A stretch of DNA of 64,000 nt from positions 2,666,001 through 2,730,000 of the forward strand of contig NZ_CP082249.1 of assembly GCF_019879105.1 (NCBI RefSeq). The letters are read 5' to 3'. Below the pieces are notes generated by a model, which was not told the origin of the DNA, made no database searches, and was given only the letters and a program-made list of their open reading frames with translations. Position 1 is the stretch's first letter; every line of letters starts with the position of its first letter. The stretch is from Natrinema sp. SYSU A 869 (GTDB taxonomy: Archaea; Halobacteriota; Halobacteria; Halobacteriales; Natrialbaceae). This document shows, in pieces, positions 1-64,000 of the stretch. The position numbers and the translations under genes were made by a program.

Positions 1-819
1 CAGACTCTCGGCCCACAGCTGGGCGAACCACTCCGCGGACGTCTCGAGTGACTCCGCGTAGGGCATCATCGCATTGATCCCAGCACCCCGCTGATCTAAC
101 GCATACGTCGTCGCACCGTAGGCATAGGCTGGACAGTCGAACAGCGACCCCGACAGCGTCTCGCGCTCAGCGGCCGCGCCGGCGAGCAGCGCTTCGAGGT
201 CGTGGCCACAGACCGCGGCTGCGACCATTCCGACCGCCGACAGCGCGGAGAAGCGACCCGGGACGCCGTCGGGAACTTTCAGCGACGGCAGGTCGTGACG
301 CTTTGCGAGATCTCGGAGCGGGCCGGACTCGCCGGTCGTGACGATCGTCCGCTCGGTCCAGTCGACGCCGGCCGACTCAAAGGCCTCGCGGACGACGAGG
401 AAGTTCGCCAGCGTCTCCGCAGTCGTCCCCGATCGGGACACAACGTTGATCGCCGTGCTCTCGAGTGGCAATCGATCGAGTTCGCTCGAGATCCACTCGG
501 GATCGACGTTGTCGAGGAAGACGGTCTCAGTGTCCGACTCGAGGGCGTTCACGATGGTCGCTGCCCCCAGCGAACTCCCGCCGATTCCGACAGTGATCAG
601 GGCGTCGGCGTCGGCGACCGGCTCGACTGCTGCTCTGATCTCGTCGGGATCGGTTCGCTGAGGGAGATTCAGCGCTTCGTACCCGTGTTCTCCGTTTTCC
701 ATGCCGCGTTCGATGCGCTCGTGAGCGGTCGCTACCTGCTCGTCCAGCCGCTCGAGGGACTCCCTCGAGACGCCCGGCGACGCGACTGACGCGAGCGCGT
801 TACCGATATCGACGTTCAT
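1..819 (-). CDS. pgi: glucose-6-phosphate isomerase, N-terminal part (runs off the window)
   Basis: Interconverts glucose-6-phosphate and fructose-6-phosphate in the cytoplasm. The minus frame is open from the ATG at 819 to base 1, so the C-terminal end is missing only because the window stops. About 273 residues are visible. They show the sugar-isomerase (SIS) phosphate-binding sequence VGIGGSSLGA, the loop SRSGTTAET and the motif GVPGRFSALSAVG, which correspond to the PGI family signatures around the substrate site. The start MNVDIGNALASV is the first ATG in the frame and fits the short N-terminus of haloarchaeal PGI. Family call is secure; nothing odd was seen. Confidence 0.93.
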   Translation of the reverse strand, partial: MNVDIGNALASVASPGVSRESLERLDEQVATAHERIERGMENGEHGYEALNLPQRTDPDEIRAAVEPVADADALITVGIGGSSLGAATIVNALESDTETVFLDNVDPEWISSELDRLPLESTAINVVSRSGTTAETLANFLVVREAFESAGVDWTERTIVTTGESGPLRDLAKRHDLPSLKVPDGVPGRFSALSAVGMVAAAVCGHDLEALLAGAAAERETLSGSLFDCPAYAYGATTYALDQRGAGINAMMPYAESLETSAEWFAQLWAESL

Positions 820-947
820 ACGCAAGGGCGCAACCGCCTGCGATAAAGGCGTTCCGTGACGGGATCGCAACGCGAAGTTGTTTGGAGGGCTCTTCTGCGC
901 TCGAATGTTGCTCGTGCTCGATACAGGTAGAATACGAGTGGCGTAAC

Positions 948-1354
948 TCAGACGGTCGTACTCGCTTCAAACTCCGGTAATACGGCATACCACGACCACA
1001 GAGCTGTCGTAACCGCTGAACCAACATAGATCGCTCCCACCGTCAGAGCCGAATGGCCCCGTGTTACCAAGAAGATGGCAGCCACCCCGCCGAGGATTAT
1101 CCCAACGATCACAGACAGAACAATACCGGTTTGAGACTGTACCTGAAATTCGCCCTCCGTTACGAGGCGAACTCCGATCAGACCGCCAGTTAGGATAGCC
1201 CACGTAGGATTGGTAATCCAAATACGGTGAGCAAAGTCCCGTCTAACCACGCGAATTCGGAAATGAGGATTGCCCATCCAACCAGTCCGAGACCTGCCCA
1301 GACGACGCTTCGCCAGAGTTCCTCGTTGATAATGTGCCGACTTTTCGCACTCAT
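948..1354 (-). pseudogene. small multi-pass membrane protein, frame broken once
   Basis: Two overlapping minus-strand reading frames make one sensible membrane protein. The first starts at 1354 (MSAKSRHIINEELWRSVVW) and stops at 1190. The second, ending at 948, continues with hydrophobic segments such as AILTGGLIGVRL, VLSVIVGIILGGVAAIFLV and GAIYVGSAVTTALWSWYAVL. Adding one base in the GGG run near 1207 joins them into about 135 residues with four or five membrane spans. The total length is 407 bases, one short of a multiple of three. I do not recognise the family. It is either a true frameshift or a sequencing deletion; the alternative is two separate genes of 54 and 109 residues. Confidence 0.5.
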
Positions 1355-1513
1355 GTTAGGAAACTATGGTGTATGGGAACAGAAGATTTTGTGAGACTGG
1401 ACGTCCAGTAATCAATTCGCACAACTACTGAGCAGCTATTCTCATCGGAAGTCGACCCTCGATATCTATCGAAAGCCGAAACCCGGAAACCGATCCTTCG
1501 CCTACGACCGCCC

Positions 1514-1987
1514 ATGACCGAGAAGACGAGCACGTTCGTCGTTACGCACGCCGAAGCGGAATCTGCGGTCGTCCGCGACGTCGAGACTGCACAGGTCCAC
1601 ACCCTCGCGTCCAATCCCGGCCTCGAGATCCACGACGTCCTCGAGGCGACCGTCGCGCCCGAGCCACCGATGGAAGTCACCTGGGAGGTGATCGACGTTG
1701 ACGACAGACGCACGATCGACCTGGTCGACAGCGACCTCGAGCCGACCACACACGAAAAGAAGATCGCGGCCGAGGCTGACCTCGGCGACCTGATACAGGA
1801 GGAACGGGCCGGCACGGGGGAGATACACGTTTTCAGCGTGCCCGAGGGCGAGGTCGAACCTGCAGCGCAGGATGTCCTCGCGGACGAGGAGACGATTTCG
1901 CGGGCGGCTCGGCTCGAGGCAGTCCGCGTCGAAGTGCGGCGATCGGCCGACGACGGCGTGTTGAGCGTGCGATATCTCCCCGACTAA
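1514..1987 (+). CDS. DUF5812-like haloarchaeal protein
   Basis: A 157-residue soluble acidic protein with no membrane segment. The pattern TFVVTHAEAESAVVRDV, LEIHDVLEATVAPEPP and the C-terminal SVRYLPD matches my recollection of the haloarchaea-restricted DUF5812 family, whose function is not known. It sits just upstream of secF but 177 bases separate the two, and secF has its own promoter-like element, so a shared role is not implied. The ATG at 1514 follows a spacer with no competing start. Family name is from memory; the gene itself is clearly coding. Confidence 0.8.
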   Translation: MTEKTSTFVVTHAEAESAVVRDVETAQVHTLASNPGLEIHDVLEATVAPEPPMEVTWEVIDVDDRRTIDLVDSDLEPTTHEKKIAAEADLGDLIQEERAGTGEIHVFSVPEGEVEPAAQDVLADEETISRAARLEAVRVEVRRSADDGVLSVRYLPD

Positions 1988-2083
1988 TTAGCGGTATTGG
2001 CCCGCGACGGGCAGGATTTCGTTGCCTCGCCCGTGACGAACCGGTCCCCCTCGAGCCCGCGGCAGACGACCGGTGATAAGGAT

Positions 2084-2093
2084 CGATTTATAC
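2084..2093 (+). promoter_or_regulatory. candidate TATA element for secF-secD
   Basis: An AT-rich box reading cgatttatac stands in GC-rich DNA about 75 bases before the secF ATG. Archaeal TATA boxes lie about 25 bases before the transcript start, which would give a leader of roughly 50 bases. Position and composition only. Confidence 0.35.
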
Positions 2094-2164
2094 GACACAA
2101 CGGGGGCCGAACCACTGTCGGAATTGAGAAGGCTTACTTCGGGGGGATACCAGTGGTCGGATAT

Positions 2165-3037
2165 ATGGCGTATTTCGACGTACCGGAGATCGAGTATACC
2201 CGGTACAGTAACCGCCAGCTCGCGGCGGTCCCGCTTGCAGTCCTCGCAGTGGCACTGCTCGTCCTCGTCGGTTCGTTTCTCGTCTTGGGCTCGCCGGTCC
2301 CGATGGGAATGGACTTCGCCGGTGGGGCGGAACTGACTGTACAGACGTCGACGCCCCAGGACGATATCGACGCGGCGTTCGACCAAAATGCGGAAGTCAG
2401 AAGCACAGGAGGCGACAACCAGTACATCGTCCAGTTCACTGAGTCCGATCTGGACACGCTCCGGTCGCAGGCCGAATCGAACCTAGAACCGGACGGCAAC
2501 GCAGATATCGTCCAATCAGCCTCGGCGACGGGTGCGACGTTCAGTCAAGAAAATCAGTGGACGGCCATGCTCGGCCTCGTTGTCGCGTTCGTCGGGATGA
2601 GCGCGATCGCTTTCATCCTCTTTCGGACGTTCGTGCCGTCAATCGCGATCGTCATCTCCGCGTTCTCCGACCTCGTGATCCCGCTCGCGTTCATGCGACT
2701 GACCGGGATTCCGCTCTCGTTGGGGACGGTCGCCGGTCTGCTCATGCTCATCGGGTATTCGGTCGACTCCGACATCCTGTTGAACAATCACATTCTGCGC
2801 CGAAGCGGTGGCTTCTATGAGAGTACCCATCGAGCGATGCGGACCGGTGTCACGATGACTGTCACGTCGATGGCCGCGATGTTCGTTATGGGCGTCGCAG
2901 CGTTCGTGCTCGGCATCGACCTTCTGGCATCGATCGGTATCATTCTGTTCGTGGGCCTCGCAGCCGACCTGATGAATACCTACATGTTGAATCTGAGCTT
3001 ACTTCGCTGGTACAAGTTCAAGGGGGTACGATCATGA
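2165..3037 (+). CDS. secF: protein-export membrane protein SecF
   Basis: Partner of SecD in the membrane complex that uses the ion gradient to help the Sec translocon finish protein export. The 290-residue protein has the SecF plan: one N-terminal span (about 20-42), an extracytoplasmic domain containing the GMDFAGGAELTV motif, then five spans with the conserved VGYSVDSDILLNN sequence. I start at the ATG at 2165 (MAYFDVPEIEYTRY) because haloarchaeal SecF begins this way; a 56-residue extension to 1997 is compositionally unlike a SecF N-terminus. The stop overlaps the secD start by four bases (ATGA), so the two are translationally coupled. Confidence 0.95.
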   Translation: MAYFDVPEIEYTRYSNRQLAAVPLAVLAVALLVLVGSFLVLGSPVPMGMDFAGGAELTVQTSTPQDDIDAAFDQNAEVRSTGGDNQYIVQFTESDLDTLRSQAESNLEPDGNADIVQSASATGATFSQENQWTAMLGLVVAFVGMSAIAFILFRTFVPSIAIVISAFSDLVIPLAFMRLTGIPLSLGTVAGLLMLIGYSVDSDILLNNHILRRSGGFYESTHRAMRTGVTMTVTSMAAMFVMGVAAFVLGIDLLASIGIILFVGLAADLMNTYMLNLSLLRWYKFKGVRS

Positions 3038-4671
3038 ACCCGATAGACGGCGTCAAGCAAAACTGGCGGGTCCTCCTGCTCGTATCGTTTCTCCTCTTCG
3101 CGGTCATCGCGCTGTTCGTCCCCGGTGGCATCGTCGCCGACGACAGTGTCGCGAACGAGAGCGTCGACAGCGGCCCGACCAACCTCGAGTTCGGTCTCAG
3201 CCTCGATGGCGGTACCCGGATCAGAGCCCCCGTCGTCGGGATGACCGCCGAAGACATCGAAACCGGCGCGGTCAGCGACAGCGGACAGGTCGACGGGGAC
3301 CGCATCGGAGAAATCGAGTCGACGTTGTACGAGGAACTCGATCTCGATACGGCGGACGCCAGAGTCACCGTCCACGACGACGGGAGCGTCACTGCCGAAG
3401 TCTTCACCGACAACGTGACGCAAGCGGAGTTCGCCACGGCGTTGCAGTCGGCGAACGTCGATGCGTCCGAGGACGACATTCGCGACGGCGTCACCGAGCA
3501 GACTCGCAACGAGATGATCGGGACGCTCCAGACGAAGATCAACGAGGCCGGTCTCTCCGGCGGTTCGGTCTACGAGCAGACGACGCGAAGCAACAACTAC
3601 ATCGTCGTCGAAGTTCCCAACATGGACTCCGAGGAGCTTCGTTCACTGCTCTCCGAGCGCGGGGTCGTCGAAGTCGTCGCTTACTACCCGGACGAAAACG
3701 GGACGCAGACGAACGAGACGGTGTTGACCCAAGACCAACTTGCCAACGTCGACTCGCCCCGGCAGCCACAGGGGCCACAAGGGAGATCCCAGGGGTACAT
3801 GGTCCCCATACAGGTGAGCGAGGAGGCCGCACCCGAGTTCCAGCGACAGATGGAAGAGTACGGCTTCCTCGATGAGGGGTATACGTCACAGGGCGCGTGT
3901 AACCTCCCCGAAGAGAACGGAAACATCAGATTCGACCACGAGGGACAACAGTACTGCCTGTTGACGGTCTCGGACGGTGAGGTCGTCGACGCCCACTCGA
4001 TGGGGAGCCTCGCCGACGGGATGATCGCCGGCACCTGGGTTAACGATCCGACCTTCCAGATGGGTGCACCGAGCCAACAGGAGGCACAGTCGCTTTCGGT
4101 CAACCTCCGGGCCGGGAGTCTGCGTGCGCCGCTCGACCTGAGCCCCGAGAGCGCCCAGGTCTACTCGATCACGCCGAGCCACGCCGACCAGTTCAAGCAG
4201 TACTCGCTGCTGATCGGACTGCTCTCGGTGGTCACCGTCAGCGGCGTCGTCTACGCCCGATACACGGACACGCGCATCGCCCTCCCGATGATCGTCACGG
4301 CGCTGTCGGAGGTCGTGATCCTGCTCGGGTTTGCGGCGCTGATACGCATGCCGTTGGATCTCTCCCACGTCGCCGGGTTCATCGCCGTCGTCGGGACCGG
4401 GGTCGACGACCTCGTGATAATCGCCGACGAGGTGTTGGACGAAGGCGATGTCAGTTCGGAACGGGTCTTCCAGTCACGGTTCCGGAAGGCGTTCTGGGTC
4501 ATCGGTGCCGCCGCGGCGACGACAATCGTCGCCCTCTCGCCGCTCGCGGTCCTGAGCCTCGGGGATCTGAAGGGCTTCGCCATCATCACCATCCTCGGCG
4601 TGCTTATCGGAGTGCTCATCACCCGACCCGCGTACGGTGACATCCTGCGACGGCTGCTGACCGACCGCTAA
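3034..4671 (+). CDS. secD: protein-export membrane protein SecD
   Basis: Works with SecF in protein export at the cytoplasmic membrane. The 545 residues contain a first membrane span (about 11-30), the SecD motif FGLSLDGGTRIRAPV, a long extracytoplasmic P1-type domain, and a C-terminal RND-like block of five spans with VVGTGVDDLVIIADEVLDEG, the counterpart of the GxxVDxxI motif used in proton or sodium transfer. The order secF then secD, reversed from bacteria, is usual for haloarchaea. Length is normal for the archaeal family and no frame damage is visible. Confidence 0.96.
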   Translation: MNPIDGVKQNWRVLLLVSFLLFAVIALFVPGGIVADDSVANESVDSGPTNLEFGLSLDGGTRIRAPVVGMTAEDIETGAVSDSGQVDGDRIGEIESTLYEELDLDTADARVTVHDDGSVTAEVFTDNVTQAEFATALQSANVDASEDDIRDGVTEQTRNEMIGTLQTKINEAGLSGGSVYEQTTRSNNYIVVEVPNMDSEELRSLLSERGVVEVVAYYPDENGTQTNETVLTQDQLANVDSPRQPQGPQGRSQGYMVPIQVSEEAAPEFQRQMEEYGFLDEGYTSQGACNLPEENGNIRFDHEGQQYCLLTVSDGEVVDAHSMGSLADGMIAGTWVNDPTFQMGAPSQQEAQSLSVNLRAGSLRAPLDLSPESAQVYSITPSHADQFKQYSLLIGLLSVVTVSGVVYARYTDTRIALPMIVTALSEVVILLGFAALIRMPLDLSHVAGFIAVVGTGVDDLVIIADEVLDEGDVSSERVFQSRFRKAFWVIGAAAATTIVALSPLAVLSLGDLKGFAIITILGVLIGVLITRPAYGDILRRLLTDR

Positions 4672-4734
4672 CGCGTCTCGATTCCCGCTTTATCCGCTCT
4701 TTCAGCCCGAACCTTTCTACCCGACTGAGCCGTG

Positions 4735-4842
4735 TTAGTGCGTATTGCGACACCGTGGACACCAGTCGACGGTTCCGTCTTCACCGTAAGCGCGTGCGAA
4801 ATCGTACGAAACGGGGTTTTCACAGGTCGTACAGACCGGCAT
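4735..4842 (-). CDS. 35-residue zinc-finger mini-protein (DUF7563-like)
   Basis: A very short protein, MPVCTTCENPVSYDFARAYG followed by a CPRC knuckle near its end. Two CxxC pairs separated by about 20 residues form a rubredoxin-type zinc-binding knuckle pair. The central DFARAYG resembles the YARVF segment of the haloarchaeal DUF7563 mini-proteins, another member of which lies at 24628-24786. Start at 4842 removes an unlikely N-terminal extension. Function unknown; such proteins are abundant in haloarchaea and some act in regulation, which is family background, not evidence here. Confidence 0.7.
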   Translation of the reverse strand: MPVCTTCENPVSYDFARAYGEDGTVDWCPRCRNTH

Positions 4843-5073
4843 ATAATCACCATCGTAACGCACTGGGAGGACGGCCAATAACCGCCAGCCTGCAATTGCA
4901 ACCGGTGCTCGAGGACCGACTCGCTTCAAATACACGCGGTGCTATCGCGTGCTCGAGAACGATCGCAGAACCGTCACTGTCGACCCGTGGGTCAAGACAG
5001 AACCAAAGGACATAGCGGTCTCTGCCGCGACAACTGTCCGACAGGGGACGATGACCGACGCGAGACAGGGCTG

Positions 5074-5961
5074 TTACAGATCGCGCTGGAACTCGTCGAA
5101 GACCTCGAGGTCGTCGGGGAGGTCGTATGCGAGGTGACGCTGTTCCTGCCGGTTGGTACCGGCGTCGTCGATCGGTGTGGCGACGTCTTCCCAGCCGGGT
5201 TTGATCTTGACGCTTTTCGCTGGCATCCCGATCGCGATGTGGTGGGCGGGGATGTCGTTTTGGACGATGCCGCGCGCGCCGACGATGGCGTTTTCGCCGA
5301 CCTTGCAGCCGGCGCGGACCATCGCGTCGTAGGTGAGCCGGACGTCGTCCTCAACGATGGTGTGGTAGTTGCGGACCTCGGTCTGGTCGACGACATCGTG
5401 GTCGTGACTGTAGACGTGGACGCCGTCGGAGATCGAGACGCGGTCGCCGATCGTGAGTTTCCCGCGATCGTCAAGGTGGACGTCGTCGTGGACGACCGTG
5501 TTGTCCCCGATCGTGATGTTGTGGCCGTAGGTAAACGAGATGCCCTTGAAGAAGCGACAGTTATCGCCACACTCCTCGAAGAGGTGGTCGGCGAGCATCC
5601 GTCGGAACCGCAGGGCGAACTCGATGTTGTCCGCGAGCGGCAGGCTGTCGAACTGTCGCCAGAGCCACTGGAGGTGTTTCGAACGACGGAACTGCTCCTC
5701 GTCTTTCTCAGCGTAGTACTCGCTCTCGAGGGTCGTGTTACAGGGATCGTAGCTCTGTAGGCGGACGCGCTCGGCCGGTGAGACCGACTCGCCGTTCTGC
5801 CAGCGCTCATAGGCGTCGCGGTCACCCGAGAGATCGATCAGGACGTCCTCGACGACCGAGCAGGTGTCCTCGTCGCTCGAGAGTCGTCGATCGACCTCGT
5901 CGATGAACTTGCGCATCCCCGCTTCCGCCTCCTCGGGGAGCGACACGTACCGCTTTGTCAT
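5074..5961 (-). CDS. hexapeptide-repeat (left-handed beta-helix) acyltransferase
   Basis: Probably transfers an acetyl or acyl group to a sugar or similar small acceptor in the cytoplasm. The 295-residue protein begins MTKRYVSLPEEAEAGMRKF; residues from about 140 to 250 carry LbH hexapeptide turns, for example ITIGDNTVVHDDVHLDDRG and LTIGDRVSISDGVHVYSHDHDV, followed by MVRAGCKVGENAIVGARGIV. The His pair in YSHDHD resembles the catalytic region of maltose/galactoside O-acetyltransferases. The N-terminal 130 residues include a Mac-like segment. Only 127 bases upstream is the end of an insertion sequence, which may have replaced its promoter or separated it from the co-directional gene at 7045-7275. 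Confidence 0.85.
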   Translation of the reverse strand: MTKRYVSLPEEAEAGMRKFIDEVDRRLSSDEDTCSVVEDVLIDLSGDRDAYERWQNGESVSPAERVRLQSYDPCNTTLESEYYAEKDEEQFRRSKHLQWLWRQFDSLPLADNIEFALRFRRMLADHLFEECGDNCRFFKGISFTYGHNITIGDNTVVHDDVHLDDRGKLTIGDRVSISDGVHVYSHDHDVVDQTEVRNYHTIVEDDVRLTYDAMVRAGCKVGENAIVGARGIVQNDIPAHHIAIGMPAKSVKIKPGWEDVATPIDDAGTNRQEQRHLAYDLPDDLEVFDEFQRDL

Positions 5962-6088
5962 ACCCCGAGGTATTGCCCGCCGAGTTGATAGGGGTTCGGT
6001 TGTGCGTTCCCGGTTGCCGGACCCACTGGCATGAGGGTTACCTGGTCGGTCCGGCCGACCGATTCCGGGCATACAGCGCTGTCCCTTG

Positions 6089-6096
6089 CTCCTGGG
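6089..6096. repeat. left target-site duplication of the IS (ctcctggg)
   Basis: The octamer ctcctggg immediately left of the IS is repeated exactly at 7037-7044 immediately right of it. This is direct evidence of transposition into a single octamer. Confidence 0.92.
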
Positions 6097-7036
6097 GGCT
6101 CTGTTGAATCGCTGTAAGGCGGTAGATTTCACTGTTTGACGGCACGTTTGATGTTGTAGACGACACACATCAGAGAAATTTCACGGAACTCTCGATACCA
6201 GCTACGCGCTCGCACGGCGTAGCCGAGCGAGCGCTTGACGGCTGAGTTGACGGTTTCGGCCATTGACCGCTGAGCGTACCGATCTTCATCAATGCGGGCG
6301 TTGTGTGCGTGATCGTACGGAGCGAAGATCCGGTGTTTGATCAGCGGGCGAATGTCGAGTTCACGGAGTCGTTCGCGGAGTTGTTGCTTGTCATAGCCCT
6401 TATCAGCGGCTAGAGACCGCAGATCGCCCGCGTTCCGGCGGGCGATCTGCTCACAGAGATCTGCGTCGCTGCCTTCTAACGTCGTCGAGCAGTGAAGATC
6501 AAGCACAGCTTGCGTTGCTGTATCGACGAGTTTGGTTACTTTGAGCGTCTGAACGCGATAATTCGTTCGTTGACAGTAGTGACGGCTTGCACGATCTCGT
6601 TCATAGAACGTAGCGTCGATCGCAGCGTGCTCAGAGAGGTCGTGTAGCTGCGCCGACTGGCACAGCAACACTCGACAAACGCTCATCTCGATCCGATCAA
6701 ACGCCTTACACAGCGTAGATGGTGCGGGGAGATCGGCCGTATCAAGGCCGATCTCCCCTGTTATTTGCGGCATTTCCTTCAGCAGATCGATCGTCATTCG
6801 ATAGGACGTATCGAGGTAAATCCGCAGACAATGCAGGGAAACGAGGGCATAGTCGGTGAATCCGCCGCCACCTTTCGGGGCGGCGGATTCGTCTCCATCG
6901 CCAGTAACGTTTTGAGCAATCGGCACAACTGCCCCAATGAAGCGGGAGATTTGGGTCATGAACAACTGAAGTCTCCCGCTTCAAGACCTTCGATTTAGCG
7001 AACCATTCCGCCGCTGTCTAGTGATTCAACACAGCC
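6097..7036 (-). mobile_element. complete IS5-family insertion sequence (ISH1-group-like), 940 bp
   Basis: The element is bounded by imperfect terminal inverted repeats: left ggctctgttgaatc (6097-6110) and right, read inward, ggctgtgttgaatc (7023-7036), 13 of 14 matching. An 8-bp duplication flanks it. One transposase fills almost all of it. Eight-base duplications are typical of the ISH1 subgroup of IS5 in haloarchaea; the subgroup call is inference. It lies between the 3' end of the gene at 7045-7275 and the 5' side of the acyltransferase, both transcribed leftward, so it interrupts what could have been one transcription unit. Confidence 0.93.
6129..6965 (-). CDS. IS5-family DDE transposase
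   Basis: A 278-residue transposase of the DDE type. The likely catalytic residues are Asp117 in AIDATF, Asp188 in AADKGYD and Glu237 in SMAETVNSAVKRS; the last matches the Y-(2)-R-(3)-E-type C-terminal signature region of IS4/IS5 relatives. The frame is intact and the element has both ends, so it may still be active. A start at the third codon (MTQISRF) is equally possible. It is the only transposase in the window. Confidence 0.92.
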   Translation of the reverse strand: MFMTQISRFIGAVVPIAQNVTGDGDESAAPKGGGGFTDYALVSLHCLRIYLDTSYRMTIDLLKEMPQITGEIGLDTADLPAPSTLCKAFDRIEMSVCRVLLCQSAQLHDLSEHAAIDATFYERDRASRHYCQRTNYRVQTLKVTKLVDTATQAVLDLHCSTTLEGSDADLCEQIARRNAGDLRSLAADKGYDKQQLRERLRELDIRPLIKHRIFAPYDHAHNARIDEDRYAQRSMAETVNSAVKRSLGYAVRARSWYREFREISLMCVVYNIKRAVKQ

Positions 7037-7044
7037 CTCCTGGG
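7037..7044. repeat. right target-site duplication of the IS (ctcctggg)
   Basis: Exact copy of 6089-6096. It abuts the TGA of the neighbouring membrane-protein gene (7045-7047), so the insertion left that reading frame whole. Confidence 0.92.
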
Positions 7045-7275
7045 TCACTTCTGGTCGGACTCCCAACTCGAGAGAATTAGCGCTGGCAATGCGAGCGCGC
7101 CGACCACCAGCAACCCACCGCCCACGACCGCGCCGACCGTGACGCGGTCCCCGGGAATCTCGAGAAACCGTGCGATGAAGAGTCCGAGCGGGACGAGAGC
7201 GAGGAGGATCGCCAGTAGGAGCCAGCGGGAACGCCGGGTCCGAGTGCGGGAGTCGTCCATATCCGCATTTGTCAA
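7045..7275 (-). CDS. small two-span membrane protein
   Basis: A 76-residue protein with a basic N-terminus (RTRTRRSRW) followed by two hydrophobic segments, about residues 18-38 and 46-68 (VTVGAVVGGGLLVVGALALPAL). The inside-positive pattern suggests that both ends are cytoplasmic. I do not recognise a family. The start may be the ATG at 7275 or the one five codons later (MDDSRTRT). The IS begins directly after its stop codon, so its native terminator or downstream partner has been displaced. Confidence 0.6.
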   Translation of the reverse strand: MTNADMDDSRTRTRRSRWLLLAILLALVPLGLFIARFLEIPGDRVTVGAVVGGGLLVVGALALPALILSSWESDQK

Positions 7276-7384
7276 CCGCGGGGCAAGAAGGGTTCGACTC
7301 GAGAGACCGGTGTCCCGAATCCGTTCGGATCAGCCGCTCGAGCGTTCCGTTCACCATAAGTTCCCCCGCTACGAAGAGTTGAAC

Positions 7385-8491
7385 ATGCAACACAGCGAAC
7401 TCGGCGACTCCGGAGTCGAGGTCAGCGAAGTCGGTTTCGGCGCGTGGACCGTCGGCACCGACTGGTGGGGCGACCGCTCGGACGACGACGCGATCGAGAT
7501 GCTGCAGTACGCCGTCGAGCAGGGGATCACCTACGTCGACACGGGCGACGTCTACGGTCACGGCAACAGCGAGGAACTGGTCGGGCGGGCGCTCGCCGAG
7601 GTCCGCGACGAGGTCACCATCGCGACGAAGGTCGGCTACGACTTCTATGACAATCCCCAGGCCGGCCACGGCGAACTCCCCAAGGAGATGGATCCGGAGT
7701 ACCTTCGAGACGCCGTCCACAAGAGTCTCGACCGCCTCGGCATCGACTCCGTCGACGTGCTCCAACTCCACAACGCGGACGTCGACGAGATCACGCCCGA
7801 CGTGCTCGAACTGCTCGACGAACTCGAGGAGGAGGGCCTGATCGAGGCCACCGGCCTCGCGCTCGGTCCCTCGATCGGCTGGCTCGCGGAGGGCGATCTA
7901 GCGATCGAAGAGGAGTTCGATTCCGTCCAACTCGTCTGGAACATGCTCGAGCAGGAGGTCGGCGACCACTTCCTCGAGACGATCGAGCGAACGGGCTCAT
8001 CGACGAGTCTGATCCCGCGTGTCCCTCACTCCTCGGGGATCCTCAACGAGCAGGTCACTCCCGAGACCGAACTCGGTGAGGGCGACCACCGCGGCTTCCG
8101 CCCCGAGGAATGGTACGAGACCGGCTGGGAGAAACTCGAGAAACTGCGATTCCTCGAGCGCGCGGAGCGTGGCTCCGCGGCTAACTCGAGCGAGCAGGGC
8201 TCGCGAGAGCACGACGGCGAACGAACGATGAGCCAGGCGTCGATCGCGTGGCTCCTCAGTCACGAGCCGGTCGCGACCGTGACGCCGACCTTCCGTACCA
8301 AAGACGACATCGACGAGTGGGCGGCCGCCAGCGACGTGCCGAAGCTCACCGACGAGGAGATGGGCCGCGTCGCGGAGCTGTACGAGAACGATTTTGACAT
8401 CGACCGCGACGACGGAATGGACTCGCTGCGCTCGTCGGTCGACGGCGCGGACATCAAGTCGGCCGGCCTAGACAAGCTCGCAGCCGACTAA
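7385..8491 (+). CDS. aldo/keto reductase family oxidoreductase
   Basis: NAD(P)H-dependent oxidoreductase with a TIM-barrel fold. The 368 residues start MQHSELGDSGVEVSEVGFGA and show GITYVDTGDVYGHGNSEELVGRAL, carrying the catalytic Asp and Tyr, then ATKVGYDF with the Lys, and the family strand DSVDVLQLHN. The C-terminal part has a long loop rich in Glu before SQASIAWLLSHEPVATVTP, the coenzyme-binding region. The ATG at 7385 gives the normal start; the frame is open further upstream but that sequence overlaps the opposite gene. Substrate cannot be read from sequence. Confidence 0.92.
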   Translation: MQHSELGDSGVEVSEVGFGAWTVGTDWWGDRSDDDAIEMLQYAVEQGITYVDTGDVYGHGNSEELVGRALAEVRDEVTIATKVGYDFYDNPQAGHGELPKEMDPEYLRDAVHKSLDRLGIDSVDVLQLHNADVDEITPDVLELLDELEEEGLIEATGLALGPSIGWLAEGDLAIEEEFDSVQLVWNMLEQEVGDHFLETIERTGSSTSLIPRVPHSSGILNEQVTPETELGEGDHRGFRPEEWYETGWEKLEKLRFLERAERGSAANSSEQGSREHDGERTMSQASIAWLLSHEPVATVTPTFRTKDDIDEWAAASDVPKLTDEEMGRVAELYENDFDIDRDDGMDSLRSSVDGADIKSAGLDKLAAD

Positions 8492-8528
8492 TCGAGCGAC
8501 TCAAGCGGGGCGGAATCTTCCGTCCGGC

Positions 8529-8798
8529 TCACTCCGACGCGGCTTCGGTAAACCGGAACTCGAGTTCGAGTCTCCCGTCCGTCTTCACGTTCACGCCACC
8601 GAATGTATCCGAGAGTTGCTCCCTTGCTTGAGAGCTCGGTTCGACGGTGACCGAGACGCTGTTGCTGTTTGCATTGTACGTGATGTTGCCGACCGTGACG
8701 TCGAAGTCGAACAAGTCCGGGATTTCATCCCTGAGGTGTGTTCGCACGTCGTCGACCTCCGACCGAACGTCGGACATCTCGTCGTGTAACGTGCTCAT
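8529..8798 (-). CDS. conserved small haloarchaeal protein of unknown function
   Basis: An 89-residue acidic protein beginning MSTLHDEMSDVRSEVDDVRTHL, a short amphipathic coiled-coil-like helix, followed by a beta-rich part (VTVGNITYNANSNSVSVTVEP). No membrane span, signal or metal motif. I do not recognise it. It is convergent with the aldo/keto reductase and has a clear start with a short AT-rich leader at 8799-8815. Confidence 0.55.
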   Translation of the reverse strand: MSTLHDEMSDVRSEVDDVRTHLRDEIPDLFDFDVTVGNITYNANSNSVSVTVEPSSQAREQLSDTFGGVNVKTDGRLELEFRFTEAASE

Positions 8799-8902
8799 TA
8801 ATCATGCTAACACCCACCGAGACTTAACGGTTCACCCTGTCTGTTCGTATCGCCTAAACCGCTCAGGTACTCGGCCAGAGGTATCCGGTTGAAGAGACCG
8901 GG

Positions 8903-9223
8903 TCACGCTGGCATTCTGAGCGCGTACAGAATCGCGAACAGTCCCGAGATCTGGCTGAGCTGACTGAGGACGGCGACGACCGTCTCCGAAAGGAACGGGA
9001 CCAGCACGTAGAGCACTACCAGAAGGAAGGGGACTGCGAGTGCAAAGAGGAAGCCGACGGCGATAACCAGCATCGGCCGACTGTCGTTTCGCCGGTAGCC
9101 GCGGTAGGCCTGATAGGCGATGAATAGGCCGATGAGCGCACTCAGAACGTCGGTCGCCTGCACGAACGTCGTGACCCACTCGGCCGGCGACGCCTCCCAG
9201 ATCTGGATCGGTATCGAGCGCAC
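8903..9223 (-). CDS. three-span membrane protein (DUF7521-like)
   Basis: A 106-residue protein with three hydrophobic helices at about residues 17-40, 50-72 and 80-104, separated by the charged loop RGYRRNDSRP. The layout matches the haloarchaeal DUF7521 group, which is commonly found next to winged-helix regulators. Its start lies one base after the stop of the regulator at 9225-9569, so the two form a tight operon. Likely role: membrane partner or sensor of that regulator, by inference only. Confidence 0.65.
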   Translation of the reverse strand: MRSIPIQIWEASPAEWVTTFVQATDVLSALIGLFIAYQAYRGYRRNDSRPMLVIAVGFLFALAVPFLLVVLYVLVPFLSETVVAVLSQLSQISGLFAILYALRMPA

Positions 9224-9224
9224 G

Positions 9225-9569
9225 TCACATCCCCTCGATTAAGTTCGTGAACCGGTCCGCCATGTCCTCGCGGCGGTCGATACGGAGTCTCAATTCGTCA
9301 TCCCCTAGCTCGATCGTGATTCGCTCGAGATTAGTCGAGTAGACGGTCCGGTGGTGGCCCCCGTCCGGATCGGGTTTCGTCCGTTCGACGAGGAGATCAC
9401 ACTCGCGGAGGTCTTCCAGTCGCCGGTACACCGTGGGTTGGGACGTGTCGCAGTGGTCGCTCAGAGTGTTCGCTGACATAGGTTCCTTGCTCGTCTTGGT
9501 GAGGATCGTTCGCACTGTCGGGTTCTCTAGCAGGGTCCCGATCGTCTCGACATCCGGTTCCTCACTCAC
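9225..9569 (-). CDS. winged helix-turn-helix transcriptional regulator
   Basis: DNA-binding regulator of 114 residues. The recognition region MSANTLSDHCDTSQPTVYRR, followed by LEDLRECDLLVERT, is a typical ArsR/TrmB-type winged helix, and the C-terminal half (ITIELGDDELRLRIDRREDM) looks like a short dimer or sensing strand set. I use the GTG at 9569 (VSEEPDVETIGTLLENP), because the frame upstream to 9611 reads through a TATA-like box (tttatg). The ATG at 9611 would add 14 residues. It is the first gene of a two-gene operon with a three-span membrane protein. Confidence 0.8.
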   Translation of the reverse strand: MSEEPDVETIGTLLENPTVRTILTKTSKEPMSANTLSDHCDTSQPTVYRRLEDLRECDLLVERTKPDPDGGHHRTVYSTNLERITIELGDDELRLRIDRREDMADRFTNLIEGM

Positions 9570-9674
9570 GGTACCGACATGTACCGAGAACGAACATAAA
9601 GGGATTTTCACAACTGCAGCGGCTGCAGTCGTGCGGGTCGGGTTTTCGTCCCGCGTCCTATTCGTACGTATACG

Positions 9675-10109
9675 ATGCCATCGACTCGTCGCTCAGGAAC
9701 GGTTGGACGGATCGCCGAACGATTTCACCGCGTCGCGACGGGGCTGGCCGCGCTGTGTGCCAGTCCCGCTGGCGGCTGGCTTCGGCCGACGGCGGCCGGC
9801 GGCGTACTACTCGTGCTCGCGAGCGTCGCAGTGAGTCTCGCGTCCGTCCGGGTGCTCGGGGACAGCGTCCGGATTCGCTGGAGCATCGGCACCTACTACG
9901 GGCCAGAGTACGCGCCGACGGCCATCGTGCTGGCGCTCTTCCCGGCGATCGCGGCAGCGACCTACCTCGGGCTCCGAGCGCTCGCAACCGTCCTCGAGGG
10001 CACCTCCGAGTTCGACCGTCACCGCGGCTACTACGAACTGTGCGTGCTGGCGGTCCTCGCGGTGCTCGTGATCGTCCAGATCGCGGTCATCGCGGCGAAT
10101 CTCTGGTGA
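9675..10109 (+). CDS. three-span membrane protein of unknown function
   Basis: A 144-residue protein with a basic N-terminus (MPSTRRSGTVGRIAERFHRV) and hydrophobic helices around residues 40-60, 82-105 and 122-142. The loop IRWSIGTYYGPEYAP is probably outside. No catalytic motif is visible. It is divergent from the winged-helix operon and convergent with the SDR at 10135-10908. Confidence 0.6.
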   Translation: MPSTRRSGTVGRIAERFHRVATGLAALCASPAGGWLRPTAAGGVLLVLASVAVSLASVRVLGDSVRIRWSIGTYYGPEYAPTAIVLALFPAIAAATYLGLRALATVLEGTSEFDRHRGYYELCVLAVLAVLVIVQIAVIAANLW

Positions 10110-10134
10110 GCGGGACAGAGCGCGCTCGCGACGA

Positions 10135-10908
10135 TCAGTCGTACCGGGCCGTGACCCACTCTTCCCACGTTACCGTCCCGACCGTTCGATCCGGGCAGAG
10201 CCCGTCGCCGGCTCTGAACGCGGCCGCAGTCTCGCCCGGGAACGGAAGGCGGACGATGGGGCGTCGCAGTCCACGCACGTCGCAGTAGGTCGCCGCGAGG
10301 TCCCTGACGGTTCGTCCCTCGGGCCCGCCGATATCGGGACCCCGTCCGGCCGGGTCGGGCGTCGCGTGGTCGGCAATCGCGTCCGCCGCTTCCCTCACGT
10401 CGATCGGCTGGAGCCGAATCCCCGTCGGAAGCGGCCAGACCGGCAGCCACGAGACCGTCTCGAGGATGTCGGCGATGAAGGAGTGGAACTGCGTTGCCCG
10501 AACGATGGTCGACGGGACCGCGCTGGCTTCGACGGCCCGCTCAGCCGCCAATTTGTGTTCGTAGTACGAGAAGGAAATCTCGTCGACGCCGACGATGGAG
10601 ACGTAGACGAAATTTGAGACTCCCGCGTCAGCCGCCGCCTGGAGTAACCGTTCGGTGCCGCGAACGTCGACGGCTTCGGTGTCGCCCTGGGGCGCAGTCG
10701 CTGCGTGGACGACCACGTCGATATCTTCGACGGCTCTCCGGATCCCCGTTCCGCCGGCCAGGTCCATCGCGACCCACGCTTCGTCATCGTCGTCGGCCGG
10801 CGGCGAGCGACTTGCCGCCCGAACGTCGCGGTTCGCATTTTGCAGTTGAGGGCGCAGTGCCGTCCCGAGTGTTCCGGTCGCACCCGTGAGAAGGATTTGA
10901 GTGGGCAT
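10135..10908 (-). CDS. NmrA/atypical SDR NAD(P)-binding protein
   Basis: A Rossmann-fold protein of 257 residues beginning MPTQILLTGATGTLGTALRP, the GxTGxxG nucleotide-binding motif of atypical short-chain dehydrogenases. It also has VVVHAATAPQGDTEAVDVRG and the segment NFVYVSIVGVDEISFSYYEHK, carrying the Ser/Tyr/Lys-like positions of the NmrA and SDR_a5 groups. The C-terminal part (IVRATQFHSFIADIL) lines the substrate site in relatives. Often involved in quinone or redox sensing, but the substrate is unknown here. The ATG at 10908 is preferred over 11058 because the sequence before it lacks the fold. Confidence 0.85.
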   Translation of the reverse strand: MPTQILLTGATGTLGTALRPQLQNANRDVRAASRSPPADDDDEAWVAMDLAGGTGIRRAVEDIDVVVHAATAPQGDTEAVDVRGTERLLQAAADAGVSNFVYVSIVGVDEISFSYYEHKLAAERAVEASAVPSTIVRATQFHSFIADILETVSWLPVWPLPTGIRLQPIDVREAADAIADHATPDPAGRGPDIGGPEGRTVRDLAATYCDVRGLRRPIVRLPFPGETAAAFRAGDGLCPDRTVGTVTWEEWVTARYD

Positions 10909-11160
10909 CCTGGCTACGGATTCGTCCCGGAGGACCAATGTAGTTACTCGTGAGAACGGGGGGCGGGAGACGAACCACATCTGATGCGACTTGGTGTCAG
11001 TAACCGCGTATGGTCGACCCCAAGCACCTGTAATCGGTACTCGGTGAGTGAGTAACACGACCCGCCCGCGTCCTGCCTATATACGTCCCTCTATATCTGG
11101 GTCATCTCCCTATCTGGAACGGGACCGAACCGCTAGTCGGCAAACACTCCACCCAGACCC
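10909..11160. other. intergenic region between the SDR and a zinc-ribbon remnant
   Basis: About 250 bases without a supportable gene. It holds the divergent upstream region of the SDR and an AT-richer stretch (ctatatacgtccctctatat, 11076-11095) that could be a promoter for the mini zinc-ribbon frame that follows. Confidence 0.4.
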
Positions 11161-11295
11161 ACGAAACCGTGCGAATTCACCTGTTCCGACTGTCGCCGAG
11201 AGATTTCGGTGACCGACCCGATGCGCGAGGCGACGCTGGCGAACGGCTGCCCGGTTTGTGGGTGGCCAGTGGTCGAAGACAACTTCGCGACCTGA
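11161..11295 (+). pseudogene. mini zinc-ribbon protein with no standard start codon (DUF7560-like)
   Basis: The frame ending in TGA at 11293-11295 encodes a 44-residue zinc ribbon whose core is CEFTCSDCRREISVTDPMRE followed by a CPVC knuckle and PVVEDNFAT. This matches the haloarchaeal DUF7560 mini-protein type. The in-frame stop just upstream (TAG at 11134-11136) leaves no ATG, GTG or TTG before the first knuckle. The codon where the family usually has its start is ACG at 11161, one base from ATG. Either the start was lost by mutation, ACG is used, or the sequence has an error. Confidence 0.55.
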
Positions 11296-11486
11296 CCCCG
11301 TCGCAATCGACGAACGCTCGCATGCGGTCCCGTACTCGTCGCTCGAGCGCCGTGTAACTCTCCTCCCCGTTGCCAATCGCGGCGTCCGCGTAGAGCGAAG
11401 CGGACGCGAGCGCACACGGAAGCCGTAGTATTGAAATATCATACTTACAGACGGGTGAGCATGCTTCACAGTGCGGTGACGATCGA
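11296..11486. other. intergenic region upstream of the BASS transporter
   Basis: About 190 bases with no supportable gene. It includes an AT-rich segment (ttgaaatatcatacttac, 11433-11450) that is the likely promoter region of the transporter starting at 11487. Confidence 0.35.
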
Positions 11487-12476
11487 ATGACGTTACAGCG
11501 CTCTTTAGAACGGATCGGCGCGTTGACGAGCAAATACTTCGTCGTCTGGGTGCTGGTCGTCTCTCCGCTGGCACTGTACTCGCCCGAGGCATTCACCTGG
11601 ATTGCGCCCTACATTACGCCGCTTTTGGGCATCATCATGCTCGGGATGGGACTGACGCTGACCCCCGACGACTTCCGTCGCATCCTCGAGCGGCCGCGGG
11701 ACGTCTTCATCGGCGCGTTGGGCCAGTGGATTCTGATGCCGACGATCGCCTACGTCCTCGTCGTCACGCTCGGGTTGCCGGAAGAGATCGGTATCGGACT
11801 GATCCTTGTCGGCGCAGCGCCGGGCGGCACTGCGTCGAACGTGATGACCTATCTCGGTCGCGGCGACGTCGCACTGTCGGTGTCGATCACGTCGGTAACA
11901 ACGATCGCCGCACCGCTGGTGATGCCGGCATGGATCGTCCTGCTCGCGGGCGAGTCGATTACGGTTACGTTCGCCGAGATGGCGACATCAATCGTTCAGG
12001 TCGTCTTACTCCCGGTCATCGGCGGTCTCGTGTTGCGCTATCTGCTCGACGAGTACGCACCGGCGGTCGCGCAGGTGGGACTGTCGATCTTCCCCGCGAT
12101 CAGCGTGGTCGCGATCGTCGCCATCGTCGCGGCCGTCGTCGGACTTAGCGTCGAGACGATCCTTGGCGCGAGCGCCCTCATCTTCCTCGCGGTCATTCTG
12201 CACAACGGCCTCGGATTGGGTGCCGGCTACGCCATCGGGCACGCGGCGAACATGGCCGAGGACCGGGCGCGAGCGTGTGCGTTCGAAGTCGGCCTGCAGA
12301 ACAGCGGGCTCGCCGTCGCGCTCGCGACGGCACATTTCAGTCCGAGCGCCGCGCTGATTCCGGCGCTCTTTAGCGTCTGGCACAACGTCTCCGGACCGGC
12401 GCTCGCGACCCTGTTCACGCAACTCGACGGTGGCGCGCCTGTCGAGGACGAGGAACCGACCGTCGCCTCCGACTGA
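11487..12476 (+). CDS. bile acid:sodium symporter (BASS) family transporter
   Basis: Sodium-coupled importer of organic acids in the cytoplasmic membrane. The 329 residues form about ten spans. Diagnostic segments are GMGLTLTPDDFRRILERPRD near residue 55-75, GAAPGGTASNVMTYLGRGDVALS (the discontinuous-helix and sodium site region) and EVGLQNSGLAVALATAHF. Length and layout match bacterial and archaeal YocS/ASBT-type proteins. The substrate could be pantoate, a keto acid or similar; bile acids are unlikely in this habitat. The gene stands alone with its own upstream region. Confidence 0.92.
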   Translation: MTLQRSLERIGALTSKYFVVWVLVVSPLALYSPEAFTWIAPYITPLLGIIMLGMGLTLTPDDFRRILERPRDVFIGALGQWILMPTIAYVLVVTLGLPEEIGIGLILVGAAPGGTASNVMTYLGRGDVALSVSITSVTTIAAPLVMPAWIVLLAGESITVTFAEMATSIVQVVLLPVIGGLVLRYLLDEYAPAVAQVGLSIFPAISVVAIVAIVAAVVGLSVETILGASALIFLAVILHNGLGLGAGYAIGHAANMAEDRARACAFEVGLQNSGLAVALATAHFSPSAALIPALFSVWHNVSGPALATLFTQLDGGAPVEDEEPTVASD

Positions 12477-12548
12477 CCCGCTCGGAGATATCGGGGGCCG
12501 AACCGATCGCACAATTTCCGTATAGTCATTTAATTACACCTATGATAG

Positions 12549-12558
12549 GTTTTTACGG
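12549..12558 (+). promoter_or_regulatory. TATA-like element of the Nudix gene
   Basis: The box gtttttacgg ends 25 bases before the ATG at 12583, the spacing expected for a short-leader or leaderless archaeal transcript. Confidence 0.45.
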
Positions 12559-12582
12559 CGGAACAGTGTGTTACTTGGCATC

Positions 12583-13047
12583 ATGAAAAACGTAACGCAC
12601 GTTCAGAAGGCGTGTGCGTACATCACTCGCGGAACTGGCGAGCTCTTGGTCTTCGAGGGCCCCGGACACGACGGACTGCAGATCCCAAAGGGAACGCTCG
12701 AGGCGGGTGAATCACCGCGAGAAGCGCTGTTCAGGGAGGTCCGCGAGGAGAGCGGCCTCGTGACATTGAACGGGACCCAACACCTGACGACCGATATCTG
12801 GACGCGCCGCGAAGATCCTCCGAAGCGCTACGTGCGACATTTCTTCCACGCGACGGTGCACGAACCTCGCGACCAGTGGATCCACACTGTCACTGACGGC
12901 GGCGAGGAACACGGTGCCGAGTTCGAGTTCCGCTGGATCCAGCCGACGACCATCGGGGACGGCAAGTTCGCGCTCGACCTCGATGAGTACGTCGGCCTGC
13001 TCCCGACCGAACCCGAAACCGACGCGGTCGCGAGCGCCTCGGACTGA
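12583..13047 (+). CDS. Nudix hydrolase
   Basis: Hydrolyses a nucleoside diphosphate linked to another group. The protein (154 residues, MKNVTHVQKACAYITRGTG) contains a perfect Nudix box at about residues 37-59: G37, E43, R51-E52, E55-E56 and G58-L59 in GTLEAGESPREALFREVREE. I prefer the ATG at 12583 over 12568 because of the TATA-like box at 12549-12558. The specific substrate cannot be assigned. The tail (TEPETDAVASASD) is a typical acidic haloarchaeal extension. Confidence 0.93.
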   Translation: MKNVTHVQKACAYITRGTGELLVFEGPGHDGLQIPKGTLEAGESPREALFREVREESGLVTLNGTQHLTTDIWTRREDPPKRYVRHFFHATVHEPRDQWIHTVTDGGEEHGAEFEFRWIQPTTIGDGKFALDLDEYVGLLPTEPETDAVASASD

Positions 13048-13128
13048 GCCGCTCGAACGGACCGCTTGAACGGAGCGCTCCACGGTCGCTCGAGGCTCTC
13101 GAGGCGCTCGAGTTCGATCGATCCCCGA

Positions 13129-13848
13129 TTACGCCACGATCGGTCCGCGTTGCTGAATCGGCTCGTCGTGCGGTGCGCCGGCGACGCCGCGACACCCGTC
13201 GTCCGAGGACAGCGTGACGGTGTCGTCACCCGCGCCGACGGTACAGAACTGGCCGGTCTCGAGCGGCGTTCCATCGACCGCACCCGACCCTGAGACGACG
13301 AAACAGAAGCGGGTCCAGTCGTCGGGTCGGTCCCACGACCACGATGCGCTCGGCGCGAGTCGCACGTCGCGGTAGGTCATCGGCGTCTCGAGGGCGAGTG
13401 GCGAGCCCTCGCCGACGACGGTCGTGACGGTCGCGCCATCGGACGCCGCGGTCGGGAGTTGCTCGGCCGTCGCGTCCGCGTACGAGGGATCGATCTCTCT
13501 GCGATCCCGCGGGAGGTTGACCCACAACTGGAGGCCGCTGCAGGGGCCCTCAGCCGGAAATTCCGAGTGTTCAATGCCCTTCCCGGCCGAGATTCGCATG
13601 GCCTCGCCCGCTTGAGCCGTCTCCGTATTGTCAAGCGAGTCGTCGTGAGCCATCCCGCCCTCAAGCATGTACGTGAGGATCTCGAACCCGGAGTGTCGGT
13701 GAGTGGGAAACCCCTGATCGGCCGCGATGTGGAACCGCTCGAAGAGAACGAACGGGTCCAGATGCGAGTGCGTCCGCGTGGGGAACGCACGAGTCGCCCG
13801 CATCCCGCCGGCGTGGGTCACGTCGGCCGCGTCGTCGGTGGAGACCAT
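13129..13848 (-). CDS. pirin family protein
   Basis: A bicupin of 239 residues. The N-terminal cupin shows the metal-binding set FPTHRHSGFEILTY (His50, His52) and GIEHSEF (His94, Glu96), matching the Fe-binding His/His/His/Glu of pirins. Some pirins have quercetin dioxygenase activity, others act as redox-responsive cofactors; which applies is unknown. The start MVSTDDAADVTHAGGM fits the family. The second cupin keeps the fold but no metal set, as in most pirins. Confidence 0.92.
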   Translation of the reverse strand: MVSTDDAADVTHAGGMRATRAFPTRTHSHLDPFVLFERFHIAADQGFPTHRHSGFEILTYMLEGGMAHDDSLDNTETAQAGEAMRISAGKGIEHSEFPAEGPCSGLQLWVNLPRDRREIDPSYADATAEQLPTAASDGATVTTVVGEGSPLALETPMTYRDVRLAPSASWSWDRPDDWTRFCFVVSGSGAVDGTPLETGQFCTVGAGDDTVTLSSDDGCRGVAGAPHDEPIQQRGPIVA

Positions 13849-13944
13849 TGATATGCGCCGAGTAGGGACTCGAGCGGGAAGAAGAGATGGGGTCCGAGCA
13901 GGAGCCGACCGAGAACGCCGTAAATCCGCTCGCCGACCAGAAGA

Positions 13945-13951
13945 GCTATAC
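13945..13951 (+). promoter_or_regulatory. TATA-like element ahead of the gene at 13974
   Basis: The sequence gctatac stands about 25 bases before the ATG at 13974, consistent with a leaderless transcript, and it decides the start choice for that gene. Confidence 0.45.
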
Positions 13952-13973
13952 AGATTTCGCCGCGTTCCCGGGT

Positions 13974-14231
13974 ATGACCCTCCACCGCCGAAAGTACCGC
14001 AGTGTTACCGCAGAGGCGCTTCATCCCGGAACGACCGTTCGATACTCCTATCGAACCGGGAGCTCGCTGGCCACCGTCGTCGAGCGAACCGACTGCCTCG
14101 TCACGTTCGTCGGCGAGGACTGCGACGGGACGTTCACCGACGGACAGATCGACCGGCTGTTCGCGGACGGCCGCCTCGAGGTCGTCCTCGATGACGAGGT
14201 TCACACGCCGGACGACGAGCGGTCGGAATAA
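13974..14231 (+). CDS. small conserved haloarchaeal protein, function unknown
   Basis: An 85-residue protein beginning MTLHRRKYRSVTAEALHPGT, rich in beta strands (TVRYSYRTGSSLATVVERTD). No membrane span or metal motif. I choose 13974 because a TATA-like box lies 25 bases upstream; an upstream ATG at 13887 in the same frame would add 29 residues that cover this box. Family not recognised. Confidence 0.6.
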   Translation: MTLHRRKYRSVTAEALHPGTTVRYSYRTGSSLATVVERTDCLVTFVGEDCDGTFTDGQIDRLFADGRLEVVLDDEVHTPDDERSE

Positions 14232-14364
14232 GACAGCGGTCGCCGGCCTTCGTTGATTCGTTTATCGGGAGGGTATGCAGTTACAGTGGGCGGATCCGGT
14301 GAGTGCCTGTGGGCCGTCTCTACCAACCACAATTGATGTGTAATTAGACACGATCTCCGTGAGC

Positions 14365-14460
14365 ATGATCTTCAATTTCCTCGACGGAAAGTACAACTAC
14401 GACGAGCGGACTACGGCACTCGAGTAACGGGTCGACGCCCTCGAAGACAAGCGCTCGTAG
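14365..14460 (+). pseudogene. tiny coiled-coil-like frame interrupted by a stop codon
   Basis: ATG at 14365 opens MIFNFLDGKYNYDERTTALE and stops at TAA (14425-14427). The same frame then continues RVDALEDKRS to TAG at 14460. Across the stop the residues keep a coiled-coil heptad rhythm (ERTTALE-RVDALED), as if one Glu codon (GAA) had become TAA. It may be a degraded mini-gene or chance. Low confidence. Confidence 0.3.
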
Positions 14461-14472
14461 CAGCGATCGACC

Positions 14473-15912
14473 CTATTTCGAGAGCGCTCGCTGGACGGCT
14501 TCCGCCACGTTCATCGCCTTTTCGGACAGTTCCTCCGAAACTACCCCGTCGTCGACGGCATCCGTGAGTTCGTCGGCGTCGACGATCTCGACTGTCCCGT
14601 CGCCCTGCCGGATCACGTCGACGTAGAGGTCGACGTACCGAGCCGTGTCAGGAAACAGCTCGACCGGCGTACAGACGTTGACGTAGGTCCCCTTCGACGT
14701 GCCGTCGGCGGCCTTGTACGTCGTCGGATACCACCAGCGCCCCTCGCGGAACTTTGTCACGGCGACATCGCCGGATTCCTTTGGGATGCCAAGCGCGTCG
14801 TAGCTGCCGCCGCCGCTCATGGAGCGCTCGAGGGTCACCTTCCCCTCGGAATCCCAGTCGGTAACCTCGCCGCGACCCAACGAGATGAGCCGGCCGTCGG
14901 GCTTGCCGTGGCCGATCTCGAGGCGGTCGCCCTTGGTCGGGCCGAACTGGCGAGCGACCGCGGCGAAGGGGAACTCGTCGCTTTCGACGCCGGCGTCGTC
15001 CCCCATCGAACCGCAGACGGCCTCCGCGAAGTCGACCGCCGCGCTCGCGGCCCGATCGGCCGCCTTCGTCCGGTGGTGGCCCGGCATCGTCATCTCGACC
15101 CGCCGTCGAACGCCGTCCAGCGCAAACCGAGAGCCGCGGCCGAACCAGCACCACTCCGTCGTCCGGGGCGCAGCGAGCAGTCCCGGCTCGCCCGGCTCGT
15201 CCGATGCGTTGGCGAGAGCGTCCTCGAGCGCTCGCACTCGGGTCGCAGCGTCCTCGAGGGCGGTGCTCATCGCCTCGAGGTCGGCGTCGGCGGCGGCGTG
15301 TTGCCAGCGCACACCCCATTCCTCCGGGATGTCGACAGAGAGCAGATCGGTCATGCCGACGAGTTCCTCCGCGCGCTCGCCGCGCAGTGCCGCCGAAACG
15401 CCAGTCCGGTCACGGGAGAGCGTACAGAGCCCGCCTCCCACCTCGAGGGTCGGCCGCACGAGCGGGCGGTCGTCGTCCCACGGCGGTACAGGCTCGTGAA
15501 CCTGCACGCGGTACCGGTCGCCGGCGTCGACGTAGCCGTCGGTATCGTCGTATTTGAGATAGCCGCGCCGACCGTCACCGAGGTCGACGACCGCCCCGCT
15601 GCCGCCGCCGGCCTCGAGCACTTCCGCGTCGAAGACCGCGCCGCGGGAGGCGTCGTCGTCCCAGCGGAAGGTATCGACAGCGAGCCCCTCGAGTTTGCCC
15701 GCGACCGTCTCGACCGCGTCGGGATCGCCCGAGACTTCGACGCCCAATCGATCGCGGGTCGTCTCGATCGAGACGTCAGCCGGTGCGGCGTCGAACGACT
15801 GCTCGAAGCGCTCCCGAATCGGCTCGGAAGCCTGGACGACCTCGCAGTCGGCCTCGCTCAGCAGTTGGGTGACTGCCGTCGTGTAGATACCACGGACTCG
15901 AGCCGTCGTCAT
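14473..15912 (-). CDS. FAU-1/DUF402-type RNA-binding protein (putative RNase E/G-like)
   Basis: A 479-residue cytoplasmic protein related to archaeal FAU-1, an AU-rich RNA-binding protein with reported RNase E/G-type activity. The N-terminal half includes an S1-like part (GAVVDLGDGRRGYLKYDDTD) and a coiled region near residues 205-235. The C-terminal half is a DUF402 domain: GRGEVTDWDSEGKVTLERSM and KFREGRWWYPTTY followed by VNVCTPVELFPDTARYVDLY, carrying the conserved Asp and Tyr positions. I start at MTTARVRGIYTTAVTQLL (15912), the first ATG consistent with the family. Confidence 0.85.
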   Translation of the reverse strand: MTTARVRGIYTTAVTQLLSEADCEVVQASEPIRERFEQSFDAAPADVSIETTRDRLGVEVSGDPDAVETVAGKLEGLAVDTFRWDDDASRGAVFDAEVLEAGGGSGAVVDLGDGRRGYLKYDDTDGYVDAGDRYRVQVHEPVPPWDDDRPLVRPTLEVGGGLCTLSRDRTGVSAALRGERAEELVGMTDLLSVDIPEEWGVRWQHAAADADLEAMSTALEDAATRVRALEDALANASDEPGEPGLLAAPRTTEWCWFGRGSRFALDGVRRRVEMTMPGHHRTKAADRAASAAVDFAEAVCGSMGDDAGVESDEFPFAAVARQFGPTKGDRLEIGHGKPDGRLISLGRGEVTDWDSEGKVTLERSMSGGGSYDALGIPKESGDVAVTKFREGRWWYPTTYKAADGTSKGTYVNVCTPVELFPDTARYVDLYVDVIRQGDGTVEIVDADELTDAVDDGVVSEELSEKAMNVAEAVQRALSK

Positions 15913-15997
15913 CGCTGTGCCTCCGTCGACCGTCGGTCGTCGACGTTCCGTCGTGGATCGCTCGAGCACGATCCGAACCTACCCTCGAACACGAGGA

Positions 15998-16375
15998 TCA
16001 CCGTAGCGTTTCGCGGTCGGCTGCGAACCACACCCGGTCGTCGATCGTCGGCCCGAGTGAGAGTTCGACGTACTCCTCGTCCAGAATGCGGCCGCCCTCG
16101 ACGTACACACCCCACGTCTCGAATCGGAGCCAGCCCCGCATCTCGTCGGCGTGGGTCGTGATATCGGCGTAGTCGACGTCGTGTTCCGGATACTCCGAAC
16201 TCGAGTGGGCCATGTCCATGTCGGAGTAGACGGTGTCGTGCTCGTCGAAGAAGGCCTCGAGCGCCGCTGCGTCTGCGGCGACGGCGTCGACGACGGCCTC
16301 CGAGGCGGTCTGGAGGTCGTCGGTCTCGAGGCCGACGTCGCGAAGCGCCTGCTGGGTTCGCTGGTCGAAGTGCAT
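15998..16375 (-). CDS. DUF7532-like small haloarchaeal protein
   Basis: A 125-residue acidic soluble protein, MHFDQRTQQALRDVGLETDD to VWFAADRETLR. The layout with the conserved HDTVYSDMDMAHSSSEYPEH segment and RFETWGVYVEGGRILDEEYV recalls the DUF7532 family, of unknown function. Its stop lies 85 bases ahead of the FAU-1-like gene on the same strand, so they may be co-transcribed. Confidence 0.65.
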   Translation of the reverse strand: MHFDQRTQQALRDVGLETDDLQTASEAVVDAVAADAAALEAFFDEHDTVYSDMDMAHSSSEYPEHDVDYADITTHADEMRGWLRFETWGVYVEGGRILDEEYVELSLGPTIDDRVWFAADRETLR

Positions 16376-16892
16376 ATCCGCCGATTGGGCCGGGAGGCCT
16401 TTGATAATTCCGAGTTGCCATCAGCCACTAAGTCGCTCGGTTCGGGTGGTCTTCGGCGGATATCGGACTGGCCAACCGACAGCGGTAGCGCACGCTATAT
16501 TGCAGTGAGCCGTGCGAGGTACGAGTGCAACGAGCGCCTCGAGTGTGAACAGTAACCGACGGGAACCGTGAGCCAGCGGCGAATCGCAGCCCGAGTCCGA
16601 AATCGTACGAGATTTTTGCAATTGCGTGACTGAAGGCGTGTCAGAGCTTGCTCTAACAGTGGATGAGTGAGTGACTGGCGCGAGATAACGGTCACGCGAA
16701 CTGTTCGAATGGGCACAAAACGCCCGTGATCAGACGACGGGAACGAACGAATTGGCTAGGGAGGGCGTGGCGATTCCCTGCCACCACGATAGCAGAACGT
16801 ACTGTCTGCTCCCTCTCTAACTAGTATTCAGTCGTTCCATTTCTCACAGAATTGACCACCTGTCTGATCGGGCAGCGTACCGACAACCGTCA
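16376..16892. other. 517-base intergenic region with a dispersed repeat copy
   Basis: No supportable gene on either strand. It contains one copy of a 39-bp repeat (16759-16797) also found at 21407-21445, and some AT-richer DNA around 16600-16625. The left side is the promoter region of the gene at 15998-16375. Confidence 0.5.
16759..16797. repeat. copy 1 of a 39-bp dispersed intergenic repeat
   Basis: The stretch beginning gggagggcgtggcgattccc and ending ccacgatagcagaa matches 21407-21445 at 36 of 39 positions. An aggga/tccct stem (16758-16762 with 16774-16778) can form inside it. Both copies lie between genes. Confidence 0.75.
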
Positions 16893-17702
16893 TCAGCCAC
16901 CGCCGCGGACCACGTGACCGTATTTCAGAATTCCCACGAAGACGACACCGCCGACCGCGTTTCCGACAGTCGCCAACACGAGGAACATTACGTAATCGAG
17001 CACCGAAACATTTGGCGAGACGAATACGCCGAACAGCACCTCGACGTTCCCCGCGATCGAGTGTGGCAGGTGGAGAATGCCGATCGACGCGGTCACGAGC
17101 CAGATGATGAGCAGGCGACTCGTCGTCTCCTGTGCTGCGGTGATCAGCCACGCCAACAACCCCATAAGCCAGCCTGCGAGGACGGCTGCGACGAGCAGCC
17201 ACCTGAGATCATGATCGACTAACTTGTGGGCGATCGTTCCGAACGCCTCGGGTGAGGCGACCCCGAGATTGGGCATCAGAGTGACGATGAACGCGGTGAA
17301 CACCGCGCCACCCACGATATTACTCACCCAGACCAATCCCCAGACGCGGGCTAACTCGTCGAACGATGCCCGGCCGTCGAGTACCGGCATCACTGCGAGG
17401 GTCGTGTGTTCAGTGAACAGCTCCGAGCGAGCAATAATGACGAAGATGAACCCAACGGAGTAGGCACTCGCCAACAGCAGCTCCGTGCCGAGATCACCGT
17501 AGCCGCCCGCAGTGAGTGTGAGCAGGACTGCCATCAGTAGCGGTCCGAATCCGATATCGAGACCGGCCGAAAATCCCGACAGTAAGATCCCGGTCGATTC
17601 CCGCTCTATCTCGTGTTGCCCGGATTCGATGAGCGACTCGAGGATATCCGGGGCCGGCGTCTGCTCGCCGGCGGCCGCCGGTTCGGATTCCGATTCCGCC
17701 AT
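16893..17702 (-). CDS. formate/nitrite transporter (FNT) family protein
   Basis: A 269-residue membrane channel of the FNT fold with six spans. Family landmarks include GILLSGFSAGLDIGFGPLLM in the first span, ELFTEHTTLAVMPVLDGRAS (the SELFT-type broken helix), VSNIVGGAVFT, and HSIAGNVEVLFGVFVSPNVS, which resembles the HSIxN signature. Members move formate, nitrite or other small anions; the subgroup YfdC-like is plausible. Start at 17702 (MAESESEPAAAGEQTPAPDI) follows an upstream frame with no signature. Confidence 0.88.
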   Translation of the reverse strand: MAESESEPAAAGEQTPAPDILESLIESGQHEIERESTGILLSGFSAGLDIGFGPLLMAVLLTLTAGGYGDLGTELLLASAYSVGFIFVIIARSELFTEHTTLAVMPVLDGRASFDELARVWGLVWVSNIVGGAVFTAFIVTLMPNLGVASPEAFGTIAHKLVDHDLRWLLVAAVLAGWLMGLLAWLITAAQETTSRLLIIWLVTASIGILHLPHSIAGNVEVLFGVFVSPNVSVLDYVMFLVLATVGNAVGGVVFVGILKYGHVVRGGG

Positions 17703-17842
17703 GTTACACCCGTCCGTTCTCCGCGATGTCGGATACTCGTTTCGCGATTCCGGCCATGCGAATAGTACGACGCGAGCGTGGAAGAAAGACGTGGCGTCGT
17801 CAAACGACACGGACCGTGACATGCGAGTCGCCGGTTGCCGAA

Positions 17843-17850
17843 CCTATACT
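17843..17850 (+). promoter_or_regulatory. TATA-like element of the PrsW gene
   Basis: The sequence cctatact ends 24 bases before the ATG at 17875, fitting a leaderless archaeal transcript. Confidence 0.4.
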
Positions 17851-17874
17851 GGGCCGGCTGCTATACACACAGCC

Positions 17875-18897
17875 ATGCAGCGAAGGCGCGACCCGGTCGA
17901 ACGAGCCGAGGAGCGAAGTGGTGACGGGTCGACGGACCTCTATGACGTCTCGACGTGGGAACCGCGATCGATTCCGGATCTGTTCGCGTACACGCTCTAC
18001 AAGGCGGTCAGATACGGGTTTCGGGCGATCGTCCTGTTGGTCGCGATTGCGATCACGCTCTCCCTGCTCGTCTCCCCGGCCGCACTCGTCCTCGAGGATC
18101 CGTTCATCGCGATCTTCTTCGCGCTCTCGGTCGTCCCCGCCGGGTTGCTCGCGGCCTATATCTGGTATGCGGATATCACGACGAGCGAACCGCTTCGCCT
18201 GCTCGTCGTGACCTTCCTGCTGGCGATCCTGTTCGCGACGTTCGCCGCGGTCGTCAACTCCGTGACGCGACCGATATTCGGTGCCGGGTTCGTCGGCAGC
18301 CTCCTCTTTTTCTACCTGATCGTCGGTCCGATCGAGGAGACGGTGAAGTTGCTCGCCGTTCAGGTGTTCGCCTACCGAAGTACCAGTTTCAACGCAGTCA
18401 TCGACGGGGCGGTCTACGGAGCCGTCGCGGGACTGGGCTTTGCGGCTATCGAGAACGCGATCTACATCGGTCGCGTCGTCGGTGAGGCCGAACCCGAGGC
18501 CAGCGTGTTCTTCACCGCGGGCGGAATCGCGACGGTCCGCGCGCTGGCCGGTCCCGGCCACGTCATCTACTCTGCGATCGCGGGCTACTATCTCGGACTG
18601 GCGAAGTTCAACCGCGACTATGCCGGTCCGATCGTCCTGAAGGGGCTGCTCGTCGCCGCCTTCGTCCACGGGACGTACAACGTCACGGTCGGAATCGTTC
18701 CCGGGATTCTCACCGAGTTTTTCCCGATCGGCTTCGGACTGGCGTTCGTGAGTTACGTGGTGCTCTACGACCTCGCAATCGGGTACTACCTCTACCGCAA
18801 GATCGATCGCTACCGTCGAACCTATCAGACCGTGACGAGCGACGTCGACGATGACTCGCAACCGGAACTGACCGAGTTCGAGCCACCACAGCGCTGA
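17875..18897 (+). CDS. PrsW family intramembrane metalloprotease
   Basis: A 340-residue polytopic membrane protease. The PrsW motifs are present in order: GPIEETVKLLAV (Glu154-Glu155, Lys158), YGAVAGLGFAAIENAIYI (Glu193-Asn194), GPGHVIYSAIAGYYLGLAKF (His229) and FVHGTYN (His265). These make the metal site and active Glu of the CPBP/PrsW superfamily. In Bacillus PrsW cleaves an anti-sigma factor; the archaeal substrate is unknown. The N-terminal 30 residues are polar and probably cytoplasmic. Start at 17875 is supported by the TATA-like box upstream. Confidence 0.9.
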   Translation: MQRRRDPVERAEERSGDGSTDLYDVSTWEPRSIPDLFAYTLYKAVRYGFRAIVLLVAIAITLSLLVSPAALVLEDPFIAIFFALSVVPAGLLAAYIWYADITTSEPLRLLVVTFLLAILFATFAAVVNSVTRPIFGAGFVGSLLFFYLIVGPIEETVKLLAVQVFAYRSTSFNAVIDGAVYGAVAGLGFAAIENAIYIGRVVGEAEPEASVFFTAGGIATVRALAGPGHVIYSAIAGYYLGLAKFNRDYAGPIVLKGLLVAAFVHGTYNVTVGIVPGILTEFFPIGFGLAFVSYVVLYDLAIGYYLYRKIDRYRRTYQTVTSDVDDDSQPELTEFEPPQR

Positions 18898-18940
18898 CCG
18901 CTCCACTGCCGCGACCACCGCCCGCTCGAGGCGAGTTCCG

Positions 18941-19873
18941 TTACAGCCACGTCGGGTCGGATACGTCTTCCCCGTTGCCGTCGTGCCACGAGTGAATCGG
19001 CGTCCAGTCGAGGAGGGCAGCGGCCTTCGCGTTCGAGAGGGCGGACTCCCTCCCCTCGAGGTCGCAGTCGGCCGGTAGGCCACCACAGACCGCTTCGACC
19101 AGTTCTCTCGTGGGACGGCCGAGATAATTCTCGTCGGCGACCGCCAGCACCGTCTCGTGGCCGTCGTGGTCGCTCGCGAGCGCCGCCTCGACCATGCGTG
19201 CGAGGTCGCGGACGTCGACGTAGGAGCCGAAGTTCCCGCCCGTCGCCTCGTCCGAGAGGTCCGACCCGTCCTCCGACGGCCGCGCCCGAGTCCTATCGGG
19301 GGAGAAGACCGTCGCTGGCCGGATCGTCGTGACGGCGATCCCGTAGCGGCGCGCGATTGCTCGAGCACTCTCTTCCCCGCAAAGCTTCGATAACCCGTAG
19401 GGATCCTCGGGCCGGCGGTCGTGGGTCTCGTCGATCGGCAGGAAGTCGGGCGTCCACTCGGTCTCCGAAAACAGCGCGCCGTAGGTCGCCTGCGAGGAGG
19501 TCCAGACAACATCGGTCTCCGCTCGGCCGGCCGCGACCAGCACGTTGTACGCGCTCGTGATGTTGTTCTCGAAGAGCTGCGTCCCCGGATTAGAGTTGGG
19601 ATCCGACATCGCCGCCAGGTGGACGACCGCGTCGGGGTCGACCTCGGCGACCGTCTCCCAGGTCGGCCCCTGTTCGGTCAGGTCGACGGCTCGGAAGTCG
19701 GCGTTGGCACGTACGCCGTCGGGCCGCTCGAGATCGAGGCCCACGACGTGGACGCCCCGATCCGCCAGTCGGTCGACGACCCACGAGCCGACGTCGCCGG
19801 TCGCACCCGTGACGATGGCGGTGTCTACGTCGTAGTCGAACTCCGGCGTCCGTGATTCGGTCATATCGGCCAT
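18941..19873 (-). CDS. NAD-dependent epimerase/dehydratase (extended SDR)
   Basis: A Rossmann-fold enzyme of about 310 residues. AIVTGATGDVGSWVVDRLAD is the TGxxGxxG coenzyme motif, VHLAAMSDPNSNPGTQLFEN follows the usual HLAA strand, WTSSQATYGALF supplies the catalytic Ser/Thr region and PEDPYGLSKLCGEE the YxxxK pair. It resembles nucleotide-sugar epimerases and dehydratases. The start is either 19873 (MADMTES) or 19864 (MTESRTPEFDYDV); both are plausible. The neighbours give no pathway. Confidence 0.9.
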   Translation of the reverse strand: MADMTESRTPEFDYDVDTAIVTGATGDVGSWVVDRLADRGVHVVGLDLERPDGVRANADFRAVDLTEQGPTWETVAEVDPDAVVHLAAMSDPNSNPGTQLFENNITSAYNVLVAAGRAETDVVWTSSQATYGALFSETEWTPDFLPIDETHDRRPEDPYGLSKLCGEESARAIARRYGIAVTTIRPATVFSPDRTRARPSEDGSDLSDEATGGNFGSYVDVRDLARMVEAALASDHDGHETVLAVADENYLGRPTRELVEAVCGGLPADCDLEGRESALSNAKAAALLDWTPIHSWHDGNGEDVSDPTWL

Positions 19874-19933
19874 CCAACGGCGACCCACTAAACCGTGGCT
19901 GCGAACGTTGCCAGGAGAGAGAACCGCAGGCCG

Positions 19934-20590
19934 TCAGTCGAACTGCGCCTCGAGCAGCCGTTCGACGTACTTCGCGAGTACGTCGACCTCGAGGTGGACT
20001 GGATCGCCGGGCTCTTTATCGGCGAGCGTCGTCAGTTCGTAGGTCGTCGGGATGATCGCGACGGTGACCCGCCCGTTTTCCGCATCTAACTCCGCGACGG
20101 TCAGGCTGATCCCGTCGAGCGTGATCGATCCCTTCTCGACGACGTAGCGATCGTACCCCTCGGGGAGTTCGAACTCGAAGAACCAGTCACCTCCCGGCTC
20201 GTCACCGGTCGGTCGTTCCGAGGCGCGGAGCGCCTCGCCCTCCTCGACCGACTCGACGTTCGAAACGGTTGCGACCGCGTCGACGTGGCCCTGCACGACG
20301 TGGCCGTCGAACCGGCCGTCCGCGGGCATCGCCCGCTCGAGATTGACCGCGTCGCCCTCGGCGAGGTCGCCCAGATACGTCCGCTCGACGGTTTCCGTCG
20401 CGAGGAAGACCTCAAACCACTCGCTCGCAACGAACTGCTCGACCGTGAGACACGCGCCGCTGACGCTAATGCTCTGGCCGTGCTCGAGCCCCCTCGCGAC
20501 CTCGTTGGCTCCGATCCGCAGCCGGAGGCCGTCATCGGTTCGCTCTCGAGTGACGATTTCGCCGGTCTCCTCGACGATCCCCGTGAACAT
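19934..20590 (-). CDS. ribE: riboflavin synthase
   Basis: Makes riboflavin from two molecules of 6,7-dimethyl-8-ribityllumazine. The 218 residues are two tandem lumazine-binding domains. The first opens with MFTGIVEETGEIV and contains ISVSGACLTV; the second has the parallel GHVDAVATVSNVES and ITLDGISLTVAEL. This is the eukaryotic/bacterial-type trimeric enzyme, also used by haloarchaea, rather than the archaeal RibC type of methanogens. Start at 20590 gives the invariant MFTG N-terminus; an extension to 20617 is not needed. Confidence 0.95.
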   Translation of the reverse strand: MFTGIVEETGEIVTRERTDDGLRLRIGANEVARGLEHGQSISVSGACLTVEQFVASEWFEVFLATETVERTYLGDLAEGDAVNLERAMPADGRFDGHVVQGHVDAVATVSNVESVEEGEALRASERPTGDEPGGDWFFEFELPEGYDRYVVEKGSITLDGISLTVAELDAENGRVTVAIIPTTYELTTLADKEPGDPVHLEVDVLAKYVERLLEAQFD

Positions 20591-20713
20591 GTCCGGAACT
20601 GACGGGCGACGAGGCAAAGCCGTTCCGGGTCCGACCGTGATGGAACCGGGACGCGTTGATCCGAGCGTGAATTGTCGTCGTGCTTTTGGCAGTACCCCTA
20701 CTATCCCACCTCA

Positions 20714-20965
20714 ATGGCCGGCATCATCGATACGATCAAACTCGCGGGTACACTCGTCTTCGCACTTCCCGCCGCAATCGCCGGGATCGGGCTTCTCACG
20801 GAGGGACAGACCGCGTTCGGTGCGGTGCTCATCGGGCTCGCGATCGCGCTCGTAGTCGTCCAGCACTGGCTGACGATGCCAACTGATATCCCCGAAATAC
20901 TAGCAAAACGGGTCATCGGAACGGTCGCGAAAGAGCCAGAGTCCGAGTCGGACGACGATCGATAG
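20714..20965 (+). CDS. DUF7533-like two-span membrane protein
   Basis: An 83-residue protein beginning MAGIIDTIKLAGTLVFALPA, with two hydrophobic helices (about 9-28 and 33-52) and a short soluble tail ending ESESDDDR. The pattern matches my recollection of haloarchaeal DUF7533, whose role is unknown. The ATG at 20714 is preferred because the family begins MAGI; a longer frame starts at 20672. Confidence 0.7.
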   Translation: MAGIIDTIKLAGTLVFALPAAIAGIGLLTEGQTAFGAVLIGLAIALVVVQHWLTMPTDIPEILAKRVIGTVAKEPESESDDDR

Positions 20966-21077
20966 CGCTGTACCGACTCGTTCTCGATCCCGCGATCGAC
21001 TCGCGACGAACGCCGATCGACGGCACGCGCGATACCACGGGCACAGCCCCTTCCCGACGCGGGACGAAAGGGCTGCT

Positions 21078-21263
21078 ATGGGAACCGCATGCACGTACTG
21101 CGGCAGTGATATCGAACGACACGATCCCGTGTACGTGAGCGAAGGCGAGAACGACGGCATCACTCGAGCGGGACAGTTCTGTAACTACGCCTGTCTGCAC
21201 AGATACATTAACGACGAGAACCTGACAGCCGGTGCCGCCTGTGAGTGGAACCCACAGTCCTGA
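21078..21263 (+). CDS. small zinc-finger protein (DUF7576-like)
   Basis: A 61-residue protein, MGTACTYCGSDIERHDPVYV to ACEWNPQS. A CxxC pair at residues 5-8 and a second pair in FCNYACLHRYI (CxxxC) form a treble-clef-like zinc site as in the MYM/TRASH-like mini-proteins grouped as DUF7576. It may bind nucleic acid or metal; function unknown. It stands alone. Confidence 0.7.
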   Translation: MGTACTYCGSDIERHDPVYVSEGENDGITRAGQFCNYACLHRYINDENLTAGAACEWNPQS

Positions 21264-21406
21264 ATCGATCAGTATCACGGCGACTGATCGTCAAGCGAGG
21301 CGCGTCCGAACGCATCCACCTCGAGTGCGGCGAGCACTACCCAGTGGTGTAGCTCACCGCCGCCGAGAAGCCGGTCATTGATCAGTCTCGCATACACGAT
21401 CCGGCT

Positions 21407-21445
21407 GGGAGGGCATGGCGATTCCCTACCGCCACGATAGCAGAA
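21407..21445. repeat. copy 2 of a 39-bp dispersed intergenic repeat
   Basis: Matches 16759-16797 at 36 of 39 positions, in the same orientation. It lies in the 257-base gap between the zinc-finger gene and the M24-like gene. The rest of that gap (21264-21520) holds no supportable gene. Confidence 0.75.
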
Positions 21446-21520
21446 ACCCGTCTCCGCCAACAGCTATTCGAACAAGCATCTGCATTACACCTCGAGTAGC
21501 GTCTAGAAACACCACGTCCA

Positions 21521-22690
21521 TTACTCGAGTAGTGCGGTCGGCTCGAGCGATTGTGACGGCGCGGCGAGCCAGTCGGGGCGCTCGCCCTCGCCGTTCACCG
21601 CCAGCACGTCGGCGATCCGAATCCGAGTTCCAGTCTCGACCTGGCCGGCCACGTCGAGTCGCACCACTGTTCCGGGAGCGATGTCATCGCCACCATCGAT
21701 GGGCCGTTCGTGTGGCTCGAGCCCGACACCGGATACCTCGGTTTCGATCGCGTCGCCCTCGGCGAAGCCGAACGAGCGGACCTCCGCCTCGAGGTCGGCT
21801 TCGACGGCGGTCACCGATTCCGTCCCGGCGGTCAGCATCGACCGCGCGGACCGGAACGACTGGGTGACAGCGACGTGGACCCGCCGCTCCCGGCCGCCGT
21901 CACTGTCGACGACGAGCGTCCGAACGAGGCCGCCGTAATAGCCAGCCGGACCGCGGGGCGCAACCGCGATAACGATCGGCTCGCCCGGTCGGAGCGGAGC
22001 GTCCGTGTCGGAGCCCCGGCTCGAGTCAGGATTGATAGCAGTGTTGCCGGCTGGAAACGCGCCCGCGCCGACGATCGCCTCGTCGATTGCGATCCGGAGT
22101 CGGGCGGGCGTCAGCGGCCCGCTCTCAGTCTCGTCTTCACTGTTGACCGCGAGCTGCCCGTCGACGACCGTCGCGTCGGCGAGGATCGACGCCGCTCGCC
22201 GAACCCCGGCACTCGCCGCTCGCTGGGCGTCTTCGATCGCCGCTCGCTCGCCGTCCGTCTTCGTCGCTCGGGCCCGCTCGAGGGCATCCGTCGATGCGAG
22301 GTCAAAGCCCGCCCCCTCGAGGTAGAGCGCGGCGTCGTGTGGGACTCGCGGCGGGGTCAGAATCGTGCCCTTGAGGTTGCGGTCGGCAAGCACCGACGCG
22401 AGTCGCTGGGCGGGGTGGCCGCTCGTGTCGTCGCCTGCTGACCGGACGAGCCACTCGCTTTCGGTACTGTCGTACGCGATCGCGGTGAGGCCAGTCGTCG
22501 GTGTCGGACAGCCATACCGGATCCCCGGATCGCGTTCGGTCCCGACGTGACCGAACGCGGTCGCGTCGCGTTCCGCGAGGACGGCCGACACGACGCCGGC
22601 CGCGTAGTCGCGTCGCTCGAGGCGTAACGCAGCGTTGTCGTCGACTCGATCCCCATCCCCGTCCGTAACGCCGCCGGTCCCACCGGTCAC
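21521..22690 (-). CDS. M24 (creatinase/aminopeptidase fold) protein, probably not a peptidase
   Basis: A 389-residue protein with the two-domain plan of Xaa-Pro aminopeptidases. The C-terminal pita-bread domain is recognisable from PIVIAVAPRGPAGYYGGLVR, SGVGLEPHERP and GTVVRLDVAGQVETGTRIRI. However the five metal ligands appear replaced: the DxG Asp by Ala, the SD of SDxTRT by Gly, the His of GHGxG by Ser, and the two late Glu by Asp and Ala. It is therefore likely a non-catalytic relative. It starts with GTG at 22690 and overlaps the upstream helicase stop (GTGA), indicating coupled translation. Confidence 0.8.
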   Translation of the reverse strand: MTGGTGGVTDGDGDRVDDNAALRLERRDYAAGVVSAVLAERDATAFGHVGTERDPGIRYGCPTPTTGLTAIAYDSTESEWLVRSAGDDTSGHPAQRLASVLADRNLKGTILTPPRVPHDAALYLEGAGFDLASTDALERARATKTDGERAAIEDAQRAASAGVRRAASILADATVVDGQLAVNSEDETESGPLTPARLRIAIDEAIVGAGAFPAGNTAINPDSSRGSDTDAPLRPGEPIVIAVAPRGPAGYYGGLVRTLVVDSDGGRERRVHVAVTQSFRSARSMLTAGTESVTAVEADLEAEVRSFGFAEGDAIETEVSGVGLEPHERPIDGGDDIAPGTVVRLDVAGQVETGTRIRIADVLAVNGEGERPDWLAAPSQSLEPTALLE

Positions 22691-24564
22691 GGCGCTTCAG
22701 CTTCGGGCTCGATCTCGTCTGCATCCGCATCGGGGACGGGTTCCTGGGCCTGCTCGATCAGTTCCTCGAGTGTCGAATCGGTCAGCTGATTCTTGAGCAG
22801 GACGTCGACCGGCAGCGTCGGCGCGCCGTCGACGAGGTTCTCGAGCAAGACGAGTCGTTCGCGGGCCCGAGACATGCCGACGTAGAAGACCCGGCGTTCG
22901 TTATCGGTCAGCACCGGTACCGGCGAGGTGGTCTTAGTGAATTCCTCGCAGGCGGGAATATCCTTGGGGTCGTCGACGGTAGCGACCATCTGCTCGACGA
23001 CCTTTTCCGTGAGGTCCGTTCCGACGAGGACGTGGTCGGCCTCGCGACCCTTTGCGGAGTGGATTGTGCCGACGCGGACGCGGTCGGTGTCCATCCCCTG
23101 ATACTCGCCGATCGCGAAGTACGATCGGATGCTCTTCTTCTGGAAGTTGGTGACTTTCCGGAGCATGTCGGCAGCCGATCCGGGACCGGGCATGAACGGG
23201 GCGTGGTCCTCGATAACCTCGGCGGGGATCATGAGCTCCTCTAAGTCCTCGATACCGGCTTCCTCCTGCCGATCGTCGATGTCGTCGAAGAGATCGTCGC
23301 GTTCCTTGGTACCGAAGGCCGACTCCTGGAGCATGTCGGCGAGTCGGCGAGCCTGAAGGCCGGTGACATCCTCGCCGGCGTCGATTGCCTCAACCGCCCG
23401 GACGTACTGCGTGAGTCGGTCGGTCCACATCCGCTGGTCGGTCAGCGATGTGAACGGAACGCCCTCGGTGATGAACTCGTCGATGAACTGGAACATCTGG
23501 TAGCGCGCCCGGAACAACACCATTACGGTATCGTCGCCCTCGACGAGCGTTCGTCGGACCATCCGGACCACGTCAAGCATCGAGCCGTTCGTGCGGGCCT
23601 CGACGGAACCGCCTTCGGTGCGCGGCTTGAGGTCCTTATCTTGGCGCTGGTCGATGTGTCGGATTTCCTTGTTGACCGCGTTGAGGACGTTCGACGGCAG
23701 TCGGTAGGAGTTCGGAAGAATGACGTCCTCGTCGACCTCTTCATCGAGGAGGAGTGCGGGATCGGCACCCTGCCAGGAGTAGACGACCTGGTCGTCGTCG
23801 CCGGCGATCAGGACCTGCTCCATGTGGGGTTTCCACTCCTCGTAGACGTCGTACTGCAGTGTAGTGATGTCCTGGAACTCGTCGATGACCAGATAGTCGA
23901 CGCTTGGCAGCAGCGAGCGCTGTTCGACTCGCTCGAGCATGTCGGCGAAGCCGATCTTGCCGTGTTCGCCCTTGTAGGAGCGCCATGCGCGGATCGCTTC
24001 AGGAACATCGATCCGGTCGTCGTCGCTGGGCCAGGTTGGCGTGTACTTGTTGCCTTCTTGGGCATTGGGATCGATTTCGGGCGGAAGACGGATCTCTTCT
24101 TCGTCCCACTGGAAGGGGACATCGTACCAGTCGGTTACCTCACGGCTGGTCCGCTGGAGCCACTGGCTCGTCGCGATGATCTTGTTGCCGATCGTCGTCG
24201 ACCGCGCAGTACGGCGGCCGGCACCCGAATACTCGTCCTCGTACTCGATGCCGTACTCATCGCAGAACTCCTCTTTGTCGGATTCGCCGATGACGTCGCT
24301 TCGAGAGAGATCGAGCAGCTCGTAGGCCTTTGCGTGCATCGTACAGACGTTGCCTTGGAGTGCACGTGGGCTTTCGTCGAGTCGCTCGGCGAGGCGTTCC
24401 CGAATCTCCTGGGCCGCCGCTCGTGTATACGAGACGACAAGAATGTCGCGAAAGGTGACGCCGTCCTGCTCGAGAATAGCTTCGACGCGGTCGAGAAGGG
24501 CGGTCGTCTTACCGCTTCCCGGACCACCGAACAGGCGGGTAACCGTCGTGTCCGTCGTAGTCAT
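22687..24564 (-). CDS. UvrD/Rep-type superfamily 1 helicase
   Basis: ATP-driven 3'-5' DNA helicase of 625 residues, start MTTTDTTVTRLFGGPGSGKT at 24564. Motif I is GGPGSGKTT (residues 13-21), motif Ia VVSYTRAAAQEIRERLAE, motif II YLVIDEFQDIT, motif III AGDDDQVVYSWQGADP, motif IV LPNSYRLPSNVLNAVN, motif V VRVGTIHSAKGREADHVLVG and motif VI RRVFYVGMSRARERLVLL. All seven are present, so it should be active. Its C-terminus is acidic. It is the first gene of an overlapping pair with the M24-like protein. Confidence 0.95.
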   Translation of the reverse strand: MTTTDTTVTRLFGGPGSGKTTALLDRVEAILEQDGVTFRDILVVSYTRAAAQEIRERLAERLDESPRALQGNVCTMHAKAYELLDLSRSDVIGESDKEEFCDEYGIEYEDEYSGAGRRTARSTTIGNKIIATSQWLQRTSREVTDWYDVPFQWDEEEIRLPPEIDPNAQEGNKYTPTWPSDDDRIDVPEAIRAWRSYKGEHGKIGFADMLERVEQRSLLPSVDYLVIDEFQDITTLQYDVYEEWKPHMEQVLIAGDDDQVVYSWQGADPALLLDEEVDEDVILPNSYRLPSNVLNAVNKEIRHIDQRQDKDLKPRTEGGSVEARTNGSMLDVVRMVRRTLVEGDDTVMVLFRARYQMFQFIDEFITEGVPFTSLTDQRMWTDRLTQYVRAVEAIDAGEDVTGLQARRLADMLQESAFGTKERDDLFDDIDDRQEEAGIEDLEELMIPAEVIEDHAPFMPGPGSAADMLRKVTNFQKKSIRSYFAIGEYQGMDTDRVRVGTIHSAKGREADHVLVGTDLTEKVVEQMVATVDDPKDIPACEEFTKTTSPVPVLTDNERRVFYVGMSRARERLVLLENLVDGAPTLPVDVLLKNQLTDSTLEELIEQAQEPVPDADADEIEPEAEAP

Positions 24565-24627
24565 TGTAGCTGAACAAGTGCGCGACACCCATAAGTGACG
24601 TGGGTTTTCGTCGACAGAAACTGGCAG

Positions 24628-24786
24628 TCAGGGATCACGGGGAGAGCGGGCGTCTCTGACGTCGGCACCGTCGCGAATCTTGTCCTGACAGTCCGGACAG
24701 ACGCGCGGTTCGTCGACATCGCGGGGAGTAAAGACCCGGGCATACGCGTCCGTGACGAACGCACCGCAGTTCTGACATTCCGGCAT
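24628..24786 (-). CDS. DUF7563 family zinc-finger mini-protein
   Basis: A 52-residue protein, MPECQNCGAFVTDAYARVFT to RDARSPRDP. It has a CxxC pair at residues 4-7 and a second CPDC pair at residues 30-33, the haloarchaeal DUF7563 pattern. The ATG at 24786 is preceded by an AT-rich promoter-like region (24815-24835). It lies just upstream of, and in the same direction as, the UvrD-like helicase gene. Function unknown; the family call is strong. Confidence 0.85.
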   Translation of the reverse strand: MPECQNCGAFVTDAYARVFTPRDVDEPRVCPDCQDKIRDGADVRDARSPRDP

Positions 24787-24814
24787 CGTTCTTCTTGATC
24801 GGATATGGTCAGTA

Positions 24815-24835
24815 ATACATTATAATTGTATCGAA
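24815..24835 (-). promoter_or_regulatory. AT-rich promoter region of the DUF7563 gene
   Basis: The segment atacattataattgtatc is the most AT-rich stretch nearby and contains an ataca/tgtat inverted pair. It lies 30-50 bases ahead of the ATG at 24786 on the minus strand, where a TATA box is expected. Confidence 0.45.
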
Positions 24836-24944
24836 TATGTGGTGATAAAAACAACTCGATGGCAATCAGTTTTCTGGGACACGAACTGAAAAATGTCCGT
24901 AGCTCACGGGCAAGTCGTTTGGACCCGTTCCCGCGGCGAGACCG

Positions 24945-25130
24945 TCAGGGAGCCGGTTGCCACCCGCAGACGGTACAGGAACTCGCAGACGTATCGTGGA
25001 GGCCACCACATTCAGGACACTGCTTCTTGTTATACTCCTGCTCCCACCCTACTCGTTCGACCGAGTGACCGCGATCGGACAGGAATTGATCGATGACGTC
25101 GTCACCGGCATCATTGGGTGAGGTTGCCAT
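24945..25130 (-). CDS. HVO_0416-type zinc-finger protein
   Basis: A 61-residue protein beginning MATSPNDAGDDVIDQFLSDR. The second half, WEQEYNKKQCPECGGLHDTS and then CTVCGW, supplies two CxxC knuckles. The arrangement matches the haloarchaeal group named after HVO_0416. A TATA-like box (tttaatag, minus strand, 25152-25160) lies about 25 bases before the start, which decides for the internal ATG at 25130 over one at 25235. Function unknown. Confidence 0.8.
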   Translation of the reverse strand: MATSPNDAGDDVIDQFLSDRGHSVERVGWEQEYNKKQCPECGGLHDTSASSCTVCGWQPAP

Positions 25131-25308
25131 GGGTGTGTGAACGTACACCACACTATTAAATCGTTGGGTCAGTGAAGATCCTGCCACCTCTTCGCGGCCA
25201 CACGTCGCGTCAGTAGCCACGGAATCAACCTGCACCGTGTCAGCTCAGGGCCCGTCTGCAGGTGATTCGACCCGCGGATTTTTCTCGCTCTCGCACTAAT
25301 CAGTCCGT

Positions 25309-26145
25309 ATGAGCGATCTGCGCCTGAACGCGACCCAACTCGATCGCTACTCGAGACACGTCATCATGGACGAAATCGGCCCCGAGGGCCAGCAACGGTT
25401 GCTCGAGGGTTCCGTCCTGGTCGTCGGCGCGGGCGGCCTGGGTTCGCCGGCAATCCAGTACCTCGCCGCGGCCGGTGTCGGCCGGCTGGGGATCGTCGAC
25501 GACGATGTCGTCGAACGGTCGAACCTGCAACGACAGATCGTCCACGGCGACGCCGACGTCGGCCGGCCGAAAGTCGAGAGCGCCGCCGATTACGTCGCGG
25601 CATTGAATCCCGACATCGACGTCGAGACCCATGAGGTCCGCGTCACGGCCGACACCGTCGACGACCTCGTCACCGAATACGACGTCGTCCTTGATGCCAG
25701 CGACAACTTCGCCACTCGCTACCTGCTTAACGACCATTGTGTCCTCACTGAGACGCCGCTGTTCCACGGTGCGATCTACCGATTCGAGGGACAGATCACC
25801 TCCTTTACGAACGAGCGTGGCGGCGACGACTCGCCGCCGTGTTACCGGTGTATCTTCCCCGAAGCCCCGGAGCCCGGCACCGTCCCCGACTGCGCTACGA
25901 CGGGCGTGCTCGGCGTCCTCCCCGGAACCGTCGGCTGCATCCAGGCCACTGAGGTGGTCAAGTACCTCCTCGGGAAGGGCGAACTACTCGAGGGACGACT
26001 CCTCATGTACGACGCGATGGACATGAGCTTCGAGGAGGTTCCCGTCCGGCCGAACCCGGCGTGTCCGGTCTGTGGCGACGACCCCGAAATCGAGTCGGTT
26101 TCGGATGTGGCCTACGAGGGGACCTGCGGGATTTCGGCCGACTGA
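25309..26145 (+). CDS. ubaA: E1-like SAMP-activating enzyme UbaA
   Basis: Adenylates the C-terminal Gly of ubiquitin-like SAMPs, and serves protein sampylation as well as sulfur transfer for molybdopterin and thiolated tRNA. The 278 residues show the ThiF/MoeB fold: GAGGLGSPAIQYLAAAGVG (ATP site), DDDVVERSNLQRQIVHGDAD, two zinc knuckles (Cys178/Cys181 in CYRC and Cys252/Cys255 in CPVC), and Cys195 in PDCATTGVLG, the likely thioester Cys. Length and motifs match Haloferax UbaA. No rhodanese domain is present. SAMP genes are not in the window. Confidence 0.93.
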   Translation: MSDLRLNATQLDRYSRHVIMDEIGPEGQQRLLEGSVLVVGAGGLGSPAIQYLAAAGVGRLGIVDDDVVERSNLQRQIVHGDADVGRPKVESAADYVAALNPDIDVETHEVRVTADTVDDLVTEYDVVLDASDNFATRYLLNDHCVLTETPLFHGAIYRFEGQITSFTNERGGDDSPPCYRCIFPEAPEPGTVPDCATTGVLGVLPGTVGCIQATEVVKYLLGKGELLEGRLLMYDAMDMSFEEVPVRPNPACPVCGDDPEIESVSDVAYEGTCGISAD

Positions 26146-26182
26146 GCGCCACCGCGGCGACCGACGGCGCGACGGTACCGGA

Positions 26183-27082
26183 TTACGGCGTGTCGGCGTA
26201 CCGCCGCCGATGGTCGAGATAGACGATCGACGAGAGCCAGAGCGCGATCAAGAACACGTAGACGCCGACCCCGGACGGGTTCGTCGACTGGCCGAGCGTC
26301 GCCGCCAGATACGCGACCGCGTAGGCTCCAAGCGGCGCGCCGACGTACACCCAGTAGTTGGGCACCCAGTCTCGTCCCACTTCGCCAAGAGTGATCGCGT
26401 CCTTCAAGAGCGCGATGGCGACGAAGACGGAGAACGGAACCAGCACGACCAGCGCCAGCACCGAGAGGGCGAGTCCGGCACCGCTCTCGGGCCCGACGCC
26501 GAAGATGTAGAGCAACACCGCCGGAGCGAAGACGATGTATGCTGCGACCCACCACCACCAGCCGGAGACATCGCCGTCCGAGTCCGAATTTGCCCGCGAC
26601 GCCTTGTCTCGATCCCGATCGATTCGCGCGGCCAGCCAGTCCCCGACGGCCGCGCCGACCCCACCCGACAGTGCGAAGAGTGCAGCGACGAACGGGACGG
26701 CGGCTGGAAGCAGGACGGCGGCGACCGCACCCTGCCATCCCGGCAGGGTCCACGCGAGCTCGAACATGTAGACGATGGCCCAGCCGACCGCCGGCACGGA
26801 CCCGACGACGCCGGTGACGATCCCGGCCCGGTGGCTCGCAGCCGGTCGCTTGCCGTAGCGATACCCCTCGAGCAGGCCGACATCGCCGTTCTCCGCCGAT
26901 CGGTCGGCGTAGTGAAGACCGGCGAGCAGCCCGGCTGCGACGACGGCCGTCACCGAAAACGACGTCGGCGCGGACTCCCACGAGAGGGCGACGGTAAACG
27001 GGATCGACGCGAGCCCGAGGAGGAGCGCCGTTCGAAACCGCTCGTCGGTCAGGTCCGCGAGGGTGTTGCGAAGCGGCGGCAT
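26183..27082 (-). CDS. polytopic membrane protein, function unknown
   Basis: A 299-residue protein with about eight hydrophobic helices. The start MPPLRNTLADLTDERFRTAL is cytoplasmic-like, a short conserved-looking segment DVGLLEGYRYGKRPAASHRA lies between the second and third spans, and a charged loop RIDRDRDKASRANSDSDGD precedes a WWWW cluster at about residue 175. The first 90 residues recall DUF5518-like haloarchaeal proteins, but I cannot confirm that. A promoter-like stretch with ttcaatatc lies upstream at 27110-27122. Confidence 0.65.
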   Translation of the reverse strand: MPPLRNTLADLTDERFRTALLLGLASIPFTVALSWESAPTSFSVTAVVAAGLLAGLHYADRSAENGDVGLLEGYRYGKRPAASHRAGIVTGVVGSVPAVGWAIVYMFELAWTLPGWQGAVAAVLLPAAVPFVAALFALSGGVGAAVGDWLAARIDRDRDKASRANSDSDGDVSGWWWWVAAYIVFAPAVLLYIFGVGPESGAGLALSVLALVVLVPFSVFVAIALLKDAITLGEVGRDWVPNYWVYVGAPLGAYAVAYLAATLGQSTNPSGVGVYVFLIALWLSSIVYLDHRRRYADTP

Positions 27083-27259
27083 TGTTGTTTGTTTACTGTC
27101 TCTATCCGTTCGATATTGAAAGTATTCCCGATCCGACTCTCGTCGACCGAGCGAGCGGGGCGATCCGATACGTCGTTCACTCGCGATCGTGCAACGAGCA
27201 ACGAGGAATATCCCACGCTCGAGGTGCCAACGACCCCGATAGCGACCGGATACCGGTGA

Positions 27260-28252
27260 TCAACGGCTCGGAGCGAAGCGGCGGACTCTCGAGCGGACGA
27301 CGGCGTTCAGTTCCTGCGCGCCGGCGACGGCGAGACAGGAGACGAACGCGGTCGTGCCAAGTTTGCCACCCGCGCCGGCGAGCGCAGGCGAGACGGCGAG
27401 AAAAACGACGCCACAGAGGAGCCCGGCACCCGCGACGTGCCTCGTGCTTTCCAATCGCTCGCCGCTCGACATCCCGACGAACGAAGCACAGAAGGCGACT
27501 GTGGCCAGCGTCGCCCCCAGTTCAGGGAGGACCGGCGGGAATACGACGCCCGCGACCACCCCGACCGCCGCAGAGGCGACGACCGAACTCAGCCCACCGC
27601 GAGTGCGGAGCACGACGGTCGCGACTGCAGCGACGACGGCGACGATGACGATCGCCGGGGCGAGCCGCCACGCGAGCGACCCTCCGCTGGCGTAGTCGAT
27701 GTCCGTCAGGAACACCGTTGCAATGCAGCCGAAGAGCGCGATCGTCCCGTACTTCCCGCCGAAGCCGCCGAACGATTCCGCTGTCGCGACGAACGCGAGG
27801 CCGGCGAGCAGTCCCGCCAGCGCGACCCACTCGAGCGACGGGAACAGCGCCGGTGAGGCCATCCCGACGAACGAACCGCAGTAGGCCGCGCCGTCGACTC
27901 GCCGAAGCGCGAGACCGACGACCAGCCCGACGACCGCGGAGGCCAGAACCGGACCGAGGCCGACCGAAACGCTCAGCCAGTACGTACCGACCGCAGCAGC
28001 CGCGACTGCGAGCACGTCGACGGCGTCCATGCGATTGAATCCCGTCGCATCGAACTCCCAGCCGACCGCATCGAACTCCCAGAGACGCCGGCGCTCCGTC
28101 GCGGCGACGACGGTCCCCGCGAGAACGACCCCGAACTGGATGCTCAGTATCCCGGTCGGAAGGGCTGTCGGTGCGCGAACAGCACCGAAAAGCAACATGG
28201 CTGGCGTCACCAGCAACGCGAGGTACCCTGCCAGCTGAACCGGACCGTACAC
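27260..28252 (-). CDS. polytopic membrane protein with an internal duplication
   Basis: A 330-residue protein with about ten spans. Residues 124-176 and 254-306 are recognisably repeated: YCGSFVGMAS with FCASFVGMSS, and GGFGGKYGTIALFGC with AGAGGKLGTTAFVSC, a period of 130 residues. Such inverted or tandem repeats suggest a transporter or channel with pseudo-symmetry. No family is recognised. The start MYGPVQLAGYLALLVTPAML gives a reasonable first span. It is co-directional with the SDR at 28418 but separated by 165 bases. Confidence 0.65.
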   Translation of the reverse strand: MYGPVQLAGYLALLVTPAMLLFGAVRAPTALPTGILSIQFGVVLAGTVVAATERRRLWEFDAVGWEFDATGFNRMDAVDVLAVAAAAVGTYWLSVSVGLGPVLASAVVGLVVGLALRRVDGAAYCGSFVGMASPALFPSLEWVALAGLLAGLAFVATAESFGGFGGKYGTIALFGCIATVFLTDIDYASGGSLAWRLAPAIVIVAVVAAVATVVLRTRGGLSSVVASAAVGVVAGVVFPPVLPELGATLATVAFCASFVGMSSGERLESTRHVAGAGLLCGVVFLAVSPALAGAGGKLGTTAFVSCLAVAGAQELNAVVRSRVRRFAPSR

Positions 28253-28417
28253 ATCCCCACTCTTCCGAGGGAAACCGAGAGGATTTCGGTTCGAAAATCG
28301 AGAGCAGGCTGTCAGGTCGCGGCAGTGACAGCAGCTCCGGTAGCGAATGAGACAGCGGTTGCGGCCGTGATGATTGCGGTCGCGACGGGCCCCGACACGG
28401 CCACCGATGCGGTCGTC

Positions 28418-29203
28418 TCAGCTCCGTAACAGCCCGCCGTCGATCGGAATCTCGGCTCCGTTGACGAAACTCGCGTGCGGACTCGAGAGGAAGGCGACGA
28501 CGTCCCCGAGCTCTCGGGGCTCGCCGATGCGGTCCATCGGAATGTCGTCCGCCATCGCCGTCAGCCCCGCCTCGTAGTCGTCGTACGTCCCGCGCTCGAC
28601 GCCGGCCTCGATGAGTTCCTCGATTCGGGGCGTCTCGATCGTCCCCGGGAGGACCGCGTTGGCCCGGATCTCCGGCGCGAACTCGCGGGAGACCGTTTTG
28701 ACGAGGCCGATCACGCTCCGACGTACCGAGTTCGAGAGCAGCAAGCCGTCCGCGACCTCCTGGACGGTGCGAGAGGTGATGCAGGTAATCGTCCCGTGGT
28801 CGGACTCGAGGAGGTGGTCGTAGGTTTCCTCGATTGTCCAGACAACGCTCATCACCAGCAGGTCGTAGGCCTGGTACCAGGCCTGTTCGTCGGTCTCGAG
28901 GAAGGTGGTACTCGGCGGGCCGCCCGAGGAGGTAACGAGGTGATCGATCCCCCCGAAGGCGTCGACTGTCTCGCTCACGAGATGCGAGACGTCGTCAGGA
29001 TCCGTGAGATCCGTCTGGACGGCGATCACGTCGCCCGTCGCCGTCTCCTCGAGGTCCTGACGTGCGTCCTCGAGTCGCTCCGCGTCGCGCCCACAGATCG
29101 CGACGTTTGCACCCTCCTCGGCGAGTGCCTGTGCACTCGCGAAGCCGAGGCCGCTCGAAGAGGCGGTCACCAGTGCGCTGTTGCCGTCGAGTTCGAAGTC
29201 CAT
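28418..29203 (-). CDS. short-chain dehydrogenase/reductase lacking the YxxxK pair
   Basis: A 261-residue classical-length SDR. TASSSGLGFASAQALAEEGA is the TGxxxGxG-type coenzyme motif, LVTSSGGPPSTTFLE replaces the usual NNAG region, and ITSRTVQEVADGLLLSNSVR stands where Ser-Tyr-Lys is expected. The catalytic Tyr and Lys are not there: the sequence reads LLLSNSVRRSV, as in the BKR-like subgroup of bacteria that has the same change. Activity is thus uncertain or uses a different mechanism. The C-terminus (FVNGAEIPIDGGLLRS) is standard. Confidence 0.88.
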   Translation of the reverse strand: MDFELDGNSALVTASSSGLGFASAQALAEEGANVAICGRDAERLEDARQDLEETATGDVIAVQTDLTDPDDVSHLVSETVDAFGGIDHLVTSSGGPPSTTFLETDEQAWYQAYDLLVMSVVWTIEETYDHLLESDHGTITCITSRTVQEVADGLLLSNSVRRSVIGLVKTVSREFAPEIRANAVLPGTIETPRIEELIEAGVERGTYDDYEAGLTAMADDIPMDRIGEPRELGDVVAFLSSPHASFVNGAEIPIDGGLLRS

Positions 29204-29320
29204 ACCCGGAGCGACGGCGGCGGGCTACAAATCACTCGGGGAATCGGAGAGCGATTACACCCGGACCACCGATCGAATATCGCTGTACTATAGACGGGCG
29301 AGACCGGACGGAGAGACACG

Positions 29321-29644
29321 ATGTCCTGGCCGCTCCTGTTCGTCGCCGGACTGTTCGAAATCGCGTGGGCAATCGGGTTACACTACTCGGAGGGACTCTC
29401 GAAACCGGTACCGACGGTCGGAACGGCCGTCGCGCTCCTTCTGAGCATGGTCCTTCTCGCACGGGCAGTCCGGGACCTCCCTATCGGAACCGCATATGCA
29501 GTCTGGACCGGGATCGGCGCGGTCGGAACGGCGACGCTTGGGATCGTCCTGCTCGACGAACCCGCGACCCTCGCTCGGCTCGCGTTTCTGTCACTCATCG
29601 TCGTCGGAATCGTCGGCCTCAATCTCGTCTCAGGCGGTCACTGA
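29321..29644 (+). CDS. small multidrug resistance (SMR) family exporter, SugE/Gdx-like
   Basis: A 107-residue four-span membrane protein that exchanges protons for a small cation. The conserved membrane Glu is Glu13 in AGLFEIAWAIGLHYSEGLSK. The segments GTAYAVWTGIGAVGTATLGI and RLAFLSLIVVGIVGLNLVSG are SMR hallmarks. The FEIAWAIGLKYS-type first span and the short loops favour the SugE/Gdx (guanidinium) branch over EmrE. It functions as a dimer in the family. Single gene, no partner seen. Confidence 0.92.
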   Translation: MSWPLLFVAGLFEIAWAIGLHYSEGLSKPVPTVGTAVALLLSMVLLARAVRDLPIGTAYAVWTGIGAVGTATLGIVLLDEPATLARLAFLSLIVVGIVGLNLVSGGH

Positions 29645-29673
29645 CGACATCGCTCGTCCCGCCGTGTGCACCG

Positions 29674-30132
29674 TCAGTCTTGATGTCGAACCCGAACCAT
29701 GCCCTCCGACGTCACGCCGACGATCAGCGGCGTCGATACCTGCCGGCCGGTGACCGCCGGTCCCGCAGCATCGCTGACGACCTTCATCAGATCTGGTGCG
29801 GTGTGGTCGACCTTGACGCCGGCCTCGTCACAGGCGTCGTAGACCAGTTGCGGGACGTCGTAAAGATCGGTTCCGGACGGCACGCGAACCCGGACTGGCG
29901 CGCGAAGCGCCTCCGCGAACGCAACCGTTTCGCGGGCCTTCGAGACGTTCTCGCGAGCGCTGGACTCGATTGAAGAGACGTTCGCCCGCGAGGTGCCGAG
30001 CGCTTCGGCGATGTCAGCCTGGGAAATGCCGCGCTCGCGCAGGGAGAGCACCTGTGCCTGCCGGTAGGTCAACACGCTCGTCTCCGGATCGAACCCGATA
30101 TCCTCGAGGAGTTCTTCGACGTCGTCGATCAC
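29674..30132 (-). CDS. Tfx family DNA-binding protein
   Basis: A 152-residue transcriptional regulator. Residues 21-75 form the Tfx helix-turn-helix: LTYRQAQVLSLRERGISQAD, EALGTSRANVSSIESSARENV. The C-terminal domain (VPSGTDLYDVPQLVYDACDE, GPAVTGRQVSTPLIVGV) is the conserved archaeal Tfx-associated fold. Tfx in Methanothermobacter binds the formylmethanofuran dehydrogenase promoter; haloarchaeal targets are unknown. It is convergent with the SMR gene. Confidence 0.9.
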   Translation of the reverse strand: MIDDVEELLEDIGFDPETSVLTYRQAQVLSLRERGISQADIAEALGTSRANVSSIESSARENVSKARETVAFAEALRAPVRVRVPSGTDLYDVPQLVYDACDEAGVKVDHTAPDLMKVVSDAAGPAVTGRQVSTPLIVGVTSEGMVRVRHQD

Positions 30133-30399
30133 GGCGACTCGCCTCCCCCGAATCCGCAGGCTCGCGTATACATGCTAAGAACTAGCTTGTGGCGGGATCA
30201 AAGCTTCCACGGTCTCGGCACTCCCAGTCTCCGCCTTCGATACCGGTGATCGATCACGGAACCAGCGGCTGCGAGCCCGGAGACGCCACCCGTGGCGAGC
30301 GTCGGAACCAGACGGCTGGCTGTACGAAAACAATCGGCTATGGAACGGAGAGGGACCGAGAGAATGATGGTATCGAGCGCTCGACTGCTCGAGTCAGTT
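30133..30399. other. 267-base intergenic region, nothing supportable
   Basis: Open frames exist on both strands, but their products are Arg/Ser-rich and lack any coherent domain, as expected for GC-rich non-coding DNA. The left end is the upstream region of the Tfx gene. Confidence 0.35.
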
Positions 30400-30761
30400 T
30401 CAGTCTGCCGATTGGCTGGGCGCGACGTACTCATCGTCGGTCGGCGTCCCGGTCACGGTCTGTCGTGCCTGTCGGACCAGCGAGCGGACGAAGTGAACGA
30501 CGTTCGCGGGGCCGTCGTGGGGGCCGGGCGAGCGGTAGGAAACGATCAGCGACCACATCGTCGCGACGCCGAGCGAGCCGAACGCCGAGAATCGCATTCC
30601 CATCGTCGCGTACGTGGCCGCATAGACCGCGCCGATCGTCATCGACGGGACGCTCGAGCCGAGGGGATGTTCGCCGTCGCGTCGCGGACCGTCGGCGCGA
30701 GGAACACGATCGAGAGGACGCTTCCGGCGAGGAATATTAGGTCTTGCCACATCATACTCAT
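30400..30761 (-). pseudogene. four-span membrane protein, frame broken once
   Basis: Two minus-strand frames combine into one protein. From the ATG at 30761: MSMMWQDLIFLAGSVLSIVF, LAPTVRDATANIP; then, in the second frame, LGSSVPSMTIGAVYAATYAT through FGSLGVATMWSLIVSYRSPG to EYVAPSQSAD at 30400. One extra C in the CCCC run near 30665 restores a 120-residue protein with three or four spans. The total length is 362 bases, one short of a multiple of three. The restored sequence resembles a haloarchaeal membrane protein I know only as hypothetical. True mutation or sequencing deletion cannot be decided here. Confidence 0.65.
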
Positions 30762-30781
30762 TTCTAACTCAGGAATGAGTA
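30755..30781. promoter_or_regulatory. perfect inverted repeat over a start codon (operator candidate)
   Basis: tactcatt (30755-30762) and aatgagta (30774-30781) are exact inverted copies with an 11-base spacer. The left arm contains the ATG of the frame-broken membrane gene, so protein binding or an mRNA hairpin here would affect its expression. Confidence 0.4.
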
Positions 30782-30840
30782 AATACTTCTCGGTATTAGA
30801 TCGACTCGCGGCAGTGGCCGAGCCGCGGCCAAGTTCGAGC

Positions 30841-30883
30841 GGACCGGAACGACCGGAGCGGACCGGAGCGGACCGGAGCGGCC
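30841..30883. repeat. short tandem repeat of gaccggagcg
   Basis: Three near-perfect copies of the decamer gaccggagcg run in tandem just before the MBL-fold gene stop. Probably replication slippage in non-coding DNA. Confidence 0.6.
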
Positions 30884-30910
30884 GGCTACGACGGACCGAC
30901 GCGTCGCGGC

Positions 30911-31903
30911 TCAGTACTCGAGGGTCCAGCGCTCCCCGGCGGTCGCGGCTAGTGCATCCGAAACGCCGTCGGCAAGTCGATACTTGGTGCCCTCGCGGAC
31001 GACGGTCCCCGCTCGCTCGAGGTGTTCTAGGTGCGCGTAGGACTCGCCGGGGCCGTGAAGGATGTGGATCCCGTCGAGGTCGCCGAACAGGTCGGCGCTG
31101 ACGGTCCACGTGTCACAGGGACCGAGCCGGTCCAGCGCGTCGAGGACTCGCCAAGAGCGTTCCTCGTGGTGATCGATGATATGATGGGCGCGGTCAGCGG
31201 GGTTGTCGATCGGCTCGCGATGCCCCGGCCACGCCCGAGCGTAATCGGCGTCGACGATCCCCTGGAGCGCGCGGAGGTACTTTGCGAGCGGGCGCTCAAC
31301 GCGGACGTCAGCACCGCCGACGTTGGGCGTGTAGACGGGCAACAATGCGTCACCGGAGAAGACCTCTCGACCACTGTCGAGGTCTGCCTCGAACATGCTG
31401 AGGCCGGCGGCGTGCCCGGACGTGTGAACAACCTCGAGTTCGGTATCGTCGAACGAGAAGGTGTCACCGTCCGCGAACGGCGTTACGGTCGGCGTCTCGA
31501 CCGACGTCTCGCCATGATTCATGCGCTCGAGCAGGACTGCTTGCTGGTCGTCGGGCATCCCCCACTCCGCGAAGTACTGCTTCTGACGGTCGTACATCGC
31601 GTCCCAGGCCTCCTCGTCGCCCTCGACGAGCGCCGCGTCGTCGGCGTGGACGTACACCGCGGCACCGCTCTCGGCCTGAATCTCGCCAGCCAGCCCGCAG
31701 TGATCGTGGTGCCAGTGCGTCAGAAAGACTCGGTCGATATCGGCGAATTCGAGCCCGCGCTCGGACAGGGCCGCCTCGAGTTGCTCGCGAGTCGTCGCCA
31801 TCCAGTCGCCGGTATCGATCAGGACCGTCTCCGAGCCGTCGGCAAAGAGGTAGGCGTTGTTGTCACCTTCGAACGCCGAGTTCGAGAGCGAAATGCGTTC
31901 CAT
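30911..31903 (-). CDS. metallo-beta-lactamase fold hydrolase
   Basis: A binuclear-metal hydrolase of 330 residues. The motif is THWHHDHCG (His63, His65, Asp67, His68), followed by VVHTSGHAAGLSMFEADLDS, FSGDALLP and AWPGHREPIDNP, the other expected metal ligands. A C-terminal winged-helix-like segment (SYAHLEHLERAGTVVREGTK) occurs in the glyoxalase II-like MBLs with a DUF-type tail. I start at MERISLSNSAFEGDNNAYLF (31903). Substrate unknown; thioester or lactone hydrolysis is plausible. Confidence 0.92.
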   Translation of the reverse strand: MERISLSNSAFEGDNNAYLFADGSETVLIDTGDWMATTREQLEAALSERGLEFADIDRVFLTHWHHDHCGLAGEIQAESGAAVYVHADDAALVEGDEEAWDAMYDRQKQYFAEWGMPDDQQAVLLERMNHGETSVETPTVTPFADGDTFSFDDTELEVVHTSGHAAGLSMFEADLDSGREVFSGDALLPVYTPNVGGADVRVERPLAKYLRALQGIVDADYARAWPGHREPIDNPADRAHHIIDHHEERSWRVLDALDRLGPCDTWTVSADLFGDLDGIHILHGPGESYAHLEHLERAGTVVREGTKYRLADGVSDALAATAGERWTLEY

Positions 31904-32150
31904 GCACCCACATCTCACGGGAGCCGAGAAAACGTTGTGTGAAGCGGCACATCACAAAGCGAGAAGGGGACATTACCGCATGGTCACTGGCCCTTCCTGG
32001 AAAACGTCCTAGTCAGAGAACGACCCGATTGGCCCGAACTCGTCCGACCATCACGGACGACGCCACCACGGGAACGGGTGCTGGTACCGGATCGAAATCA
32101 GTAGAAACCGACTGCAAACGCTCCGCCTGCTCTGTCCACTCGAGGGCGCG

Positions 32151-32636
32151 TTACGAGCCCCAGAAGTTATCGCGGCTGCCGAGTCGCTCGCGGTCGGGGC
32201 TGTCATCGCCATCGTCCGTTTCGTCTTCGGCTGCGACATCCCCGTCTACATCCGTGTCGACCGCCTCGTCTCCGTCCACGTCCACGTCCTCACTGTCGGG
32301 GTCCATCGGCAGGAGCTCGAGTTCCTCGGCGCGTGCATGATTGCTGTGAACCCGCGTGATCTCGACTCGCGCACGGGCTTCCGGCAGGACGCCGTCGACC
32401 ATCACGATGAACCCGTCTTCGGTTCGGCCGACGCCGGCACCGCTTTCGTGCATGTCGACGACGTCGATGACGACTTCCTCGCCAGACTTGACCGGCTGTG
32501 TCTTGAGATCCTCGATCGGCTGGCCGTAGTGGTTGCACCACTCCTTGCCACCCCGGTCACCGTAGTGTTGACATCCCATTCCCGAAATCCGTTCGGAGAA
32601 TTCCGGGCAGTCGTCGGCGAGTGGACAGTCTGCCAT
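32151..32636 (-). CDS. TRAM-domain protein with an N-terminal Cys cluster
   Basis: A 161-residue protein. The N-terminus MADCPLADDCPEFSERISGM has Cys residues continuing to GCQHYGDRGGKEWCNHYGQP, a probable zinc cluster. Residues 48-110 (GEEVVIDVVDMHESGAGVGR, GFIVMVDGVLPEARARVEIT) are a TRAM domain, an RNA-binding beta barrel. The C-terminal third is a long acidic tail. Small TRAM proteins act as RNA chaperones in some archaea. Start at 32636 is chosen since everything upstream is unlike the family. Confidence 0.85.
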   Translation of the reverse strand: MADCPLADDCPEFSERISGMGCQHYGDRGGKEWCNHYGQPIEDLKTQPVKSGEEVVIDVVDMHESGAGVGRTEDGFIVMVDGVLPEARARVEITRVHSNHARAEELELLPMDPDSEDVDVDGDEAVDTDVDGDVAAEDETDDGDDSPDRERLGSRDNFWGS

Positions 32637-32808
32637 GATCGCCACTACCAGTGGTGGCGTTAAACCGTTTCCGTCTTGGGGACCGGGGCCGCGGAACAAA
32701 ACGCTGGTAGCGAACGGCGAGAGAGTGGACAGCAACCATAACGGCACCGACAGAATCTGTAAAACATGGTAACTGAACGGCTTCCGTACGACTGGCGGTT
32801 TCGAAAAG

Positions 32809-32817
32809 GTTTACGGT
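32809..32817 (+). promoter_or_regulatory. TATA-like element of etfBA
   Basis: The box ggtttacgg sits about 20-28 bases before the ATG at 32837, fitting a leaderless transcript for the flavoprotein operon. Confidence 0.4.
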
Positions 32818-32836
32818 ATGGACGTAGCAGTGATAA

Positions 32837-33631
32837 ATGATGAAAATTCTCGTTACGGTCAAAGAGGTGGCGACCGTCGAAGACGAGTTCGAAATCGAGG
32901 GAACCGAAATCGCGGCCCAGTACCTCGGTGCCGACCTCAACGAGTGGGACGATTACGCGATCGAAGAGGCCGTTCAGCTCCAGGAAGACGGCATCGCCGA
33001 CGAAGTCGTGACGGTCACCATTGGTCCGGAAGAGTGCGAACAGACCATCCGACAGGCCCTCGCAAAGGGTGCTGACCGTGCCGTCCGCGTCTGGGACGAC
33101 GCCTTAGAGGACGTCGACCTGCTCGACGTCAACGCCAAGACGGAGATCCTCAGCGCCGTTATCGAGGCGGAAGACCCCGACCTCGTGCTCTCGGGCGTGC
33201 AGGCCGGCGACGACAGCTTCGCTGCGACTGGCGTCTCGGTTGCCGAGAACCTCGGCTTCCAGTGGGGAGCCGTCGTCAACCACCTCGAGCACGATCTCGA
33301 CGACGAAATCGCCTCCGTGCGACGCGAACTCGAGGGCGGCGTCGAGGAGCTGACTGACGTCGAGCTCCCGGCCGTCCTGACGATCCAGACGGGTATCAAC
33401 GAGCCGCGCTACGCCAGCCTCCGTGGCATCCGACAGGCCCAGCGCAAGGAACTCGACGTAAAGGACCTGGCCGACATCAGCGTCGACGAGAGCACCATCG
33501 AAACCGAACTCGAGCTGACGGACATGTACGAGCCCGAAAGCGAGAGCGACGCGACCGTCTGGGAGGGAAGCGCCGACGAGACCGCCTCGGAGCTCGGTGA
33601 ACTGCTCCGCGACAAGGGGGTGGCACAATGA
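32837..33631 (+). CDS. etfB: electron transfer flavoprotein, beta subunit
   Basis: Small subunit of the heterodimeric ETF that accepts electrons from acyl-CoA and other dehydrogenases. The 264 residues carry AKGADRAVRVWDDALEDVDL, DLVLSGVQAGDDSFAATGVS, and LPAVLTIQTGINEPRYASLR followed by GIRQAQRKELDVKDL, the recognition loop of ETF-beta. Two adjacent ATGs (32837, 32840) are possible starts. It overlaps etfA by four bases (ATGA). FixA-type in general sequence; no ferredoxin or FixC gene is adjacent. Confidence 0.95.
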   Translation: MMKILVTVKEVATVEDEFEIEGTEIAAQYLGADLNEWDDYAIEEAVQLQEDGIADEVVTVTIGPEECEQTIRQALAKGADRAVRVWDDALEDVDLLDVNAKTEILSAVIEAEDPDLVLSGVQAGDDSFAATGVSVAENLGFQWGAVVNHLEHDLDDEIASVRRELEGGVEELTDVELPAVLTIQTGINEPRYASLRGIRQAQRKELDVKDLADISVDESTIETELELTDMYEPESESDATVWEGSADETASELGELLRDKGVAQ

Positions 33632-34581
33632 CGGATGTCCTCGCAGTCGCAGACCACCGCCGCGGCGAACTGCGCGACGTCAGCTACGAGCTCATCACGG
33701 CCGGCCGCCAACTCGCCGACGAAACTGGCGGCGACCTCCACCTCACAGTCATCAGCGGCACCGTCGACGACTTCGCCGAGAAGTGCAACCGCGAGGGCGT
33801 CGACGCTATCCACACCGTCGACCACGGTGAGGAGTTCAACCACGATGTCTACACGCAGGCGATCACGCAGCTCTACGACGAACTCGCCCCCCAATACGTC
33901 CTGACGCCCAACAGCGTCAACGGACTCGATTACGCGCCTGCAATCGCCGACCGGCTCGACCTGCCGGTCGTCACCGACACGATCGATCTCGACAACGACG
34001 GCGAGACGCTTGTCGCGACCCGCGAGATGTACGGTGGCAAGGTCGAGACGACGAATGAACTCACCGGCGACGCGGTCATCACGATCCGCGGTGCCGAGTG
34101 GCCGGCTGCGGAAGGTACCGGCGACGCCACGATCGAGGCCTTCGACGCGGACATCGACGAGGACGCGATCGGCTCGACCGTCAACGGATTCGAGGAAGTC
34201 GGCGGCGGCGACGTCGACATCAGCGAGGCCGAACTCCTCGTCTCGATCGGCCGCGGCATCGAGGAAGAGGAGAACCTCGACCTGATCCGCGACCTTGCCG
34301 ACGCGCTGGGCGCGACGCTGTCGTCCTCGCGCCCGATCGTCGACAACGGCTGGCTGCCCAAGAACCGACAGGTCGGCCAGTCCGGGAAGGTCGTCACCCC
34401 CGATGTCTACATCGCCATCGGTATCTCCGGCGCGGTACAGCACGTCGCTGGGATGAAAGGCTCCGATACGATCATTGCGATCAACACGGACCCCAACGCG
34501 CCGATCATGGACATTGCCGACTACGCGATCGTCGACGACCTCTTCGACGTCGTGCCGGAACTCATCGACGAGTTCGAATAA
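33628..34581 (+). CDS. etfA: electron transfer flavoprotein, alpha subunit
   Basis: Holds the FAD of the ETF complex. The 317-residue protein has an N-terminal ETF fold (YVLTPNSVNGLDYAPAIADR) and the C-terminal FAD domain with SSSRPIVDNGWLPKNRQVGQ, SGKVVTPDVYIAIGISGAVQ and TIIAINTDPNAPIMDIADY. The motifs around the flavin (Arg in SSSRP, GQSGK, SGAVQH) are intact. No ferredoxin domain is fused. Translationally coupled to etfB. Confidence 0.95.
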   Translation: MTDVLAVADHRRGELRDVSYELITAGRQLADETGGDLHLTVISGTVDDFAEKCNREGVDAIHTVDHGEEFNHDVYTQAITQLYDELAPQYVLTPNSVNGLDYAPAIADRLDLPVVTDTIDLDNDGETLVATREMYGGKVETTNELTGDAVITIRGAEWPAAEGTGDATIEAFDADIDEDAIGSTVNGFEEVGGGDVDISEAELLVSIGRGIEEEENLDLIRDLADALGATLSSSRPIVDNGWLPKNRQVGQSGKVVTPDVYIAIGISGAVQHVAGMKGSDTIIAINTDPNAPIMDIADYAIVDDLFDVVPELIDEFE

Positions 34582-34806
34582 TCGGTCGGACGGTTCTTCC
34601 ATCCGAGGACGACTGGTCCCCTCTTTTCGAACCTGGGAGATGGCCAGCGGACGCCACGGCTTCCGCGGACAAACCACTACAGCAGTCGGTGACAGCCACC
34701 GATCATCGACAGTGCTCGAGCACGGTGACGACTCTCGTCAGTACCGCTCGAGCAGTGGCCATCAGCGGCTGAGACACTCGGCCGGCTGTACGACGGCTTC
34801 GACAGC
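34582..34806. other. 225-base region that may carry remnants of a transducer N-terminus
   Basis: The frame of the following transducer stays open only back to the TGA at 34726-34728 and there encodes AETLGRLYDGFDS, which looks like the end of a HAMP domain. No start codon, membrane span or sensor domain is readable in it. Confidence 0.4.
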
Positions 34807-36309
34807 ATGGGCAACTCGTTGCGAAACCAGATCGAGGCCGCCGAGGTTGCACGCGAGGAGGCCGAAGCGGCCCGCGCCGAGACCGAGTCGATGAACCGCC
34901 ACCTCGAGACGAAGGCCGCGGAGTTCAGCAGTGTGATGGACGAGTGTGCCGATGGTGATCTGACTCAGCGGCTCGACTCCGAAAGCGAGAGCGAGGCGAT
35001 GACCGACATCGCGTTCGCGTTCAACGAGATGGTCGAGGAACTCGAGGAGACGACCGCCGACGTCAAGGCCTTCGCCAGCGAGGTCGCAGCGGCTAGCGAA
35101 CAGGTGACTGCCAGTTCCGAGGAGGTCCGCTCGGTATCACAGCAGGTTTCAGAGTCGATTCAGTCGATCTCCGACGGTGCGGATCGTCAGAATCAGAACC
35201 TGCAGTCGGTCAATCAGGAGATGGGTGGCCTCTCGACGACGACAGAGGAGATCGCGGCCTCCTCGAACAACGTCGCGGACCTCGCCGAACAGACGGCCGA
35301 AACGGGGCGACTCGGTCGCAAAGCGGCTCAGGAGGCAATCGACGGAATGCACGAGATCGAATCGGAGTCGACCGAGGCCGTCGACGCAATTCAGGACCTC
35401 GAGGAGGAGATGGCACAGGTCGACGAGTTGGTCGAGTTCATCTCTGACGTCGCCCGTGAGACGAACATGCTTGCCCTGAACGCGAACATCGAGGCCGCAC
35501 GGGGCGGCAGCGGCGAGGATGGCACCGGGTTCGGTGCCGTCGCGACACAGGTCAAAGAGCTGGCCGCAGACACGAAATCGACCGCCGAGGACATCGAACA
35601 GCGGTTGGAGCGGATCGACGAACAGACGAGTTCGACGGCGACCGAAGTCCAGCGGACTGCGGATCGGATCTCGGAACACGTCGGCTCCGTGGAAAACGCC
35701 GCAGAAGCGCTCGACGAAATTGCTCACTACGCCGACCGGACCAACGACGGCGTCCAAGAGATTTCCGCGGCGACCGAGGAACAGGCGGCCTCGACCCAAG
35801 AGGTCGTCGCCATGGTCTCGTCGGCAACGACCATCTCCGAATCGACCGCGGCCGAATCCCAGCGCGTCGCGGTGGCTGCGGAAGAACAGACTTCCGCCCT
35901 CTCCGAGGTGTCGGAAAGCGCAAGTTCGCTTGCCGACCAAGCGGCACACCTGAGCGAAACGCTCGATCACTTCGAAACCGAGCAAGTGGAGGACGTAACC
36001 GTCGATGAGTACGAATCCGACCACGACACGACCTTCGAGTTCGAAGAGACGGACATCGACGGCGACGACGCAATCGAGCACCGTGATGGGAGATCCGACA
36101 CAGGGGCCGAGACTACAGATGGACCGAAATTGGACGACGGGTCACCGCCAGAAGTCGCGAGGGACGTGACTGGCGTGGGAGACGGAAGCGATGCCGAAGA
36201 AGGCGAGACGGACGACACGGTATCCGGCTCGGAGTCGAACGCGGACGAAACAGACGGTGACGGATCGTCGGAAGACGAGTTCATGTTCACCCAGTCCGGG
36301 GACGAGTAA
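34807..36309 (+). CDS. methyl-accepting chemotaxis transducer, soluble, probably N-truncated
   Basis: A 500-residue signalling protein without a membrane segment. Residues 1-100 look like the end of a HAMP unit and a second HAMP-like region (ATVMDECADGDLTQRL-type: FSSVMDECADGDLTQRLDSE), then a long coiled-coil MCP domain whose hairpin tip is VARETNMLALNANIEAARGG with GTGFGAVATQVKELA after it. The C-terminal 110 residues are an acidic low-complexity tail ending DEFMFTQSGDE. Haloarchaeal transducers usually have two spans before this point. It may be a natural soluble form or the remaining part of a broken gene. Confidence 0.85.
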   Translation: MGNSLRNQIEAAEVAREEAEAARAETESMNRHLETKAAEFSSVMDECADGDLTQRLDSESESEAMTDIAFAFNEMVEELEETTADVKAFASEVAAASEQVTASSEEVRSVSQQVSESIQSISDGADRQNQNLQSVNQEMGGLSTTTEEIAASSNNVADLAEQTAETGRLGRKAAQEAIDGMHEIESESTEAVDAIQDLEEEMAQVDELVEFISDVARETNMLALNANIEAARGGSGEDGTGFGAVATQVKELAADTKSTAEDIEQRLERIDEQTSSTATEVQRTADRISEHVGSVENAAEALDEIAHYADRTNDGVQEISAATEEQAASTQEVVAMVSSATTISESTAAESQRVAVAAEEQTSALSEVSESASSLADQAAHLSETLDHFETEQVEDVTVDEYESDHDTTFEFEETDIDGDDAIEHRDGRSDTGAETTDGPKLDDGSPPEVARDVTGVGDGSDAEEGETDDTVSGSESNADETDGDGSSEDEFMFTQSGDE

Positions 36310-36337
36310 GGTAAACGCGACTTTCGAACCGTCACGT

Positions 36338-36346
36338 ACTTTTTAC
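36338..36346 (+). promoter_or_regulatory. TATA-like element of the prenyl synthase gene
   Basis: The sequence actttttac ends 18-21 bases before the two possible ATGs (36364, 36367), consistent with a short-leader transcript. Confidence 0.35.
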
Positions 36347-36363
36347 CGCCGTTCTAAGCGCGG

Positions 36364-37209
36364 GTGATGGAACTGCTGGAGCGCCGACGGGCGCTGATCG
36401 AGGAGCGTCTTATCGAGGTAGTCGAGGGTGTCGAACCCGAGACGCTCAGCGAGGAAGTTCGCCATGTCGCGCTCTCGGGCGGGAAGCGCGTCCGACCGAT
36501 GGTGACGCTACTTGCCTGTGAGACGGTCGGCGGACGGGCCGAGGACGCGGTCGAGTTCGGCGTCGGTATCGAACTCGTCCACAGTGCCTCGCTCGTCGTC
36601 GACGACATCATTGATCGCTCGGAGCTGCGACGCGGGACGACCAGCGCCTGGGCTGAGTTCGGCCACGGCCCGGCGATCATTACCAGCGACGGGCTGTTGG
36701 GCGAGGCGTTCGCGCTCTTTTCGGCGAATCCGGACGCCACGCGCGTCGTCGCCGAGGCGATGGTCGAACTCGGCATCGGCGAGGCGACCGAGCTGTCGGC
36801 CGAGCCCGCAAACGAAGAGGAGTATATGACGCTGGCGCGTCGCAAGACGGGTGCACTGTTCCGAGCTGCGGCCGAACTCGGAGCGATCGCCGCTGACTCC
36901 GATCCCGTTACCGTCGAGGCACTCGGCGAGTACGCCGAACGGGTCGGTGTCGCCTTCCAAATCAGGGACGACGTGTTAGACGCCATCGCCGATCCCGAGG
37001 AACTCGGCAAACCGACCGGCCACGACGCCGCCTTAGAGCGCCCGTCGGTCGTTCAGGTGACCGATCTCACGCCCGACGAGGCAAACACCCACGCCCGGCG
37101 GGAAGCCGACCGGGCAATCGACGCCTTAGATCGGGTCGAGGTCGCCGATCCCGAGGCGCGGCAGTATCTCCTCGATCTCGCCGAATTCGTCGTCGAGCGA
37201 GAACAATAG
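36364..37209 (+). CDS. polyprenyl (geranylgeranyl-type) diphosphate synthase
   Basis: Adds isopentenyl diphosphate units to make the C20 or longer isoprenoids of archaeal lipids, carotenoids and quinones. The 281-residue protein has the first Asp-rich motif LVVDDIIDRSELRRG (Asp80, Asp81, Asp84) and the second FQIRDDVLDAIAD (Asp202, Asp203, Asp206), with GGKRVRP upstream for diphosphate binding. It matches IdsA-type short-chain synthases, though the length is somewhat short (usual about 300-350). Product chain length cannot be fixed from sequence. Start at 36364 or 36367. Confidence 0.92.
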   Translation: MMELLERRRALIEERLIEVVEGVEPETLSEEVRHVALSGGKRVRPMVTLLACETVGGRAEDAVEFGVGIELVHSASLVVDDIIDRSELRRGTTSAWAEFGHGPAIITSDGLLGEAFALFSANPDATRVVAEAMVELGIGEATELSAEPANEEEYMTLARRKTGALFRAAAELGAIAADSDPVTVEALGEYAERVGVAFQIRDDVLDAIADPEELGKPTGHDAALERPSVVQVTDLTPDEANTHARREADRAIDALDRVEVADPEARQYLLDLAEFVVEREQ

Positions 37210-37409
37210 CCAGCGAACCGATGGCTACTGTCTTCGACTTAGAGAGTGCCGCGAGTACACGATCGGCCGAAATCGCCGGCGTGATTTTGCCGCTGCCGAT
37301 CGGCCGGCGGCGGGATCGATCGTCCTCGAGAGCGAGTTCGGACTCGAGCGAGTGACTGGCCCCGAAAGCGCCGAAAAGCGGGTCGACCGCTCGCGAACCG
37401 AGTGGCCGA

Positions 37410-38525
37410 TCAGACCCGTTCGGCCCCGCGCCGTCCCTCATCCCGATCCGCGTCCGAGAACCGTGACTCCGCGACGGCGAAGGTGAGCGTGCTCGAGATC
37501 CCGAGCAGTGTCCCCGCCGTCAGCGCCGCCGCGAGATACGTGATCCCGACTTCCTCGAGGAAGAACGCGCTTACTGCGTGGAGAACGACCGCGATCGAGA
37601 GCACGTAGAAGGGCGCATTCAGATAGCGCCACTCGAGCGAGCCGGCGATGTACTCGTCAGTGATCTGTCCCAGACTGGTTGTCAGTCCCGCGGCCGCGAA
37701 CCAGAGGATTGCCCCGTTGACCAGTGCCGCGAGCATAACGGGCGCTTCGAGCGTGCCGGCGGTCGATGCACGCACTGACTCGAGGGTCTCCATTCCGCTG
37801 ACGCCGCCGAGGACGAACAGTGCCGCGGCGACGACGTACGCCAGCAGCGTCGTTCGGCCGGCGTACAGCGAGTGGCGGGCGCGTTCGACGGCCGCATCCA
37901 GCCGGTCGCCGAGGCCCAGGCCCCGCGAGATGAGATAGAAGCCAAGCAGCGCCGACGTCGTCCCCAGCACGAAACCGGGCATTTCCAGTACGGAGCCGAC
38001 CAGTGCGAGCGGGTAGATCAACAGGAGGATACCGAGCGGAATGAGCACCGTCCCGCGCGTTTCGGGGTCGTCTAACACCTGCTTGATCGTGTAGTACATC
38101 GACTCGAGATTCTGTGCCTGTCGGACGACGACCCGCCGGACACCGTCGATGGGGACGCGCGAGCGGATGATCGGGATGACGGATTCGTCCTGTGCGCCGT
38201 CTGTGACGACGAGGGCGGTAACGTCTTCTGCGGTCGAGAGACTGGCGAGGACGGTGTCGACCTCGTCGCCGACTTCACGGTTGGCGCTGACGTCGCCCTG
38301 GTCGTTGCCGGTGACGACGGCAACCTCGACGCTTTCGTCGCGCTCCGTGAGGTCGTCGTAGACGTGCAACCCCTGAAAGATGACGTTGACGTCCGAGTCC
38401 TCCGGGTCGGCCGTCGCGAGGGCGACGGCCGCCTCCTCGACGGGGTCGCGACCGATGACCGGCGTCGAAAAGCCGGTCTTGCGGCCGAGATCGTCGTCGA
38501 GATCGACACAGAGGACCAACAGCAT
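37410..38525 (-). CDS. DUF373 family membrane protein
   Basis: A 371-residue archaeal protein. The N-terminal 140 residues are a soluble Rossmann-like domain opening MLLVLCVDLDDDLGRKTGFS, with ALVVTDGAQDESVIPIIRSR and VVRQAQNLESMYYTIKQVLD; six hydrophobic helices follow from about residue 152 to 355. This is the DUF373 pattern, of unknown function. The DDD in its first strand could bind a metal or nucleotide. It stands between the prenyl synthase and the histidine kinase, with no overlap. Confidence 0.9.
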   Translation of the reverse strand: MLLVLCVDLDDDLGRKTGFSTPVIGRDPVEEAAVALATADPEDSDVNVIFQGLHVYDDLTERDESVEVAVVTGNDQGDVSANREVGDEVDTVLASLSTAEDVTALVVTDGAQDESVIPIIRSRVPIDGVRRVVVRQAQNLESMYYTIKQVLDDPETRGTVLIPLGILLLIYPLALVGSVLEMPGFVLGTTSALLGFYLISRGLGLGDRLDAAVERARHSLYAGRTTLLAYVVAAALFVLGGVSGMETLESVRASTAGTLEAPVMLAALVNGAILWFAAAGLTTSLGQITDEYIAGSLEWRYLNAPFYVLSIAVVLHAVSAFFLEEVGITYLAAALTAGTLLGISSTLTFAVAESRFSDADRDEGRRGAERV

Positions 38526-38605
38526 CGCGTCGTGGTTGTACGCCGCGGTATTTCTCTCTTCTGGACGACGAAATCGATAGTGGCGCGAGCGCGGTCGCGA
38601 TGGAT

Positions 38606-40663
38606 TCAGCCGGGCCCGTTCGTCTCGAGATCGGATTCGTCGGGTCCGGCCTCGATGTCGGCGTCCGTCGTTCTGATATCGGAAATCTCGAACCGGGCAC
38701 CACCGGCCGAGCCGTTTCGAGCCGAAATCGACCAGCCGTGGGCCGTCACGATCTCCTCGACGATCGCCAGCCCGAATCCAGTTCCGTCCGTCTCGGTCGT
38801 GTATCCGAACTCGAACAACGAGTCGCGATCGGCTGACAGCCCACGGCCTGTGTCCTCGACGTAGAACCCGTTCGAACTCGCATCTGTTCCCGCCGCTTGA
38901 CGACCTCCCTCGAGCGAACCGACGGTGACGACTAGGGGATCGGTCCCGTCGTGTTCATCCCTGTTGGTACTCTGTTCGACCGTCTCCCGCTGAGTCTGCG
39001 AGTTAGGGCTCGTGGAGCCGTGCTCCACGGCGTCCTCGTGAGTATCCGATCGAGGGCTCGTGGAGCCGTGCTCCACGGCGTTTCGGAACAGGTTCTCGAG
39101 TAGTTCTCGGACACGACCTTCGTCACCGTAGATCTCGATGTCGGTGTTGATCTCGAGGCGGGCCTGACCGGTGTCGACCGTTGACCACGCCCTCTCTGCG
39201 GCGTTCTCGAGTGGGAACCGCGCCTGCTCCCCGATCGACTTCCCCTGGCGGGCCAACTGGAGGAGCCCATCGACGAGTTCTGCCATCCGTGACAGCGACC
39301 ACTGTAGCTCGTCGACGTGCTGGCTGTCGTATTGCTCGTCGAGCGAGTCGAGATGACCTTGCCCGACGTTCAGCGGGTTTCGCAGGTCGTGGCTCACGAG
39401 GCTGGCGAATTCCTCTAACCGCTCGTTCTGGCGTTCGAGTTCGCGCCGGTACTGACACCGGCGGGTGATATCGCGGGTCGCGTGTATGGTCCCCGTAAAC
39501 GCCCCGTCCTCGAGTGGGAGGAGTCTGGTATGGACGTCGTGGATTCGCTCCTCGCCGTCCGCTGCGTGAAACTGAACCTGATACTTCGCCTGTTCGCGGT
39601 CGACCGTCGAGGAGAGCAGCTCGCGGACCTCATTGGCGTACGTGGTCGTCATCTGTTCGTCGTAGTATCCACGCTCGACGAGTTCCGAAAACGCCGTCCC
39701 GATAAGTTGTGCCTTGTCTTCCGCGAATGCGTCGACGAACACGTCGTTACACCAGGTGATCGTCCCGTCTGCATCGAGCACGAAGAGCGCAGTCGGCGCA
39801 AGTTCGATGATCCGCTCGTATTGGGTGAGTTCGTGTTTCCGTCGCGTTCTCGACGTACTATCACGGATGACCGCAGTCGAGCCGGCAAATGCACCGGTCT
39901 CGTCAGTGAGGGCAGCCACGTTGGCCTCGTAGATTCGTTCCTCACCGGTATCGGTCTCGACGGTACATTCGAAGTATCCCGACTCGCGGTCACCCGTATA
40001 CAGCCCGCGAACCGTCTCAACGCCGCGTTCGAACGACTCCCTGCTGATGAATTCCGTGATGTGTTCGCCCACGACGCGATCACGGTCGGTATCGAGAAGG
40101 TCACAAAACGCTTCGTTAGCGATGGTACAACGCCCTTCGTCATCGAGGACGCACATCGGATCGGTGACCGTCTCGACGAGGGCCCGGTACCGCTCGAGTT
40201 CGCGTTCGCTCTCCCGGCGGGCGCGGTCGGCGCGGTGTTTCTCGACGGCGTTTTCGATTCGATTCGCCAGCACGGTGTACTGGTCGGTTCCGGATCCCTT
40301 CTGGAGGTAGTCCGTAACGCCGGCCGAAATCGCCTCGCCCGCGATCTCTTCGGACCCCTTTCCGGTAAAGAGAATAAACGGAACCGCCGAATCGCGTTCC
40401 CGCACTGCCGCGAACAACTCGAGGCCGTCCATATCGGGCATGTCGTAGTCGCTGACGACACAGTCGATACCGTGGTCAGGTTCGGTATCGGTATCGACAT
40501 CACTCTCTCCGTCGAACATCGCCAGCCCGTCGCGGCCGCTTCCCGCGGTCGTCACGACGATATTGTCGTTGTACCGTTCGAGAACGGTGGCCGTCAACTC
40601 GAGGAGTTGGGAGTCATCGTCGACACAGAGGACGTGAATCCCCGAAGACATCAGATACGCCAT
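38606..40663 (-). CDS. sensor histidine kinase with REC and two PAS domains
   Basis: A cytoplasmic two-component protein of 685 residues. Order: receiver domain (about 8-135; VLCVDDD and phosphoacceptor Asp72 in VVSDYDMPDMDG, Lys122), PAS (155-270), PAS (280-402), HisKA with His425 in FASLVSHDLRNPLNV, and HATPase_c with N-box NLFRNAVEHGS (about 524-534) and G-box motifs DTGRGL and GTGFGLAIVEEIV. No membrane spans. The N-box is followed by an in-frame duplicated segment (AVEHGSTSP twice, period 16 residues). Partner regulator unknown. The start may also be 40651 (MSSGIHVLCV). Confidence 0.92.
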   Translation of the reverse strand: MAYLMSSGIHVLCVDDDSQLLELTATVLERYNDNIVVTTAGSGRDGLAMFDGESDVDTDTEPDHGIDCVVSDYDMPDMDGLELFAAVRERDSAVPFILFTGKGSEEIAGEAISAGVTDYLQKGSGTDQYTVLANRIENAVEKHRADRARRESERELERYRALVETVTDPMCVLDDEGRCTIANEAFCDLLDTDRDRVVGEHITEFISRESFERGVETVRGLYTGDRESGYFECTVETDTGEERIYEANVAALTDETGAFAGSTAVIRDSTSRTRRKHELTQYERIIELAPTALFVLDADGTITWCNDVFVDAFAEDKAQLIGTAFSELVERGYYDEQMTTTYANEVRELLSSTVDREQAKYQVQFHAADGEERIHDVHTRLLPLEDGAFTGTIHATRDITRRCQYRRELERQNERLEEFASLVSHDLRNPLNVGQGHLDSLDEQYDSQHVDELQWSLSRMAELVDGLLQLARQGKSIGEQARFPLENAAERAWSTVDTGQARLEINTDIEIYGDEGRVRELLENLFRNAVEHGSTSPRSDTHEDAVEHGSTSPNSQTQRETVEQSTNRDEHDGTDPLVVTVGSLEGGRQAAGTDASSNGFYVEDTGRGLSADRDSLFEFGYTTETDGTGFGLAIVEEIVTAHGWSISARNGSAGGARFEISDIRTTDADIEAGPDESDLETNGPG
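39005..39081. repeat. 29-bp direct repeat inside the kinase gene
   Basis: Bases 39005-39033 and 39053-39081 are identical over 29 bases, with a 48-base period, so the frame is kept. The unit contains the self-complementary piece tggagccgtgctcca. It encodes the AVEHGSTSP repeats next to the kinase N-box. Confidence 0.85.
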
Positions 40664-40765
40664 GTTCAGACTCCACAGTATAATAGTATGTGGGTGAGTC
40701 TCGACCGACAGCTATCGACACACGTCCCCGATCAGTTTCGCACTGCTTTTGAGTCTCGGGTGGGT

Positions 40766-41773
40766 ATGTTCCCTCGAATGATCTCGAAGGGCTGTGAGCA
40801 GTGCGCGAAAGGTGGCAAGATGGTGCTGTTCGTCTACGGCTACTGCGACCAGCGCGACTGCTTTTACTGCCCGCTCGGCGAGAACCGCAAGAACGTCACT
40901 GACGTCTACGCCAACGAACGACTCGTCGAGAGCGACGAGGACGTGCTCACCGAGGCCCACCGAATGGACGCACTGGGCACATCGATTACCGGCGGCGAAC
41001 CCCAGGAGGCCCTCGACCGGACCTGTCACTACCTCGAGTTACTCAAAGACGAGTTCGGCGAGGATCACCACACACACCTCTATACCGGCATCACCGGCGG
41101 CCGCGAGAACATGCGCCGCCTCTCGGAGGCCGGCCTCGATGAGATTCGCTTCCACCCACCCTACGAACAATGGGGTGACCTCCACGGTACCGAGTGGGAG
41201 GAAATCCTCTATATCGCCCGCGAAGAGGGACTGACGCCCGCCTTCGAAATACCTGGTATCCGCGCCGAAGAAGAGTTCCTCGAGCTGATCGACGAGGGAG
41301 CCGCCGAGTTCTGTAACGTCAACGAGTTCGAGATGAGCGACGGCAACTACCGCCGGATGCAAGAACAGGGGTACGAACTCAAAGAGGACCACATGAGCGC
41401 CGTCGACGGCTCCCGCGAGGAGATCCTCGACGTGATGGGCGACCACGAGAAGGTCTACTTCTGTACCTCCGTGTTCAAGGACGCGGCCCAGCACCGCCGC
41501 CGTCTCAAACGCATGGCGCGAAACATCCGCCGCGAGTTCGACGATGTCACCGACGACGGCACGCTCGTCTACGGCAAGACCCGCGCCAACCCTGAGGAGT
41601 TCGAAGCCCTCGGTGTCCCCGAGGAATTCTACACCGTCAAAACTGACCACGTCGAGGTTGCCTGGTGGCTCTTAGAGGAGATGATCGAGGACGGCGACCT
41701 CAAAGAGGGCGAAATCGTCGAGCAGTATCCGACCTACGACGGGCAGGTCGTCGAGCGGACGCCGTTGGCGTAA
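40766..41773 (+). CDS. radical SAM protein (COG2108-like) with a CX4CX2C motif
   Basis: A 335-residue enzyme related to pyruvate-formate-lyase activases. The cluster motif is FVYGYCDQRDCFYCPLGENR, with Cys27, Cys32 and Cys35, i.e. CX4CX2C rather than the canonical CX3CX2C. It is preceded by KGCEQCAKGGKMVLF (Cys10, Cys13). SITGGEPQEALDRT is the SAM-binding GGEP motif, and HTHLYTGITGG and RFHPPYEQWG follow the COG2108 pattern. Start 40766 or 40778. Function unknown. A T-run at 41807-41811 may end transcription. Confidence 0.88.
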   Translation: MFPRMISKGCEQCAKGGKMVLFVYGYCDQRDCFYCPLGENRKNVTDVYANERLVESDEDVLTEAHRMDALGTSITGGEPQEALDRTCHYLELLKDEFGEDHHTHLYTGITGGRENMRRLSEAGLDEIRFHPPYEQWGDLHGTEWEEILYIAREEGLTPAFEIPGIRAEEEFLELIDEGAAEFCNVNEFEMSDGNYRRMQEQGYELKEDHMSAVDGSREEILDVMGDHEKVYFCTSVFKDAAQHRRRLKRMARNIRREFDDVTDDGTLVYGKTRANPEEFEALGVPEEFYTVKTDHVEVAWWLLEEMIEDGDLKEGEIVEQYPTYDGQVVERTPLA

Positions 41774-42203
41774 GCACCGCGAGCGGACGAAGTGAGTGAG
41801 CGGATCTTTTTGATGTCTTCGCGAGTATACCGAGCGAAGGACCGGCGAGACAAGAGAGAAGCTCTCGCAGGGGAGATTTTTGGAGGAGAATGAGTAGCGT
41901 GGGACCTTCGGTCCCGCGGACCGTTCACGCGGCGTGCCGCGCGAGAGGGTACGAACGAGTCACGTGAATCGCGTGGCTCGGAAGCGAGGGCACAGAAGCG
42001 CTCCACCCCGTCGGTATTTTTCGCCGAAAACGGTCACAAGTGAACTGGCACACATTGTTTTGCACAGTCTAAGGATGGTCCCACAGCGTGCAATGCACGA
42101 AAACGGCCGTTACGAACCCCTTCTGTTCCGTCTGCCGTCGAACGGGCCGCTACCGCTTATCGGGGTTGTAATAATACCAACCGTCCCGGTACCACGGGGT
42201 ACG
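41774..42203. other. 430-base intergenic region with hairpins
   Basis: No supportable gene. It begins with a terminator-like T-run (41807-41811), has a second T-run at 41875-41880, and a perfect hairpin gggacc-ttc-ggtccc at 41901-41915 followed by more GC-rich inverted pieces to about 41950. The right end is the promoter region of the lipoprotein (AT-rich gttgtaataataccaacc, 42165-42182). Confidence 0.5.
41801..41813 (+). terminator. T-run terminator after the radical SAM gene
   Basis: The sequence cggatctttttga 28 bases after the stop has a five-T run, the archaeal type of intrinsic termination signal. Confidence 0.35.
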
Positions 42204-42991
42204 ATGCAATTCCGAACTATCGCTGTCGTCGCGGTCGCACTGCTTGTGGCGCTCTCCGGGTGTAGCGCCCTCGGGGGATCACAAGCGGATGAACCGTCGA
42301 GCGAAGGTGATACAGAGTCGCTGAATGAGAACGAAACGGGAGCGAACGAATCCGACAATGGGAAAACCGATCCCGATGACGCCGCCGGCTCGAACGGAAC
42401 CGAGGACGATGCGAACACTGACGATGGAGGTGCGAACACTGACGACGGAGACGACACCGCGAACGCGGAGTGGACTCCACCGGAGGAACCGAACCGGAAA
42501 GATGATGGGGGCTGGAAGACAAGCGCGAAGATCGGATCGAATCCGTCGAGTTCGTCGACAGAGAGCCCGCAGAGAGCGGCGAGGGATACTCGAACTTCAA
42601 CCTCGAGGTCGTCGCCAACACGAGTATGGAAAACGTTGATCCACCGGAACACGGTGACGTCATCGGTGAGCCGTACTTCTTCGTCAAGATCAACGAAGAC
42701 AAACAGAAGCTGATCGAGCGCACGGGAGAAGTCCGAATGGAAGAAAACGGCACGTACCATATCGATGTCCGCCCTGATGGAATCGAAGAGTTCGGGGCCG
42801 GTCCGCTGACCGTCGAGGTCTTCCTGATGGATGAGGACAAGGACTGGGACGACATCTACGACTCCGTGGGCAAGACCGTCGAGTACAATCCGGAGACGGA
42901 GACCGACAACTCGGCTGCTGACGATGGCAATTCTGACGACTCGGCTGTTGACGACGCCGATTCTAACGATTCGGAGACGAGCGAGAACTGA
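42204..42991 (+). pseudogene. secreted lipoprotein, frame broken once
   Basis: Starts MQFRTIAVVAVALLVALSGC with a lipobox (ALSGC), so it is exported and lipid-anchored. A long acidic Asn/Asp/Thr-rich linker with two copies of a NTDDGG unit follows. The first frame is lost after EEPNRKDDGG near 42515. The second frame resumes with EDKREDRIESVEFVDREPAE, SNFNLEVVANTSMENV and goes on to a folded domain ending SETSEN at 42991. One extra G in the GGGGG run at 42516-42520 joins them into 262 residues. Total length is 788 bases, one short of a multiple of three. Family unknown. Confidence 0.7.
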
Positions 42992-43024
42992 GCTTTCAAC
43001 CGACAACACAGCGATTCGAGACGC

Positions 43025-44332
43025 TCAGTTAGTCTCGGTCGGATCGACACCAGGTAGCGTGATGAGGTTCTCCCGGCCGATCCGGAGCTTCTCGATTTCG
43101 TTATCGTCGTCCATTTTCGAGAGCAACTGCGACACCTTTGCGTTCGACCAGCCGGTCTCCGAAACGATGGACGCCTGCTTCATCCGGCCGCCGTTTTGCT
43201 CGAGCAGGCGGAGGACGCGCTCCTCGTCGCTCAACAGTTCGGGGTCAATCTCATCTTCGACCAGCTCATCGAACTCGAGGCGGGTCCCTGCCCTGGAATC
43301 GCCGTCGGCGGCCGAATCGACCGGCGTGGAGGTGACTGCTTCGGAACCTCTGTCTCTGCCGGTCGTGACGGTCTCGCGGTCGTCATCGTCGTCCCCATTG
43401 CGATCGAGTATCGCGGCGATCTCGAGCGACGAAAGTCGGTTGGACGAGACCGGGACGTCGAAATCACGTCGCGTGAGCAGATACGCAGCGCCACCGACGA
43501 TGATCACGAGACCGAGAATGGCAGCGATCAGCCACCCCTCTCCAGCAAAGAGCGGTGAATTCCCACCGGCACCCTTGAGAATCGTGATCTGGAGTCCGTT
43601 CTCACTGAATTCGTGGGGGCCATCCCAGACGAGCGCACCGTTGTCCGTCCCCGTCGGAGCATCAACGAAGCCGTAGTTCGGCGGTGGTTCGATGACGAGG
43701 CGCTGACCGGAACTCAACGCCGGGAACAGTTCCCAGTCATCGGTCTGAAATGAATCGCCGACGTGAATCTGATCACCGTCAACGGTGGCGAAGTTCGTCC
43801 ACGTAAACGTGTACGAAATGATGCCGATCCGATCTGTCTCTCTGTCAGACGTCTGGTCCGCTCCGCTTTCACGGTCCTCGATTCGGTACTCGCCCCACCC
43901 TTCGTTCTCAACAGACATCTCGCGGCCAGTCGACTCTGCCACGAGACCTGCGTACCGTGGGAACAACTGAGGACCGTACGGGGTGTCGTCTCGCTGCTCC
44001 GAAACGACCGCTTCGGCGTACTCGTTGAACGTTTCGACTTCCGTCTCGTTCGTCACACGAAATCGACTCTCGATCGTCCATTCCGCATCCCCGGTTTCGG
44101 TGATTCGAATTCTAATGACCTGCTTGGTGGCGGGTTGCTCGGGCGGCGGCGGAGTGGCCGCGGACGAGACGGCTTGCGACGGCTCGAGTACTGCGGTGGA
44201 AGGCGAGGGCGCTGGCGGGGACCGCTCGACCGTCGTCGGGGATTGTGCCGACGGAGTAGCGGCCACTGCCCCCAGCGTGGTTGTTGCGAGGAGGACCGTG
44301 AGGGCGAGAGTAGCGGCAGTGGACATCCGCAT
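43025..44332 (-). CDS. membrane-tethered winged-helix regulator with secreted sensor domain
   Basis: A 435-residue protein. A signal peptide (MRMSTAATLALTVLLATTTL) and Pro-rich stretch lead to an extracytoplasmic beta-rich domain (residues about 75-250: VIRIRITETGDAEWTIESRF, ISYTFTWTNFATVDGDQIHV, LVIEPPPNYGFVDAPTGTDN). One membrane span follows (GWLIAAILGLVIIVGGAAYL), then a cytoplasmic linker and a C-terminal winged helix (LLEQNGGRMKQASIVSETGW, SNAKVSQLLSKMDDDNEIEK). This is the DUF7343-type one-component design in haloarchaea. It is divergent from the DUF7096-like gene and shares its upstream region. Start 44332 or 44326. Confidence 0.85.
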   Translation of the reverse strand: MRMSTAATLALTVLLATTTLGAVAATPSAQSPTTVERSPPAPSPSTAVLEPSQAVSSAATPPPPEQPATKQVIRIRITETGDAEWTIESRFRVTNETEVETFNEYAEAVVSEQRDDTPYGPQLFPRYAGLVAESTGREMSVENEGWGEYRIEDRESGADQTSDRETDRIGIISYTFTWTNFATVDGDQIHVGDSFQTDDWELFPALSSGQRLVIEPPPNYGFVDAPTGTDNGALVWDGPHEFSENGLQITILKGAGGNSPLFAGEGWLIAAILGLVIIVGGAAYLLTRRDFDVPVSSNRLSSLEIAAILDRNGDDDDDRETVTTGRDRGSEAVTSTPVDSAADGDSRAGTRLEFDELVEDEIDPELLSDEERVLRLLEQNGGRMKQASIVSETGWSNAKVSQLLSKMDDDNEIEKLRIGRENLITLPGVDPTETN

Positions 44333-44495
44333 GCGTACCAACGGGTGGTTTCCCGGGGGAAAAACACTTTCCATCGGAAAATAAAATGTTACTAGCGGTC
44401 GTAAAAGGTTTACTGGGCCGTGAATGGTTCGTTAAAAGCGGTACTTATTTGTTCATTAGGAGACGACCTGTTTTTGTATCAAGAGCCCATACGGT
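44333..44495. promoter_or_regulatory. shared divergent promoter region
   Basis: The 163 bases between the regulator and the secreted protein are AT-richer than average, with gaaaataaaatgttactagc (44378-44397) and gtacttatttgttcattagg (44441-44460) as promoter candidates facing each way. Suits self-regulation by the adjacent winged-helix protein, by inference. Confidence 0.4.
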
Positions 44496-45755
44496 GTGTC
44501 GATGAACAACGCGACCCCCGTCCTTCTCGCGTTGCTTCTCGTCCTTTCCTTGCCTGCGATAACTGTTATCGCGGCAGGGCCAACGGGCGAGAGTAACAGC
44601 GGTGCCGAGACGATTCGCCTGCAAGAGCTTCCCTCCCAAACGACGCCAACGTCAATCAATAACACGACCAACAGGCTCCAGCTCAGCGGCGAAGTCAGAA
44701 GCGAGTACATCGAGTACGGACCGGATCTGGGAATGGCGCTTACGAGCGCGGATGACCAGCTCCGAGTCGATCACGACCAGTATACAATTGTCGACAGCGA
44801 GTTCGACGATGCAACGGACGCGGAACGAGAAGCAATGCTCCAAGCGGCCTATGAGCGGCTTACACAACGGATAACCGAACTCGAGCAACGCGAACGAAAT
44901 GCCACGAGAGCGCACGCAATCGGCGAACGATCGTCGATGGATCTCCTCCAGATACTGCTACGAAATCACAACGAGGCGGAGATGCTGTCCGAAGACCTCG
45001 AGGAACTGGAGAACCGGGCAGATCAGGTTCCGAGATATTCACTGTCGGGCAGCCAGACACATGCCGACCAAAATAGCCAGCCACGTGCCGACCAAAAGAC
45101 GCTCGCCGCCCACCAGACGCCGCTCCGAGCGACCCTCAGCCGGCTGTCCGAACGACCGACGGGTAACGTCTATCACAATATTGTCGTCTCGACTTCACAG
45201 ACTGGCTACAGCGTCTCAATGATGGATGGCAGTCAGTACGTCGTCGAAACGAGCCGATTCGATAACCGCAACGAAACGGCATCGGACCGGTTCGAAGGAA
45301 GCGAAGCATACTATCATATCGCGAATCTCTATCCGTGGGCAAGCGAATCCGGACCGTCATTTCAGGACAACAGTTTCGATGACAACTATTACTGGGCCGA
45401 AATGGGACACGACCACGGTCGCCTCGAGTTCTACTTCGACAGCAGAACGGGCGATGTCTACCGCGAGATCCAGGAGTTATCCGTCTCGTCGCTTCCCACC
45501 GGCGAAAGCGAAACCTGGATCAGCGATGGACTCAAAATGACGACCACTGAGACGGCTGCAAACGGCCCGATGAACGTGACGGTGACCGACTTGGAGACTG
45601 GCGATCCCGTCCAGACGACTATTATGGTCGACGGCGTTGAGGTCGGCGAGACCGGTGAAGACGGATCTCGCTGGATCGCTCAGCCGTTTGGCGGAGTGAG
45701 TATCACAGCGGAAACGGCGTCCGGAGATGTCAACGCGACGATTACGGATACCTGA
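44496..45755 (+). CDS. secreted DUF7096-like haloarchaeal protein
   Basis: A 419-residue exported protein. The signal peptide is MSMNNATPVLLALLLVLSLP followed by AITVIAAGPTGES. A coiled region (residues about 105-165: ATDAEREAMLQAAYERLTQR, ITELEQRERNATRAHAIGER) precedes a beta-rich domain (ASDRFEGSEAYYHIANLYPW) and a C-terminal Ig-like part (MNVTVTDLETGDPVQTTIMV). The whole matches my recollection of the haloarchaeal DUF7096 family. It is divergent from the membrane-tethered regulator and 112 bases upstream of a pilin-like gene, an arrangement I recall as conserved. Start 44496 or 44502. Confidence 0.75.
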   Translation: MSMNNATPVLLALLLVLSLPAITVIAAGPTGESNSGAETIRLQELPSQTTPTSINNTTNRLQLSGEVRSEYIEYGPDLGMALTSADDQLRVDHDQYTIVDSEFDDATDAEREAMLQAAYERLTQRITELEQRERNATRAHAIGERSSMDLLQILLRNHNEAEMLSEDLEELENRADQVPRYSLSGSQTHADQNSQPRADQKTLAAHQTPLRATLSRLSERPTGNVYHNIVVSTSQTGYSVSMMDGSQYVVETSRFDNRNETASDRFEGSEAYYHIANLYPWASESGPSFQDNSFDDNYYWAEMGHDHGRLEFYFDSRTGDVYREIQELSVSSLPTGESETWISDGLKMTTTETAANGPMNVTVTDLETGDPVQTTIMVDGVEVGETGEDGSRWIAQPFGGVSITAETASGDVNATITDT

Positions 45756-45867
45756 CCGCGGGATACCACTGATGGACGGGCGGACTGACAGGCACGCAGA
45801 ACCGGCCGGTGAATATTCGTCGATCGCGACCTGAGATTTTTACGGGAGAGAGCGCCCAAAGCGGGCC

Positions 45868-46377
45868 GTGAACGGAACGGGGGACCGTCGCGGCACGCAG
45901 ACAGCAGTATCGAGAGATGGACGCGCCGTCAGCCCGATCGTCGGTATCGTTCTGTTGCTAGCGCTTACTGTCGCGCTCGGGGCCGTCGTTGCCGTCGGTA
46001 TCGGCGCGTGGTCGCTCGAGTCGTCAGGGCCGACCGCGACCTTCGAGCTCTCGGCTGACGGCGATCGATCGACGGTTGAGATCGAACACGTCGCCGGTGA
46101 GAGCATCGACGTCGAGTCATTATCGGTGACGATCGCGGTAAACGGGCGGGATCTGAGTGCACAACCCCCGGTTCCGTTCGTCGGCGCGAGCGGGTTCGAT
46201 GGTGCGCCGGACGGTCCTTTCAACTCGAGAGCTGATTCGGACTGGACGGCGGGAGAACGGGCCGGTGTTTCGATCGCCGACACCAATACACCGACGCTCG
46301 GGGCCGACGACTCTGTCACCGCAACCCTCGTCGTCGACGGGAAACGGATCGCAGAACTCGAGACGACGGCGACGTGA
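45868..46377 (+). CDS. type IV pilin-like protein (Pilin_N domain)
   Basis: A 169-residue protein with an archaeal type III signal: RDGRAVSPIVGIVLLLALTV ahead of ALGAVVAVGIGAW, the DUF1628/Pilin_N hydrophobic helix after a basic RAVSPI prepilin-peptidase region. The rest is a beta-rich extracellular domain. The start is GTG at 45868. It is probably an adhesion pilin or pseudopilin subunit assembled at the surface. It follows the DUF7096-like gene in the same direction. Confidence 0.88.
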   Translation: MNGTGDRRGTQTAVSRDGRAVSPIVGIVLLLALTVALGAVVAVGIGAWSLESSGPTATFELSADGDRSTVEIEHVAGESIDVESLSVTIAVNGRDLSAQPPVPFVGASGFDGAPDGPFNSRADSDWTAGERAGVSIADTNTPTLGADDSVTATLVVDGKRIAELETTAT

Positions 46378-46397
46378 GACGGCGGGTCCCGACCGGA

Positions 46398-47021
46398 TTA
46401 TTCAGGCGCGCGCCCGATTGTCGTGATGGCGACCTCGGGGTCGTAGGACGGACCCATAAACGCGTGTTTGACGTCTTCGAAGCCGGCGGTTTTGAACATC
46501 TTATCGGCCTCGTACTCGTCGTAAAAGAGCATGATGGAGTTGGCCAGCAGCTGACTGACGACGTTGTCGGGATAGTTCGGGCCGACAACGAGTACCTGCC
46601 CGCCGGGTTTGAGGACGCGCCGGAACTCCCGGAGCGCGAGGATTGGATTGGGCCAGTACTCAATCGAGCCCGACGACCAGACGACGTCGAACGTGTCCGT
46701 CGCGAACGGGAGCCGTTCGGCGTCGCCGCGGTGGAAGTGGACCGGTGGTGCCCGTTTTCCGAACTTCTCGTAGGCCTGTTCGAGTTGGTGTTCGCTCTGA
46801 TCGAAGGCGTACACCTCATCGACGTGCTCGAGCAGTCCCTCGGTCGCGAAGCCGGTCCCACAGCCGACATCGAGGACCGTCATATCGTCCTCGATGTCGA
46901 GCAGGGAGAGGGCCTCGGTGCGCATGTCCTCAGTCCAGATAAAGGGGTTCACCTGGTCGTAGACCCGCGAGAGGTACTTGTAGAACAGTCGAGCGCGGGC
47001 CTTGTTCTCGAGAAGTCCCAT
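46398..47021 (-). CDS. UbiE/MPBQ-type SAM-dependent methyltransferase
   Basis: A class I methyltransferase of 207 residues. Motif I is MTVLDVGCGTGFATEGLLEH, followed by VHFHRGDAERLPFATDTFDV and SSGSIEYWPNPILALREFRR, which together resemble plant MPBQ/MSBQ and UbiE quinone methyltransferases. A role in menaquinone methylation is plausible. I start at MGLLENKARARLFYKYLSRV (47021), as the family does, although the frame is open to 47135. It is divergent from the atp operon. Confidence 0.85.
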   Translation of the reverse strand: MGLLENKARARLFYKYLSRVYDQVNPFIWTEDMRTEALSLLDIEDDMTVLDVGCGTGFATEGLLEHVDEVYAFDQSEHQLEQAYEKFGKRAPPVHFHRGDAERLPFATDTFDVVWSSGSIEYWPNPILALREFRRVLKPGGQVLVVGPNYPDNVVSQLLANSIMLFYDEYEADKMFKTAGFEDVKHAFMGPSYDPEVAITTIGRAPE

Positions 47022-47137
47022 TAGTGACGAGTTTCGGTCCGACCGGCATATGTCTACTGTTCCGGGTCCTTGTCGAGGGAGTAAGAAATTATTATCGGCC
47101 GTTTGGAACCGGTTCGTGCTGAGCCACTTTCGCAACT

Positions 47138-47146
47138 ACCATATAC
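47138..47146 (+). promoter_or_regulatory. TATA-like element of the atp operon
   Basis: The box accatatac stands about 32-40 bases before the ATG at 47178, the only AT-rich piece at archaeal promoter distance from atpH. Confidence 0.4.
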
Positions 47147-47177
47147 GCGCTCTGGCAAACGTCCGATTGCTTAGAGT

Positions 47178-47510
47178 ATGCCGAGGCCAGAGGTTCTCGA
47201 ACGAATTAAGTCGGCGGAAGAGGAGGCCGACGAGATCGTCGCATTGGCAGAAAACGACCGCGACGAGCGAATAGCCGAGGCCCGGGAACGTGCCGAGGAG
47301 ATTCGCACGGAAGCGGAACAGGAGGCGCAGGAGCTCAGAGAGCGTCGCCTGGAGGAAGCTCGCGAGGAGATCGATGCGGAATGCGAGCAGGTCCTCGAAG
47401 AAGGCGAACAGGAGCGTGAGGAACTCGCCGAGCGCGCCCGGAAACGGGTCGACGACGTGACCGACCACGTCGTCGAACTGTTCCAGGAGGACGTCCATGC
47501 TCAGACCTGA
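47178..47510 (+). CDS. atpH: A-type ATP synthase subunit H
   Basis: A 110-residue, wholly helical coiled-coil protein (MPRPEVLERIKSAEEEADEI onwards) forming the peripheral stalk together with subunit E and attaching to subunit I. Heptad-like runs of Glu/Ala/Arg fill residues 5-100. First gene of the operon; its end overlaps the atpI start by 14 bases. Confidence 0.9.
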   Translation: MPRPEVLERIKSAEEEADEIVALAENDRDERIAEARERAEEIRTEAEQEAQELRERRLEEAREEIDAECEQVLEEGEQEREELAERARKRVDDVTDHVVELFQEDVHAQT

Positions 47511-49734
47511 ACGAATGAGCAAGGTCTCGGTGACCGGTTCGCGGGGCGTCATGCCCACGGTCATCGAGACGGTTCACAAGCTGAGTCTGGTGCATCTCTC
47601 GGACTACGACGGCTCCTGGGAGGGGTTCGACAACGGCAACCCCATGGAGGGTGCCGATCAAGCCTCCGAGAAGCTGGTTACCGTCCGCGCCCTCGAGAGC
47701 ACCCTGGATCTGTCGGCCGACGAGGCCGATCCGGGGCGGCTCGAGGACGACTGGGAAGCGCGACTCGAGGAGACCCGAACGCGGGTTAACGAACTCGACG
47801 ACCGGCGCAGTGAGGTCAACAACGAACTGCGGGAGATCAACGAAAAGATCGACCGCGTCGCTCCGTTCGCGGCGCTCGGTATCGACCTCGACCTGCTGTC
47901 AGGGTACGAGACGGTCGACGTCCTCGTCGGTGAGGGTCCCCTCGACGAAGTCGAGGCGGCCGTCGCCGCGTCCGATGACATTCGGGCGTTCGAGACGTTC
48001 ACCGGCGGCGACGTTGTGGCCATCGTGGCCGCGCCCACCGAGGACGCCGACGAGGCGCCGATCGACGACGCGCTGGTCAGCGTCGAGTTCACCCGCTACG
48101 AGGTTCCTGACACCGAGCAGAGTCCCGAGGAGTACGTTTCCGATCTCGAGAACCGGAAACAGAAACTCGAGTCCCAGCTCGACGAGATTGACACGGAACT
48201 CGAGGAGATCAAACGGGAGGAAGCGAGTTTCCTCCTGCGAGTCGAAGAAGAGCTAACGATTGAAGTCCAGCAGGCGGAAGCGCCGCTGCAGTTCGCGACG
48301 ACGGAACACGCCTTCGTCGCGGAAGGCTGGATCCCGACCGACGAGTACGACCGGCTCGTCGCCACGCTGAACGACGCCGTCGGCGACAGTGTCGAGGTCG
48401 AAGAACTCGAGCGAGCGGACTACGACCGGCACGGCGCACACTCCCATACGGAAGAGGTCCAGAAGGGAACGCCAGCCGGAGCCGACGAGGAAGACGACGG
48501 CGCTGCCGATGCGGACGAGCAACAACAGAAGGCAGTCACGGACGGCGGTTCGACCGTGACGATGGGCGACGAGCCGCCAGTGGTCCAGAACAACCCGTCT
48601 GTCGCCAAGCCGTTCGAGCTGCTGGTGCAGGCGGTCAACCGACCGAAGTACAGCGAGCTGGACCCGACGATCTTCCTGTTCCTGACGTTCCCGGTGTTCT
48701 TCGGATTCATGATCGGTGACGTCGGCTACGGGATCATGTACGTGGCCATCGGGGCCTACATGGCAACGCGGTTCGACAGCAAGGGAATCACCAGTCTCGG
48801 CGGCGTCGCCATCTGGGCGGGGCTGTTCACGATCCTGTTCGGGGCCATCTACGGCGAGATATTCGGCCTGCACGTGCTCGGAGAAGTGCTCTGGCACGAC
48901 CTGCTGCACGTCGAGTTACTGCCGCTCAACAAGGGGCTCGAGCCGGCAGCAGCCGACTTCGCCCTGGGCTGGATGGTCGTCAGCGTGCTGGCCGGGATCG
49001 TCCACCTCAACATTGGATACATCCTGGACTTCTACGAGAACCTCAGCCACGGGGTCAAAGACGCCCTCTTCCACAGCGGCTCGTGGATCCTGATGATCAA
49101 CGGGATCTGGATCTGGATCTTCTCGGAGCATGTGAAGGGCTCGAAGCCAGGCTTCCTGTTCGACACGTTCGCCAGCGACGGGCCGTTCCCAATCGGCTTC
49201 ACCGGGTTCCCGGAGTGGGGACTCGTCACGATTCCGGGGATTGATTTCCTGCTGACGGCCCCGCTACTGGTCTTCCTGATCGGGCTCGTCATGCTTGGAA
49301 TCAGCGACCCCGTCGAACTCGTCGAATCGCTCGACGTCGTCGTCAACGTCTTCTCGTACACCCGGATGGGCGCAGTGTTGCTCGCGAAGGCCGGCATGGC
49401 GTTCGTGGTCAACCTGCTGTTCTTCGGCGGGTACGAGGATCCTGACGGCGCGTTCCACTTCCTTCGAAATCACGAGCCGAGCTACGTCGCCGAGCACTAC
49501 GGTGAGGGGGCCGAAGTTATCTTCGGCGGCCTCATGCATTCGGGGACCGCGGCCCTGATCGGCGGACTTGTGATTCTCGTACTCGGGCACATTGTCGTGC
49601 TAGTTCTTGGCGTGACAAGCGCCGGCTTACAGGCTGTGCGCCTCGAGTACGTCGAATTCTTTAACAAGTTTTATGAAGGCGGTGGGGAGAACTACGAACC
49701 GTTCGGAACCGATCGAAACCACACTGAGGACTAA
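47497..49734 (+). CDS. atpI: A-type ATP synthase subunit I
   Basis: The 745-residue stator and ion-channel subunit (a-subunit type). It starts MLRPERMSKVSVTGSRGVMP; the N-terminal 370 residues are cytoplasmic with coiled coils (residues 85-115, 205-250), followed by a haloarchaeal acidic insert near residue 325-345. About eight membrane spans begin at GFMIGDVGYGIMYVAIGAYM. The conserved Arg of the proton path lies in the SYTRMGAVLLAKAGMAF segment. It overlaps atpH. Confidence 0.95.
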   Translation: MLRPERMSKVSVTGSRGVMPTVIETVHKLSLVHLSDYDGSWEGFDNGNPMEGADQASEKLVTVRALESTLDLSADEADPGRLEDDWEARLEETRTRVNELDDRRSEVNNELREINEKIDRVAPFAALGIDLDLLSGYETVDVLVGEGPLDEVEAAVAASDDIRAFETFTGGDVVAIVAAPTEDADEAPIDDALVSVEFTRYEVPDTEQSPEEYVSDLENRKQKLESQLDEIDTELEEIKREEASFLLRVEEELTIEVQQAEAPLQFATTEHAFVAEGWIPTDEYDRLVATLNDAVGDSVEVEELERADYDRHGAHSHTEEVQKGTPAGADEEDDGAADADEQQQKAVTDGGSTVTMGDEPPVVQNNPSVAKPFELLVQAVNRPKYSELDPTIFLFLTFPVFFGFMIGDVGYGIMYVAIGAYMATRFDSKGITSLGGVAIWAGLFTILFGAIYGEIFGLHVLGEVLWHDLLHVELLPLNKGLEPAAADFALGWMVVSVLAGIVHLNIGYILDFYENLSHGVKDALFHSGSWILMINGIWIWIFSEHVKGSKPGFLFDTFASDGPFPIGFTGFPEWGLVTIPGIDFLLTAPLLVFLIGLVMLGISDPVELVESLDVVVNVFSYTRMGAVLLAKAGMAFVVNLLFFGGYEDPDGAFHFLRNHEPSYVAEHYGEGAEVIFGGLMHSGTAALIGGLVILVLGHIVVLVLGVTSAGLQAVRLEYVEFFNKFYEGGGENYEPFGTDRNHTED

Positions 49735-49745
49735 CAACTAATACA

Positions 49746-50006
49746 ATGATTGAACTCGCAGACGTCGCACTTCAGAACGGAGACGCAGCAGTCGAAGCAG
49801 CGCCCACGCTCAACGACGCCGGTGCCGCGGCAATCGCCGTCGGTCTCGCCGCGCTCGCAGCGGGATACGCCGAACGTGGTATCGGCGCAGCAGCCGTCGG
49901 CGCAATCGCCGAGGACGACGACATGTTCGTCCCAGGGCTGATCATGACCGTCCTTCCGGAGACGCTCGTGATCCTGGCGCTGGTCGTCGTCTTCATCGTC
50001 GGATAA
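49746..50006 (+). CDS. atpK: A-type ATP synthase subunit K (c-ring proteolipid)
   Basis: An 86-residue proteolipid, two spans: AAAIAVGLAALAAGYAERGI and IMTVLPETLVILALVVVFIVG. The ion-carrying Glu is in LPETLVIL. It is a single-hairpin subunit. The N-terminal 25 residues (MIELADVALQNGDAAVEAAP) are probably a cleaved or flexible leader. Confidence 0.95.
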   Translation: MIELADVALQNGDAAVEAAPTLNDAGAAAIAVGLAALAAGYAERGIGAAAVGAIAEDDDMFVPGLIMTVLPETLVILALVVVFIVG

Positions 50007-50026
50007 CCACACCCCTTCTCTCACCA

Positions 50027-50608
50027 ATGAGTTTGGACACAGTCGTAGAAGACATTCGAGAAGAAGCCCACGCGCGTGCGGAGGACATCCGCTCTGAGGG
50101 CGAGACGCGCGCCGAGGAGATCGAATCGGCAGCGGAGGCCGACGCCGAGGAGATCCTCGCCGACGCGGAGGCCGAGGTCGAGCGCGAGATCGACCAGCTT
50201 CGCGAACAGCGCCTCTCCAGTGCGAAGCTGGAGGCGAAACAGCAGCGATTGGAGGCCCGTCGTGACGTGCTCGGAGAGGTCCGCGAGGCAGTCGAGGACG
50301 GACTCGCATCCCTCGAGGGTGACACCCGCGAGGAACTCACTCGTACCCTGCTTGAGGCGGCGAGCGAGGAGTTCGACGAGGACGACGATGTCTCCATCTA
50401 CGGTCGGGACGACGATCAGGAGCTGCTCGAGTCGATCCTCGACGACTACGACGGCTACGAGTACGCGGGCAAGTTCGACTGTCTCGGCGGCGTCGTCGTC
50501 GAGAGCGAGCAGTCCCGTGTCCGGGTCAATAACACGTTCGACTCGGTGCTCGAGGACGTATGGGAAGACAACCTTCAGGAGATCAGCAACCGACTCTTCG
50601 AGCAATGA
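50027..50608 (+). CDS. atpE: A-type ATP synthase subunit E
   Basis: A 193-residue peripheral-stalk subunit. The first 95 residues are an uninterrupted coiled coil (MSLDTVVEDIREEAHARAED on), which pairs with subunit H. The globular C-terminal part (EYAGKFDCLGGVVVESEQSR, VRVNNTFDSVLEDVWEDNLQ) docks to the A3B3 head. Confidence 0.95.
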   Translation: MSLDTVVEDIREEAHARAEDIRSEGETRAEEIESAAEADAEEILADAEAEVEREIDQLREQRLSSAKLEAKQQRLEARRDVLGEVREAVEDGLASLEGDTREELTRTLLEAASEEFDEDDDVSIYGRDDDQELLESILDDYDGYEYAGKFDCLGGVVVESEQSRVRVNNTFDSVLEDVWEDNLQEISNRLFEQ

Positions 50609-50726
50609 GCACGGTCGTTCCCACTTGCATGGCTCGTGAGCTACTCCCTGCAAACACTCACCGACGTCGGACGAGTCCGACGAGGATCGCCTCGCAGGGC
50701 TCGGCTCACCACGCGGGGTGGTTCGC
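50609..50726. other. 118-base spacer inside the atp operon
   Basis: Unusually long for this operon. It is GC-rich with a cgtcggacgagtccgacg inverted repeat (50665-50682) that could form an mRNA hairpin before atpC. Confidence 0.4.
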
Positions 50727-51779
50727 GTGAGCGCAGGTGCCTCGAATCCGGAATACGTGAACGCTCGCGTTCGGTCGCGCCGAGCTTCGCTGTTCTCGGA
50801 CGAAGACTACCGCAAGCTGATCCGGATGGGGCCGAGCGAGATCGCGCGGTTTATGGAAGAGACGGAGTACGAACGCGAGATCAACGAGCTCGGAACACGG
50901 TTCTCTGGCGTCGACTTGATCGAGTACGCGCTGAACCGCAACCTCGCGAAGCACTTCGACGATCTGTTAGACTGGTCGAAGGGACGGCTCTACGACCTGA
51001 TCGCCCGCTACCTGCGGAAGTTCGATGTCTGGAACCTGAAGACGATCATCCGCGGGATCTACACCGATACCGACCCCGAGGACATCCAGACTGACCTCAT
51101 CCGAGCCGGCGAACTCGACGACCGGACGATTGACCGGCTGCTCGAGGCCGACGAGATCGAGGACGCAATCGAAGTGCTGTACGGCACGAGCTACTACGAG
51201 CCGCTGACGGTCGCCTACGAGGAGTTCGAGGAGAGCGGTGCGCTCGTTTCCCTCGAAAACGCGCTCGACCGAGAGTTCTACGAGAACCTACTCGCGGACC
51301 TCGGCCGACCGCAGGAGGGACCGGAAGCGAAGTACGTCGAGTTCCTCGAGGCCGAGATCGACTTCCGGAACGCCCGGAACGCACTGCGACTCGCACGCAG
51401 CGGTGCCGACCTCGATCCCGCGACCTACTACATCGACGGCGGCGTCCTGTTCGACGAGTCGGACCTCAACCGACTGGTCGGTGACTACGACGCACTCGTC
51501 GATCACATCGCCGATAGCAGGCGGTACGGCGACCGACTCTCGAGTGCACTGGGACGGCTGCGCGATGCTGACAGCCTTATCCAGTTCGAGCACGCACTAG
51601 ATGCTGCGTTGCTCGAGTACGCGGACACGCTCTCGAGCATCTACCCGGCCTCGGTCTCGGCCGTGTTGTCGTACATCCTCGCGAAGGAACGCGAGGTCGA
51701 GAACATCCGCGCCATCGCGCGAGGTCGCGAGGTCGGACTCGACGAAAACGAGATCGAAGAGGAGCTGGTGATCCTATGA
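50727..51779 (+). CDS. atpC: A-type ATP synthase subunit C
   Basis: The d-type subunit coupling the central stalk to the K ring. About 350 residues, mostly helical, with YVNARVRSRRASLFSDEDYR and the repeat-like blocks LIRMGPSEIARFMEETEYER, LRKFDVWNLKTIIRGIYTDT and ILAKEREVENIRAIARGREV. Start at the GTG 50727 (VSAGASNPEYVNARV) or the in-frame GTG 50718; I prefer 50727 because the family begins with Ser-Ala-Gly. Overlaps atpF by four bases. Confidence 0.93.
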   Translation: MSAGASNPEYVNARVRSRRASLFSDEDYRKLIRMGPSEIARFMEETEYEREINELGTRFSGVDLIEYALNRNLAKHFDDLLDWSKGRLYDLIARYLRKFDVWNLKTIIRGIYTDTDPEDIQTDLIRAGELDDRTIDRLLEADEIEDAIEVLYGTSYYEPLTVAYEEFEESGALVSLENALDREFYENLLADLGRPQEGPEAKYVEFLEAEIDFRNARNALRLARSGADLDPATYYIDGGVLFDESDLNRLVGDYDALVDHIADSRRYGDRLSSALGRLRDADSLIQFEHALDAALLEYADTLSSIYPASVSAVLSYILAKEREVENIRAIARGREVGLDENEIEEELVIL

Positions 51780-52108
51780 GCCAGGAAATCGCAGTCGTCG
51801 GCAGTCCGGAGTTTACGACCGGCTTCCGCCTCGCGGGCGTCCGTCGGTTCGAGAACGTCCCGGACGACGAGAAAGACGAGCGGCTGGACGACGCGGCGAC
51901 GGCGGCCCTCGAGGATGAGGGCGTCGGGATCGTCGTCATGCACGACGAGGATCTCGAGTACCTGTCGCGATCGGTTCGCCAGGAGGTCGAAACGAGCGTC
52001 GAGCCGGTCGTCGTCACGATCGGGAGCGGAACCGGTGGCGGCGGGCTGCGCGACCAGATCAAACGCGCGATCGGTATCGACCTGATGGACGAGGACGAAG
52101 ACAGCTAA
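51776..52108 (+). CDS. atpF: A-type ATP synthase subunit F
   Basis: A 110-residue central-stalk subunit (MSQEIAVVGSPEFTTGFRLA). The segment GVGIVVMHDEDLEYLSRSVR is the conserved Rossmann-like core. Translationally coupled to atpC and followed by atpA after three bases. Confidence 0.95.
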   Translation: MSQEIAVVGSPEFTTGFRLAGVRRFENVPDDEKDERLDDAATAALEDEGVGIVVMHDEDLEYLSRSVRQEVETSVEPVVVTIGSGTGGGGLRDQIKRAIGIDLMDEDEDS

Positions 52109-52111
52109 ACT

Positions 52112-53875
52112 ATGAGCCAGGCAGAAGACATCGAATCCGTCGACGAAGACGGTATAATCGAAAGCGTGAGTGGTCCCGTCGTGACCGCCACGGACCTCGA
52201 CGCCCGAATGAACGACGTCGTCTACGTCGGCGACGAAGGACTAATGGGCGAGGTCATCGAGATCGAAGGGAACCTGACCACGATTCAGGTCTACGAGGAA
52301 ACCTCCGGCGTCGGCCCGGGCGAACCCGTCCAGAACACGGGCGAGCCCCTGAGCGTCGACCTCGGGCCGGGCATGATGGACTCCATCTATGACGGCGTCC
52401 AGCGTCCCCTCGACGTCCTCGAGGACAAGATGGGGACCGCGTTCCTCGACCGCGGGGTCGACGCCCCCGGGATCGACCTCGAGAAGAAGTGGGAGTTCTC
52501 CCCAGAGGTCGAAACGGGCGATACCGTCGAACCCGGCGACATCGTCGGGATCGTCGAGGAGACCGTCACCATCGACCACAAGGTCATGGTGCCGCCGGAC
52601 TACGAGGGCGGCGAAGTCACCACCGTCGGGGACGGCGAGTTCACGGTCGAGGAGACCGTCGTCGAACTCGACAACGGCGAAGAGATCCAGATGCACCAGG
52701 AGTGGCCGGTCCGCGAAGCCCGGCCCGCCGGTGACAAGGAGACGCCGACCGAGCCCCTCGTGACGGGACAGCGCGTCCAGGACGGGCTGTTCCCGCTCGC
52801 AAAAGGTGGGACGGCGGCGATTCCGGGCCCCTTCGGTTCCGGGAAGACCGTCACCCAGCAGCAACTCGCCAAGTGGTCCGACGCGGACATCGTCGTCTAC
52901 ATCGGCTGTGGTGAGCGTGGCAATGAGATGACCGAGGTCATCGAGGACTTCCCGGAACTGCCGGACCCACAGACCGGGAATCCGCTGATGGCCCGGACCT
53001 GCCTCATCGCCAACACGTCGAACATGCCTGTCGCGGCGCGTGAATCCTGTATCTATACGGGAATCACGATCGCAGAGTACTACCGCGACATGGGCTACGA
53101 CGTCGCACTGATGGCCGACTCCACCTCGCGGTGGGCAGAGGCCATGCGGGAGATTTCGAGCCGACTCGAGGAGATGCCCGGCGAAGAGGGTTACCCCGCG
53201 TATCTGGCGGCTGCGCTCTCGGAGTTCTACGAGCGCGCCGGCAAGTTCCAGCTGATGAACGGCGGCGAAGGATCGATTTCTGTCGTCGGGGCGGTCTCGC
53301 CGCCGGGCGGCGACTTCTCCGAGCCGGTCACTCAGAACACGCTGCGTATCGTCAAGACGTTCTGGGCACTGGACGCCGACCTCGCGGAGCGTCGGCACTT
53401 CCCCTCGATCAACTGGAACGAGTCGTACTCGCTGTACAAGGACCAGCTCGACCCGTGGTGGGAGAGCAACGTCGCCGGCGACTGGGCGGACACCCGCCAG
53501 TGGGCGGTGGACGTACTCGATGAGGAGGACGAACTGCAGGAGATCGTTCAGCTTGTCGGGAAGGATGCACTGCCGGAGGACCAGCAGCTCACGATGGAAG
53601 TCGCACGTTACATCCGTGAGGCCTGGCTCCAGCAGAACGCGCTCCACGACGTCGACACATACTGCGAACCCGAGAAGACCTACCGAATGCTCGGTGCGAT
53701 CAAGACGTTCAACGATGAGGCCTTCGAGGCGCTGGAAGCCGGCGTTCCCATCGAGGAGATCACGGACGTCGACGCTGCGCCGCAGCTCAACCGGATGGGT
53801 ACGGCCGAGGAGTGGGAGGAGTTCATCGACGGGATTGAGAGCGACCTCGCAGACCAACTGCGCGCACTGTACTAA
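52112..53875 (+). CDS. atpA: A-type ATP synthase catalytic subunit A
   Basis: The 587-residue catalytic subunit. Walker A is GPFGSGKT (residues 239-246), with the longer family P-loop [17 protein letters not shown], and [20 protein letters not shown] holds the Walker B region. The non-homologous insert (residues about 115-190) of A/V-type A subunits is present. No intein is present, which is worth noting because some archaeal atpA genes carry one. Confidence 0.97.
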
Positions 53876-53877
53876 CA

Positions 53878-55287
53878 ATGAAAGAGTACCAGACTATCAC
53901 GGAAATCAGCGGTCCGCTGGTGTTCGCCGAGGTCGACGAACCGGTCGGCTACGACGAGATCGTCGAGATCGAGACTGAGGACGGGCGAACGCTGCGCGGC
54001 CAGGTGCTGGAATCGAGCGAAGGGATCGTCTCGATCCAGGTGTTCGAAGGGACGGGCGGAATCGACCGCAACGCCTCCGTTCGCTTCCTGGGCGAGACGA
54101 TGAAGATGCCCGTCACCGAGGATCTGCTCGGGCGGGTGCTCGACGGCTCCGGGAACCCGATTGACGGTGGCCCGGAAATCGTCCCCGACGAACGGCAAGA
54201 CATCGTCGGGAAAGCGATCAACCCCTACTCCCGGGAGTACCCCGAGGAGTTCATCCAGACCGGCGTCTCTGCCATCGACGGCATGAACACGCTGGTCCGA
54301 GGCCAGAAGCTGCCGATCTTCTCTGGCTCGGGGCTGCCCCACAACGAACTCGCACTGCAGATCGCCCGTCAAGCGACGGTGCCGGAGGAAGACGAAGAGG
54401 GCGATGGATCCGAGTTCGCCGTCATCTTCGGCGCAATGGGGATCACCGCCGAGGAGGCCAACGAGTTCATGGACGACTTCGAGCGCACCGGCGCGCTCGA
54501 GCGCTCGGTCGTCTTCATGAACCTCGCGGACGACCCCGCAGTCGAGCGGCAGGTCACGCCGCGACTCGCGCTGACCACGGCCGAGTACCTGGCCTTCGAG
54601 AAGGATTACCACGTGCTGGTCATCCTGACGGACATGACCAACTACTGTGAGGCACTGCGCGAGATCGGTGCCGCACGTGAGGAGGTCCCGGGTCGCCGTG
54701 GGTATCCCGGATACATGTACACTGACCTGGCACAGCTCTACGAGCGTGCGGGTCGAATCGAGGGCAAGGAAGGATCGGTCACACAGATTCCGATCCTCAC
54801 GATGCCCGGCGACGACGAGACGCACCCGATTCCGGACCTGACCGGGTACATTACCGAGGGTCAGATCATGATGGATCGGGACCTCAACAGTCAGGGGATC
54901 GAGCCGCCGGTCAACGTCCTGCCCAGCCTGTCGCGGCTGATGGACGACGGGATCGGCGAGGGCCTGACCCGCGAAGATCACGGCGACGTCTCCGACCAGA
55001 TGTACGCCGCGTACGCGGAGGGTGAAGACCTGCGCGACCTCGTGAACATCGTCGGTCGCGAAGCGCTCTCCGAGCGGGACAACAAGTTCCTCGACTTCGC
55101 AGACCGTTTCGAGGAAGAGTTCGTCCAGCAGGGGTACGACACCAACCGTTCGATCGACGACACGCTTGATCTCGGCTGGGAACTGCTCTCGGATCTGCCG
55201 AAGACGGAGCTCAACCGTATCGACGAGGAGCTCATCGAAGAGCACTACCACGAAGACGAAACGGCCGAAGCCGTACAGGCCGACTGA
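53878..55287 (+). CDS. atpB: A-type ATP synthase regulatory subunit B
   Basis: The 469-residue non-catalytic nucleotide-binding subunit, [20 protein letters not shown]. The Walker A position reads [19 protein letters not shown], as is usual for B subunits that have lost the P-loop Lys. It follows atpA by two bases. A T-run terminator candidate comes 24 bases after its stop, and atpD is 3.3 kb downstream. Confidence 0.97.
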
Positions 55288-55307
55288 CCGTCGCGGATCG
55301 CCCACAT

Positions 55308-55320
55308 TCAGTTTTTGCTG
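55308..55320 (+). terminator. T-run terminator candidate after atpB
   Basis: The sequence tcagtttttgctg gives a five-T run shortly after the atpB stop, where the main atp transcript probably ends. Confidence 0.4.
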
Positions 55321-55379
55321 TTCGTTCAGGTGGTCTCTTCTGACTCGTCGACACCTCGAGCGCCAGCCAACTCGGAACA

Positions 55380-55833
55380 GTGAACGAGTAAATGAGTTAT
55401 AAATATTTAATAGTTATTGAATTTAATACTGTCCAAAGACGAAAACAAATATGTAAGAAATACACCATCTATTAGTAATTCTGACCCAGCAGCCGCTCTT
55501 TGTATCGGTGTTCTCTGTGGACTCATGTTGCATATATACGATTTATTTTATCATCATATATTGAAACCCACACAGATGAGCGTATTATAACCGTTCTAAA
55601 TATACTGGGTATCGGTGGTGTGTCAGGAGTGATGGTCTGGCTAACAGACAGCTATTTCTCATCGTTCGTATACGGTCTCGCCGGAGTCGTCCTCGTGCTT
55701 ATTGTGGTTGTTATCGGTCGGCGATGGTGAACAGCTTAGCTGGCCATGGAGTAAAGGGGTACAACTCGAGGAACTATCAGTAAATGCAACAAATCGAAAC
55801 AACCGTATGCTCCGCCAATGAATCCTGGTATGT
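55380..55833. other. AT-rich island between atpB and the acyl-CoA ligase
   Basis: Bases 55390-55600 are strikingly AT-rich compared with everything around them (for example ttataaatatttaatagtta at 55396-55415). This composition suggests either a strong regulatory region or foreign DNA. A weak frame inside is listed separately. Confidence 0.5.
55500..55730 (+). CDS. possible small two-span membrane protein in the AT-rich island
   Basis: A 76-codon frame that can only begin with TTG. Its second half is convincingly membrane-like: ITVLNILGIGGVSGVMVWLT and FVYGLAGVVLVLIVVVIGRRW. The first 25 residues (MYRCSLWTHVAYIRFILSSY) are not typical. It may be a real small gene, a remnant, or chance in AT-rich DNA. 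No family recognised. Confidence 0.3.
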   Translation: MYRCSLWTHVAYIRFILSSYIETHTDERIITVLNILGIGGVSGVMVWLTDSYFSSFVYGLAGVVLVLIVVVIGRRW

Positions 55834-57447
55834 ATGCACAAACCACTGCTCGTTCCGGAGTTTGTAGACCGGGCACGACGGCATTACGGTGACGACGAGG
55901 CGGTGGTCGCCACCACGGGGGAACGGTTCACGTACGACGAACTCGGCGAGCGCGCCGATCGCTTCGCGGCGGCACTACAGGAGCGAGGGATCGAGAAGGG
56001 CGACCGGGTGGCCGTCCTCGACCCGAACACGCACTATCACCTCGAGGCAGCCTACGGAATCATGCAAATCGGCGCTGTTCACACGCCGCTGAACTATCGG
56101 CTCACGCCCGACGACTTCGAGTACATCCTGTCGGACGCCGGTGTCGACGCGATCTACGCCGATTACGACTTCGCTGAGCGGATCGAGGCGGTCCGTGACG
56201 AGGTGCCGACGGAGACGTTCATCACGAACGACGCGGATGCTGTCGAAGGCGAGTGGGAAGAGTTTGATCAGGTACTCGAGGACGCGGGCACGGAGTACGA
56301 CCGGCCCGAGATGGCGGAAGACGAGATCATCACGATCAACTACACCTCGGGGACGACGGGGGAGCCGAAGGGCGTCTGTCGCACGCATCGCTGCGAGACG
56401 ATCCACGCCTACCTGCTGGTCGCCCATCAAGAGATCACCGACGACGACGTCTACCTGTGGACGCTGCCGATGTTCCACGCCAACGGCTGGGGCCATATCT
56501 TCGCAGTGACGGGGATTGGCGCGAAACACGTCTGTACGCGCGGGGTCGACGCCGGGGATATCTTCGAGGCCGTGCGTTCGGAGGACGTTTCCTACATGTG
56601 CGGTGCGCCAACGGTCCTGAATATGCTCGTTGATTACTACGAAGAGAACGAGCCAGAGACGACTGGCGATGCAGCGGTTCGGCTCGCGACCGCCGGCAGC
56701 GCGCCGCCGGAAGCCACCATTAGGACCGTCGAGGACGAGTTCGGCTGGTACCTGAAACACGTTTACGGGGCGACCGAGACGGGGCCGCTGATCACGACCT
56801 CCGATGCTCGCCGACACTTCGAGGACGGCAGCGACGACCGATTCCGGATCAAGAAACGACAGGGGCTGGCCTATCTCGGGACCGAAATTCGCGTTGTCGA
56901 CGAGGACGGAAACGATGTCCCCCGCGATGACGAGACGCTCGGCGAGATCGTCGTCCGAGGCAACCAGATCATGGAGAAGTACTGGGAGAAGCCCGAGGCG
57001 ACCGAAGAAGCGTTCACTGACCGCGTCGAGGGCTACTACCACACCGGTGACCTCGCGACGATCGACGAGAACGGCATGATCGCGATTCAGGACCGGAAAA
57101 AGGACATCATCATCTCCGGCGGCGAGAACATCTCGAGCATCGAACTCGAGGACACCCTCTTCGACCACCCCGAGGTATCGGACGTGGCGGTGATTCCGTC
57201 CCCGAGCGATGAGTGGGGCGAGACGCCGAAGGCATTCGTCGTTCCGGCCAGCGGCGACCCCGACGAGCCGGGCGTGACCGAGGATGATCTCGAGGCCTTC
57301 ACTCGCGAGACCCTCGCGGGCTACAAGGCCGTCCATCGGGTCGAGTTCGTCGATAAGTTGCCGACGACCGCGACGGGAAAGGTCCAGAAGTACGAACTCC
57401 GGCAGGAGGAGTGGGGCGACGAAGAGCGGATGGTCGGACAGGGATAG
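55834..57447 (+). CDS. acyl-CoA synthetase (AMP-dependent ligase)
   Basis: Activates a fatty or other carboxylic acid to its CoA thioester with ATP. The 537-residue protein has the AMP-binding motif YTSGTTGEPKGV (residues 170-181), the WTLPMFHANGWG loop, VYGATETGP (A5), YYHTGDLATIDENG (A7), RKKDIIISGGENISSIELED (A8) and the C-terminal Lys in TATGKVQKYELR (A10). The subgroup resembles medium/long-chain and aromatic acid ligases. It is inserted between atpB and atpD and has its own promoter region. Confidence 0.95.
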   Translation: MHKPLLVPEFVDRARRHYGDDEAVVATTGERFTYDELGERADRFAAALQERGIEKGDRVAVLDPNTHYHLEAAYGIMQIGAVHTPLNYRLTPDDFEYILSDAGVDAIYADYDFAERIEAVRDEVPTETFITNDADAVEGEWEEFDQVLEDAGTEYDRPEMAEDEIITINYTSGTTGEPKGVCRTHRCETIHAYLLVAHQEITDDDVYLWTLPMFHANGWGHIFAVTGIGAKHVCTRGVDAGDIFEAVRSEDVSYMCGAPTVLNMLVDYYEENEPETTGDAAVRLATAGSAPPEATIRTVEDEFGWYLKHVYGATETGPLITTSDARRHFEDGSDDRFRIKKRQGLAYLGTEIRVVDEDGNDVPRDDETLGEIVVRGNQIMEKYWEKPEATEEAFTDRVEGYYHTGDLATIDENGMIAIQDRKKDIIISGGENISSIELEDTLFDHPEVSDVAVIPSPSDEWGETPKAFVVPASGDPDEPGVTEDDLEAFTRETLAGYKAVHRVEFVDKLPTTATGKVQKYELRQEEWGDEERMVGQG

Positions 57448-57633
57448 GGACGCCGATCGGCCGGATCGCCGAAACGAGCGACGGACGGTTCGTCCGTTGT
57501 GACTGCTCGAGAGTGCCACGGACCGATCGGAGCCGCTCCGAGATGCCATATAGGTTACTGTTCTGAACATAGTGGCAGAGTAGTGTGTTTTGTCGGCTTG
57601 CTCAGGTATGTCCGATCCGACAGGGACGACACG

Positions 57634-57846
57634 ATGATCGGTGCTTACGAGTGCGCGACTGCGGGGACGCTCTCGGTCGCGGGCTGTCTGAGCGATTTTA
57701 CCGGTGAGAGCGGCGTTCAGACGTACATCATCGGTCACGGCGACGACGAAACGGATGTCGACGCCGCGCGGTGTTTCCCGAGGAGCTGTAGATCTACTGT
57801 TCCAGACCGGGTGATCGAACTGGAGGCCGTCATGGTGGCGGACTGA
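57634..57846 (+). CDS. short lipoprotein-like frame, probably degenerate
   Basis: A 70-residue frame, MIGAYECATAGTLSVAGCLS then DFTGESGVQTYIIGHGDDET. The TAGTLSVAGC piece is exactly the lipobox region of haloarchaeal Tat lipoproteins, but the usual N-terminal Arg pair is replaced by Gly-Ala-Tyr-Glu. It may be a decayed lipoprotein gene or have lost its true start. The mature part is too short to classify. Confidence 0.4.
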   Translation: MIGAYECATAGTLSVAGCLSDFTGESGVQTYIIGHGDDETDVDAARCFPRSCRSTVPDRVIELEAVMVAD

Positions 57847-57888
57847 GTGCCGTCGACGTATAGCGACGGTCTCGGTGAGAAATCCTGG

Positions 57889-58191
57889 CTACGTCCGCCG
57901 ATTGCCCCACTCGTCGTGATCATCCTGATCGATTCCCGCCGTCCGATCAGTTTGCTGGTCGTTCTCGCGGTGATCGTCCCATCCGGCGGCCGTGGTATCG
58001 TCGGTGGCGACGGAACGGTTCGGCCCGTCAGCCGAGCGGGTCGGATCGTGGCCGCCGCGTTCTTTCGCGATCCGTTCCGCTTCCGCCCGATCGACCACGG
58101 TCGGGTCCGAGGTTTCCTGACTGATCGCCAGCCAGAGGACGAGCGGAATCGCGAGCGAAGCCAGAAGGAAGAGGCCGAGAACGATAGACAT
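57889..58191 (-). CDS. single-span membrane protein with acidic tail
   Basis: A 100-residue protein with one N-terminal hydrophobic helix (MSIVLGLFLLASLAIPLVLW), then a soluble segment (VVDRAEAERIAKERGGHDPT) and a long polar tail rich in Asp, Thr and His ending HDEWGNRRT. Start at 58191 gives a good signal-anchor. It is divergent from the zinc-ribbon gene at 58256. Function unknown. Confidence 0.6.
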   Translation of the reverse strand: MSIVLGLFLLASLAIPLVLWLAISQETSDPTVVDRAEAERIAKERGGHDPTRSADGPNRSVATDDTTAAGWDDHRENDQQTDRTAGIDQDDHDEWGNRRT

Positions 58192-58255
58192 AGCTCGTCC
58201 GTTACTCGAGGAGCCGAGCACAAAGAGTTTGTGAATTGACAGGATAGGGTCGACT

Positions 58256-58459
58256 ATGAGAGACGACGATCGCGGCTGTCCGAAGTGCGACCACACGGAG
58301 ACTGAGATCGACGAGATTTCGACGACCGGGAGCGGGCTCTCGAAGATGTTCGACATCCAAAATCGGAGCTTCCACGTTGTGAGCTGTACGAACTGTGGCT
58401 ACTCGGAACTCTACAAGGGGCAGTCGTCGGGCGACATGATCGATTTGTTCCTCGGCTAG
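58256..58459 (+). CDS. small zinc-ribbon protein (COG3478/DUF2082-like)
   Basis: A 67-residue protein. CPKC at residues 8-11 and CTNC at 44-47 are two zinc knuckles; SGLSKMFDIQNRSFHVVSCT and NCGYSELYKG between and after them match the predicted nucleic-acid-binding zinc ribbons of COG3478. It lies upstream of atpD on the same strand but 111 bases away. Confidence 0.85.
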   Translation: MRDDDRGCPKCDHTETEIDEISTTGSGLSKMFDIQNRSFHVVSCTNCGYSELYKGQSSGDMIDLFLG

Positions 58460-58526
58460 AGATCCCTCCTTGAGTGCGACCCGCTGCCGCCGATTTCCCG
58501 CGTCTCGAGTGCGAACGGTGCGCGGA

Positions 58527-58540
58527 AACTGTAAACAGTT
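58527..58540. promoter_or_regulatory. palindrome aactgtaaacagtt upstream of atpD
   Basis: An inverted repeat (aactg-taaa-cagtt) 30 bases before the atpD start, in promoter position. It could be an operator or simply overlap the TATA element. Confidence 0.4.
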
Positions 58541-58570
58541 ATCCGACTGGGGCCGCTATCCTCCCACAAG

Positions 58571-59317
58571 ATGGCCAACGACGTCAAGCCCACCCGCAAG
58601 AACTTGATGGCGATCGAGGATCGCATCGAGCTCTCCGAGCGGGGGCACGGGACGCTCGAGAAGAAACGCGACGGGCTGATCATGGAGTTCATGGACATCC
58701 TGGACAAGGCCCAGGACGTCCGCGGCGACCTCGCCGAGGACTACGAGGACGCCCAGAAGAAGATCAACATGGCCCGCGCGATGGAGGGTGACGTCGCGGT
58801 CCGCGGTGCCGCATCGGCACTGCAGGAACACCCCGAGATCACCACCGAATCAAAGAATATCATGGGCGTCGTCGTCCCGCAAATCGAGTCCTCCCGGGTC
58901 TCCAAGAGCCTCGATCAGCGCGGCTACGGGATCATGGGCACCTCCGCCCGCATCGACGAGGCCGCTGAGGCCTACGAGGACCTCTTGGAGAGCATCATCC
59001 TCGCCGCCGAAGTCGAGACGGCGATGAAGAAGATGCTCCGCGAGATCGAGACTACCAAGCGCCGTGTCAACGCCCTTGAGTTCAAGCTCCTGCCGGAACT
59101 CTACGAGAATCAGGAGTACATCGAGCAGAAACTCGAGGAACAGGAACGCGAGGAGACGTTCCGTCTGAAGAAGATCAAGGAGAAGAAGGAAGCCGAAGAA
59201 AAGGCAGAGCGAGAGGCCGAGGAAGCCGCCGACGCCGAGGAAGCCGAAGCAAAACAGGAGGAACTCGAGGACATTCAGCCGGATACCGCCGCACAGTCGC
59301 CCGCGGCCAACCAGTAA
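58571..59317 (+). CDS. atpD: A-type ATP synthase subunit D
   Basis: The central rotor shaft of the ATP synthase, 248 residues. It begins [20 protein letters not shown]; the long antiparallel coiled coil is in residues 10-80 and 125-210, with the family segment [20 protein letters not shown] and [20 protein letters not shown]. The last 40 residues are an acidic haloarchaeal extension. It is separated from atpHIKECFAB by 3.3 kb and has its own promoter region. Confidence 0.96.
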
Positions 59318-59374
59318 GCGCGCTGACTGCCTCGCCGTCGATCGACCGGACATCCATCCACGACTTCGATCCCG

Positions 59375-59797
59375 ATGGCCTGCTCCGAATGCGATTCGCC
59401 CGCGATTTCGTTTTCCGTTCCGGAGGCGTACCGCACGGACGCGCCGTCGGCCGCCGCCGTCGTTTCGTTCTGTACGCACTGTCTGACCCTCGAGCCGGCC
59501 TCACAGGCAGACCACGACAGAACTGACGAGGCGACGACACTCACCGATCCCGATTTCTCACGCGTTAGCGACGCGTTCCCCACCAAGCCCGAACGTGCGA
59601 TCCCGCTCGCGCTGGCACTCGGCCTGTGCTCATCGCTCGCGACGAATCGCACTGCGATCGAACTGTTACTCAGGGAGGTCGAAAGGGCCGGTGGAGACCC
59701 GCTCCTGGTGCTCGAACGACTCAGCGCCGATCCGTCGGTCGAGCCGGCGATCGACCTTGAGCGGCGGACCCATCAGCTCGAACAGTTGCTCTATTGA
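59375..59797 (+). CDS. DUF6276-like protein with a CxxC pair
   Basis: A 140-residue haloarchaeal protein. The N-terminal MACSECDSPAISFSVPEAYR and SFCTHCLTLEP supply two CxxC pairs, likely one zinc. DFSRVSDAFPTKPERAIPLA and LLREVERAGGDPLLVLERLS follow the DUF6276 pattern as I remember it. Function unknown. It follows atpD after 57 bases and may be co-transcribed. Confidence 0.75.
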   Translation: MACSECDSPAISFSVPEAYRTDAPSAAAVVSFCTHCLTLEPASQADHDRTDEATTLTDPDFSRVSDAFPTKPERAIPLALALGLCSSLATNRTAIELLLREVERAGGDPLLVLERLSADPSVEPAIDLERRTHQLEQLLY

Positions 59798-59884
59798 ATT
59801 GCGACGATACGTCAAAAAGCGAGTTGTAGTTAGTTACCGACGGCACGCAGCAGTCGAACGCGAGAATCGAATACGGCGTCCCGG

Positions 59885-60283
59885 CTATTTCCCAGTCGGC
59901 CGCACGTTGTTGCTGATCGCCCGTTTCACCTGCAGGGCCGCACTCGCCGCGAGCCCGCGAGCGACTTCGTCGCGTTCGTCGGCGGTGATGACCTCCTCGG
60001 CGGCCGCCGCCTCCTCGAGGTCGGGGGTGAAGCCGGCGGAGACAGCGTGGCCGACCGGCGGTCGGACGGCGACGGTGACTTCCGGGCCGGTCATGCCGTT
60101 CGAGACGTCAGCGTCGACGACGTATTCGTTGGGGAGGAACTCGCGCGTGCGGGCGGCGATCCGCGAGACGTCGCGGTGAAGCAATCGTTTCTGTGTGTTC
60201 GAGAGGTCAGGAACGTCCGCCGCTGCACGCTGCCCAGCACCAGTCTCGCCCGGTAGCCCTGCGTACGGCGTATTTCCGTTCAT
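59885..60283 (-). CDS. DUF5811-like haloarchaeal protein
   Basis: A 132-residue soluble protein, MNGNTPYAGLPGETGAGQRA on, with LSNTQKRLLHRDVSRIAART and LAASAALQVKRAISNNVRPT, the pattern I associate with DUF5811. No domain of known activity. It lies 54 bases downstream of the arginine decarboxylase on the same strand. Confidence 0.75.
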   Translation of the reverse strand: MNGNTPYAGLPGETGAGQRAAADVPDLSNTQKRLLHRDVSRIAARTREFLPNEYVVDADVSNGMTGPEVTVAVRPPVGHAVSAGFTPDLEEAAAAEEVITADERDEVARGLAASAALQVKRAISNNVRPTGK

Positions 60284-60337
60284 GAGAAGTGTGTACCCGT
60301 ATCAATGGGTCGCCGGTTCAAAAGGGTTCGCTTTGGG

Positions 60338-60823
60338 TCACTCCGAGAGGATCGGTTCGCTCTCGCCGTAGACCGCGAGTACGACCGCCGTCGTATGCGC
60401 TCCCGAATCGGCCTGCCGGCTCTCGACGGCAACTCGCGGGTCGGCGAACGGCCAGTCGCGAAGTTCCTGGCCCGCAGCCAGCCCCTCACGGACCCGGCGT
60501 TCAACGTCCTCGCGGTCCATCTCGCCCGCGGTCTCGTAGAATAGGCCCGGGCCGTCGTCGACGGACTGTGCCCACGCCAGCGCCGCGCTCACGCGGCCGG
60601 GATCGGCAGTGGTCGCTCGAGCCTCGACAACTGTCAGGCGCTCGCCGGCGGGGCCGAGATCGGGCGCGGTGCCGACGGCCTCGACATCGACGCCCGCCGG
60701 GATCACGGAGGAAACCGAGACGAGGTTGTAGTTCTCGACGCCGGCCTCGGCGAGCGCGGCGTCGTAGGAGGCCATCGCCGTGGGTGCCGACGCGGAGCCC
60801 CAGACGACTCGAATCGTGCTCAT
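60338..60823 (-). CDS. pdaD: pyruvoyl-dependent arginine decarboxylase
   Basis: Converts arginine to agmatine, the first step of archaeal polyamine and agmatinylated tRNA (Ile2) synthesis. The 161 residues start MSTIRVVWGSASAPTAMASY. The self-cleavage site is Ser38-Ser39 in YNLVSVSSVIPAGV; cleavage would leave a pyruvoyl group on the beta/alpha chain. The remaining motif WAQSVDDGPGLFYETAGEMD carries the conserved Glu. Start 60823 is chosen over 60865 because the family begins at MSTIR. Confidence 0.92.
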   Translation of the reverse strand: MSTIRVVWGSASAPTAMASYDAALAEAGVENYNLVSVSSVIPAGVDVEAVGTAPDLGPAGERLTVVEARATTADPGRVSAALAWAQSVDDGPGLFYETAGEMDREDVERRVREGLAAGQELRDWPFADPRVAVESRQADSGAHTTAVVLAVYGESEPILSE

Positions 60824-60966
60824 ATCCGTCTTCGGGGACGAGCGCCGTAAGGCGTTGCGATTCACCAGCAGCGACGCGTCTTGGCGAATCGCTCCACTCG
60901 ATTGTCATCGTGAACGAGCGGTATCATTCAGCAGATTAATACGCCTTATCTGCGTTCCTCTAACCA

Positions 60967-62132
60967 ATGAAACGAAGGGGGGATATAGAGGGAACGGTCC
61001 CCATTCTGACGGCCGGATGCACGTCACTCGCGAAGACGGATAGCTCCGGTCCGGCGTTCGTCCAAACCGACGAGTGGCCCGCCGACGGATACGACGTGGC
61101 GCGGACGGGCGTGAGTCCACAGTCCGACCCGGTTTCGCTCTCGTCGGATCAGCGCTGGTCGGTCGAGATCGGCAGCGAGATACGGTCCACGCCCATCGTC
61201 GTCGACGGACGGGTGTACGTCCACGACAGGGGCGCGGGGAAAACGGCCTCCCTCGACGAGCACACCGGAGAAGTGCTGTGGAAGCGGTTCACCGGTGGGA
61301 AAGACCCCCTCGCAGCGCCGGCACTCGACGACGAGCGTGTGTACCTGAACGACAGCGGCGACCGGACGGTGCTCGCGCTGGACGCGGAGACGGGTGACAC
61401 GGAGTGGACCTTTTCGACCGCACACGGGTCTCGTTCGATCGCGTCTGCCGACGGGACCGTCTTCGTCGGCAGCGACGAGGGAGCGGCACTGATCGCTCTC
61501 GAGGCCGAGACCGGTCGGGAGCGGTGGTCGGTCGACGTCGGTAGCGAACTCTTCGGGCCGCCGGCGATCGTCGACGGAACCGTCTACGCCGGCTCGACGA
61601 ATAGCCGCGTGCTCGCGCTGGATGTCGATGACAGCACTGAACACTGGCGGTTCGACGCGAGCGGAGGCGTCGTCGCAGCGCCGACCGTTCGCGACGGCAC
61701 CGTGTACGTCGGGACACAGAGCGGTATCGTCCACGCGCTCGATCGGGAAACCGGGACGGAACAGTGGCGCAGTAATACCGACGGACTGGGAATGCTGTAC
61801 CCGTCACCGGCCGTCGACGACGAACTACTGGTTGTCGGGACCTGGAACACGGGCGAGGTTCGAGCGTTCGATCCGCACTCAGGACGCGAGCAGTGGCAGG
61901 TGGTTGACCTCGAGCAGGTCCTGTCCGTGACGAGCCCGGTCATCGCCGGCGATCGCGTCTACTTCGGGTCCGACGACGGATTGCACGCCGTCGATCCGAC
62001 ACAGGCGAGCACCGCGAGAAGCTGCAGGCGGACGCGGCGGGTGGAATGCAATCGTCGCCCGCGATCATCAATGAGACGGTCTACGTCGGCGATAACGAGG
62101 GCACTGTCCACGCCATCTCGAAAACGGAGTAA
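60967..62132 (+). pseudogene. PQQ-type beta-propeller lipoprotein, frame broken once
   Basis: An exported BamB-like propeller. MKRRGDIEGTVPILTAGCTS looks like a lipobox signal, then seven or so blades of the type DGRVYVHDRGAGKTASLDEH and VYAGSTNSRVLALDVDDSTE. After DGLHAVDPTQ near 62004 the frame changes; the correct continuation EHREKLQADAAGGMQSSPAI, INETVYVGDNEGTVHAISKTE ends at TAA 62132. One added base near 62008 restores 388 residues. Total length is 1166 bases, one short of a multiple of three. If not repaired, the protein reads on in a wrong frame to 62187. Confidence 0.85.
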
Positions 62133-62243
62133 CGAGCGACGGTCGTGGTCGTCGCGACTGCGTCGTTCGTTCGCGGTCGAAGCATAATCTACTCGCGCGT
62201 TTCGAAATCGTACGAACGGTTCGACGAGCGGACGCTCGTCTCG

Positions 62244-63476
62244 CTACTGGTAGAAGTAGCCGGCCGAGGACACGACGTCGCTCGAGTCGTCCTCTTCGAT
62301 CTTCTCTAAGGCGTTGGCGAAGTCCTGATGTGTAACTTCGTCGCGGCCGTTGCGGATGGCGAACATGCCGGATTCGGTGGCGAGGCTTTCGATGTCGGCA
62401 CCGGAGTAGCCGTCGGTGTCGTCGGCGAGCGAGCTGAAGTCGACGCCGTCAGCGATGTTCATATTGCGGGTATGGATCGAGAGGATCTGTTCGCGGCCGT
62501 CGCGGTCAGGTTCGGGGACTTCGATGAGGCGGTCGAACCGTCCGGGGCGTAGAATGGCCCGATCGAGCATGTCGAAGCGGTTGGTAGCGGCGATGATACG
62601 GATCTCACCGCGGGCCTCGAAGCCGTCCATCTCGGAGAGCAGTTGCATCATGGTCCGCTGGACCTCGGCGTCGCCGGAGGTCTTGGACTCCGTTCGACGA
62701 GTCGCGATGGCGTCGATCTCGTCGATGAAGATGATGGCGGGCTGGCGCTCGCGGGCCATCTCGAAGAGGTCGCGGACGAGCCGCGAGCCCTCACCGATGA
62801 ACTTGCGGACGAGTTCCGAGCCGGCCATCTTGATGAAGGTAGCGTTGGTTTCGTTGGCAACAGCCTTGGCGAGCATCGTCTTCCCCGTCCCCGGCGGTCC
62901 GTAGAGGAGGACGCCACTCGGCGGGTCGATGCCGACCTCGTTGAAGATTTCGGGCTCGGTCAGCGGCTGCTCGACGGCCTCGCGGACTTCGCGGACCTGC
63001 TCGTCGATACCGCCGATGTCGGCGTAGGTGACTTCCGGCTTCTCCGTGATCTCCATCGACTGGGCGCGCGCGTCGGTCTCGGTGTCCAGAACCGTCTGGA
63101 TCGCGAAGGAGTCGTTGACCGCGACGCGGTCGCCGGGCTCGACGCGGTCGACGATACGCGAGGAGACGTCGGTCAGCACTTCCTGATTGTTGCCGTGCTG
63201 TTTGACGACGACCTGTTCGTCCTCGAGGACGTCCTCGACTGTGGCGATGTATAGCGACGAACTCTTGAGCGTCTCGTTTTCTCGTTCGACACGATCGACT
63301 TTCTCCCGGAGTCGCTCGCGGCGGTCCTCGGCGTCGTCGAGCTGGTCGGAGAGCTGGTCGTTCACGTCGACCAGATCCTCGTAATGCCCACGGAGCGCCT
63401 CGAGCCGTTCGTCATCGGGGAGCTCTGAGTCGATATCGCGGTGAGGTCGGTCGGGAATAGACGGGCTTCGAGACAT
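62244..63476 (-). CDS. pan: proteasome-activating nucleotidase
   Basis: The AAA ATPase ring that unfolds substrates for the archaeal 20S proteasome. The 410 residues have an N-terminal coiled coil (20-75), an OB domain (80-140), Walker A GPPGTGKT (193-200), Walker B IIFIDEID (248-255) and the SRH ATNRFDMLDRAILRPGRFDR. The protein ends in FYQ, which fits the C-terminal hydrophobic-Tyr-X motif that opens the proteasome gate. Haloarchaea usually carry two paralogues (PanA, PanB); which one this is cannot be settled here. Confidence 0.95.
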   Translation of the reverse strand: MSRSPSIPDRPHRDIDSELPDDERLEALRGHYEDLVDVNDQLSDQLDDAEDRRERLREKVDRVERENETLKSSSLYIATVEDVLEDEQVVVKQHGNNQEVLTDVSSRIVDRVEPGDRVAVNDSFAIQTVLDTETDARAQSMEITEKPEVTYADIGGIDEQVREVREAVEQPLTEPEIFNEVGIDPPSGVLLYGPPGTGKTMLAKAVANETNATFIKMAGSELVRKFIGEGSRLVRDLFEMARERQPAIIFIDEIDAIATRRTESKTSGDAEVQRTMMQLLSEMDGFEARGEIRIIAATNRFDMLDRAILRPGRFDRLIEVPEPDRDGREQILSIHTRNMNIADGVDFSSLADDTDGYSGADIESLATESGMFAIRNGRDEVTHQDFANALEKIEEDDSSDVVSSAGYFYQ

Positions 63477-63640
63477 CCTGTTGTACGCCGATAGGATTTC
63501 GATGGTAAATGTGCCTTTGGGTCCCGGAGGGATTTCTGCCGAATGGTATTACTGCACACTGTGCGATTGCAGGGAGCGGGCAGCAGATACCGGCGTCCGC
63601 GGAAGAATTAGTAAAATTTTGATACCAATCGGGGGCTCGA

Positions 63641-64000
63641 TCAGTCAAGCAGCGACTCGAACTCCTCGAGGCGCTGGCCGTAGGTCTCGAGCGCGCGGTC
63701 GATCGGCCCCGAGGAGCTCATGTCGACGCCGGCGATCCGCAGGAGTTCGAGCGGGTACTCCCGGGAGCCGTGGCGGAGGAACTCGAGGTAGTCGTCGGCG
63801 GCAGACTGGCCGTTCTCGAGGACATCGTCGACGATGGCGAGTGCGGCGGAGATGCCGGTCGCGTACTGGTAGACATAGAAAGCCCGGTAGAAGTGGGGGA
63901 TACGCATCCACTCGCGGGCGATGCGGTCGTCGATCGCGGCGGGCTCGTAGTAGTCTTCCTTGAGCCCGCGGTAGAGGTCGTCCAGTCGGTCGGCGGTGAG
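63641..64000 (-). CDS. pepF: oligoendopeptidase F-type M3 peptidase, C-terminal part (runs off the window)
   Basis: The final 119 residues of a zinc oligopeptidase; the HEXXH motif lies outside the window. The visible part ends LEEFESLLD and includes WMRIPHFYRAFYVYQYATGI, the conserved Tyr-rich PHFY-YQYATG segment lining the substrate channel of PepF. HGSREYPLELLRIAGVDMSS follows, also typical. The frame stays open to base 64000. Confidence 0.9.
   Translation of the reverse strand, partial: LTADRLDDLYRGLKEDYYEPAAIDDRIAREWMRIPHFYRAFYVYQYATGISAALAIVDDVLENGQSAADDYLEFLRHGSREYPLELLRIAGVDMSSSGPIDRALETYGQRLEEFESLLD

Follow-up and report, generated by a model that had tools for sequence, protein, structure and literature searches.

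A membrane-tethered winged-helix regulator and a secreted DUF7096 protein at a conserved haloarchaeal locus: a candidate cell-surface signalling module

Bacterial transcription factors of the ToxR/CadC type cross the membrane once, with an N-terminal winged helix, a transmembrane segment and a C-terminal domain outside the cell. Little is known of how archaea relay outside information to their genes when two-component kinases are not involved. In Sulfolobus acidocaldarius, archaella and pili are controlled by ArnR and ArnR1, one-component regulators bound to the membrane (PMC6396743), and the helix-turn-helix (HTH) of ArnR resides in its N-terminal region (PMC13286277). The locus described here lies in a stretch of 64,000 nucleotides from Natrinema sp. 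SYSU A 869 (the window), and comprises a gene for a membrane-tethered winged-helix regulator, a divergent gene for a secreted DUF7096 protein, and a pilin-like gene (Table 1). The regulator resembles ArnR as an archaeal membrane-bound HTH protein with no kinase domain and with a tie to type IV pilus-like structures. In contrast to ArnR, however, it starts with a signal peptide and the ectodomain and has a C-terminal HTH, with the transmembrane helix at model residues 264–286, which excludes it from the ArnR type with its N-terminal HTH, and the genes of a secreted partner and a pilin adjoin it. With ToxR and CadC, the protein shares a predicted single-pass topology with the sensor outside and the winged helix inside, but the reverse domain order rules out membership of that type, the partner proteins are others, and no sequence relation was found.

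The closest described counterparts are those of Haloferax volcanii, in which HVO_0306 is annotated as a “transmembrane glycoprotein/HTH domain protein” and is an O-glycopeptide candidate, and HVO_0307 is N-glycosylated at three sites and has a Sec signal (PMC8241124). HVO_0309 is menG (PMC8305020), and HVO_0311–0317 form the ATP synthase operon (PMC3828320), so that, going by these published annotations, the gene order appears to be the same as in the window. By description and order, HVO_0306 would be the counterpart of the regulator and HVO_0307 that of the DUF7096 protein, and both Pfam families match in the H. volcanii control genome. These two proteins are known as glycoproteomics entries alone, with their function and pairing undescribed (PMC8241124). 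Literature searches by DUF or Pfam name, or by HVO_0308, gave no match, no functional paper on HVO_0306 or HVO_0307 was found, and the paper on CsmR of H. volcanii mentions neither HVO_030x nor these DUFs. Scoring above the curated cut-offs, the window proteins clearly belong to the Pfam families DUF7345 and DUF7343 (the regulator) and DUF7096, DUF7094, and Fn3_arc (its divergent neighbour), which are families without a recorded function.

Table 1. Features of the locus, in window coordinates.
Feature	Positions	Strand	Basis or remark
Lipoprotein gene, frameshifted	42204..42991	+	outside the conserved system
Membrane-tethered winged-helix regulator, DUF7345–TM–DUF7343	43025..44332	-	Pfam, predicted structure, hydropathy
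DUF7343 winged helix-turn-helix, predicted cytoplasmic and DNA-binding	43052..43237	-	PF24034, E=1.9e-31
Single transmembrane helix	43469..43537	-	model helix 264–286; hydropathy
DUF7345, beta-rich, predicted extracytoplasmic sensor domain	43673..44113	-	PF24036, E=1.1e-36; beta strands, pLDDT mostly >90
Palindrome TTTCCC-CC-GGGAAA, candidate operator	44349..44362	.	conserved within the window's family only, in most members
Regulator promoter element GATGGAAAGNGTTTT, order-wide	44361..44375	-	15 bases
Core promoter of the DUF7096 gene, GACGACC..TTTTTGTATC	44462..44480	+	conserved
Secreted DUF7096–DUF7094–Fn3_arc protein	44502..45755	+	three Pfam domains; ORF open from 44496
Type IV pilin-like protein	45868..46377	+	PF07790, E=2e-14; class III signal peptide RAVSPIVG
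menG-like methyltransferase	46398..47021	-	conserved neighbour, landmark

The two regulator domains are matched within one protein at 126 bits (PF24036) and 108 bits (PF24034), against curated cut-offs of 27.5 and 27.6, respectively. The predicted order is a signal peptide, DUF7345, one transmembrane helix, a low-confidence linker of ~70 residues, and the C-terminal DUF7343, an arrangement that would place DUF7345 outside and DUF7343 inside the cell. The start codon is probably at 44332 or 44326, and a longer reading frame from 44374 finds no support among relatives. The DUF7343 model adopts a MarR/ArsR-like fold (Z about 10 over 59–63 residues; for example, Z 10.5 at 1.1 Å over 59 residues), and its recognition helix is near-invariant (WS[ND]AKVSQLLS). 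Foldseek returned no convincing fold match for the DUF7345 ectodomain; matches to the FMO protein, ribophorin I, and M1/M61 peptidases were weak and inconsistent (TMq 0.12–0.18) and were rejected. A sequence search of the PDB gave no significant relatives of either the regulator or the DUF7096 protein.

The DUF7096 protein carries, after a signal peptide, DUF7096 (PF23379, E=7e-58), DUF7094 (PF23375, E=2.5e-28), and Fn3_arc (PF23374, E=2.5e-22) in that order, and all three are present in 42/42 aligned members. Its model (pLDDT 87, pTM 0.85) consists of long helices at residues 76–173, a beta region, and a confidently modelled C-terminal Fn3/MG-like domain, which superposes on a bacterial alpha-2-macroglobulin domain with a Z of 11.9 (1.5 Å over 72 residues). 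The middle part, DUF7094, weakly resembles the C-terminal domain of YpeB (5boi; Z 7.5, rmsd 3.9, 117 residues, Foldseek probability 0.66), which is suggestive of a PepSY fold in the model; the families that the Pfam scan listed include no PepSY family. Matches of the model to flavivirus envelope proteins and OspA reflect weak beta-sheet similarity and were disregarded.

The third protein scores above the cut-offs of both Pilin_N (54 bits; cut-off 25.2) and TIGR02537 (31.8; cut-off 20). It has the class III signal peptide and the Pilin_N region in common with haloarchaeal PilA-type pilins, solved as 8fj5 and 8gi2, but differs from them in a constant length of ~150 aa and a near-invariant motif, QPPVPFFSAxGFxxGPTGPFN, and its PDB matches reach the N-terminal part only. 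The gene is co-directional with the DUF7096 gene and has a promoter-like element of its own.

All four genes that the first-pass annotation had placed side by side, from the lipoprotein gene to the pilin-like gene, were recovered where it had put them, as was the 163-base intergenic region (44333–44495) from which the regulator and DUF7096 genes diverge. It had named neighbours not conserved together as what would refute its four-gene surface-sensing cluster; this outcome was seen for the lipoprotein, almost confined to one genus, but not for the other three genes, as regulator, DUF7096 protein, and pilin form a block that is conserved across the order. In this order, the DUF7096 protein is found in 377/392 genomes, most of which have one copy. 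A first set of 60 loci of about 19.5 kb each, from 60 genomes of many families, was searched with tblastn and profiles, and the regulator was found at 57/60 loci, the pilin at 56/60, and the methyltransferase at 54/60, commonly in the order regulator (-), DUF7096 (+), pilin (+), methyltransferase (-), ahaH (+), atpI (+). In the window, the V-ATPase operon begins at 47178, beyond the methyltransferase, which probably lies outside the signalling unit. A second set of 80 loci in named genomes was picked by the pilin peptide motif alone; here the DUF7096 gene lies directly upstream of the pilin in 75/80, a divergent regulator is present in 69 of the 77 loci whose upstream sequence is long enough, and the methyltransferase is found in 68/78. 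As judged from these comparisons, conservation of the locus is far beyond what the window alone could reveal. The regulator has been lost at three loci of the first set and four of the second at which the DUF7096 gene and the pilin stay, showing that those two genes can persist without it. When divergence is controlled for the methyltransferase alone, the regulator and the DUF7096 protein give a partial r of 0.56, the highest among the tested pairs.

The pairing also recurs elsewhere in the genome. Further paralogues of the regulator are present in the window genome, and pairing outside the main locus was counted in 23 near-complete genomes of several families. At 9 of the 16 paralogous DUF7096 sites, a DUF7345 domain lies within 1.4 kb, against an expectation of about 0.6% per site (P about 6e-17), and the pairs occur in both divergent and co-directional orientation. 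In group C, which includes the window genome, the regulator is followed co-directionally by the DUF7096-like gene; in group D, found at three loci, a divergent regulator is joined by a long gene of the DUF7096-like kind and, as a third member, a DUF7345-type protein; and group B (18 loci) consists of solo regulators with no DUF7096 partner. The paralogous loci examined showed no pilin of this family. Because it recurs at paralogues away from the V-ATPase operon, the regulator/DUF7096 pairing looks functional rather than positional.

The groups also differ in their recognition helices and in their promoters. The recognition-helix signatures of groups A–D are WS[ND]AKVSQLLS, WSKSKVSMLLS, WT[DEA]AKTS[KQ]VV, and WS[AK]SKTSRV[LV]S, respectively, and the conserved promoter elements differ as well, those of groups B–D coming mostly from one family, which is rich in conserved promoters. 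Such a joint change of helix and promoter element from group to group is what autoregulation predicts, and the sequence pattern fits this without proving it. At the main locus, the intergenic region contains two conserved blocks, and in almost every family examined about 26 nt separate the end of GATGGAAAGNGTTTT from the regulator start codon, a position that suggests overlap with the core promoter. Of 24 genomes searched, 15 have the element at one genomic site, which is the regulator promoter in 14 and lies elsewhere in one; with a single site per genome, it does not qualify as the motif of a wider regulon. Nor does it encode a short peptide, as its ATG changes to ATA in several genera and its variation does not fall at wobble positions. 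The promoter of ahaH, used as a control, is conserved to 22.6 bits, compared with 21.7 for that of the regulator, 14.4 for the methyltransferase, 12.6 for DUF7096, and 11.7 for the pilin, and its 15-mer is likewise unique in each genome. Since the ahaH promoter is equally conserved and unique, the conservation of GATGGAAAGNGTTTT may be a core-promoter constraint, and its uniqueness is no proof of autoregulation; the control indicates that such conservation reveals a constrained promoter, not which regulator acts on it. The earlier description of the system as self-regulated is indirectly favoured by the order-wide GATGGAAAGNGTTTT and by the group-specific helices and promoter elements, and is weakened by a control equally conserved and equally unique.

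The locus is best regarded as a real, uncharacterised, order-wide surface locus whose role is most likely in signalling. The reading preferred here, to which we assign a probability of roughly 0.55, is that of an ancestral one-component module for signalling at the haloarchaeal cell surface, made up of regulator, DUF7096 protein, and pilin. In the membrane, the regulator would expose DUF7345 on the outside and keep the DUF7343 winged helix in the cytoplasm, and its dedicated partner would be the secreted DUF7096–DUF7094–Fn3 glycoprotein of the divergent gene. At the surface, this glycoprotein would probably act as the ligand or co-sensor of DUF7345, as the repeated pairing suggests; alternatively, DUF7345 may sense something bound to the DUF7096 protein. 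The minor pilin may belong to this surface assembly or be one of its outputs. A change in how DUF7096 and DUF7345 interact would then shift DNA binding at the conserved element in the regulator's promoter, and binding in the divergent intergenic region may set the expression of both the regulator and the DUF7096–pilin genes. Sensing of the cell surface, as proposed in the first-pass annotation, would follow from the predicted topology together with the detection of the H. volcanii glycoproteins; the accompanying proposal that the system adjusts pili is speculative, prompted by the adjacency of one minor pilin-like gene. A broader view, which we put forward tentatively, is that of a haloarchaeal family of transmembrane one-component regulators in which the winged helix is controlled by a dedicated, genetically linked, secreted DUF7096-type partner, each paralogue acting on a promoter element of its own and the ancestral copy coupling a surface pilin to the circuit. 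Nearly all of the Halobacteriales sampled carry the locus, beside core energy genes, although its annotation is limited to DUFs. It provides an archaeal transcription factor, tethered to the membrane, that is open to direct testing, along with a candidate operator and a candidate partner outside the cell, and Haloferax offers good genetics within the group.

The regulator may instead answer S-layer, glycosylation, or lipid stress, with the DUF7096 protein titrating its ectodomain and pili not being an output. Such an envelope-integrity response would suit a partner that is a secreted glycoprotein in H. volcanii (PMC8241124), a modelled ectodomain that is beta-rich, and a conserved block with no pilus gene besides the pilin-like one, but it leaves the presence of that gene in nearly all loci unexplained and is considered rather unlikely. 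Another explanation takes the DUF7096 protein and the pilin as structural surface parts of an adhesion or pilus-associated assembly, with the regulator mainly controlling genes elsewhere and the divergent promoter shared only incidentally. The retention of both genes in regulator-less genomes agrees with this, as does their close, co-directional spacing (median ORF gap of 62 nt in the pilin-selected loci), but DUF7096-like genes at paralogous loci pair with regulators and not with pilins; this explanation is unlikely. That the genes are functionally unrelated and have stayed together in a region by menG and the V-ATPase operon that is seldom rearranged is improbable: menG and the V-ATPase genes are indeed retained about equally, but the regulator and DUF7096-like pair recurs in other orientations at loci unrelated to the V-ATPase, and the trio occurs at two or more loci at which methyltransferase and V-ATPase genes were undetected nearby.

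The lipoprotein gene, excluded as a member of the system by its near-restriction to the window's genus, was found at 5/60 loci sampled across haloarchaeal families. The first-pass annotation had called it frame-broken, and the break is indeed present near 42505–42515: the lipobox frame begins at 42204, and the C-terminal half, ending at 42991, lies in another frame. The gene is present in 23/29 genus-level loci, intact in one frame in each, and the frame break is thus specific to the window genome.

A second regulator (DUF7345–TM–DUF7343) and DUF7096-like gene pair is encoded elsewhere in the window's own genome, mapping to about 2489.8–2491.8 kb (G000:C3), and the same co-directional arrangement was found at 17 more of the loci read (L166, L171–L185, and L188). 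The stand-alone DUF7345-like protein encoded by the third gene of the divergent module (group D) carries a PGF-CTERM-like tail (PGFGLGAA...) at its C-terminal end in L142 and L143, which suggests that it is an anchored sensor domain without the DNA-binding part. The solo regulator (group B) lacks a DUF7096 partner in L144 and L146, and has a conserved promoter of its own, TATTCACAAGNATTTTTAGC, within the window's family. At L133, a short HTH-only DUF7343 protein and the adjoining secreted acidic protein possibly form another pair of regulator and secreted protein.

Feature coordinates at the sampled loci (L-numbers, own coordinates) and in the window
Feature	Sequence	Positions	Strand	Remark
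Second-pair regulator	L131	6659-7801	minus	outside window, same genome
Second-pair DUF7096-like gene	L131	5786-6511	minus	outside window, same genome
Group D third gene	L142	9917-10669
	L143	9116-9865
	L165	445-1194
Solo regulator	L144	6332-7597
	L146	6511-7803
HTH-only DUF7343 protein	L133	6417-6917		166 aa
Secreted acidic protein	L133	4302-6101		599 aa
ahaH (V-ATPase) promoter 15-mer	window	47131-47145
Lipoprotein frame break	window	42490-42520
Radical SAM gene	window	40721-41773

The ahaH promoter 15-mer, CGCAACTACCATATA, is conserved as strongly as the regulator element and, wherever present in the genomes searched, occurs at a single site per genome. The lipoprotein frameshift is unique to the window's genome, the gene being intact in 23 relatives of the genus, and represents either a recent loss or a sequencing error. 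The radical SAM protein, 75–96% identical between relatives, is encoded close to the main locus in 32 of 60 genomes; beyond the window's family, its gene is reversed and lies more distant from that locus.
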